DNA of 32,752 nucleotides from Herpetosiphonaceae bacterium (lineage in GTDB: Bacteria; Chloroflexota; Chloroflexia; Chloroflexales; Herpetosiphonaceae): the NCBI GenBank assembly GCA_013813565.1, contig JACCRK010000057.1:1-32752 (forward strand). The letters are read 5' to 3'. Position numbers and translations under genes: made by a program. Under the pieces are notes generated by a model, which was not told the origin of the DNA, did not search any database, and was given only the letters and a program-made list of their open reading frames with translations. This document shows, piece after piece, positions 1-32,752 of the stretch (positions are counted from its first letter, which is position 1; each line of letters begins with the position of its first letter).

Positions 1-1344
1 GAGCGGGTCCTGATCGGCTATGGCGATGACTCGGTGGCCGAGCTTGGCGGCGCCCACGTGGCCTGCGAGAGCGTCAGCAATATCGCCGCCAAGGCGCTGG
101 AGGATAGCCGCCTGGGGATCGATCCGCTGGAGAAATCCACCCGCTATGTTGCGTTCAACCGCCAGGTCGCCGGCCGCTACCGCTACTACCGCGAGCCGCA
201 GATCATGGCCTCGCCCCACGCCGCCCGCTACGCGGCGACCCTCGACACGCTGTTCGCCACCTACAGCGAGCTGATCGAGCCAACCCTACGCTGGGTGCAG
301 TCGAACACGCCCCGCGATGCCCAGACCTCCGAGCGGGCCTACGCCAGCGCAACCAAGGCCAAGGGCTTCGATCTCCTGCGCGGGCTGCTGCCGATGGCCA
401 CCCTGACCAACGTGGGCATGTTCGGCAATGGGCGGGCCTTTGAGTACCTGCTGACCAAGCTGGCCGGCTCCGACCACACCGAGGTGCGCACGGTAGGCGC
501 GGCGCTGCAGGACGAGCTGGATCAGCTGATCCCTTCGTTCGTCAAGCGGGCCAAGACCGAGCGCGGCGCCCAGTACAGCCAGTATCTGGCCCGCATGCGC
601 CAGGCTGGTGGCGCCTGGGCGGCGGGAGTTGCGGCGGCTCAGCCAGCGACCCAGCGCGGCGTGCAGCTGGTCGAGTTCGATCCGCAGGCCGAGATCAATA
701 CGGTGGCGGCGATTTTGTATCCCCACACCGACCACCCGCTGGAGACGGTGCGCGGGCACGCCGCCCGGCTCTCGGCGGCGGAGCGGCTGGAGATTCTGCG
801 CGGCTATGTCGGCGAGCGGGCCTCGCGCTTTCAGCGGCCTGGCCGGGCCTTCGAGGAGGCCTACTACACATTTGATCTGCTGGCCGACATCGGGGCCTAC
901 CGCGACCTGCACCGCCACCGCATCCTGACCCAGGAGCGCCAGCGCTACACCACCGCTCACGGCTACATCACGCCGGCGGAGCTGGTCGATGCCGGTCTGG
1001 CGGCGCGCTACGCGGCGGCGCTCGACAACGCTGCGGACGTGATCGCCACCATCGAGACCGATCTCCCGGCGGCGGCCCAGTATCTTGTGCCGTTCGCCTA
1101 CCGGATTCGCTGGCGGATCAAGCTGAACCTGCGCGAGGCCTACCACCTGATCGAGCTGCGGGCCGCGCCGCAGGGCCACCCGACCTACCGGGCGATCGCC
1201 CAGGAGATGTTCCGCCAGATCCAGGCGGTCCACCCGACCCTGGCCGAGGCGATGCGCTTTGTCGACCTGCACGACTACGCGCTGGAGCGGCTGTCCGCCG
1301 AGCAGCGGCTGGATGTGAAGGTTGGGGCGAGTAGTAGCCAGTAG
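1..1344 (+). CDS. ThyX-like FAD-dependent thymidylate synthase family protein (5' end outside window)
   Basis: The reading frame is open from base 1, so the N-terminus is missing; 447 codons remain. The visible start reads GYGDDSVAELGG, followed by SVSNIAAKALEDSR, a stretch typical of the ThyX fold. Near bases 913-948 there is RHRILTQERQRY, which lines up with the ThyX signature RHRxxSxxxxSxR but has Thr in place of the first Ser. The C-terminal part contains RIRWRIKLNLREAYHLIELR followed by QGHPTYR, matching the dUMP/FAD-binding tail of ThyX. Classical ThyX is about 220-250 residues, so this belongs to the long, apparently two-domain class. ThyX makes dTMP from dUMP using methylene-tetrahydrofolate, FAD and NADPH; whether this long version does so is not shown by the sequence. 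The stop codon lies 10 bases before the insertion sequence. Confidence 0.75.
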   Translation, partial: ERVLIGYGDDSVAELGGAHVACESVSNIAAKALEDSRLGIDPLEKSTRYVAFNRQVAGRYRYYREPQIMASPHAARYAATLDTLFATYSELIEPTLRWVQSNTPRDAQTSERAYASATKAKGFDLLRGLLPMATLTNVGMFGNGRAFEYLLTKLAGSDHTEVRTVGAALQDELDQLIPSFVKRAKTERGAQYSQYLARMRQAGGAWAAGVAAAQPATQRGVQLVEFDPQAEINTVAAILYPHTDHPLETVRGHAARLSAAERLEILRGYVGERASRFQRPGRAFEEAYYTFDLLADIGAYRDLHRHRILTQERQRYTTAHGYITPAELVDAGLAARYAAALDNAADVIATIETDLPAAAQYLVPFAYRIRWRIKLNLREAYHLIELRAAPQGHPTYRAIAQEMFRQIQAVHPTLAEAMRFVDLHDYALERLSAEQRLDVKVGASSSQ

Positions 1345-1354
1345 CTGGCTGCTA

Positions 1355-1371
1355 GTGGGTCACTTGCCCTG
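1355..1371. repeat. Left terminal inverted repeat of the IS630-type element
   Basis: GTGGGTCACTTGCCCTG, perfectly complementary to 2761-2777. The match extends to 20 bp (1352-1371 with 2761-2780) when the flanking CTA/TAG target bases are counted. Confidence 0.93.
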
Positions 1372-1440
1372 CCCATTGCCATTCCTGGAAAACCGCTGTA
1401 TGCTGGTGTCGTACCCTTTCGCGTGCGCAGGAGCTGTCCT

Positions 1441-2780
1441 ATGACCCGTCGGCAACACAACCCACTCCGTCCGCTGACCGCAGAGGAACGCGTCGTGTTG
1501 GAACAGATCAGCCGTTCACGGAGCGAGCCAACCGCCCATGTAGAACGGGCCAAGCTCATCCTGGCCGTGGCCAGCGGTCTGAGCTACACGGCCGCCGCCC
1601 AGACCATTGGACGCCGCTCCAATGATGCTGTCGCGCACCTTGTGACGCGGTTTAATGTCGAAGGACTCAGTGCTCTCGAACCCCGTCATGGTGGCGGATC
1701 GCCGCCCGTCTACGGTCCCCAAGAGCGTGAGCGGATTCTGGCTGAGGTCCGGCGCACCCCCGAGGCCGGCCCGGATGGCACCGTCACCTGGTCCCTGACC
1801 TTGCTGCAGCGTGCCTTACGCACGGCCCCCGATGGCTTGCCAACCGTGAGCACCTACACGATTTGGCGCACGCTCCATGATGCCGGCCTGCGCTGGCAGC
1901 GTGACCAGGCCTGGTGTGCCACCGGCACCGCCGTGCGCGTGCGCAAGCAGGGAACCGTGATCGTCACTGATCCCGATAGTACAGCAAAAAAAACTTAATT
2001 GAACGTGCGTACCAGTTCGGGGAGGCCCTCGGCCTGGACGTCTGGTGCGAGGATGAAGCCGGACCCTTTCAAACGACTCCCACCCCCGGCACGCAGTGGG
2101 TCCGCAGTGGCCATCCGGTCCAACACCCGCATGAATATGTGCGGAATGGTACAGCTAAGCTGTTGACGTTATTTCATCCCCGTGATGGCCACGTGCGGGT
2201 AAAGGGTGTGACATCCTGTACCAACGCGGTCCTCTTGCCCTGGCTCAAGGAGCAACTAGGTGCCATCGTCGACGCCCTCCCGCTCTGTGCCACCAGCGTA
2301 CCCTCGGCGGCGCACCGGGCGGCATGGATGGTCTGGCAAACGGATCTCAGCCGGCGGTTTACGTTGCGCGCTGAACTGCCACCGCTGCGGATGCTGCTGG
2401 TTTTGGACAATCTGGTCGGGCATACCAATCCCGAGTGGGTGTGTTGGTGTATGGATCATGGGATTATGCTGCTGTACACGCCCCTGGGTGGCAGCTGGCT
2501 GAACATGGCCGAGTCAATCCAGCGGGTCGTAAAGCGCCGGGCGGTAGAAGGCACGCATCCGACGACGCCGACCATGATTATTGACGCCCTCGAAGCGGTG
2601 GCAGCGGCGTGGAACCGGAACCCGACGCCGTTTGTGTGGGGCGGCAAGCGCGCGGCCCGGCGGGCGCGCCAGCGGCAGCGGCGGCATAGCCAAGGTGGCT
2701 CAGGGGCATATACGCGCCGGACAATACCTCGCCCAACGGTTCTTCAGGAATGGCGACGCTCAGGGCAAGTGACCCACTAG
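1441..2780 (+). CDS. IS630-family DDE transposase, produced by -1 frameshift
   Basis: The first frame runs from ATG 1441 (AGGAG seven bases upstream) to TAA at 1996-1998. It carries the helix-turn-helix part ([11 protein letters not shown], then the [10 protein letters not shown] region). The second frame, open from before 1986, carries the catalytic part. A -1 slip on A_AAA_AAA at 1986-1992 joins them into about 446 residues. The DDE residues are D (GAT 2052, in CEDEAGP), D (GAC 2406, in [10 protein letters not shown]) and E (GAG 2511, in WLNMAES). The protein tail is encoded by the right inverted repeat, and the stop TAG (2778-2780) is formed by the duplicated TA target plus the next base. 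An inactivating frameshift is the alternative, but the exact slippery heptamer in the right frame and otherwise perfect element argue for programmed slippage. Confidence 0.88.
1986..1992 (+). promoter_or_regulatory. Slippery heptamer for -1 ribosomal frameshift (or transcriptional slippage)
   Basis: The zero frame reads GCA AAA AAA ACT TAA, so A_AAA_AAA sits in the phase needed for tandem -1 slippage four bases before the zero-frame stop. The full run is eight A (1986-1993), so polymerase slippage is also possible. No strong stimulatory stem was recognised downstream. Confidence 0.75.
2761..2777. repeat. Right terminal inverted repeat of the IS630-type element
   Basis: CAGGGCAAGTGACCCAC, the exact reverse complement of 1355-1371. 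It also encodes the last residues of the transposase (G-Q-V-T-H). Confidence 0.93.
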
Positions 2781-2883
2781 TGGGTCATTTGACACCCCTA
2801 GTGCCATTGATTGCTACGCAGAGCAAGCTATTGCGCGTAGCAAAGGCAGCATCCAATGGCGATACACAAGACAAGTGACCCAC
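2780..2883. mobile_element. MITE-like palindromic element related to the neighbouring IS630-type element
   Basis: The 104-bp non-coding segment begins GTGGGTCATTTG and ends CAAGTGACCCAC, an inverted repeat with one mismatch that matches the IS ends. Inside it, GCCATTG (2803-2809) pairs with CAATGGC (2854-2860), and TTGCTACGC (2811-2819) pairs with GCGTAGCAA (2835-2843), so the whole element can fold into one nested hairpin. Its last 31 bases match the last 31 bases of the IS at about 24 positions, consistent with an internally deleted relative. The left flank is TA; the right flank is CT, so the expected target duplication is missing on that side. Confidence 0.75.
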
Positions 2884-3003
2884 CTGGCTAGCTGTAAGAT
2901 GTTGCTCGGTTTGCACCCACTGTTAGTTGATTCTACGGCTTTACTATGCCATAGAACACTCTTATCGTGGCTATTAACCTTACGGGATATTACCGCTAAA
3001 TAC

Positions 3004-3031
3004 TAGCTGCCAGCTGCTAGCTGCCAGCTCC
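3004..3031. repeat. 14-bp tandem repeat, two units
   Basis: TAGCTGCCAGCTGC (3004-3017) is followed at once by TAGCTGCCAGCTCC (one mismatch). The second unit encodes the C-terminus and stop of the DUF302 gene. Similar AGCTGGC/TAGCTG strings lie at 1341-1355 and 2885-2894. The function is unknown; each unit is nearly self-complementary. Confidence 0.6.
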
Positions 3032-3427
3032 CAGGCTCTCGACCACGCGGCGCAGGCGCTCGTTGGCCTCGTTGGCGATCGCGACCAGATCCGGGTGATT
3101 GACCACGCCGAGCATAGCCATTGGATCGACGATATCGACCCGTGTGCCCGCGCCGTGGCGGTGGACGATCACGTTGCACGGCAGCAGCAGGCCGATCTCG
3201 TGGGCCACCTGGAAGGCCCGGTGGGCCAGCTGCGGGTTGCAGGCGCCGAGAATAATGTACGGCTCGAACTCAACATCAAGCTTCTGCTTCAAAGTCTCGC
3301 GAACATCGATTGTGGTCAGGACTCCAAAGCCCTCAGCCTTGAGCGCCGCTGTGACCTGCTCGATCGCCTGCTCATACGGCAGGTTCAGATCCGTCCCAAA
3401 GCCATAGGTTGCCATTGTGTCGCTCAT
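3017..3427 (-). CDS. DUF302 family protein
   Basis: This is a 136-residue soluble protein starting MSDTMATYGFGTDLNLPYEQ. The start at 3425-3427 is chosen because AGGAG lies five bases upstream; an in-frame ATG 15 bases earlier has no such site. The pattern F-x-x-L-x-x-x-L-x-x-x-G-F-G-V-L-T, followed by a conserved G-A-C-N-P and a LPCNVIVH strand, is the DUF302 fold. These small alpha/beta proteins have no settled biochemical role; many sit in thiol, sulfur or metal-stress contexts. Cys is present in both GACNP and LLPCN. It is transcribed alone, convergent with the IS. A palindrome lies between a possible -10 box and the gene. Confidence 0.88.
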   Translation of the reverse strand: MSDTMATYGFGTDLNLPYEQAIEQVTAALKAEGFGVLTTIDVRETLKQKLDVEFEPYIILGACNPQLAHRAFQVAHEIGLLLPCNVIVHRHGAGTRVDIVDPMAMLGVVNHPDLVAIANEANERLRRVVESLGAGS

Positions 3428-3444
3428 TGCAGCTCCTTTCATCT

Positions 3445-3471
3445 ATGCTAATTATCAGCATGGAGATTATA
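3445..3471 (-). promoter_or_regulatory. Putative promoter -10 and palindromic operator of the DUF302 gene
   Basis: On the minus strand TATAAT (3471-3466) is followed by the near-perfect palindrome ATGCTGATAATTAGCAT (3461-3445), placed at the expected transcription start. No good -35 hexamer is visible 16-18 bases upstream of the -10, which would fit activation by a regulator. The regulator is unknown. Confidence 0.45.
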
Positions 3472-3542
3472 GGCCACAATTGGGCGGCGGCGCATAGCAT
3501 TTGCCCGATCGCCGGTAACGATCTCGATACCTGGCGCTGTGA

Positions 3543-4826
3543 TTAGGGCTTCGTGGCGCGGATTGACCCTCCGCTACAAAAGCGCTCAATAATGGCGACC
3601 GCGTTGCCAATCCCGCTCTCAGCCTCGATCTGCTGCCCCAATCGGTGCGCCGCCTGACGCATGGTTTTATGTGTCACCGCTTCGAGAATTGCTTCAGTCA
3701 GCTGTTTGGCGGTGAGCTTTTTCTGCGGGATGGGCCGTGTTCCGACGCCTAAATCCGCGACCCGTTTCCCCCAGAACGGCTGATCGCCCATGAAGGGTGC
3801 AATGATGGATGGCACACCCGCGCGCAAACCGGCGGCGGTTGTGCCTGCGCCGCCATGATGAACGATTGCCGCCATGTGCTTAAACAGCCAGGTGTGGGGG
3901 ATCGCCGCAACCATGTGGACGCTCTCCGGCAGATCCGCCGCCTGCAAACCGCCCCACCCGGTGGCCAGCACCCCACGCTGACCTGAGCGGGCCAGCGCCT
4001 CCAGCGCGATTGCGCCTGTCGCTTCAGGATTGCGGCCGCCCATACTGCCAAAACCAATGTAGATCGGCGGTTCACCTGCGTCGAGAAAATCCACCAGGTC
4101 AGCTGGGGGCGTCCAATCCGGCGGGGTATCGAGAAACCAATACCCGGTGACATGGTGACTCGCAGGCCAATCGCTGGGACGCGGCAGGACGTGTTGGCTA
4201 TATCCGTACAGAACCGGTACATCCCTGGACGCCAGCGAGCGATACGGTCCCCAGAACGGCGCCTTTTTTAGCCCCAGCGCTTGGCGGGTAATCGCATCGC
4301 TGACTTTGAAATTCTGCCAGAATATCTGCCGCATGCCATGAAAGGACAGCCGATTGAGCGTCCGCCCAAACGGCAGCTTCGTCACAAGGGGGCTGGGAAA
4401 TTCACTCGTTGGGGTGAACGGAAAGACATGCGCCTGGATCACCGGGATCTTGAGCCGCTCGGCGATACTAAACACGCCCGCCAGACCGGCCATCCCGGTC
4501 ACAATCAGGTCACTGCCCGTGAGCAGTTCGGGAATGCGCTCGACGCTTGCGGCTGCCTCGCGCTTCATCTCCCGCTGCATCTGCGCCATGATTTTCAGGA
4601 AATTGTTGCTTTCCAGCGTCTTGCGCCATTCGGCGCTCTGCAGCCGTTCTTCGACACTCGCACCGATGGAGTGGAACTCAAGACCGGCTTCGGTGACGAA
4701 CGGCGCAAAATTGGCGCTGGTCAGCACGCGCACGCTGTATCCGCGCTGCTTCAAGCCCTGGCCCAGCGCAACATACGGCTGGACATCGCCGCGGGTTCCC
4801 GAGGCAACAATGGCAATCCGGGTCAT
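3543..4826 (-). CDS. GT1-type (UDP-glycosyl/macrolide/sterol) glycosyltransferase
   Basis: The 427-residue protein begins MTRIAIVASGTRGDVQPYVALG, the N-terminal GT28/GT1 nucleotide-sugar transferase start. Its C-terminal half carries the donor-binding signature VHHGGAGTTAAGLRAGVPSI followed by DQPFWGKRV, as in UDP-glucosyltransferases acting on sterols, macrolides or glycopeptides. The start at 4824-4826 has GGAG seven bases upstream; the longer frame to 4883 would run into the operator and is rejected. No signal peptide or membrane helix is seen, so it is cytosolic or peripheral. It lies 82 bases downstream of a tetR gene and shares that gene's operator sequence. A role in tailoring or inactivating a small lipophilic molecule is plausible, but the acceptor cannot be read from sequence. 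Confidence 0.88.
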   Translation of the reverse strand: MTRIAIVASGTRGDVQPYVALGQGLKQRGYSVRVLTSANFAPFVTEAGLEFHSIGASVEERLQSAEWRKTLESNNFLKIMAQMQREMKREAAASVERIPELLTGSDLIVTGMAGLAGVFSIAERLKIPVIQAHVFPFTPTSEFPSPLVTKLPFGRTLNRLSFHGMRQIFWQNFKVSDAITRQALGLKKAPFWGPYRSLASRDVPVLYGYSQHVLPRPSDWPASHHVTGYWFLDTPPDWTPPADLVDFLDAGEPPIYIGFGSMGGRNPEATGAIALEALARSGQRGVLATGWGGLQAADLPESVHMVAAIPHTWLFKHMAAIVHHGGAGTTAAGLRAGVPSIIAPFMGDQPFWGKRVADLGVGTRPIPQKKLTAKQLTEAILEAVTHKTMRQAAHRLGQQIEAESGIGNAVAIIERFCSGGSIRATKP

Positions 4827-4876
4827 ACTACTGCTCCAAATCTGTGCAAAAGGACGATCAAGTATATAAAAACGAG

Positions 4877-4890
4877 CGAACATTCGTTAG
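4877..4890 (-). promoter_or_regulatory. Putative TetR operator upstream of the glycosyltransferase
   Basis: CGAACATTCGTTAG followed by GGTTACTG closely matches CTAACATTTGTTAG plus GGTAGTG over the tetR start (5511-5530). It lies between the tetR stop and the glycosyltransferase start, just upstream of an AT-rich stretch with TATACT on the minus strand. Confidence 0.6.
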
Positions 4891-4908
4891 GTTACTGAGC
4901 TAAAAAAT

Positions 4909-5517
4909 TTAACCTGCCTCAAGACCTTTGATCAGCACCGCAAGCACGCTATCAAGCGCCTGCGTCGTGTTAAGCGGGAAGCTGCTCGGCGGAGGTGGCG
5001 CATTGCGAAAGCCTTCGACAAGCGCAACAAATGCCCCGGCAAGGACAAAAGGATTCGGAGTCGTCGCCCCGATCCGGGCCTGTGCTTCAGCGAAGACCAG
5101 CTCCAGCGGGGCGAACAGGGCCGTGTACATGCCCGTGATAATCTGCTCCGCATGCTCACTGTTTAGGGCGTGTTGATCGATCATGGCAAAGCGGCCCATA
5201 TCAAGCGACGGCTGGGCAAGCAGCCAGTGGGCGGCGCTGTAGAGCTGTTGCTGCCAACTGCCAGCGCTAGCGAGCGCCTCACGCAGGCCTTGCTCGTGGC
5301 GCTGCACGTTGCGCATGATCACCGCCACGAACAGCTCCTCCTTGCCATTGGGGGCGTGGTAGTACAGCGATGAAACTTTCATCTGTAGCTGCGTGGCAAT
5401 CGCCCGCATAGTTACCGAGGCGTATCCGCGCTGGCTGAAGAGTTGTTCCGCCGCGTCGAGGACGCGCTCGCGGGCTGGTGAGATATCGGTTAGATTTTGT
5501 GGTGATTGAACTAACAT
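4909..5517 (-). CDS. TetR/AcrR family transcriptional regulator
   Basis: The protein has 202 residues. The N-terminal helix-turn-helix is typical (RVLDAAEQLFSQRGYASVTM, then AIATQLQMKVSSLYYH and KEELF); the rest is a variable ligand-binding helical domain ending in LAVLIKGLEAG. The start codon at 5515-5517 lies inside a 14-bp palindrome. A strong promoter places the transcription start only a few bases upstream, so the mRNA would be nearly leaderless and no Shine-Dalgarno is available. The same operator occurs before the downstream glycosyltransferase, so it likely represses itself and that gene until a ligand binds. The ligand is unknown. Confidence 0.92.
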   Translation of the reverse strand: MLVQSPQNLTDISPARERVLDAAEQLFSQRGYASVTMRAIATQLQMKVSSLYYHAPNGKEELFVAVIMRNVQRHEQGLREALASAGSWQQQLYSAAHWLLAQPSLDMGRFAMIDQHALNSEHAEQIITGMYTALFAPLELVFAEAQARIGATTPNPFVLAGAFVALVEGFRNAPPPPSSFPLNTTQALDSVLAVLIKGLEAG

Positions 5518-5524
5518 TTGTTAG
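5511..5524 (-). promoter_or_regulatory. Palindromic TetR autoregulatory operator
   Basis: CTAACATTTGTTAG is a CTAACA-N2-TGTTAG palindrome covering the tetR start codon and the predicted transcription start. A sister site lies at 4877-4890. Confidence 0.65.
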
Positions 5525-5526
5525 GT

Positions 5527-5555
5527 AGTGTAGCTGTTTCTCCTCGGGGTGTCAA
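5527..5555 (-). promoter_or_regulatory. tetR promoter
   Basis: On the minus strand TTGACA (5555-5550) is followed after exactly 17 bases by TACACT (5532-5527). The start codon is about 10 bases downstream of the -10 box. Confidence 0.65.
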
Positions 5556-5582
5556 GCGGGGCTCAAAAGCGTATCTCTGCGC

Positions 5583-7190
5583 TCAGAAGAACTCGTCCTC
5601 GTCGTCCTCGACGCGGGCGTGAGGAATCTCGACCTCCAGCATCACACCGCCACGGGTCTGCTGGTGCAGCCGAAAGCGCCCCTTGACCAGGGCGACCCGC
5701 TCGCTGATGCCGAGCAGCCCGTAGTGACCGGCGGCGGCCAGCGCGGCCAGGTTGGTGTCATCGGTCAGCCCGCGCCCGTTGTCGGCGATGGTGAGGAGGA
5801 GCGAGCGTTGCGAGGTGGACTTGAGGCTGATCTGGACCGCGCTGGCCTGGGCGTGCTTGCGCACATTGCTCAGGCCCTCCTGAATCATGCGGAAGATCGA
5901 GATCTCGATCGCATCGGGCAGCCGGCCGAGCGATTCCTCGATCTCCAGCGACACAGCGATCCCGCTGCGGCTGCTCCACTCGCTGCTGAACGACTGGATG
6001 GCCGCGCCGACGCCCAGGCTGTCGATCGTCGGCGGGCGCAGGACCCCGCAGATATCGCGGACGGCGGTGACCAGGCCGCGGATGCTATCGCGCAGCTCAA
6101 TAATCGTGTCGTGGGAGTCCTCGGGGTCGGCGATATCGGCGCGCAGCTCATCGATGGCGTAGTTCAGACTGACCAGATCCTGGATCACCTGGTCGTGCAG
6201 CTCGCGGGCCAGGGCCTTGCGCTCCTGCTCGCGCTCGCTCAGCAGGCGGCGCTGGGCATCTTGCAGGGCGGTGTTGGCCCGGTCGAGGCTGGTGACCTGC
6301 TCGGCCAGCTGGGCGATCAGCTGGCGGTTGAGCGTGTCCTGGGCCGCCAGATCGTGCTCCAGCACCCGGCGCTGCTGACGGAGCGTCTCGGCCTGCTCGC
6401 GGGCGCGGTGGTAGCTGTCGAGCGCCCAAATCATCGGCGTCAGATGCTGCTGATCGCTGGCACCGATCTGGGCGCTGACCACCGACTCGCGGCTGGTCGC
6501 ATCGGTATCGACGGCCAGCACCAGCCGCCCGTGGCGGAGCACCAGAATCCGGTCGGTCACCGCAAACAGGTGATCGAGGTTCTGGCTGCTGAACAGCACC
6601 GCCACGCCCTGGCTTTGCCACGTGCGAATCAGCTCGAGCAGCGTCTGCTGGTACTCGTAGCGCAGCAGCGTGGTCGGCTCATCAACCACGACCAGCCGGG
6701 GCGAGCGGGCCAGCACCTGGGCGATGGCCAGCATCTGGCGATCTTCGCCCGACAGGTTGCCGACGCGCTCACGGAGCGATGGCACGCTGACCCCAAGCTG
6801 GGCCAGGATGTGGCTGGCGCTGTTGTCCATGGCCCGCTGGTTGGGCGTATTCAGCCAGGAGAGCCGCCGCAGCCCGCCGACCTCGTGGCCCAGAAAGATC
6901 GTCTCGCTGACATCGAGGTGTTCGACCAGGGCCGGGTGCTGATGGATCACGGCAATTCCCAGGGCGTGGACCTGCCCCGACGAGGTGACCGGAGTATCAT
7001 CAAGGCTAATTGCGCCGCTGTTGGGAGCTTCGAGACCAGCGAACATGCGCACCAGCACCGATTTGCCGGCGCCGCTGAGGCCGGTCAGACCCACCACCTC
7101 GCCTGACCGCAGATCAAAGCTGAGATCCTGCAGCACCGGCAGGGTCCCAAAATGTTTCGACACATTGAGGCAGCGAACGAGCGATTCCAT
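5583..7190 (-). CDS. ABC ATPase - histidine kinase fusion protein
   Basis: The protein has 535 residues and no signal peptide or membrane helix. Residues 1-230 form an ABC ATPase domain of the sugar-importer type: Walker A GLSGAGKS (37-44), Q-loop Q84, signature LSGED (146-150) and Walker B VVVDEP (D170, E171). The usual switch His is Gln (Q203 in FSSQNLDHLF), and the D-loop lacks its Asp (TLLR). Residues 261-325 look like a coiled coil. Residues 320-525 are a NarL-type kinase: HisKA_3 with ARELHDQ (phospho-acceptor H332), N-box N442, G1 box DNGRG (470-474) and G2 box GLLG. An acidic tail follows. AGGAGCG sits three bases before the ATG. It is the last gene of the transporter operon, behind a strong hairpin. 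It probably signals transporter state to the regulator at 11058. A fully active transport ATPase is less likely given the lost residues. Confidence 0.9.
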   Translation of the reverse strand: MESLVRCLNVSKHFGTLPVLQDLSFDLRSGEVVGLTGLSGAGKSVLVRMFAGLEAPNSGAISLDDTPVTSSGQVHALGIAVIHQHPALVEHLDVSETIFLGHEVGGLRRLSWLNTPNQRAMDNSASHILAQLGVSVPSLRERVGNLSGEDRQMLAIAQVLARSPRLVVVDEPTTLLRYEYQQTLLELIRTWQSQGVAVLFSSQNLDHLFAVTDRILVLRHGRLVLAVDTDATSRESVVSAQIGASDQQHLTPMIWALDSYHRAREQAETLRQQRRVLEHDLAAQDTLNRQLIAQLAEQVTSLDRANTALQDAQRRLLSEREQERKALARELHDQVIQDLVSLNYAIDELRADIADPEDSHDTIIELRDSIRGLVTAVRDICGVLRPPTIDSLGVGAAIQSFSSEWSSRSGIAVSLEIEESLGRLPDAIEISIFRMIQEGLSNVRKHAQASAVQISLKSTSQRSLLLTIADNGRGLTDDTNLAALAAAGHYGLLGISERVALVKGRFRLHQQTRGGVMLEVEIPHARVEDDEDEFF

Positions 7191-7215
7191 AAACGCTCCT
7201 CATGATTCAGAAAAC

Positions 7216-7252
7216 AGCGATCGGCTATAGGAGCGTCCTACAGCCGATCGCT
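7216..7252 (-). terminator. Strong intercistronic hairpin (attenuator or terminator-like) before the ABC-kinase gene
   Basis: AGCGATCGGCT (7216-7226) pairs perfectly with AGCCGATCGCT (7242-7252). Inside it TAGGA pairs with TCCTA around a three-base loop, with one mismatch between the two stems. On the minus strand the stem is followed by GTTTTC, a weak T-tract. It lies between the permease and kinase genes and would lower kinase expression relative to the transporter. The loop arm CGCTCCT is complementary to the kinase Shine-Dalgarno AGGAGCG (7200-7194). Confidence 0.7.
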
Positions 7253-7334
7253 GACCATTTGTCTGCCGGGCGTCACCAGGGAACGTTCCAGGATCGGGCG
7301 GCAGCCGATTGAGCGCGGGAGCACTCCCCGATCG

Positions 7335-8582
7335 CTAACGCCCAGTATTTTCGCGGCGTGAGCGGGTCGAGGCATCGAGGGTAACGGCGATCAGCAGCAC
7401 GGTTCCAGTGACCATAAATTTGATCGCGGAAGACATCGCCAGCAAATCCATGCCGTTAGCGATCGCGCCAATCACCAGCGCCCCGAGCAGCGCCGACCAG
7501 ACTCGGCCCCGGCCGCCAAACAAACTTGTGCCGCCGATAACAGCGGCGGCGATCGCATTCAGCAACGTATCGCCGCCGCCAGACGCTTGATTGGAAGCAT
7601 ACAGGCGCGAAGCGGCCAGAACACCGCCACAGGCGGCCAGCGTCGAGCACAGCATAAAGACCGCGATGCGAATACCGTTGACATTGATTCCGGCGCGCCG
7701 GGCCGCCTCAACGTTGCCACCGACGGCATAGATATAGCGGCCAAAGCGGGTTCGGCGGGTGATGAAGTCAAATATAATCAACACAGCGATGAAGATAACA
7801 ACCGCCGAAGGAATGCCGCGCACCGCTGCCGCCTCGACATTTGGATTGCGATTGATGCTCATGAAACCGATTGTCACCACCGTCACCAGCGCAATCAGCC
7901 CGATTCGCCAGGCCAGCATAACCGTCGATTGAACCGGAAGATTCATCGCCTGGCGTCCGCGCTGCTCGGCGATCAGAATGGCGGCATAGGCCACAATCGC
8001 GATTATCCCGATCACAAACCCAGCTTCAATCGAGACCCGCGAGTTGGCAATTCCGATAATTGTTTTATCGGTCAGGTTGACTGTGCCGGTTGTCCCCAGC
8101 ACATACAGCAGGGCTCCTTGCCAGGCCAGCAATCCGGCCAGGCTGACCACAAACGAAGGCACGCGAAATTTCGCAATCCAGAAGCCTTGCAAGGTGCCAA
8201 TCAGCGTCCCGGTTGCGATCCCGGCGAGAATTGCCAGACCGGCCGGCCAGCCCTGCTTAACCGAGAGCACCCCCATCACCGCCGACGCCAGGCCGCTGAC
8301 CGCGCCGACCGAAAGGTCAACCTCACCCAGCAGCAGCACCAGCACAATCCCAACCGAGATCGTGCCCATCGACGCAATCTGAACGGTCAGGTTGGTTAAG
8401 TTAACCGGGGTTAGAAACTTATCGTTGGCGATCTGGAAAACCAACGCAATCATCGCCAGGCCAATCAGGACCGGCAGCGGGCCTACGTTGCCCTGCTGAA
8501 AGCGGCGCACAATACTGGGCCAGAGCGCCTCTTTCTCTACTGCTGGCATGTCGGAACGGGTATGTGGGGTAACCTGTTTCAT
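7335..8582 (-). CDS. Sugar ABC transporter permease (XylH/RbsC-like, CUT2 class)
   Basis: The 415-residue polytopic membrane protein has about ten hydrophobic segments. GEVDLSVGAVSGL is the conserved cytoplasmic-loop motif of the xylose/ribose permeases, and RTRFGRYIYAVGGNVEAARRAGI is the EAA-like region that docks on the ATPase (NPVAARLSGI in relatives). The start at 8580-8582 gives MKQVTPHT and has AGGAG upstream at about 10 bases. The longer frame to 8720 would overlap the ATPase gene and adds a non-membrane arginine-rich stretch, so it is rejected. In the CUT2 class a permease homodimer forms the channel. It follows the binding protein and ATPase genes in one operon. Confidence 0.93.
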   Translation of the reverse strand: MKQVTPHTRSDMPAVEKEALWPSIVRRFQQGNVGPLPVLIGLAMIALVFQIANDKFLTPVNLTNLTVQIASMGTISVGIVLVLLLGEVDLSVGAVSGLASAVMGVLSVKQGWPAGLAILAGIATGTLIGTLQGFWIAKFRVPSFVVSLAGLLAWQGALLYVLGTTGTVNLTDKTIIGIANSRVSIEAGFVIGIIAIVAYAAILIAEQRGRQAMNLPVQSTVMLAWRIGLIALVTVVTIGFMSINRNPNVEAAAVRGIPSAVVIFIAVLIIFDFITRRTRFGRYIYAVGGNVEAARRAGINVNGIRIAVFMLCSTLAACGGVLAASRLYASNQASGGGDTLLNAIAAAVIGGTSLFGGRGRVWSALLGALVIGAIANGMDLLAMSSAIKFMVTGTVLLIAVTLDASTRSRRENTGR

Positions 8583-8628
8583 CGTAAAAAAACTCCTAAC
8601 GCCCGTACAGCGTCGTACATTTGATTGT

Positions 8629-9408
8629 CTACCCGGCGGCAACCGCAGCCGGCAATGTCGCGCCAGTGATCGCCCCAACCACTTCCTGGGCCGTTGATTG
8701 GCTGGTGTCAAACGTGGCAACCCGGCGCCCGAGGCGCATCACCACGACGCGGTTCGCTACCTCAAAGACATCGGCCAGATTGTGGCTGATCACAACCACG
8801 CCCAGCCCGCGCGAACGCAGACGCTTGATCAGTTCCTTGACCTGAAAGGTCTGTTCAACCCCAAGCGCGGCGGTCGGCTCGTCAAGCAGGACGACTTTGG
8901 AGTTCCACATCACCGAGCGGGCGACCGCCACCGACTGGCGCTGGCCGCCGGAAAGCGTCGCAATCTGGCTGCGCACATTCGGAATCTTAACACTTAATTC
9001 GCGCAGCACATCGGTGGCTTTGCGTTCCATTTCAACTTCGCTTAGCAAATGCAGCGGGTGCGGGCCGGTGACCCGAACACCCTCGCGGCCAAGGTATAAG
9101 TTTGCCACAACATCTAAATTATCACATAACGCTAAATCTTGATAGACAGTTTCAACTCCAAGGTTCGTGGCCTCGCGCGGGGTATGGATGGTGACTTCAC
9201 GACCTTCAAATATATACTGGCCGGAGTCGGGACGGTAGGCTCCGGCGATTGTTTTGACCAGGGTGGATTTTCCAGCGCCGTTGTCACCGACCAGAGCCAC
9301 GACTTCGGCGGGATAAACTTCAAAATCAACATTTGAAAGCGCCTGCACCGCGCCAAAACGCTTGCTGATCTGGCGGAGCTGCAAGACTGGAGTAGGATTT
9401 GCTGCCAT
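8629..9408 (-). CDS. Sugar ABC transporter ATP-binding protein, single nucleotide-binding domain
   Basis: The protein has 259 residues with all canonical motifs: Walker A GDNGAGKS (41-48), Q-loop VYQDLAL (Q90), signature LSGGQ (152-156), Walker B LLDEP (D176, E177) and switch His209 in ISHNL. The family relatives RbsA, MglA and XylG usually have two such domains in about 500 residues; this one, like FrcA, has a single domain. It could work as a homodimer, or pair with the ABC domain of the kinase encoded two genes downstream. AAAGGAG lies about nine bases before the ATG. The gap to the permease is 46 bases. Confidence 0.94.
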   Translation of the reverse strand: MAANPTPVLQLRQISKRFGAVQALSNVDFEVYPAEVVALVGDNGAGKSTLVKTIAGAYRPDSGQYIFEGREVTIHTPREATNLGVETVYQDLALCDNLDVVANLYLGREGVRVTGPHPLHLLSEVEMERKATDVLRELSVKIPNVRSQIATLSGGQRQSVAVARSVMWNSKVVLLDEPTAALGVEQTFQVKELIKRLRSRGLGVVVISHNLADVFEVANRVVVMRLGRRVATFDTSQSTAQEVVGAITGATLPAAVAAG

Positions 9409-9493
9409 GGGTACGCTCTCCTTTGGGCGCTAGGAGCCACTTGGCGAAGCCAGGAATTCAGCTAGAGCCGCGCTACGTGTATTTTCTCAGGGG

Positions 9494-9532
9494 CGCTGGG
9501 CGAACGAGCGATACCCGCTCGTTCGCCCAGCG
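9494..9532 (-). other. 17-bp perfect intercistronic hairpin after the binding-protein gene
   Basis: CGCTGGGCGAACGAGCG (9494-9510) and its exact complement (9516-9532) enclose a five-base loop. No T-tract follows on the minus strand, so it looks like a 3' stabiliser or partial attenuator of the kind found after binding-protein genes. Such a hairpin would allow more binding protein than ATPase and permease. Confidence 0.75.
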
Positions 9533-9547
9533 TTGGCTAGCGAAGTC

Positions 9548-10666
9548 CTATTTCAGCCCAACGGTTGCACAGGCGGCGGCAAAGTCGCCGGTGCAGATTT
9601 GCTCAAGCGACCAGAATGCATCTTTGACGATGGTGTCGCCGATGTTGGCGCTCGTGACAGCGAGTGGGGTCAGCAGCACGGATGGAACATCCAGCTTGCC
9701 ATTGGCAACTTTAGAGCTTGCATTGTTGACCGGGGTTTTGGTCAGCAGTGCGTAGGCGATCTCAGCGGCGGCTTCGGCTTCAGGCTTGATGGCCTTGTAG
9801 ACAGTCATATACTGCTCGCCGACAATAATGCGCTGCACTGCGGCCAGCTCGGCATCCTGGCCGGTGATTGGCGGCAGCGGGTTCAGGCCGGCCGACTTCA
9901 TTGCGGCGATGGCGCCACCGCCGGTGCCGTCGTTGGCCGCGTAGACGCCATCGACTTTGTTGCCCATGGCGGTCAGCGCCTGCTGCATCTCATTCTGGGC
10001 CTCGTCTGGGCTCCAGCCGGGGGTGTCGTATTCTTTGACGATCGTCAGCTTGCCAGCGGCAACCAGCGGATCGAAGATGCTGTGCGCGCCTTTTTTGAAC
10101 AAGGCAGCGTTGTTATCAGTTGGCGATCCGTTGATCATCACAATCTGGGGGTTGGTTTTGCCCAGTCTGGCCAGTTCATCAACCAGGCTCTGCGCCTGCA
10201 GCTTGCCGACCTGCTCGTTGTCGAATGAGATATAGTAGCTGACGCCATCGGAGTTGAGGATCAAGCGATCGTAGGAAATAACCGGAACGCCCTGCGCTTT
10301 GGCCTTGTCGGCGATGATCGCGGCAGCGGCCGAATCAACCGGGTCGAGGACCATCACCTGGACGCCGTTGGTCAGGGCCGCTTCGGCCTGTTGAAGCTGC
10401 AGGCTAGCATCGGCATTGGCGTTGTTATAGATAACCTCGCATGTAGGACAAAGCTGTTTCATTTTAGCTTCGAAGTAGGGGCGGTCGGCGGTTTCGTAGC
10501 GGGTGGTATCGGTGTCGGGCAACAGCAGGGAGATTTTGCCACTGACTGCGGCGGCGCCACTGGCGGATGGGGCGGTGGTGGCGGGGGTCTCGGCGCCACA
10601 GGCGGCGATAATCAGCGAGGCCAGCACCACGACGAGCATGAACGAGAAGCGTTTACGAGCTTGCAT
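9548..10666 (-). CDS. Sugar ABC transporter substrate-binding lipoprotein (XylF-like)
   Basis: The protein has 372 residues. It begins MQARKRFSFMLVVVLASLII followed by AAC, a lipoprotein signal peptide with Cys23 as the lipidation site, then an Ala/Ser/Thr linker. The mature part is a type I periplasmic sugar-binding fold with GKISLLLPDTDTTRYETADR, the VMVLDPVDSAAAA strand and YAANDGTGGGAI, all typical of xylose/ribose-type binding proteins. The start at 10664-10666 has GGAGT upstream; the longer frame to 10696 lacks a site and would disturb the signal peptide. It is the first gene of the minus-strand operon. The sugar cannot be named with certainty; D-xylose is the best guess. Confidence 0.93.
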   Translation of the reverse strand: MQARKRFSFMLVVVLASLIIAACGAETPATTAPSASGAAAVSGKISLLLPDTDTTRYETADRPYFEAKMKQLCPTCEVIYNNANADASLQLQQAEAALTNGVQVMVLDPVDSAAAAIIADKAKAQGVPVISYDRLILNSDGVSYYISFDNEQVGKLQAQSLVDELARLGKTNPQIVMINGSPTDNNAALFKKGAHSIFDPLVAAGKLTIVKEYDTPGWSPDEAQNEMQQALTAMGNKVDGVYAANDGTGGGAIAAMKSAGLNPLPPITGQDAELAAVQRIIVGEQYMTVYKAIKPEAEAAAEIAYALLTKTPVNNASSKVANGKLDVPSVLLTPLAVTSANIGDTIVKDAFWSLEQICTGDFAAACATVGLK

Positions 10667-11057
10667 TTGGGGGACTCCTTTGTCGAACAAAAACAAATTT
10701 CAGCACTGATATAGCGATTATTCAAGCGTGAGCAGTTGGGTGCGCGCAGCTCCTTTCAACACTGGAAGGCTCAGGATAGGGCGGCCTCTTCAGCAGCCGG
10801 AAGGTGAAACTGTCCCCAGGGCGGATCGCAGCGTCGCTGATTTGAGAAAATCTGTGTCAATCCAGGTCGGGGCTGAAGAAAGGTGATTTGCCTAAACCTC
10901 AAGGTTGTGGCACGATTGCAGGGAACGTTTCAAGTGATACTGAGTAGTATAGCGATCACGACGCGATCCACTCAACCCCTACTCCCCTAATTTACTAGAG
11001 CGATTCCCCTCAATATGCTTGGGGGAAATCCCCTAAAGCAGGATAAGCGAGGGTGTG
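10667..11057. other. Divergent intergenic region between binding protein and response regulator
   Basis: The 391 bases contain no convincing gene. It must hold promoters for both the transporter operon (minus) and the regulator (plus), but no textbook -35/-10 pair stands out for either. Repeats of a CCCCT motif lie near the regulator, and a small palindrome AACCTCAAGGTT-like element lies at 10895-10906. Confidence 0.6.
10974..11037 (+). promoter_or_regulatory. Repeated TCCCCTMAA motif upstream of the response regulator
   Basis: Copies start at 10983 (TCCCCTAA), 11005 (TCCCCTCAA) and 11029 (TCCCCTAAA), spaced 22 and 24 bases, about two helical turns. A related ACCCCTAC lies at 10974 and an inverted copy TTGGGGGAA at 11019-11027. 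The last copy ends about 20 bases before the regulator start. They may be binding sites for the regulator itself. Confidence 0.45.
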
Positions 11058-12125
11058 ATGCAACTCAATGACGAGACTCAGCAGGCGCGGATTGTCGTCG
11101 CCGACGATCACGCGGTGGTGCGGGCAGGCATCTGTGCGGCGATCAACGATCTGCCGAATCTGCGGGTAGTGGCCCAGGTTGGCGATGGGCCAGGCGTCAT
11201 TGTGGCCCTGGCCGAGCACAAGCCCGACGGCCTGGTGATCGACGTGAGCATGCCGAGCTTCGACCCGCTGCGGGCCGTCCGGCAGATTCGTGCCACCTAC
11301 CCCGGCCTGAAGATTCTGGTCGTCAGCGCCTACGACGATGATGTCTACGTCCAGGGGCTGCTGCAGGCCGGCGTCGACGGCTACCATCTCAAGGATCAGC
11401 CGCTCGACGATATGCGCCTGGCGATCCAGCGGGTGCTGGCGGGCGAGCGCTGGGTGTGCAGCCCGCTACTGACCAGGCTGATGCGCGGCCCGCAGGTGCA
11501 GGTTGCGGATGTGGCCCTGACCCAGCGCCAGCGCGAGCTGCTCTGGTGCCTGCAGCAGGGCGACGACAACCACACCATCGCCCGGCGCATGAACCTGAGC
11601 GTCAAAACCGTGGAGAACCATCTGACCCGGCTGTACCGCCAGCTGAACGTGCAGAGCCGCCTGGAGGCGGTCCACTATCTCTCCCAGCACCCCGAGCTGC
11701 CGCTGGCGGTGCTGGCCGAGACCCCGTTCGCCGCGCCGAACTCGCCGATCACCGTGCTGCTGGTCGATGACAACAGCCGCTATCGCCAGCACCTGCGCCG
11801 GATGGTCGGCAAAGTCTGCCCGCAGGCGTTTATCCTGGAGGTGGCCACCACCCAGGAGGCCATCGAGGCCGCCCGCAGCCTGCCGCATCTGGCGCTGGTC
11901 GATGTGGTGCTCGGCGATGAGGATGGCATTATCTGCACCCACTGGATCAAGGCCACCGCGCCCAGCACGCGGGTGATTCTGATCAGCGCCTACCCCGATC
12001 GCGAGTTTCGCCGCCGCGGCCTGGAGGTCGGCGCGATCGCCCTGCTGGATAAAAAAGACCTCGACAGCGCGGCGCTGCGCGAGGTGATTGAAGATTGTCT
12101 GGAAAGCATGAAGCACGAGGTTTAA
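11058..12125 (+). CDS. Response regulator with REC - LuxR HTH - REC architecture
   Basis: The protein has 355 residues. The first receiver (about 11-130) has acidic pair D17/D18 in VVADDH, phospho-acceptor D62 (VIDVSMP) and K112 (HLKD). A LuxR/NarL helix-turn-helix follows at 153-210 (LTQRQRELLWCLQQG, then TVENHLTRLYRQL). A second receiver occupies about 232-345, with D237/D238 (LLVDDN), D282 (LVDVVLGDEDG) and the Lys in LLDKKD. Having the DNA-binding domain between two receivers is unusual. The start at ATG 11058 has GAGGG upstream; GTG 11055 is possible. It is divergent from the transporter operon that ends with an orphan NarL-type kinase, its most likely partner. It is followed after one base by the M55 peptidase gene. 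Confidence 0.92.
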   Translation: MQLNDETQQARIVVADDHAVVRAGICAAINDLPNLRVVAQVGDGPGVIVALAEHKPDGLVIDVSMPSFDPLRAVRQIRATYPGLKILVVSAYDDDVYVQGLLQAGVDGYHLKDQPLDDMRLAIQRVLAGERWVCSPLLTRLMRGPQVQVADVALTQRQRELLWCLQQGDDNHTIARRMNLSVKTVENHLTRLYRQLNVQSRLEAVHYLSQHPELPLAVLAETPFAAPNSPITVLLVDDNSRYRQHLRRMVGKVCPQAFILEVATTQEAIEAARSLPHLALVDVVLGDEDGIICTHWIKATAPSTRVILISAYPDREFRRRGLEVGAIALLDKKDLDSAALREVIEDCLESMKHEV

Positions 12126-12126
12126 A

Positions 12127-12951
12127 TTGAAGATCTATATTTCCGCCGACATCGAGGGTGTGGCCGGGATTGTTGACTGGGAGCAGTGTCGCCCAAGCGG
12201 GGGCGCCGCCTGGCAGGAGGGCCGCGACCTGCTGACCGCCGAGGTGAACGCGGCGATCGAGGGCGCATTTCTGGCCGGCGCCCACTCGATCGTTGTCAAC
12301 GATGCCCACGGCGCGATGCGCACCATCCTGCCGCGCAGCCTCGACCCACGGGTGCGGCTGATCCAGGGGCGGGTCAAGACCAACTACATGCTTGAGGGCC
12401 TCGACCGCTCGTTTGATGCGCTGTTTATGATCGGCTACCACGGTGCGGCGGGCGCCCGCTGGGGCGTGCTGAACCACACCTACAGCCCCTACGAGACCCG
12501 TCTGAACGGCACGACGGTTGACGAGGCGCTGCTGAACGCGGCGGTGGCCGGGGTCGGCTTTGATGTCCCGGTGGCGCTGGTGTCCGGCGACGAGTGGACC
12601 ATCCACGAGGTGCGCCGCACGCTCGGCGCCGGGCTGATCGGGGTCGCCACCAAGCGCTCGACCAGCCGCTACGCCGCCGAGTCGCTCCACCCCACCGAGG
12701 CCTGCCGCATGATTGCCGACGGCGCCCAGCAGGCCATCCCGCGGGTCAGCACGCTCATCCCCTATTTGCCGCCGGGGCCGTACACGATCGAGCTGGACTT
12801 CGAGACCAGCGCCCAGGCCGACCGCGCCGCCCTGATGCCCAGCACCGAGCGCGTCGCCGACCGCACCGTCAACTACACCGACAGCGACATCCTGACCATG
12901 TACCGCGCCTACCAGGCCCTGATGATCCTCGGCCACAGCGGCGAGGTGTAG
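12127..12951 (+). CDS. M55 family D-aminopeptidase (DppA-like)
   Basis: The protein has 274 residues beginning MKIYISADIEGVAGIVDWEQ, the zinc-binding start of the DppA family (Asp and Glu of ADIEG). Further ligand candidates are His in VNDAHGAMR and MIGYHGAAG, and Glu in VSGDEW. DppA-type enzymes are zinc peptidases that release N-terminal D-amino acids from short peptides, often linked to peptidoglycan recycling. The start codon is TTG at 12127, one base after the regulator stop, with GAGG six bases upstream inside the end of the regulator gene. The two genes are therefore almost certainly co-transcribed and translationally coupled. Why a D-aminopeptidase follows the regulator is unclear; the transported substrate might not be a simple sugar. 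Confidence 0.92.
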   Translation: MKIYISADIEGVAGIVDWEQCRPSGGAAWQEGRDLLTAEVNAAIEGAFLAGAHSIVVNDAHGAMRTILPRSLDPRVRLIQGRVKTNYMLEGLDRSFDALFMIGYHGAAGARWGVLNHTYSPYETRLNGTTVDEALLNAAVAGVGFDVPVALVSGDEWTIHEVRRTLGAGLIGVATKRSTSRYAAESLHPTEACRMIADGAQQAIPRVSTLIPYLPPGPYTIELDFETSAQADRAALMPSTERVADRTVNYTDSDILTMYRAYQALMILGHSGEV

Positions 12952-12961
12952 GTGTACGCAC

Positions 12962-13007
12962 AAAAGGGCCGCCGATCTGGCTAAAACCTAGATCTACGGC
13001 CCTTTTT
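12962..13007. terminator. Bidirectional terminator between the M55 peptidase and mutY
   Basis: AAAAGGGCCG (12962-12971) pairs with CGGCCCTTTT (12997-13006), with further inner pairing of GATCT with AGATC. A-rich and T-rich flanks serve both strands. Confidence 0.85.
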
Positions 13008-13032
13008 CGTATCCTTCGTGTCCTTCGTGGAT
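13006..13032. repeat. Three-unit 9-bp tandem repeat (TTCGTRTCC type)
   Basis: TTCGTATCC, TTCGTGTCC and TTCGTGGAT follow one another directly, right after the terminator. On the minus strand they would read HEGHEGY, a translated pattern that appears as a spurious tail in many genomes. No function is assigned. Confidence 0.6.
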
Positions 13033-13040
13033 CGGCTCCC

Positions 13041-14012
13041 CTACCCCGGCAGCGCCACGCTCCACAGCGCCAGGTCGTCCCCAGGCTGCTCGCGCCAGAC
13101 CAGCAGGCCGTCGTTGGCCAGGCCGGTCGCCAGCTTGGCCAGCCAGGCCAGCTCCGCGTCGGTCCAGCCGTCCTTCACCAGCGGCCCGAGCTGGGCCAGC
13201 GGGTGGGCCTCGTGGTCGGCCAGCTGGCCCAGCGCCTCGATGATCCGCCCGCGAAAGTAGCGGCTCGACGTGTGAAACGGCTGCTCGGCGGCCTTGCGGC
13301 GCGCCCTGGGCGGGGTTGGCGTGAAGGTCAGCAGATCGGCATTCGTGTCGGCGGCGCTCCAGGTCGCGTAGGCCGCGCAGCGCTCCCGCAGCGGGCAGCG
13401 CCAGCACTGCGGTCGGGCGGCGGTGCAGATCAGCGCGCCCAGCTCCATGATCGCCTGGTTCCAGGCCCAGCCCTGGCCGGGCGGCACCAGCTCCGCCGCC
13501 AGCGCGGTCAGCTGGGCCTCGCTGGTCGCCGGCGGCTGATCCTCGGGGCCTGCCAGGAGGCGGCGGACGACGCGGCGGATATTGGTGTCGAGAAAGGCCA
13601 CATCGCGCTCGAAGGCGAAGCAGGCCACGGCCCCGGCGGTGTAGGCGCCAATCCCCGGCAGCTCGCGCAAGCCCGCGGGCGTGCTGGGAAAGGCGGCTGG
13701 ATCGGCCGGGTAGCCGGCGGCGACCAGCGCCTGGGCGGCCCGCTGCAGGTTGACCGCCCGGCGGTTGTAGCCCAATCCCTGCCAGGCCCGAATGACCTCG
13801 GCGGTTGAGGCCGCCGCCAGCGCCTCCACGGTCGGAAACAGCGCCAGAAACGCCGCATACTTCGGCATCACCCGATCGACCTGGGTCTGCTGGAGCATAA
13901 TCTCCGCGACCAGAATATGGTAGGGGTTGCGGGTGCGCCGCCAGGGCAGATCGCGCCCGTTGGTGGCGAACCACTCCAGCAGCTGTTGTTGGGTTGATAG
14001 ATGTTCAGTCAT
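13041..14012 (-). CDS. mutY: A/G-specific adenine DNA glycosylase
   Basis: The protein has 323 residues. MutY removes adenine mispaired with 8-oxoguanine or guanine in base-excision repair. Seen here are catalytic Glu37 in AEIMLQQTQV, the helix-hairpin-helix LPGIGAYTAGAV (118-129), catalytic Asp142 in FLDTNIRRVVRR, and the iron-sulfur ligands C196-x6-C203-x2-C206-x5-C212. The C-terminal 100 residues do not show the Nudix-like 8-oxoG recognition domain of E. coli MutY and are shorter, as in some Gram-positive relatives. The start at 14010-14012 (MTEHLSTQ) has only a weak GGAA upstream; the longer frame to 14111 covers the divergent promoter region and is rejected. Confidence 0.93.
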   Translation of the reverse strand: MTEHLSTQQQLLEWFATNGRDLPWRRTRNPYHILVAEIMLQQTQVDRVMPKYAAFLALFPTVEALAAASTAEVIRAWQGLGYNRRAVNLQRAAQALVAAGYPADPAAFPSTPAGLRELPGIGAYTAGAVACFAFERDVAFLDTNIRRVVRRLLAGPEDQPPATSEAQLTALAAELVPPGQGWAWNQAIMELGALICTAARPQCWRCPLRERCAAYATWSAADTNADLLTFTPTPPRARRKAAEQPFHTSSRYFRGRIIEALGQLADHEAHPLAQLGPLVKDGWTDAELAWLAKLATGLANDGLLVWREQPGDDLALWSVALPG

Positions 14013-14135
14013 AGTTCCAAATAGCACAAATATTCTTCGATATGGTATCACGAAAACGCCTGCTCTGGCCGAAGTGGATTGCGTGTCTTTAAAGCATCCT
14101 TTACAATGCATCAGCTTGAAAAAGGATGAACTGCT

Positions 14136-15020
14136 ATGTCGCTGCTAGCCTTTGAACATGTTGATCACCCGCCGTCCCGCCACCTGCTGCAGCGCCCGCG
14201 CTGGCGCTATGGCCTGGCGCTGCTGGTGCCGCTGCTGATCGCCTGGCCGGCCCTCCTCTGGGCGCAGACCTTGCCCACCCAGGAATTTCAGGCGATCGTC
14301 TCCGAGGTTGGCAGCTACGCCGTCTTTGTCGGCGTGTTCTGCTGGATCGCCTGGTACCGCCAGCCGCACGGCGGACGGCGGGCGCTGATCATGGTGGCGG
14401 TCTGGGCCAGCATCAGCATTTTGGTGGCGCTGCTGACCAAGCGCCATCTGACGGTGCATTTTCTGAGCGCCGGGGTGGCCGATTCGCCCCAGCTGTACTG
14501 GGGCCTGCTGTTCATCATTCCGGTCTGGCTGACACTGGGCCTGGGTCGCCACGATCAGCGCTTTCAGGCCAATGGCTTCCAGATGCGCTCGCTGGGCCTG
14601 CAGATTATCTCTGGGGTGCTGGCCGGCGGAATTATCAGCTTTCACTTTATCACCACCATTCGCTTCAGCGGGATTACCAATATCAGCCTAAAGCCCTGGC
14701 CGTATATGACCTGGACGCTTGGCTATGAGCTGTTCCAGTCGCTGGCCGAGGAGCTGTTCTTTCGCGGCGTGCTGCTGCGCTCGCTCCAGCAGATCTACAA
14801 GCTCAACTTCTGGCAGGCCATGGCGATCACCACCGTGGCCAACATGAGCATCTTTCTGATCAAGGCTAGCTGGCAGAGTCCGATCAATCTGGCTGGCCTG
14901 ATCATGTATCTGGGCATGTACTCGGTCGCCTGCTGCCTGCAGTTTCGCTACTTCCAGAGCATTCTGCCCGGCTATATAACCAATATCTTCTTTAGTATGT
15001 TTGCGGTGATTCGCGGATGA
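14136..15020 (+). CDS. CPBP-family (Abi) intramembrane protease-like protein
   Basis: The 294-residue membrane protein has about seven to eight hydrophobic segments. The CPBP signature EExxxR is present as EELFFR (E205, E206, R210). The usual second motif with a His (FxxxH) is not obvious; the matching region reads SIFLIKAS. In CPBP proteases the Glu pair and His residues form the active site, so activity is uncertain and a chaperone-like role is possible. AAGGATG precedes the ATG by about nine bases. The stop overlaps the start of the downstream SpoIIE phosphatase by four bases (ATGA), implying translational coupling. Confidence 0.83.
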   Translation: MSLLAFEHVDHPPSRHLLQRPRWRYGLALLVPLLIAWPALLWAQTLPTQEFQAIVSEVGSYAVFVGVFCWIAWYRQPHGGRRALIMVAVWASISILVALLTKRHLTVHFLSAGVADSPQLYWGLLFIIPVWLTLGLGRHDQRFQANGFQMRSLGLQIISGVLAGGIISFHFITTIRFSGITNISLKPWPYMTWTLGYELFQSLAEELFFRGVLLRSLQQIYKLNFWQAMAITTVANMSIFLIKASWQSPINLAGLIMYLGMYSVACCLQFRYFQSILPGYITNIFFSMFAVIRG

Positions 15021-16576
15021 ATACCTATAAACGAACCCATAGAGTTATCGCCATTGCGGTGCTGCTGCTGCTGATCACCGGCATCATGTATATTGCCGAA
15101 GGTCGCTGGGCTGCGGCGCCGGTGCTGCGCTATCTGTACCTGATCCCGATCGCCCAGGCCGCCCTGGTCTTTGGGCTGACCGGCAGCATGACAGTGGCCC
15201 TGCTGGCCGACCTGCTGTTTGCGCCGCTGGTGGCGGTGGCGGTCGGCCGCTATGGCATCTTCGGCGCGCCAACGGTCGAGCTGCTGATGACGCTGGGCCT
15301 GATGCCGCTGCTGGCCTACTTTGCCGGCAGCGGCTGGGGTCGGCTGGCCCGCCAGCAGGAGCTGTACCAGTTCCTCAGCGGCATGGGCGACCTGTTTGGG
15401 CGCTCGCTGCCGCGCAACGAGCTGCTGGCCCAGGTGCTGGAGCAGGGCGCCAAGCTGATCGACGCCGGCGGCGGCGAGATCGTCCTCGTGCAGGGCGACA
15501 GCGCCGAGATCGCCGCCCAGTGGGGCATCGAGGCCGAGGCGGCGGCCGAGTCGCGCGCCAGCCTGGCCCACCACATTATGCGCGAGGATCGGGTCTGGCG
15601 GGCGATGGGGCTGGACTACGACGCCGACTATCGGCGGGTTGGCGCGGGGCCGCGGATCGACTCGGCGCTAGCGGTGCCGCTGCATATTGAGGGCCACCCG
15701 GTCGGCGTGCTGGCGTTCTACAATCGCCCTGGCGGCTTTGGCCGGCACGAGCAGGCGGCCGTCGAGGCGATGGGCAGCAAGGTCGAGGTGGTGCTGGAGA
15801 ATTTTCGCCAGATGGAGCAGCGCGCCGAGCGCGAGCGCCTGCAGCGCGAGTTCGATCTGGCCGCCGAGGTGCAGGGGCGCTTTCTGCCCACCGCAATGCC
15901 GCAGATCGCCGGCTACCACGTGGCCGGCCAGACGATCTCGGCCCGCGAGATTGGCGGCGACTTCTTCAGCTTTGCGCCGCTCTCCGATGGGCGCTGGTAC
16001 ATCGCGGTCGGCGATGTGTCGGGCAAAGGGGTGGTTGGCGCGTTTTTTATGGCGATCGCCACCAGCGTGATCGATATTCACCTGCAGGGCCGCCCAGGCA
16101 ACCACGCCATCCCGCTGCTCAATACCCTCAACCCGCTGTTTTACGCGCGCATGGCCAGCCAGAAGATCAACACCGCGCTGTGCTATGTGCTGCTCGACCC
16201 GCTCTCCGGCGAGGTGCAGATTGGCAACGCCGGGCTGATCGCGCCGCTCCATGTGCAGTGTGCCGATGGGCCGTGCGAGTATGTCGATGTGATCGGGCTG
16301 CCGCTGGGGGTGCTTAGCGAGGTCAGCTATGGCGAGGGGCGGCTGCGGCTGGCTCCCGGCGAGGCCCTGATTATCGTCAGCGACGGGGTGGTTGAGGCGC
16401 AAAATGGCGACCGTCAGCTGTTTGGGCTGGATACCCTGCAGAATCTGGTCAAGGCCGAGAACAGCGCCAACCCCCACACGCTCTCCAATGTCATCCTCGA
16501 CGCCGCCCGCACCTGGAGCCGCGGCGACCTCCACGACGATATGACCGCCGTGGTTATCCGCCGCAACGCCAGCTAG
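15017..16576 (+). CDS. Membrane-bound GAF domain SpoIIE/RsbU-type PP2C phosphatase
   Basis: The protein has 519 residues. Residues 10-110 hold three to four membrane helices. A GAF-type sensor follows (about 115-265, ending in the ALAVPLHIEGHPVGVLAFYN pattern), then a short coiled coil (RAERERLQREFDLAAEVQ) and a PP2C domain with the metal-binding motifs IGGDFFSF, VGDVSGKGV, IVSDGVVEA and HDDMTAVV. Such phosphatases dephosphorylate anti-sigma antagonists (STAS proteins) in partner-switching stress pathways. No partner gene is visible in this window. It overlaps the CPBP gene by four bases and ends before a bidirectional terminator. Confidence 0.93.
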   Translation: MNTYKRTHRVIAIAVLLLLITGIMYIAEGRWAAAPVLRYLYLIPIAQAALVFGLTGSMTVALLADLLFAPLVAVAVGRYGIFGAPTVELLMTLGLMPLLAYFAGSGWGRLARQQELYQFLSGMGDLFGRSLPRNELLAQVLEQGAKLIDAGGGEIVLVQGDSAEIAAQWGIEAEAAAESRASLAHHIMREDRVWRAMGLDYDADYRRVGAGPRIDSALAVPLHIEGHPVGVLAFYNRPGGFGRHEQAAVEAMGSKVEVVLENFRQMEQRAERERLQREFDLAAEVQGRFLPTAMPQIAGYHVAGQTISAREIGGDFFSFAPLSDGRWYIAVGDVSGKGVVGAFFMAIATSVIDIHLQGRPGNHAIPLLNTLNPLFYARMASQKINTALCYVLLDPLSGEVQIGNAGLIAPLHVQCADGPCEYVDVIGLPLGVLSEVSYGEGRLRLAPGEALIIVSDGVVEAQNGDRQLFGLDTLQNLVKAENSANPHTLSNVILDAARTWSRGDLHDDMTAVVIRRNAS

Positions 16577-16608
16577 CGTGGCGGAGTCAATCCACGGTAC
16601 TTAATCTT

Positions 16609-16654
16609 AACCAAAACGAGGCCGGGCGACTGTACGCCCGGCCTCGTTTTGGTT
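16609..16654. terminator. Bidirectional terminator, 20-bp perfect stem
   Basis: Bases 16609-16628 (AACCAAAACGAGGCCGGGCG) pair perfectly with 16635-16654 around a six-base loop. It sits between the convergent SpoIIE phosphatase and six-helix membrane protein genes; A/T-rich arm ends give a T-tract on either strand. Confidence 0.93.
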
Positions 16655-16666
16655 GATTGTTCGTGC

Positions 16667-17362
16667 CTACGCCTGCTTGGCAGGCACGGCGGCGCCATTG
16701 CCATTGCGGCGGCGCATATTGGCGGCCAGGCCACCGCCGAGGAACAGCCCCCACATCAGGCCCAGGCTCATGGCGTGGACAAACACCACGCCGCGAACCT
16801 CGTCATCCCAGCGGGGCAGGAAGTAGATCACCATAAACTGGATGACCGGCATCACCATCAGGGCGATTCCTAGCCGCGACAGGCCCTGCAGCACCGGCTG
16901 CTCGCGCAGGTGATTGCTAAACCCGGCCACAATCCAGGCGATCACGAAGACGACCGAGGCGGTGACCAGGGGCAGCAGCACCAGCAGGTCGCCGATGGCG
17001 ATGCTGAGCACCTTGGTTGAGGCCGGAATTATGTCATTCAATACTCCGGTGAGCAAGGTCATGCCCGCGAAGGTCGCTACCATCGCGCCGAGCATCACCA
17101 CAAAGGCGATCAGGCCGCCACGGGGGGCGCGGTTCCACAACACAATCGTGTTGGCGATGATAGCGTAGCTGCTGGCACAGAACCAGAGCAGATAGTACAT
17201 GATATCTTTTTTAATCTGCAAACCGGCGATTGGATCGCCGGCCATATACCGAGCGCTGCTGGTCGTCCAGAAGACACCAAAGGCCGTGTAGATCAGGGCA
17301 AAGGGCACGAATGCCAGTATATCAAACCAATGGATCCCCATTCGGTCAAGTCGTTTAATCAC
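16667..17362 (-). CDS. Six-helix membrane protein of unknown function in the cytochrome bc operon
   Basis: The protein has 231 residues with about six hydrophobic segments (near 13-33, 54-76, 83-107, 118-150, 163-184 and 193-218) and a positively charged tail. No family was recognised. The start codon is GTG at 17360-17362, with AGGAGG six bases upstream. It is the last gene of the Rieske/cytochrome b/cytochrome c operon, behind an intercistronic hairpin. Position suggests a subunit or assembly factor of that complex, but no haem-binding motif or quinone site is obvious. Confidence 0.75.
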   Translation of the reverse strand: MIKRLDRMGIHWFDILAFVPFALIYTAFGVFWTTSSARYMAGDPIAGLQIKKDIMYYLLWFCASSYAIIANTIVLWNRAPRGGLIAFVVMLGAMVATFAGMTLLTGVLNDIIPASTKVLSIAIGDLLVLLPLVTASVVFVIAWIVAGFSNHLREQPVLQGLSRLGIALMVMPVIQFMVIYFLPRWDDEVRGVVFVHAMSLGLMWGLFLGGGLAANMRRRNGNGAAVPAKQA

Positions 17363-17389
17363 AAAGTCCTCCTTGATCTGGCTGATTCA

Positions 17390-17431
17390 CGCCGGACACC
17401 CAGGCGCCTGTTGGCCGCTGGGTGTCCGGCG
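17390..17431 (-). other. 14-bp intercistronic hairpin
   Basis: CGCCGGACACCCAG (17390-17403) pairs perfectly with CTGGGTGTCCGGCG (17418-17431). It lies between the cytochrome c and six-helix protein genes, has no T-tract, and probably affects mRNA stability or partial read-through. Confidence 0.7.
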
Positions 17432-17444
17432 GCGATTACGGCCC

Positions 17445-18317
17445 TTAGCGCTCCAGGGTTTTCAGATAGGCAATAATCTGATTGATCTCTTCATCGGTGT
17501 AGATCCCGGCCTGGCCTGGCATCGGGCCATACTCGGTTCCCCCGACTGGCGCATCAGCCGCCGGCGGGTGAACGCCTGGGCCACCGCCGCCGACTTTGAT
17601 CCACTCCAGGACATTGGCATCGTTAACTTCTTTGCCGTTCGGCAGAATGGTCCCATACGATTTGGTGCCCTCTGGGAAGAACAGACCGGCCATGCCCGGC
17701 CCGACCAGCGGCTGGTCGGTGACATTGTGACAGCTGCTGCAGACCCGGCGGAACTGCGCCCGGCCGGCATCAGCCTCGGGGTCGTCCAGCGGCGGCTCAT
17801 TTGGCGTTGGTGAGGGCGGCAGCTTGGCGACCTCGGTGGCTTTCCAATCCTGGGCGGTTTCCAGCGCGACCGGCGAGACCGCGCCGCCCTGCATCGCCAT
17901 GACATAGGCGGCGATCGCCTGGATCTGATCGCCGCGCATGCCCTGCTCGGCCCAGGCCGGCATGGCCGTGCCACGAATACCACTGGTGATGATCGCTTCG
18001 ACATAGTTGCGGAGCGAGCCATATTTCTTCTGAATGCCGTTGGTGATGGTATACGTTTCCGTGCCGGGGCCTTTGGTGGCCTGGAGCGAATTCAGGGCCG
18101 GCGCACCAGCATTGCCTGGGCCGGCGCCCTCGCCCGACAGACCGTGGCAGGAGGCGCAGTACTGCTCGTAGTTGCGCTGGCCAAACTCAAGTTGCAGCGC
18201 CACCTCGCGCTTATTGGTGGCTTCCAGGCGGTCATAGGTCTGGCCAAACCAGATAAACCCAAGCAAGGCCACTGTCGCTAGCGTAAAGAACAGCGAAATT
18301 GCAATATTTTTTGTCAT
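17445..18317 (-). CDS. Membrane-anchored dihaem cytochrome c
   Basis: The protein has 290 residues. An N-terminal hydrophobic segment (about 5-25) acts as an uncleaved anchor or signal. Two class I cytochrome c domains follow: CASCH (54-58) with Met119 in TAMPAW as likely sixth ligand, and CSSCH (193-197) with Met in YGPMPG near the C-terminus. A Pro-rich linker (about 166-178) joins them. Both haems face the outside of the membrane. It lies directly after cytochrome b, so it probably replaces cytochrome c1 or f, taking electrons from the Rieske cluster and passing them to a terminal oxidase. AGGG lies about seven bases before the ATG. Confidence 0.93.
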   Translation of the reverse strand: MTKNIAISLFFTLATVALLGFIWFGQTYDRLEATNKREVALQLEFGQRNYEQYCASCHGLSGEGAGPGNAGAPALNSLQATKGPGTETYTITNGIQKKYGSLRNYVEAIITSGIRGTAMPAWAEQGMRGDQIQAIAAYVMAMQGGAVSPVALETAQDWKATEVAKLPPSPTPNEPPLDDPEADAGRAQFRRVCSSCHNVTDQPLVGPGMAGLFFPEGTKSYGTILPNGKEVNDANVLEWIKVGGGGPGVHPPAADAPVGGTEYGPMPGQAGIYTDEEINQIIAYLKTLER

Positions 18318-18364
18318 GAATATTCCCTATCCTGCGTGCCAGACAACCATTACGATTGCTGGTA

Positions 18365-18396
18365 GCGCGTGGGCCAGAACCTTCTGGGCCACGCGC
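18365..18396 (-). other. Intercistronic hairpin between cytochrome b and cytochrome c genes
   Basis: GCGCGTGGGCCAGAA (18365-18379) pairs with TTCTGGGCCACGCGC (18382-18396) with one mismatch and a tiny loop. No T-tract follows on the minus strand. Confidence 0.7.
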
Positions 18397-18405
18397 ACAA
18401 ATTCA

Positions 18406-20148
18406 CTATTGCGGCGGAGCGGTATGACCAACTTCCACAATGCTGTTGCGGTTGATGTATTTGGACTGGATATAGGTGCTGAAGAGTGGCTGGCCATCCT
18501 CGCCAACCGACTCGACCAGCTCAGCCGTCTCCACACCGTTGGCATCTTTGGTTCGAACTTCTTCGATGGTCGTCCAGCGCATCTCCAGGGTGGCCCGCTT
18601 CTGTCGGATAAACGGCGCGGCGACCTGGAGCTCACCTTCAGTTTCTTGCCCATACAGCCAGGGCTCGATCGTCAGAGTCACAAATGGCCGGCGGAAGCGC
18701 TGGTCGAACTCGGCCCAGTACTGGACATCGTGCTTGAGATGGCTGAGCAGCTCGCGGGTCTCCGGGGTCAGCTGGGCGATATCGAACCCAGGTGCGCTGC
18801 GCTCCTGGTTGATCCCGAACTCACCCTCGACGTAGGCATCCTTGGTGGCGTCATAGTAGAGATGGTAGACCACCTTCTCGTTGGGCAGCTTATCGAAGGG
18901 AACCTCGGCGATCATGCCCTCGCCCTCGACCGGCACATACTCGACCGCCAGCTCGTTCGAGCCGACTTTCTGAATGCCGAACTCTGGCAGGCCGCCGTAG
19001 GAGACAACGACGAACACAATCAGCGACACAATCCCGCCGACCAGGGCAAACTTGCGGTCGACAAAGCGGCGTGAGGGGTTGCGGTCGATGTAGGGCAGCA
19101 GGAACAGCGCGCCGAAGACAATGCCGGCGATACCCAGGCCCCAGACAATCTTATCGCCGAGCTTGAGCATACCCTGCAGCCAGAAGAAATACCACGGCGC
19201 CTTGGTGTGCTGTGGCGTCTCCAGGGCGTTGGCGTGGCTCTCCAGCTTGGCATCCCAGAAGAAATTATTGATAAAGATAAAGGCAAAGGACAAAATCATA
19301 ATCACTGCCAGCTCAAAGAAAACCTGGTCGGGCAGGAAGGGGATTTTGCGCTTGGTCGGCTTCTTGTTGGTGAACAGCTCGTGGATCGGCGAGATCTCCT
19401 GCTTGCGCACCGCGTAGTAGTGGACGCTGATCAGGATAATCGTCAGCATCGGCAGCATAAAGATATGCAGCAGATAGAAGCGCAGCAGTGCGCCGGCGCC
19501 GATCTCAGCGCCACCGCGCAGCAGGCTGCCGATCGCCGGGCCAACCCCAGGGGCGGCATCAGCCATCGACGAGCCAATTGTCACCGCCCAGAAGGCCAGC
19601 TGGTCCCACGGCAGCAGGTAGCCGGAGAACGAGAGCAGCAGGGTCATAAAGAGCAGAATCACGCCGGTAAACCAGATAAACTGGCGCGGCGCCTTATACG
19701 AGGCCGTAAAGTACGTCCTGAGCATGTGGAGAATCACCACCGCGACCATAAAGTGGGCGCCAAGCCGGTGAACATTCCGCATCAGGCCGCCCAGCGGCAC
19801 ATCGTTCATAATCTTGAGCATGGTCTCGTAGGCTTCGTTGGGCGACGGCGAATAGTAGACCATCAGGATCAGGCCGGTGATCGACTCAAGCACAAAGAAG
19901 AAGAACGACATCCAGCCCAGACCCATCGTGTAGTACCACGCGGTGGCTTCCTCGGGCAGAGAGCGCGGACGAATATGATACCAAAAGCTGTTGGTATGAA
20001 CGCGCATACGTGGGTTGGGACGTGGGGCGGCATCGCCGCGTAACGTGTCACGCCACTCTTTTGCGCCCATGCTGGGGAAGAACGAGCGCCCGACCTCGGT
20101 GAGCCAGCCACCAGGTCCTTTGCGCTTGCTTTCAGGCGATACGGCCAT
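18406..20148 (-). CDS. Cytochrome b of a bc-type complex with long C-terminal extension
   Basis: The protein has 580 residues. Residues about 70-250 are the cytochrome b6-like part with haem ligands H127-x13-H141 and H228-x14-H243 (b6-type spacing of 14). Residues about 270-385 match subunit IV with three more helices, fused in one chain. The quinol-oxidation motif PEWY is here APWY (317-320), so the usual Glu is absent. No Cys is seen at the b6f haem ci position (WYYTMGLGW). After the seventh helix come about 195 mostly hydrophilic residues; with seven helices this tail should lie outside. The protein oxidises quinol and recycles electrons across the membrane. AAGGAG is eight bases before the ATG; the Rieske gene is 27 bases upstream. 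Confidence 0.94.
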   Translation of the reverse strand: MAVSPESKRKGPGGWLTEVGRSFFPSMGAKEWRDTLRGDAAPRPNPRMRVHTNSFWYHIRPRSLPEEATAWYYTMGLGWMSFFFFVLESITGLILMVYYSPSPNEAYETMLKIMNDVPLGGLMRNVHRLGAHFMVAVVILHMLRTYFTASYKAPRQFIWFTGVILLFMTLLLSFSGYLLPWDQLAFWAVTIGSSMADAAPGVGPAIGSLLRGGAEIGAGALLRFYLLHIFMLPMLTIILISVHYYAVRKQEISPIHELFTNKKPTKRKIPFLPDQVFFELAVIMILSFAFIFINNFFWDAKLESHANALETPQHTKAPWYFFWLQGMLKLGDKIVWGLGIAGIVFGALFLLPYIDRNPSRRFVDRKFALVGGIVSLIVFVVVSYGGLPEFGIQKVGSNELAVEYVPVEGEGMIAEVPFDKLPNEKVVYHLYYDATKDAYVEGEFGINQERSAPGFDIAQLTPETRELLSHLKHDVQYWAEFDQRFRRPFVTLTIEPWLYGQETEGELQVAAPFIRQKRATLEMRWTTIEEVRTKDANGVETAELVESVGEDGQPLFSTYIQSKYINRNSIVEVGHTAPPQ

Positions 20149-20175
20149 AATCTTACTCCTTAGTGACTGGACACA

Positions 20176-20892
20176 TTATCCGTGCGTTTGACCAGTGCGT
20201 TTTAAACCGGTATTGACGACAATCGCGCCGTCCTCAATCGTAATCGGGAACTGATCGAGGTTGCGTGGCGCCGGGCCAAGCACGTAGTTGCTGTTGCGCT
20301 GAAAGGTTGAGCCGTGGCAAGGGCAGATGAAGCGATTCTCGGCCTGCTGGAACGGGATCAGACACCCCAGATGCGTACACACCTGATAGATCGCCAGCAA
20401 ACCTTCTGTTGCCAGCCCAACCACCCCATCGTTCGTCGGCACGATCCCGTTCTCGGTGATCGGTATGTTCGGATCCGACTCAACCCGTACGATATAGAAC
20501 TTGCCGGCCGCGTTCAGCTCCGGCGGCTCGTTGAGGGTGTAGCTGTCGGCGCTGCGGGTCAGAATGAACTTGCCGCCGAACTCGCCCTCTTTAAGCCGCG
20601 GGTAGGCAAAGCCGCCGGGGATGATGTTGCTGTCACCAACGATGGATTTGACCAGCTCGTCGTTTTTGTTGGGCGAGAGCATCGTGCCAAGCCCAAGCGC
20701 GGTCAGCAGCGCCAGCGAGCCAGCGGTCGCATAGGCCATAAACTCACGCCGATTTAGCGGCACGCGCTCACGTAGTGGTCGGCCAACCCGCGTGCGGGCG
20801 ATCGACGTTGTTCCTGCTTTAGTGACCAGCGCATCGGCATCGGCCTGGGACACAATGCGTCGTCCACCAGATTGTTTTGTATCATTAGCCAT
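20176..20892 (-). CDS. Rieske [2Fe-2S] iron-sulfur protein
   Basis: The protein has 238 residues. NRREFMAYA followed by a hydrophobic helix (about 51-71) is a Tat-type membrane anchor, the normal route for Rieske proteins. The cluster ligands are in CTHLGC (C172, H174, C177) and CPCHGSTF (C190, H193, plus C192). It accepts electrons from quinol at cytochrome b and passes them to the cytochrome c encoded downstream. The start at 20890-20892 (MANDTKQS) has AGGAG five bases upstream; the longer frame to 20997 would include the promoter and is rejected. First gene of the operon. Confidence 0.95.
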   Translation of the reverse strand: MANDTKQSGGRRIVSQADADALVTKAGTTSIARTRVGRPLRERVPLNRREFMAYATAGSLALLTALGLGTMLSPNKNDELVKSIVGDSNIIPGGFAYPRLKEGEFGGKFILTRSADSYTLNEPPELNAAGKFYIVRVESDPNIPITENGIVPTNDGVVGLATEGLLAIYQVCTHLGCLIPFQQAENRFICPCHGSTFQRNSNYVLGPAPRNLDQFPITIEDGAIVVNTGLKRTGQTHG

Positions 20893-20958
20893 CGTTACTC
20901 CTAATCGCCCCAACAGGGTCGCAGGCGAATAGTTCAAAAAAACAACCGCTCTTATATA

Positions 20959-21010
20959 GTTTAGGCGGGGTCTAAACCGTATTGTAACATATGGCACAAA
21001 GGAGCGTCAA
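20959..21010 (-). promoter_or_regulatory. Promoter and palindrome of the Rieske/cytochrome b operon
   Basis: On the minus strand TTGACG (21010-21005) and TACAAT (20986-20981) are separated by 18 bases, a strong housekeeping-type promoter. Just downstream, over the expected start, GTTTAG (20959-20964) and CTAAAC (20972-20977) form an inverted repeat that could bind a repressor. Confidence 0.65.
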
Positions 21011-21121
21011 ACCAGGCCGACTATCAAATTTCCCCATTGTGAAGGGATTTTTTTGCATTTCCCCATGATCAACTTGTCGCTGAGCGGCGGATTATTTTGT
21101 TTTTCCGGCCCGGCCCGATGC

Positions 21122-21580
21122 CTAGGCTGGCGGCTCCTCCGGCGGGTCGAGATGCCACAGCGCGGTGTACTCGCGATCCTGATCGGCGCGATGGACGTGG
21201 ATCTCGCCCAGATATGAGGCGGCGTTTGGTCGCTGGCAGGTGCGGCAGCGATAGATATCGTACTTGAAGCGTTCGCTGATCGGGTTGGCGATGGTTGCAT
21301 TGATCTCGTAGGCCTCGGTGTCGGTGCTCCCGCACCAGGCACATGGCACCGGGTAGACCACCACCCACAGCGATTTGCGAAACCGCCGGGTGTGCTCGCG
21401 GGCTTTGCGCCGCACCACCCGATCCGGCCAGCGCACATCGAGCAGCGCCTCGCCACACTCCGGGCAGCGGCGCAGCTCGTGGGCCAGGCTGACCTGCGGG
21501 TTCACCACACTCACCGTCTCGCCGGCCAGCAGCGGCCCGCGATAGCTGCACCACAGACATCCAGTGATTGTTTCTGTCAT
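21122..21580 (-). CDS. Zinc-ribbon protein of unknown function
   Basis: The protein has 152 residues with four CxxC knuckles: C8/C11 (CLWC), C39/C42 (CPEC), C80/C83 (CAWC) and C112/C115 (CRTC), enough for two zinc sites. The middle is rich in Arg and Lys (RRKAREHTRRFRK). No further family was recognised. GGGA lies nine bases before the ATG. It is upstream of the Rieske operon on the same strand, but the strong promoter at 20981-21010 starts that operon separately. Overlapping frames in the same stretch are shadows. Confidence 0.7.
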   Translation of the reverse strand: MTETITGCLWCSYRGPLLAGETVSVVNPQVSLAHELRRCPECGEALLDVRWPDRVVRRKAREHTRRFRKSLWVVVYPVPCAWCGSTDTEAYEINATIANPISERFKYDIYRCRTCQRPNAASYLGEIHVHRADQDREYTALWHLDPPEEPPA

Positions 21581-21658
21581 TAGCGATATCCCTTCAGTTG
21601 ATCAAGCTCGGTTTAAAAGTATAGGGCATGTTCTGCCCCTCGGGCGCCAGCCTGGGAA

Positions 21659-21863
21659 AGCGTAGGCCCATAAGCCCTGGATTGCTGCTGGGCCTATGCG
21701 TTCTCGATTTTAAACACGCCTGATCTCTCCACAAACTCAATTTTAGGGGGTCCAGGGGGATGAAAACCCCCTGGGTTTCCCTCCGGCGGAGGGATGAAAG
21801 GGAGGCGAATCACAGAAAACCGATGGCTGAAGCGTGGGCCCATAAGCCCTGGATTGCCGCTGG
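21659..21863. repeat. Hairpin block bounded by 33-bp direct repeats
   Basis: Bases 21659-21691 and 21831-21863 match at 31 of 33 positions (both contain CCCATAAGCCCTGGATTG). Between them are two hairpins: CCAGGGGG (21752-21759) with CCCCCTGG (21767-21774), and CCCTCCG (21779-21785) with CGGAGGG (21787-21793). This looks like a dispersed intergenic repeat or a short mobile element with direct repeats. Confidence 0.65.
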
Positions 21864-21869
21864 TACCAC

Positions 21870-21912
21870 TTGACAAAAAAACAACTTAATTTTATAGTTA
21901 GGTAGTACTTAA
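21870..21912 (+). promoter_or_regulatory. Promoter of the DtxR-type regulator with ACTTAA boxes
   Basis: TTGACA (21870-21875) and TATAGT (21893-21898) are 17 bases apart. ACTTAA occurs in the spacer (21884-21889) and downstream (21907-21912), and the same hexamer is repeated before the binding-protein gene at 22636. Autoregulation by the metal sensor is likely. Confidence 0.65.
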
Positions 21913-21927
21913 GAGAAAGGCTAGGGA

Positions 21928-22599
21928 ATGCGCATCACACCTGGAGTGCAGGACTACGTCAAAGCCATCTACACCTTGCAGCAAGAAGAGGCACCGGTCT
22001 CCAACGGGCGCCTGGCGGCCCACTTTGGCTTCAGCGCCCCGGCGATCACCGAGATGGTGAAGAAGCTTGAGACGCTGCAGCTGGTCGACTATCAGGCCCG
22101 CGAGGGGGTCCGCCTGACCGAGGTTGGCGAGCGCATCGCCCTGGAGATGATTCGCCACCATCGGCTGCTGGAGCTGTATCTGGTTGAGGCGCTGGGGATG
22201 TCGTGGGACGAGGTGCACGTCGAGGCCGAGGTGCTGGAGCATTTTCTCTCTGAGACGCTGGAGGAGCGCATCGCCACGTACCTGGGCAACCCGCAGTTCG
22301 ATCCGCACGGTGCGCCGATTCCGGCCCGCGATGGCACGTTGCCACAGCGCGACTCGCTTTCGCTGGCCAGCCTGGATGTTGGCACGCGCTCGATTATTGT
22401 TGAGGTCGATGACCGCGACCCCGAGCGATTGCGCTATCTCGCCGATATTGGGCTGCTGCCCCAAACCGAGATTGTGCTGCTGGAGCGCGCGCCCTTCGAT
22501 GGGCCGCTGACGCTCCAGGTCGGCCAGCCACCGGTCGAGCGGGTGCTGGATAGCCGCCTGGCCGCCCGCATTCAGGTCCAACGCGGGCAGCCGACCTAA
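21928..22599 (+). CDS. DtxR/MntR-family metal-dependent regulator with FeoA domain
   Basis: The protein has 223 residues. The N-terminal winged helix reads DYVKAIYTLQQEEAPVSNGR and then SAPAITEMVKKLETLQLV. The dimerisation part contains the metal-ligand-bearing stretch IRHHRLLELYLVEALG and EVHVEAEVLEHFLS. A C-terminal SH3-like FeoA domain (about 145-220) follows. Proteins of this family repress metal uptake genes when Mn(II) or Fe(II) is bound. It heads the operon-like cluster of a TroABCD-type transporter, which strongly suggests Mn (or Zn) control. The stop is followed at once by a candidate operator. Confidence 0.93.
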   Translation: MRITPGVQDYVKAIYTLQQEEAPVSNGRLAAHFGFSAPAITEMVKKLETLQLVDYQAREGVRLTEVGERIALEMIRHHRLLELYLVEALGMSWDEVHVEAEVLEHFLSETLEERIATYLGNPQFDPHGAPIPARDGTLPQRDSLSLASLDVGTRSIIVEVDDRDPERLRYLADIGLLPQTEIVLLERAPFDGPLTLQVGQPPVERVLDSRLAARIQVQRGQPT

Positions 22600-22603
22600 G
22601 CTC

Positions 22604-22648
22604 AGTTAAGTTTTTTAGCCCGCTCTTGTAGGGATACTTAACTATATT
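22604..22648 (+). promoter_or_regulatory. Putative metal-regulator operator and -10 box before the binding-protein gene
   Basis: AGTTAAGT (22604-22611) and ACTTAACT (22636-22643) are perfect inverted copies. TATATT (22643-22648) may be the -10 box. The ACTTAA core matches the boxes at the regulator's own promoter. Confidence 0.55.
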
Positions 22649-22675
22649 TTTCAATAATGCTATGAGGAGTTTTCT

Positions 22676-23620
22676 ATGTTCCAAAATCGTTTCACTAGCG
22701 CGCTCATGATCGCCGTCATTATCGGGATTTTGCTGGTTGGATGCGGGCAAAAAAGCAACGCCAGCGCCGACCTGAGCCAGCGCCAGATCAACGTCACCAC
22801 TACCGTTGGCATGATTAAAGATATCGTGCAAAACGTTGGCGGCGAGCGAGTCGTCGTGGCCGGGCTGATGGGGCCGGGCGTGGACCCGCATCTCTACAAG
22901 CCCAGCGCCAGCGATATCCAGAAGCTGGACCAGGCCGATATCATTTTCTACGGCGGGCTGGAGCTGGAGGGCCGCATGACCGATATCTTCGTCAAGCAGG
23001 CCCGCAACGGCAAGCCAACCTACGCCGTCAGCGAGGGGATCGATCCGGCCAAGCTGCGCACGCCACCGGAGTTCGCCGGCAAGTACGATCCGCACATCTG
23101 GTTTGATGTTACCCTGTGGCAGGAGGCCGCCCGCACCGTCAACAGCGAGCTGGCAAAGCTCGACCCTGGCTCGAAAGACCTGTACCAGCGCAACACCGAC
23201 GCCTATCTGAAGCAGCTGGATGAGCTGCACCAGTACGTCACCACCCAGGCGGCCGGCCTGCCAGCCGAGCGCCGCATTCTCGTGACCGCCCACGACGCCT
23301 TTGGCTACTTCGGAGCCCAGTACGGTTTCGAGGTGCGCGGCTTGCAAGGGATGAGCACTGCGACCGAAGCGGGCGCGGCAGATGTCCAGGATCTGGCGGA
23401 GTTTATCGCTGAGCGCAAGATCAAGGCCATCTTTGTCGAGTCTAGCGTGCCGCAGGCCACGATTGAGGCGGTCCAGAAGGCCGTCCAGTCGCGCGGCTGG
23501 GACGTGCAGATCGGCGGCCAGCTGTTCTCCGATGCGATGGGCGCCGAGGGCACGCCCGAGGGCACCTACAACGGCATGGTCCGCCATAACATCGATACCA
23601 TCGTCAATGCACTGCGCTAA
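22676..23620 (+). CDS. Mn/Zn ABC transporter substrate-binding lipoprotein (TroA/ZnuA cluster A-I)
   Basis: The protein has 314 residues. The lipoprotein signal peptide ends at C23 (LLVGC). Metal ligands expected for the TroA fold are H72 (VDPHLYKPS), H140 (YDPHIWFD), H206 (TAHDAFGYF) and D286 (LFSDAMG), a His3-Asp set as in TroA. No long His-rich loop typical of ZnuA is present. It captures the metal outside the membrane and hands it to the permeases encoded downstream. GAGGAG lies six bases before the ATG. Confidence 0.94.
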   Translation: MFQNRFTSALMIAVIIGILLVGCGQKSNASADLSQRQINVTTTVGMIKDIVQNVGGERVVVAGLMGPGVDPHLYKPSASDIQKLDQADIIFYGGLELEGRMTDIFVKQARNGKPTYAVSEGIDPAKLRTPPEFAGKYDPHIWFDVTLWQEAARTVNSELAKLDPGSKDLYQRNTDAYLKQLDELHQYVTTQAAGLPAERRILVTAHDAFGYFGAQYGFEVRGLQGMSTATEAGAADVQDLAEFIAERKIKAIFVESSVPQATIEAVQKAVQSRGWDVQIGGQLFSDAMGAEGTPEGTYNGMVRHNIDTIVNALR

Positions 23621-23671
23621 ACGATTTGCCTGCCTGGCCGCGTCCAGCCGTTCTACACGAGGAAAACGATC

Positions 23672-24421
23672 ATGAGTGATGTTCCACTTTCAATCAACGA
23701 TCTGACGGTTGCCTATCAGGAAAAACCGGTTCTGTGGGATATTGACCTGCAGGTGCCGGCCGGGGTGCTGGCGGCGATTATCGGGCCAAACGGCGCCGGC
23801 AAATCCACCCTGATCAAGGCTACGCTGGGCCTGCTGCCCGCCGCCGCCGGCACGATCAGCATGTTCGGCAAGCCCTACCGCGATCAGCGGCTGCTGGTTG
23901 GCTATGTGCCGCAGCGCTCCAGCGTCGACTGGGATTTTCCAACCGATGCGCTTGATGTGGTGATGATGGGCACCTACGGCCAGCTCGGCTGGATCAAACG
24001 CCCTGGTAAACAGCAGCGCGAGCAGGCCATGCACTGTCTGGAGCAGGTTGGCATGGCCGACTTCGCCCACCGCCAGATCAGCCAGCTGAGCGGCGGGCAG
24101 CAGCAGCGGGTCTTTCTGGCCCGCGCGCTGGCCCAGAACGCCCAGCTGTATCTGATGGACGAGCCATTTGTCGGCGTCGATGCGCTGACCGAGCGGGCGA
24201 TTGTGCTGCTGCTGCAGGAGCTGCGCAACCAGGGCAAAACCGTCATCTGCGTCCACCACGATCTTGAGTCGGCCCCGGCCTACTTTGACTGGGTCGCCCT
24301 GCTAAATGTGCGCATGATCGCCGCCGGCCCGATGGCCACCACCTGGACCACCGAAAACATCACCCGCACCTACGGCGGGCGGATGCACGCGCTGAGCGAT
24401 GTGGCGAAAGTGAGCGCCTGA
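23672..24421 (+). CDS. Mn/Zn ABC transporter ATP-binding protein (TroB/ZnuC-like)
   Basis: The protein has 249 residues with Walker A GPNGAGKS (38-45), the Q-loop VGYVPQRSSVDWDFP that is characteristic of the metal-importer ATPases, signature LSGGQQQRV, Walker B LYLMDEP and switch His in CVHHDL. It powers the metal importer. GAGGA is about eight bases upstream of the ATG. The stop TGA shares its last base with the ATG of the first permease. Confidence 0.95.
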   Translation: MSDVPLSINDLTVAYQEKPVLWDIDLQVPAGVLAAIIGPNGAGKSTLIKATLGLLPAAAGTISMFGKPYRDQRLLVGYVPQRSSVDWDFPTDALDVVMMGTYGQLGWIKRPGKQQREQAMHCLEQVGMADFAHRQISQLSGGQQQRVFLARALAQNAQLYLMDEPFVGVDALTERAIVLLLQELRNQGKTVICVHHDLESAPAYFDWVALLNVRMIAAGPMATTWTTENITRTYGGRMHALSDVAKVSA

Positions 24422-25389
24422 TGGATACGTTTTGGGAGCTTTTTACCGACTATACGCTGCGCAATGTCGCGCTTGGCTCGGCGCTGCTGGGGATTGTCAG
24501 CGGCGTGTTGGGCTGCTTTGCGGTGCTGCGACGGCAGGGGCTGCTCGGCGACGCTCTATCGCACGCCGCCCTGCCGGGCATCGCGGTCGCCTATCTGCTG
24601 ACTGGATCGAAGGCGCCGCTGGTGCTGCTGTTTGGGGCCGGGGTCGCTGGCTGGATTGGCACGCTGCTGATCGGGCGAATCGTTCGCGACACGCGCATCA
24701 GCGAGGACTCGGCGCTGGGGATTGTGCTCAGCACCTTCTTTGGCTTCGGCATTCTGCTGCTGACCTACATCTCCAAGCAGAACGACGCCAACCAGGCCGG
24801 CCTGGATAAATATCTGTTCGGCCAGGCCGCCACGCTGGTGGCCTCGAACGTCATCACGATGGCGATCCTCGGCGGCGTGGCCCTGCTGGTCGTGGGCATC
24901 CTGTACAAAGAGTTCAAGCTGCTCACCTTCGACCCGGCCTTTGCGGCCAGCCTGGGCTTCAACCCGCACCGGCTGGGCATCCTGCTCACGACGCTGATCG
25001 TCGTGGCGGTGGTGATCGGCCTGCAGACGGTTGGCGTGGTGCTGATGGCGGCGATGCTGGTCGGGCCGGCGGTGGCCGCCCGGCAGTGGACCCACAGCCT
25101 GCGCCTGATGATTGGCCTGGCGGCATTTTTTGGTGCGGCGGCGGGGGTCAGCGGGGCGATTATCAGCGTCAGCGACGCCAATCTGCCGACCGGCCCAATG
25201 ATTATTCTGAGCCTGACCACGATCGTGATCGCCTCGCTGCTGTTTGCTCCGGCGCGAGGAATTGTCTGGGACTGGGGGCGGCGGCGGCGGCAGCGCACGC
25301 TCGCGTTGAACAGCGCAGGCCCAGGATCCGGCCTGATGCTGCCCGCCACCGACCCACGCCCGAGCGTCAAGAAAGGCGATGAACAATGA
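24421..25389 (+). CDS. Mn/Zn ABC transporter permease (TroC/ZnuB-like)
   Basis: The 322-residue membrane protein has about eight to nine helices. Family features are LGCFAVLRRQGLLGDALSHAALPGIAVAYL and ISEDSALGIVLSTFFGFGI. A charged cytosolic tail of about 35 residues follows the last helix. It overlaps the ATPase gene by one base and the second permease by four bases (ATGA), so all are translationally coupled. It probably pairs with the second permease as a heterodimer. Confidence 0.95.
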   Translation: MDTFWELFTDYTLRNVALGSALLGIVSGVLGCFAVLRRQGLLGDALSHAALPGIAVAYLLTGSKAPLVLLFGAGVAGWIGTLLIGRIVRDTRISEDSALGIVLSTFFGFGILLLTYISKQNDANQAGLDKYLFGQAATLVASNVITMAILGGVALLVVGILYKEFKLLTFDPAFAASLGFNPHRLGILLTTLIVVAVVIGLQTVGVVLMAAMLVGPAVAARQWTHSLRLMIGLAAFFGAAAGVSGAIISVSDANLPTGPMIILSLTTIVIASLLFAPARGIVWDWGRRRRQRTLALNSAGPGSGLMLPATDPRPSVKKGDEQ

Positions 25390-26498
25390 GCACCGGCTTT
25401 GTGATTATGCTGACCGGCGTGCTGGTGGCCAGCGCCTGTGCGCTGCTGGGGTGTTTTCTGGTGCTGCGGCGCATGGCGATGATGTCCGATGCGATCAGCC
25501 ACTCGATTCTGCCAGGGCTGGTGGGCGGCTACTTTATCGCCCAGGGCCCCAACCTGCTGGTCGGCTTTCTCGGCGCCGCCGTCGCGGGCCTGATCACCAT
25601 CACCCTGGTTGAGGTGCTGAAGAACACCGGCCGAGTTGGCGGCGAGTCGGCGATTGGGATTGTCTTTCCGGCGATGTTTGCCCTGGGAACCTTCCTGGTC
25701 TCCAAGTATTTCGCCAATGTCCACCTGGACACCGATGCGATTCTCTACGGCAGCATCGAGTTTGCCAGCTTCGACCGCCTGTTCATCGGCGACTATGATC
25801 TAGGCCCACAGGCGTTGTGGATCATGGGCAGCCTGTGTGGTATCAATCTACTGTTTGTCGGGCTGTTCTACAAAGAGCTCAAGCTGGCCACCTTCGATGC
25901 CGGCCTGGCCGCCACCCTGGGCTTCTCGCCGATCCTGCTGCACTATGCACTGATGGCGGTGGTCTCGATCACGACGGTTGGCGCATTTACCGCCGTTGGG
26001 GCGATTCTGGTGGTGGCGCTGATGATTGTCCCCGCCGCGACCGCCTACCTGCTGACCAACCGCCTGCCGGTGATGATCGCGCTGGCGGTTGGCTTTGGGG
26101 CGCTGGCCGCGATCAGCGGGTACTGGCTGGCGATCCTGCTGGACGGATCGGTGGCCGGGGCGATTGCGACCATGACCGGGGTTTGGTTTGGCCTGGTCCT
26201 GCTGTTCAGCCCGACCCAGGGTCTGGTGGCTAAATTCCGGCGCACCGGGCAGCAGCGCACCCAGTTCGCCGCCGACACGCTGCTGGTGCACCTGATGCAG
26301 CATGAGAACACCGCCATCGCCGCCACCGAGAGCCAGGTTGCCCATCTCAGCAGCGAGCTGCGCTGGACACCGCCGTTTGCCGAGACCGTGATCGGGCTGG
26401 CGCTGCGCGATCATCTGGTTGAGCGGCAGGCCGATCGGCTGGCGCTGACCTCCCATGGGCGGGGCCGGGCCGAGGCGGCGCTGGAGCACCATGGCTAG
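25386..26498 (+). CDS. Mn/Zn ABC transporter permease (TroD-like) with C-terminal winged-helix-like extension
   Basis: The protein has 370 residues. The first about 280 are a metal-importer permease (GCFLVLRRMAMMSDAISHSI, GESAIGIVFPAMFALG, LYGSIEFAS, TTVGAFTAVGAILVVALMIV). The last about 85 residues are cytosolic and read like a DtxR-type winged helix: LLVHLMQHENT, then HLSSELRWTPPFAETVIGLAL, then RLALTSHGRGRAEAALEHH. Some TroD-type permeases carry such a tail; its role is not settled. The gene ends before a strong terminator. Confidence 0.93.
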   Translation: MSTGFVIMLTGVLVASACALLGCFLVLRRMAMMSDAISHSILPGLVGGYFIAQGPNLLVGFLGAAVAGLITITLVEVLKNTGRVGGESAIGIVFPAMFALGTFLVSKYFANVHLDTDAILYGSIEFASFDRLFIGDYDLGPQALWIMGSLCGINLLFVGLFYKELKLATFDAGLAATLGFSPILLHYALMAVVSITTVGAFTAVGAILVVALMIVPAATAYLLTNRLPVMIALAVGFGALAAISGYWLAILLDGSVAGAIATMTGVWFGLVLLFSPTQGLVAKFRRTGQQRTQFAADTLLVHLMQHENTAIAATESQVAHLSSELRWTPPFAETVIGLALRDHLVERQADRLALTSHGRGRAEAALEHHG

Positions 26499-26514
26499 CA
26501 GGGTGATATCTTAA

Positions 26515-26557
26515 AAGCAACCGCCGTCAGAAACAATGCTTCTGACGGCGGTTGCTT
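26515..26557. terminator. Bidirectional terminator, 18-bp perfect stem
   Basis: AAGCAACCGCCGTCAGAA (26515-26532) pairs perfectly with 26540-26557 around a seven-base loop. It separates the convergent metal-transport operon and the M23 peptidase gene. Confidence 0.9.
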
Positions 26558-26581
26558 GCTTAATGAGCGGAGCTGGGCGCT

Positions 26582-28153
26582 CTAATCGAGATATTTCAGC
26601 GGATTGACGGCGGTGCCATTGACCTTGACCGTAAAGTGCAGGTGGGTTCCGGTCGAGTAGCCGCCGCGGCCGTAGGTGCTGCCCATATAGCCGATCAGCC
26701 CGCCGGCCTCGACCGATTGACCTTCAACCACGACTGGACGCGACATCATATGGCCGTACTCGGTGGTAACACCACCACCGTGGCTGATCTTGACACAGTA
26801 GCCGTAGCCACCACACCAGCCCGCCTCGATCACCGTGCCCGAGCGGGCGGCCATAATTGGCGTGCCCTGGCGATTGGCGATATCGATTCCGTTGTGGAAT
26901 CGTCCAACCGAGAAGCGGCGCCAGCCAAAGCCCGAGGTCATATCGCCCCAGGTTGGCCAGACCCAGACCGGCGGTGGCGGCGGCGGTGGCGGAAAGTCGT
27001 TGGTCTCGCCAAGCGTCTCCCAGACCGTGCCAGGGATAATCACCACTTCGCGGGCCATCCAGGCGACCGACCCATCGGCGGTCTGGACTTTGACCCACTC
27101 GGCGTGGCGGGCCAGCAGCTCCAGTCGCTCGCCGGCATCAATCTTGGAGATCTTGGCGTACTCGGTGCCTGGCCCCTGGCGCAGATTGGTTCGATCGTCG
27201 CGCACAATTGCGGCCGGGCGAGCCTGCTGATCGACCACATTGATGGCGCCCCGCACCGAGCTACTGCTGATCCCAGCCAGCGATGCGCCAGGAATAAAGA
27301 TCTCGCGCCCGGCCACCAGCACCTGCCCGTGGTCGAGTCCGTTCGGTGGATAGGTCATAATGACTTCCGGCACGACTCCGTAGCGGAGGGCAATATCATT
27401 CAGGGTTTCGCCATCGTCGATCGTATGCGGCACACCGGAGATGCGGGGGATGCGTAAGTCCTCGCCAATTGCCAGCACGCCCTCCAGATTATTGGCCGCG
27501 ATCAGGGTCTCTGGCGTGATAGCGTACCTGGCGGCGATCGCTGCGATCGTCTCATTGGCCTGGACGAGGTGGGTGGCCACATAGGCCGGGCCGCGCTGTG
27601 GCGCTGGCTTGATCAACGCCGGGCCAACATCAACAATTGCCTCACGCTCCAGGCCGCCAATATGGTTGACCTGGGTCGCCGACATTGGAATAACAACCCG
27701 CTGGAAATCGTCATCGCCATACTCAACATTGCTGACTGCAAGCGGGGCTGGGGCCGCAACGGTATCGCGCAGCGGAAATCCGCCACCCAGGCCAACAATG
27801 CAGGCCAGCAGCAGCACCACAACGTGGCCGCTGAGCCGGCGGGTCGAACGCACGCGATCGCGGACATTCTGGACCAGCGGGGCGATGGGCAGATATGGCT
27901 CCAGGGTGGTTGGAACGGGAGGGGCGCGATGCCCGGCCAGCGCAGTGAGCGCTGCTCGGGCGGTGTAGGCAGCCCGGCTCTCGGTGCTGCGGCGATGGCG
28001 CGATACCCGCGATGGGGCGACGGGCACTGTGCTCGCAGTATCAGCTCGTGGCAGCGAGAATTTACTCGTTTGTTGAGGCGCAGGAAGCAAGATGATCTCA
28101 TCATGGCTTCCCGACCGAGGAACGCGCCGGCGCGGCGTTCTGGTTTGTGACAT
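26582..28153 (-). CDS. Membrane-anchored LysM - SH3 - M23 peptidoglycan hydrolase
   Basis: The protein has 523 residues. About 107 basic, low-complexity residues come first, then one membrane helix (about 108-126), so the rest is outside the cell. Two LysM domains follow (about 193-236 and 240-287), then a bacterial SH3 domain (about 318-370, TNLRQGPGTEYAKI), an eight-Pro linker and a C-terminal M23 domain. M23 zinc ligands are visible in FHNGIDIA (H, D), YGHMM and HLHF. It should bind peptidoglycan and cut cross-link peptides, or act as a regulator of other hydrolases. The start at 28151-28153 has AAGGAG about 11 bases upstream; the longer frame to 28216 lacks a site. Confidence 0.92.
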   Translation of the reverse strand: MSQTRTPRRRVPRSGSHDEIILLPAPQQTSKFSLPRADTASTVPVAPSRVSRHRRSTESRAAYTARAALTALAGHRAPPVPTTLEPYLPIAPLVQNVRDRVRSTRRLSGHVVVLLLACIVGLGGGFPLRDTVAAPAPLAVSNVEYGDDDFQRVVIPMSATQVNHIGGLEREAIVDVGPALIKPAPQRGPAYVATHLVQANETIAAIAARYAITPETLIAANNLEGVLAIGEDLRIPRISGVPHTIDDGETLNDIALRYGVVPEVIMTYPPNGLDHGQVLVAGREIFIPGASLAGISSSSVRGAINVVDQQARPAAIVRDDRTNLRQGPGTEYAKISKIDAGERLELLARHAEWVKVQTADGSVAWMAREVVIIPGTVWETLGETNDFPPPPPPPPVWVWPTWGDMTSGFGWRRFSVGRFHNGIDIANRQGTPIMAARSGTVIEAGWCGGYGYCVKISHGGGVTTEYGHMMSRPVVVEGQSVEAGGLIGYMGSTYGRGGYSTGTHLHFTVKVNGTAVNPLKYLD

Positions 28154-28252
28154 TACAACCCTGCTCCTTACGAACTGTGCATTCAGTGTTATTGCAACGT
28201 GGCAAAAACATGTCACGGCACTGAGGACTTAATGTCCTTGGAGGTGAGTGGT

Positions 28253-28293
28253 AGCATAGTGGATTGTCAATCGTTTGTCAATTTTATAGTCAA
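28253..28293 (-). promoter_or_regulatory. Promoter of the M23 peptidase with three TTGAC repeats
   Basis: On the minus strand TTGACA (28281-28276) and TATGCT (28258-28253) are 17 bases apart. TTGAC occurs three times in a row in the same orientation (starting 28293, 28281 and 28270), spaced 12 and 11 bases. The 5' leader would be about 95 bases. Confidence 0.6.
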
Positions 28294-28328
28294 GCTTATT
28301 AAGATAATTAAATAGAATAGCATAGCGG

Positions 28329-28348
28329 GGCGGGTCCGGAGACCCGCC
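28329..28348 (-). terminator. Hairpin downstream of the glycerate kinase gene
   Basis: GGCGGGTC (28329-28336) pairs with GACCCGCC (28341-28348) around a four-base loop, 39 bases after the stop on the minus strand. The T-tract is poor, so this is a possible rather than certain terminator. Confidence 0.5.
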
Positions 28349-28386
28349 ATACAGGGTTTTCGGGCGGGTCGCGGCCTCACAAGGGT

Positions 28387-29751
28387 TTAGGGCCAGATGA
28401 GGCCAAGCATCAGGTCGTTGACGTTGGTGCGAGTTGGGCCGAGGTGCAGCGCGTCGCCCAGGGATCGCCAGAGCGGATAGGTGTTGTGGGCTGCCAGGGT
28501 CGCGGCGACATCCCAGCCGAGGTCGGCCGCCCGCCGGATGGTCTGCCCGGTGGCGAACGCGCCGGCGGCCGGGCTGGCCCCATCGCCGCCATCGGTCGCC
28601 AGGGCCAGCAGCCCCACGTTGGGCACGCCCGCCAGCACCAGGGCCGCCGCCAGCGCCAGCTCCTGGTTGCGCCCGCCCTGGGCGGCAGGATCGGCGGTGC
28701 CCAGGGTTACTGTGGTCTCGCCACCGCCGATCACCAGCGTCGGCCGCTGCACCGTGCCCGTCAGCTCGCGCAGGCGCCGGCCCAGGCGCTGGCCGACGGC
28801 GACGGCCTCGCCCTCAAACGGCGCCGGTAGCTCCACTACATCCCAGCCCTCGGCCCTGGCCGCCTGCCCGGCGGCGGCCAGCGCATCCTCGTTGCGGGCG
28901 ATGACGCTGGTGCTGACGTTGCGCCAGATCGCGGCCGCGGCCTTGGGGGTTTCCGCCCGCTGGCCCGCCGCGCCCGCCTGCACATGTGCCAGCACGGACT
29001 GCGGAATCTGGTCGGTAATCTGGTAGGCGCGCAGCATCTCGATGATCTGGCCATAGGTGCTGGGGTCGGGGACGGTTGGACCCGAGGCGATCACATCGAG
29101 CGGCGCGCCGACGACATCGGCGATCACCAGCGCGATGACCTGGGCTGGCGCGGCCCGCGCGGCTAGCTGGCCGCCCTTCAAGGTCTCGCAGTGCTTGCGC
29201 AGCGCGTTGATCGCCTGGATCGGCGCGCCGCAGCGCAGCAGCACCGCCGTCGTGGCCTGCAGATCGGCCAGGCTGAGGCCGGCCACCGGGGCGGGCAGCA
29301 GCGCCGAGGCCCCGCCGGAGAGCAGCACCAGCACACCATCGGCGGCGGTCGCCCGATCGGCCAGCCCGGCGATCTGGCGGGCGGCGGCCAGGCCCCGCGC
29401 ATCCGGGGTTGGGTGAGCGGCCTCCAGCAGCGCGATCGGGCCGAGTCTGGCGCGGCTGGAGTGGCCATCCTTGACCACCACGCAGCCTGATTCAACCAGG
29501 TCTCCGGCGATCTCCAGCGCCGCCTGGGCCATCGGTTCGCCGGCCTTGCCCGCCCCGACCACGATCAGGCGGCCAGCGGCTGGGATGGCCCAGTTCCGCC
29601 CGGCGCAGTGCAGGGTGCGGCCAGTGCGCTGCAGGGAGCGCCGGACGGCCGCTCCCGGCTCAACCGCCTGGAGCGCCGCCAGCATCCAGCGCCGCAGCGC
29701 CGGGCCATAGGGCAGCTGCTGGATTGAGGTGGGCATTGCGGACAGATTCAA
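28387..29751 (-). CDS. Glycerate 2-kinase (MOFRL family, GckA/TtuD-like)
   Basis: The protein has 454 residues. Family features are VVGAGKAGEPMAQAAL near the N-terminus, VLLSGGASALLPAPV, LRKHCETLKGGQLA, VIADVVGAPLDVIASGPTVPD and the C-terminal MOFRL part GGGETTVTL, GGRNQELALAAAL and ATDGGDGASPAAGA. The enzyme phosphorylates D-glycerate to 2-phosphoglycerate, feeding serine, glycolate or tartrate breakdown into glycolysis. The chosen start is TTG (29749-29751) because AGGAG lies six bases upstream; ATG at 29734-29736 is the alternative but has no site at the right distance. A frame reaching 29973 overlaps the HAAS-type gene and is not used. It is downstream of padR and a HAAS-type gene. Confidence 0.92.
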   Translation of the reverse strand: MNLSAMPTSIQQLPYGPALRRWMLAALQAVEPGAAVRRSLQRTGRTLHCAGRNWAIPAAGRLIVVGAGKAGEPMAQAALEIAGDLVESGCVVVKDGHSSRARLGPIALLEAAHPTPDARGLAAARQIAGLADRATAADGVLVLLSGGASALLPAPVAGLSLADLQATTAVLLRCGAPIQAINALRKHCETLKGGQLAARAAPAQVIALVIADVVGAPLDVIASGPTVPDPSTYGQIIEMLRAYQITDQIPQSVLAHVQAGAAGQRAETPKAAAAIWRNVSTSVIARNEDALAAAGQAARAEGWDVVELPAPFEGEAVAVGQRLGRRLRELTGTVQRPTLVIGGGETTVTLGTADPAAQGGRNQELALAAALVLAGVPNVGLLALATDGGDGASPAAGAFATGQTIRRAADLGWDVAATLAAHNTYPLWRSLGDALHLGPTRTNVNDLMLGLIWP

Positions 29752-29777
29752 TTGAAGCTCCTGATCTTCCCCATGAC

Positions 29778-30221
29778 CTAACCCCGGCGCAGCGCTCGTC
29801 TGTGGCGCAGATACTTGATCAGGCCCATGCTGAACATGCCGGCTGGCAGCACCAGCGCCATGATCAGCTGGTTGGCCCAGCCATAGGGAAAGTCGCTTGG
29901 CTGGTCGTTGGCCAGGGCAAAGAAGCCGAAGATCAACAGCACCAGACTCACGTAGGCGACGGCGTAGGGCCACAGCCGCCGGACCTGGCGCAGCGCCCAG
30001 GCCCCGCCCAGCTCGCGCCCGATCTGCTCGGCCCGCCCAAACTGGCGGATCGCTGCCCCTGTCGCTTCGTCCTCGCTGCGGCCCTGGGCGACATAGCCGG
30101 CGATCAGCGCCTCCAGGTGCTGGCGAATCTCCTGGATCTCCTCGGCGCGCTGGGCTGGGGTCAGCCGCTTGAGTCGCGCACTGACCGTCTTGATGTACTG
30201 GTCGATCTGGTGATTAGCCAT
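29778..30221 (-). CDS. HAAS-domain-like membrane protein
   Basis: The protein has 147 residues. The N-terminal 70 residues (LKRLTPAQRAEEIQEIRQHL, then AIRQFGRAEQIGREL) form the helical domain found in DUF1700/permease-prefix proteins that typically sit beside PadR regulators. Two hydrophobic helices follow (about 87-105 and 117-136). Its function is unknown; related proteins may act as membrane partners of PadR-controlled systems. GGGAGG is seven bases upstream of the ATG. The start lies within the end of the padR gene (8-base overlap). Confidence 0.82.
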   Translation of the reverse strand: MANHQIDQYIKTVSARLKRLTPAQRAEEIQEIRQHLEALIAGYVAQGRSEDEATGAAIRQFGRAEQIGRELGGAWALRQVRRLWPYAVAYVSLVLLIFGFFALANDQPSDFPYGWANQLIMALVLPAGMFSMGLIKYLRHRRALRRG

Positions 30222-30552
30222 AGCTGAGCCTCCCTTTTCCTAATACTGCCGCAATCGCATTGGCGTAGACATCCCAGGCCGCCACCCGTTGGGTGAGCTC
30301 GCTGCGGCCGGCCTCGGTCAGCGTGTAGACCTTGCGGGCCGGGCCGCGCTCCTGGACGTCCCAGGCGCTTTCAATACAGGCCTGCTGCTCCAACACCCGC
30401 AGGGCCGGGTACAGCGTGCCCTCGCGGAGCTGAAGCGCCTGGGCGCTTTTTTCCTCGATCGACCGAGCGATCGCGTAGCCGTGCGCCGGGCCATTGGCGA
30501 GCACCGCCAGAATCAGCGTGGCCACATCGCCGCGCGGAAGTTCTTTGGCCAT
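30214..30552 (-). CDS. PadR-family transcriptional regulator
   Basis: The protein has 112 residues: a winged helix with ATLILAVLANGPAHGYAIARSI, LREGTLYPALRVLEQQACI and RKVYTLTEAGRSEL, plus a short C-terminal dimerisation helix (subfamily 2 length). It probably represses its own operon through the palindrome over its promoter. AGGAGG precedes the ATG by seven bases. The operon continues with the HAAS-type protein and perhaps glycerate kinase. Confidence 0.93.
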   Translation of the reverse strand: MAKELPRGDVATLILAVLANGPAHGYAIARSIEEKSAQALQLREGTLYPALRVLEQQACIESAWDVQERGPARKVYTLTEAGRSELTQRVAAWDVYANAIAAVLGKGRLSYG

Positions 30553-30585
30553 CCATTCCCTCCTTATTCAAGTATTTACTATTGA

Positions 30586-30619
30586 TATGTATCATACATA
30601 GATTTGTGATGTATGTCAA
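30586..30619 (-). promoter_or_regulatory. padR promoter with PadR-type operator
   Basis: On the minus strand TTGACA (30619-30614) and TATGAT (30596-30591) are exactly 17 bases apart. The palindrome TATGTATCATACATA (30586-30600) covers the -10 box, and another ATGTAT lies at the -35 box. ATGT/ACAT half-sites are typical of PadR operators. Confidence 0.72.
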
Positions 30620-30712
30620 GATAGAAAATCAACTGGCAACGCAGAGCGTGACTGGCTAGATTTCATCCAAATTACCCACTTCTGCCCAGGTCGGTTATTG
30701 AGTATAATGCTG

Positions 30713-30718
30713 CTACAC
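30713..30718 (+). promoter_or_regulatory. Probable -10 box of the glycogen synthase gene
   Basis: A perfect TATAAT lies 43 bases before the glgA start codon. No convincing -35 hexamer is seen at the standard distance. Confidence 0.5.
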
Positions 30719-30761
30719 AATGCTCTCGGCGCAGGGCGCAATTTGGATAAAAGGAGCCATA

Positions 30762-32144
30762 ATGCGGGTGCTATTTCTAGCGGCGGAAGGGGTGCCATTC
30801 GTTAAGGTCGGCGGTCTTGGTGATATAGCTGGTGCGCTGCCAGCGGCGCTACGGGCGCAGGGAATGGATGTGCGGCTGGTCTTGCCGCGCTATGGCACGA
30901 TCGATCCGCTCCGCTGGAATCTGCAGCAGCTGCGCGAGAACTTTCCGGTCCAGATGGATTGGCGGCTTGAGCAGTGCCAGCTGTGGGCGACCGCCGATGA
31001 GCACACCTGGTTTATTGAAAACCAATACTTTTTTGGCTCGCGCGCCTCGATCTACGGCCACGGCGATGATGCTCAGCGCTTTGTCCTGTTCTGCCGCGCC
31101 GCCATCGAGGCCTGTCTGCTCCAGAACTGGATGCCCGACGTGATCCACGCCCACGACTGGCACTCGGCGGCGGCGATTCGGCTAGCCTGGCACAGCAGCC
31201 CGCGCCCGGCGCTGGTCTTTACCATCCACAACATCGCCCACCAGGGCATGTTCGACCACAACACCTGGCCGCTGCTCGGTGTCTACGATGCCGAGGGGCC
31301 GCTTAACTTGATGGCGCAGGGCCTGTATACGGCCGACGTGATCACTACCGTCAGCCCAACCTATGCCGCTGAGATCAAGCGGCCTGAGTATGGCTTTGGC
31401 CTGGATGGGCTGCTGCGCGGCCGGGCTAACCGTCTGGTTGGCATTCTTAACGGCCTGGATACCAGCCTGTTTGATCCGGCCACCGACCCGCACATTGCCC
31501 AGAACTATAGCCTGGACGATATCAGCGGCAAGGCGGTCTGTAAAGCGGCCCTCCAGCGCGAGGTCGGCCTGCCGGAGAACCCGACGGCGCCGCTGGTGGC
31601 GGTTGTGTCGCGTCTCGATGATCAGAAAGGGATCGATCTGATTGTGCAGTCGCTGGCCAATATCATCGGTTTTAGCGACGCCCAGCTGCTGGTGCTTGGC
31701 TCGGGCCACGCCCCCTACGAGGAGGCATTTCGCGCCGCAGCCAGCATCCGCCCGGATCGGGTCGCCGCCTATATTGGCTTCAACGCGCCTTTAGCCCAGC
31801 GAATCTACGCCGGGGCGGATATTTTTCTCATGCCGTCATCGTTTGAGCCATGTGGCCTCAGCCAGATGATGGCGATGCGCTATGGCACGATTCCTGTGGT
31901 ACGGGCAACCGGCGGCCTGGTGGATACGGTGCCGGATATGGCGCAGCCCGATGGCGTTGGGGCAGTGTTCGCTGAGTACAGTGTTGCCGGAATGCTCGGC
32001 GGGCTGGATCGGGCCCTGTCGGCCTATCGCTTTCCCAACGATTGGCAGCACTTTGTTCACCGGGCAATGCGCCAGGACTTTAGCTGGATAACAGCAGCAA
32101 GCCGTTACGTAGATGTATACCGTTGGGCGCTAACCTTGCGCTAA
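30762..32144 (+). CDS. glgA: Glycogen synthase (GT5)
   Basis: The protein has 460 residues beginning MRVLFLAAEGVPFVKVGGLG; KVGGLGD (15-21) is the ADP-glucose-binding motif of GT5 synthases. Other family marks are HAHDWHSA, FTIHNIAHQG, TTVSPTYAAEI, NGLDTSLFDP, VSRLDDQKGIDLI and SSFEPCGLSQM with the catalytic Glu. It extends alpha-1,4-glucan from ADP-glucose (or UDP-glucose). The start at 30762 has AAGGAG five bases upstream, which favours it over the longer frame from 30720. The downstream GTPase begins 20 bases after the stop, probably in the same transcript. Confidence 0.95.
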   Translation: MRVLFLAAEGVPFVKVGGLGDIAGALPAALRAQGMDVRLVLPRYGTIDPLRWNLQQLRENFPVQMDWRLEQCQLWATADEHTWFIENQYFFGSRASIYGHGDDAQRFVLFCRAAIEACLLQNWMPDVIHAHDWHSAAAIRLAWHSSPRPALVFTIHNIAHQGMFDHNTWPLLGVYDAEGPLNLMAQGLYTADVITTVSPTYAAEIKRPEYGFGLDGLLRGRANRLVGILNGLDTSLFDPATDPHIAQNYSLDDISGKAVCKAALQREVGLPENPTAPLVAVVSRLDDQKGIDLIVQSLANIIGFSDAQLLVLGSGHAPYEEAFRAAASIRPDRVAAYIGFNAPLAQRIYAGADIFLMPSSFEPCGLSQMMAMRYGTIPVVRATGGLVDTVPDMAQPDGVGAVFAEYSVAGMLGGLDRALSAYRFPNDWQHFVHRAMRQDFSWITAASRYVDVYRWALTLR

Positions 32145-32164
32145 ACCTCGAAAGGAGCAACGAC

Positions 32165-32689
32165 GTGGCAGACCAGATTTTTAAACTTGTGATTACCGGC
32201 GCGTTCAACACCGGTAAAACAACCTTCATCCGTTCGTTGTCGGAGACCGCTGTGGTAGATACGGATAAGGCGACCACGACTGCTGAGGAGCAGCGGGTTA
32301 AGGCCAGTACGACGGTGGCAATGGATTATGGCCGCTTTCAGCTCGATGATATTCGGGTGCAGCTCTTTGGCACTCCCGGCCAGCCACGCTTCGATTTTAT
32401 GCGCGAGATCCTGGCCAAAGATATGAATGGCTTTCTGGTTATGGTCGATCTGGCCGACCCCAGCACCATCGATGCGGCCGCCACTCTGGTCGAGCAGTTC
32501 AAGGATTATCAGGCGGTGCCCTACGCCGTAGTTGCCAACAAGAGCGATCTCAACAGCTCGGTCTCGCCAACCACCTTGCGCGAGCAGCTGCAGCTGCCCG
32601 CCGCCATCCATATCTATCTCTGCACCGCGACCGAGCGCGACTCGGTGCGCGAGGTTGTCCGCCGCTTTATGCGTGATGCGCGTAAGTAG
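32165..32689 (+). CDS. Small Ras/MglA-like GTPase (COG2229 type)
   Basis: The protein has 174 residues. P-loop GAFNTGKT (12-19), G3 motif FGTPGQPRF (Gly instead of the classical Asp, as usual in this group) and G4 NKSD are clear. Members of this prokaryotic GTPase group work with Roadblock/LC7 proteins in polarity or signalling modules. The start is GTG at 32165 with AGGAG eight bases upstream; an in-frame ATG at 32123 lies inside glgA and lacks a site. A Roadblock partner may lie beyond the window; none is seen here. The last 63 bases of the window hold nothing recognisable. Confidence 0.92.
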   Translation: MADQIFKLVITGAFNTGKTTFIRSLSETAVVDTDKATTTAEEQRVKASTTVAMDYGRFQLDDIRVQLFGTPGQPRFDFMREILAKDMNGFLVMVDLADPSTIDAAATLVEQFKDYQAVPYAVVANKSDLNSSVSPTTLREQLQLPAAIHIYLCTATERDSVREVVRRFMRDARK

Positions 32690-32752
32690 AGATTAGGCCA
32701 TTGTAATGCGCTAAATCGCCACCTCCTGCCACTACAAAGCGGCGGCCCGATC

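Follow-up and report, generated by a model that had tools for sequence, protein, structure and literature searches.

The window analysed here, a stretch of 32,752 nucleotides from a Herpetosiphonaceae bacterium (contig JACCRK010000057.1 of assembly GCA_013813565.1), encodes an ABC-ATPase/histidine-kinase fusion next to the genes of a XylFGH-type sugar transporter, with a response regulator gene transcribed divergently from the latter (Table 1). Pfam profiles place ABC_tran at residues 20-174 of the fusion (PF00005, E 7e-29), HisKA_3 at residues 323-387 and HATPase_c at residues 429-524, and no transmembrane-like segment was seen in the protein. The top NCBIfam models for the N-terminal half are ATPases of the xylose, galactofuranose and arabinose types, the best being a xylose ATPase (E 4e-41), while the XylG equivalogs TIGR02633 and NF010069, both of which span 2 nucleotide-binding domains (NBDs), give 131 and 141 bits, under their curated cut-offs of 724 and 699. 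The C-terminal half is matched best by the MctS, UhpB and NarX kinases. It retains the phosphoacceptor histidine and the N and G boxes, with N442, D470, G472 and G474 invariant, and by these marks is classified as a NarL/UhpB-type HisKA_3 histidine kinase. An AlphaFold2 model of the fusion built on 65 homologues (overall pLDDT 77, pTM 0.48) is confident in the NBD, where block pLDDT is mostly 85-93 and drops around residues 101-120, and moderately confident in the kinase; the intervening linker is helical but poorly modelled. Foldseek groups the N-terminal half with solved ABC NBDs in the PDB, and sequence searches of the PDB return generic ABC NBDs.

Table 1. Features of the fusion locus, with positions in the window and residue numbers of the fusion protein.
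Feature	Position	Strand	Remarks
ABC-ATPase/histidine-kinase fusion	5583..7190	-	535 aa; ATG start, GAGGAG ribosome-binding site before the ATG
N-terminal XylG/RbsA-like NBD (about residues 1-237)	6480..7190	-	Walker A, Q-loop and Walker B kept; Glu149 at second signature Gly; Gln203 at switch
Walker A GLSGAGKS (residues 37-44)	7082-7059	-	
Q-loop Gln84			fusion NBD
Signature LSGED (residues 146-150)	6755-6741	-	
Walker B VVVDEP (residues 167-172)	6692-6675	-	
D-loop TTLLR (residues 173-177)	6674-6660	-	
Switch Gln203 in SSQNL (residues 201-205)	6590-6576	-	
Helical, coiled-coil-like linker (about residues 241-322)	6225..6470	-	AlphaFold2 helices 247-280 and from 286
HisKA_3 dimerisation/phosphoacceptor domain	6030..6224	-	ELHDQ; His332 in 72/72 fusions
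HATPase_c domain	5619..5906	-	motifs N442, DNGRG, GLLGI
Hairpin	7215..7253	-	18-bp arms, 3-nt loop, then UUUU; between xylH and fusion; terminator/attenuator-like
XylH/GguB-like sugar permease	7335..8720	-	461-aa ORF, possibly with an internal true start; coupling loop canonical, GGNVEAARRAGI
XylG-like single NBD	8629..9408	-	259 aa; LSGGQ and switch His retained
XylF-like sugar-binding lipoprotein	9548..10696	-	TIGR02634 E 1e-77, under curated cut-off
Divergent intergenic region xylF/regulator	10697..11054	.	
REC-LuxR HTH-REC response regulator	11055..12125	+	predicted partner of the fusion kinase

Residue pattern of the fusion NBD

Residue conservation was counted over 72 fusion sequences, all from Chloroflexota and including close relatives (55 NBDs are left at <85% NBD identity), and compared with a control alignment of 12 single XylG NBDs and the first and second NBDs from 36 tandem proteins, Escherichia coli RbsA, XylG and MglA among them. 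A first-pass annotation of the window had described intact Walker A and Walker B motifs, an LSGED signature, a TLLR D-loop and a glutamine, Gln203, at the switch position, and all of these readings are correct and fall inside 6480-7190. Across the family, the Walker A lysine (Lys43) is present in all 69 fusions with a residue there, and the Walker B aspartate (Asp170) in 72 of 72. Close homologues with a histidine at the switch, which would have spoken against its reported loss, were looked for and not found among the 72 fusions: the position is occupied by D in 40 sequences, N in 11, Q in 8, K in 4, G in 4, S in 3, Y in 1 and E in 1, whereas all 12 single NBDs and all 36 first NBDs of the controls (48/48) have the histidine. 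Even more distinctive is the second glycine of the signature (position 149), which is replaced by glutamate in 70 of the 72 fusions and in none of the 48 catalytic single or first NBDs; this substitution, mentioned only in passing in the first-pass annotation, is on these alignments the strongest feature of the domain. The catalytic glutamate that follows the Walker B aspartate is retained in 39 of the 72 fusions, which makes slow hydrolysis possible, and is replaced by aspartate in 29. The A-loop aromatic residue is mostly retained.

The D-loop had also been taken as a sign of poor hydrolysis, but this argument is unspecific. The aspartate is present in just 1 of the 48 catalytic single and first NBDs and missing in the other 47 (Fisher p 0.4), so that its absence was rejected as a marker of the fusion and is better regarded as a trait of the XylG/RbsA family as a whole. 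The second NBDs of RbsA and XylG lack the switch histidine as well, with serine at this position in 35/36, but they have lost the Walker A lysine and kept LSGGN. The fusions thus differ from second NBDs in retaining the Walker A lysine and the Q-loop glutamine, and from first NBDs in having lost the histidine and gained a glutamate in the signature. The combination of a missing switch histidine, Glu149 and conserved Lys43 and Asp170 is, as counted here, beyond chance.

The switch histidine stabilises the transition state of hydrolysis (PMC7468199). The signature glycine replaced in the fusions is the one altered in CFTR G551D; in ABCB10, changing the second signature glycine to aspartate or valine reduced hydrolysis, and signature-glycine mutations in other ABC proteins spare ATP binding (PMC4459825). 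With a glutamate in the signature and no switch histidine, the fusion NBD should bind ATP without efficient turnover, and we regard it as probably ATP-binding and hydrolysis-defective. The earlier suggestion that such a pattern fits a sensor or regulatory half holds insofar as binding residues are kept, hydrolysis residues are lost family-wide and the kinase usually lies beside sugar-importer genes, but its D-loop component falls away.

Origin, distribution and partner regulator

In a quick phylogenetic tree, all 55 fusion NBDs of the non-redundant set cluster in a single clade (SH-aLRT 99), which falls towards the first and single NBDs and not with the second NBDs. An origin from the second NBD of RbsA was rejected on this tree and on the retained Walker A lysine. 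Of 400 Chloroflexota genomes sampled, 27 encode the fusion, each with E below 1e-211, as do 21 of 60 near relatives; no fusion was found in 397 genomes of Actinomycetota, a set without a positive control. In a scan of GTDB species with patterns derived from the window protein, which distant fusions would escape, every full-length fusion came from a record titled as Chloroflexota or one of its subgroups.

In the response regulator of the window, a second REC domain follows the LuxR HTH, and near-full-length matches to this REC-HTH-REC protein track the fusion phylum-wide. Such regulators occur in 28 of the 400 Chloroflexota genomes, including 27 of the 27 that encode the fusion and 1 that does not (Fisher p 4e-41, a value that overstates independence because the genomes are related). 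In H. aurantiacus, the fusion gene lies approximately 465 kb from the xylFGH-regulator cluster, so that the pairing is not a matter of linkage alone. The REC-HTH-REC regulator is thus predicted to be the cognate partner of the NarL-type fusion kinase.

Transporter neighbourhoods and a proposed model of permease docking

A single-NBD XylG is encoded near the fusion in the window and in relatives, many loci carry a tandem XylG, and in Herpetosiphon isolates the fusion does not lie next to the xylFGH-type transporter genes. At 13 of 64 loci, an extra permease (BPD_transp_2) and binding protein (Peripla_BP_4) are encoded directly upstream of the fusion, and where such loci also hold xylFGH, the latter comes with its own ATPase. 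Two loci, L033 and L081, show the regulator and the fusion with only a permease and a binding protein, and no further XylG-like ATPase was found in the 14-16 kb of sequence examined at each. In these permeases, the coupling-loop motif GGNxEAA of XylH and RbsC is changed (e.g., to GRDERAL), with the flanking GRYIY mostly retained, as would be expected if they dock a different NBD. A dedicated permease and binding protein were not found in the window genome (76% complete) or in those genomes of Herpetosiphon and Chloroflexus that were checked; there, XylF and XylH would serve both transport and sensing, with XylH shared with XylG. Two further arrangements were noted in this survey. A xylose-type binding protein is tandemly duplicated within one reading frame at 5 loci (L042:3249-5579, L044:3760-5949, L056:2658-4925, L058:2918-5080 and L076:7301-9439), and a large protein with FG-GAP/UnbV_ASPIC repeats is encoded between xylH and the fusion at 2 others (L047:2507-4465 and L048:2634-4487).

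In ABC importers, the segment that follows the Q-loop contacts the permease. The corresponding segment of the fusion, NIFLGxE, contains an invariant glutamate (Glu103), and residues 94-104 have an expected identity of 0.52-0.58 to XylG/RbsA, compared with 0.30-0.33 for the whole NBD. We favour, with a probability of roughly 0.6, a reading of the locus in which a sugar permease is the docking site of the hydrolysis-defective NBD, which relays the state of the permease to the fused kinase. The fusion would then be the cytoplasmic half of a receptor built from the parts of a sugar ABC importer, and its NBD a retired XylG/RbsA-type ATPase that has kept its ATP-binding loops and permease-docking segment. 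Two copies, joined through the linker and the HisKA_3 dimer, would dock beneath a permease dimer, formed by XylH in the window and by the dedicated permease in many relatives. Delivery of the ligand, presumably a sugar, by the binding protein would change the state of the permease and move the NBD pair, and this movement, transmitted through the linker helices, would switch the kinase on or off. Phosphorylation of the REC-HTH-REC regulator by the kinase could then control the transporter genes, its presumed targets. A more far-reaching version, to which we give slightly less than even odds, is that the importer as a whole (binding protein, permease and NBD) has been turned into a sensor, with the hydrolysis-dead NBD-kinase replacing the ATPase subunit and the importer cycle driving phosphorylation instead of transport. 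In this version, Glu149 may have been selected as a lock, so that closure of the NBDs hinges on the permease and not on ATP turnover.

The same residues allow other readings. The NBD could be a soluble energy sensor through which the cytoplasmic ATP/ADP ratio sets the kinase by nucleotide binding, without contact to a permease, and the invariant Walker A lysine and Walker B aspartate, the mostly retained A-loop aromatic, the lack of a transmembrane segment and the separation of the Herpetosiphon fusion from the transporter genes are all consistent with this. We nevertheless consider it unlikely, given that permease and binding-protein genes lie directly upstream of the fusion in many loci, 2 of them without another XylG-like ATPase nearby, and that the permease-docking segment resembles XylG/RbsA more closely than the domain does on average. 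Contact with the permease is also assumed if the fusion NBD and XylG form a mixed dimer on XylH, in which case the kinase would be the regulatory subunit of an importer that works or is throttled. RbsA and XylG normally have asymmetric NBD pairs (PMC11466899), and the neighbouring single-NBD XylG would be a ready partner. Yet both composite sites of such a dimer would be defective (the Walker A of XylG facing the glutamate-containing signature, and the Walker A of the fusion lacking the histidine), the tandem XylG of many loci already provides both NBDs, and the HisKA_3 dimer favours pairing of 2 fusions, which together make this arrangement quite improbable. Finally, the NBD might be a decaying remnant retained as a mere tether, in keeping with the free variation of the D-loop and of the first signature glycine position. 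This we hold to be very improbable indeed, as fusions down to about 40% identity show little or no variation at Glu149, Lys43 and Asp170, and a glutamate in nearly every sequence is not expected of random decay.

Relation to known systems and further elements of the window

The RbsA, XylG and MglA ATPases of sugar importers are clear homologues of the fusion NBD, which groups in the tree with their first NBD and the single XylG domains; unlike them, it is joined to a histidine kinase and carries the 2 substitutions described above. The kinase half similarly matches NarX/UhpB-type HisKA_3 kinases, including the H-box and N/G-box residues, but its input is an ABC ATPase domain instead of a membrane segment or periplasmic sensor. 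In the XylFII-LytS system, the binding protein acts directly on a membrane kinase. XylFII-LytS/YesN-XylFGH of Clostridium beijerinckii unites a xylose-type binding protein, kinase, regulator and XylFGH in one sensing module (mentioned in PMC7017829), and the fusion cluster pairs the same kinds of components; its kinase, however, contains an ATPase domain and lacks any transmembrane-like segment of the kind expected of a membrane LytS. In the flux-sensing BceAB-BceS modules, a kinase senses the state of an ABC transporter (PMC10314905), but BceS is a separate membrane kinase held via transmembrane helices, with BceA as an ordinary ATPase subunit, whereas the fusion lacks the 2 transmembrane helices through which a BceS-type kinase contacts BceB. 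A retired ATPase domain inside the kinase as the coupling device would set the fusion apart from both systems.

We found no description of an ABC-ATPase/histidine-kinase fusion in the open-licence literature, although it may be described elsewhere, and a kinase survey (PMC4558063) makes no mention of ABC domains in its main text. The fusion system appears to be a transporter-coupled two-component system in a form for which we found no description, in which importer parts were apparently turned, in one group of Chloroflexota, into a receptor reporting extracellular sugar. How a kinase reads transporter state is still being worked out for BceAB-BceS-like modules; if our reading is true, the link here would be covalent, since kinase and ATPase subunit would be one protein. 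Loci in which the regulator and the fusion are accompanied by only a permease and a binding protein would offer a minimal system in which to ask whether an ABC permease can signal without transport, and in this family natural selection would have produced a counterpart to the signature substitution of the CFTR G551D type.

Among the remaining elements of the window, the interval 7191-7334, which contains the hairpin between xylH and the fusion, has a fold z-score of -4.8; the hairpin could be an attenuator that holds the kinase below transporter levels. In the divergent intergenic region, the block TTGTGGCACGATTGC at 10905-10919 is partly conserved in 2 relatives, and L032 shows a TGCCACA/TGTGGCA palindrome. 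No 9-mer common to 3 intergenic regions was found, and the block is a weak candidate for an operator or regulator site. Beyond the fusion gene, a transposase-like gene is split into 2 ORFs (1423-1998 and 2139-2780), one with the HTH half and the other with the DDE_3 half, as in a broken or frameshifted insertion element.
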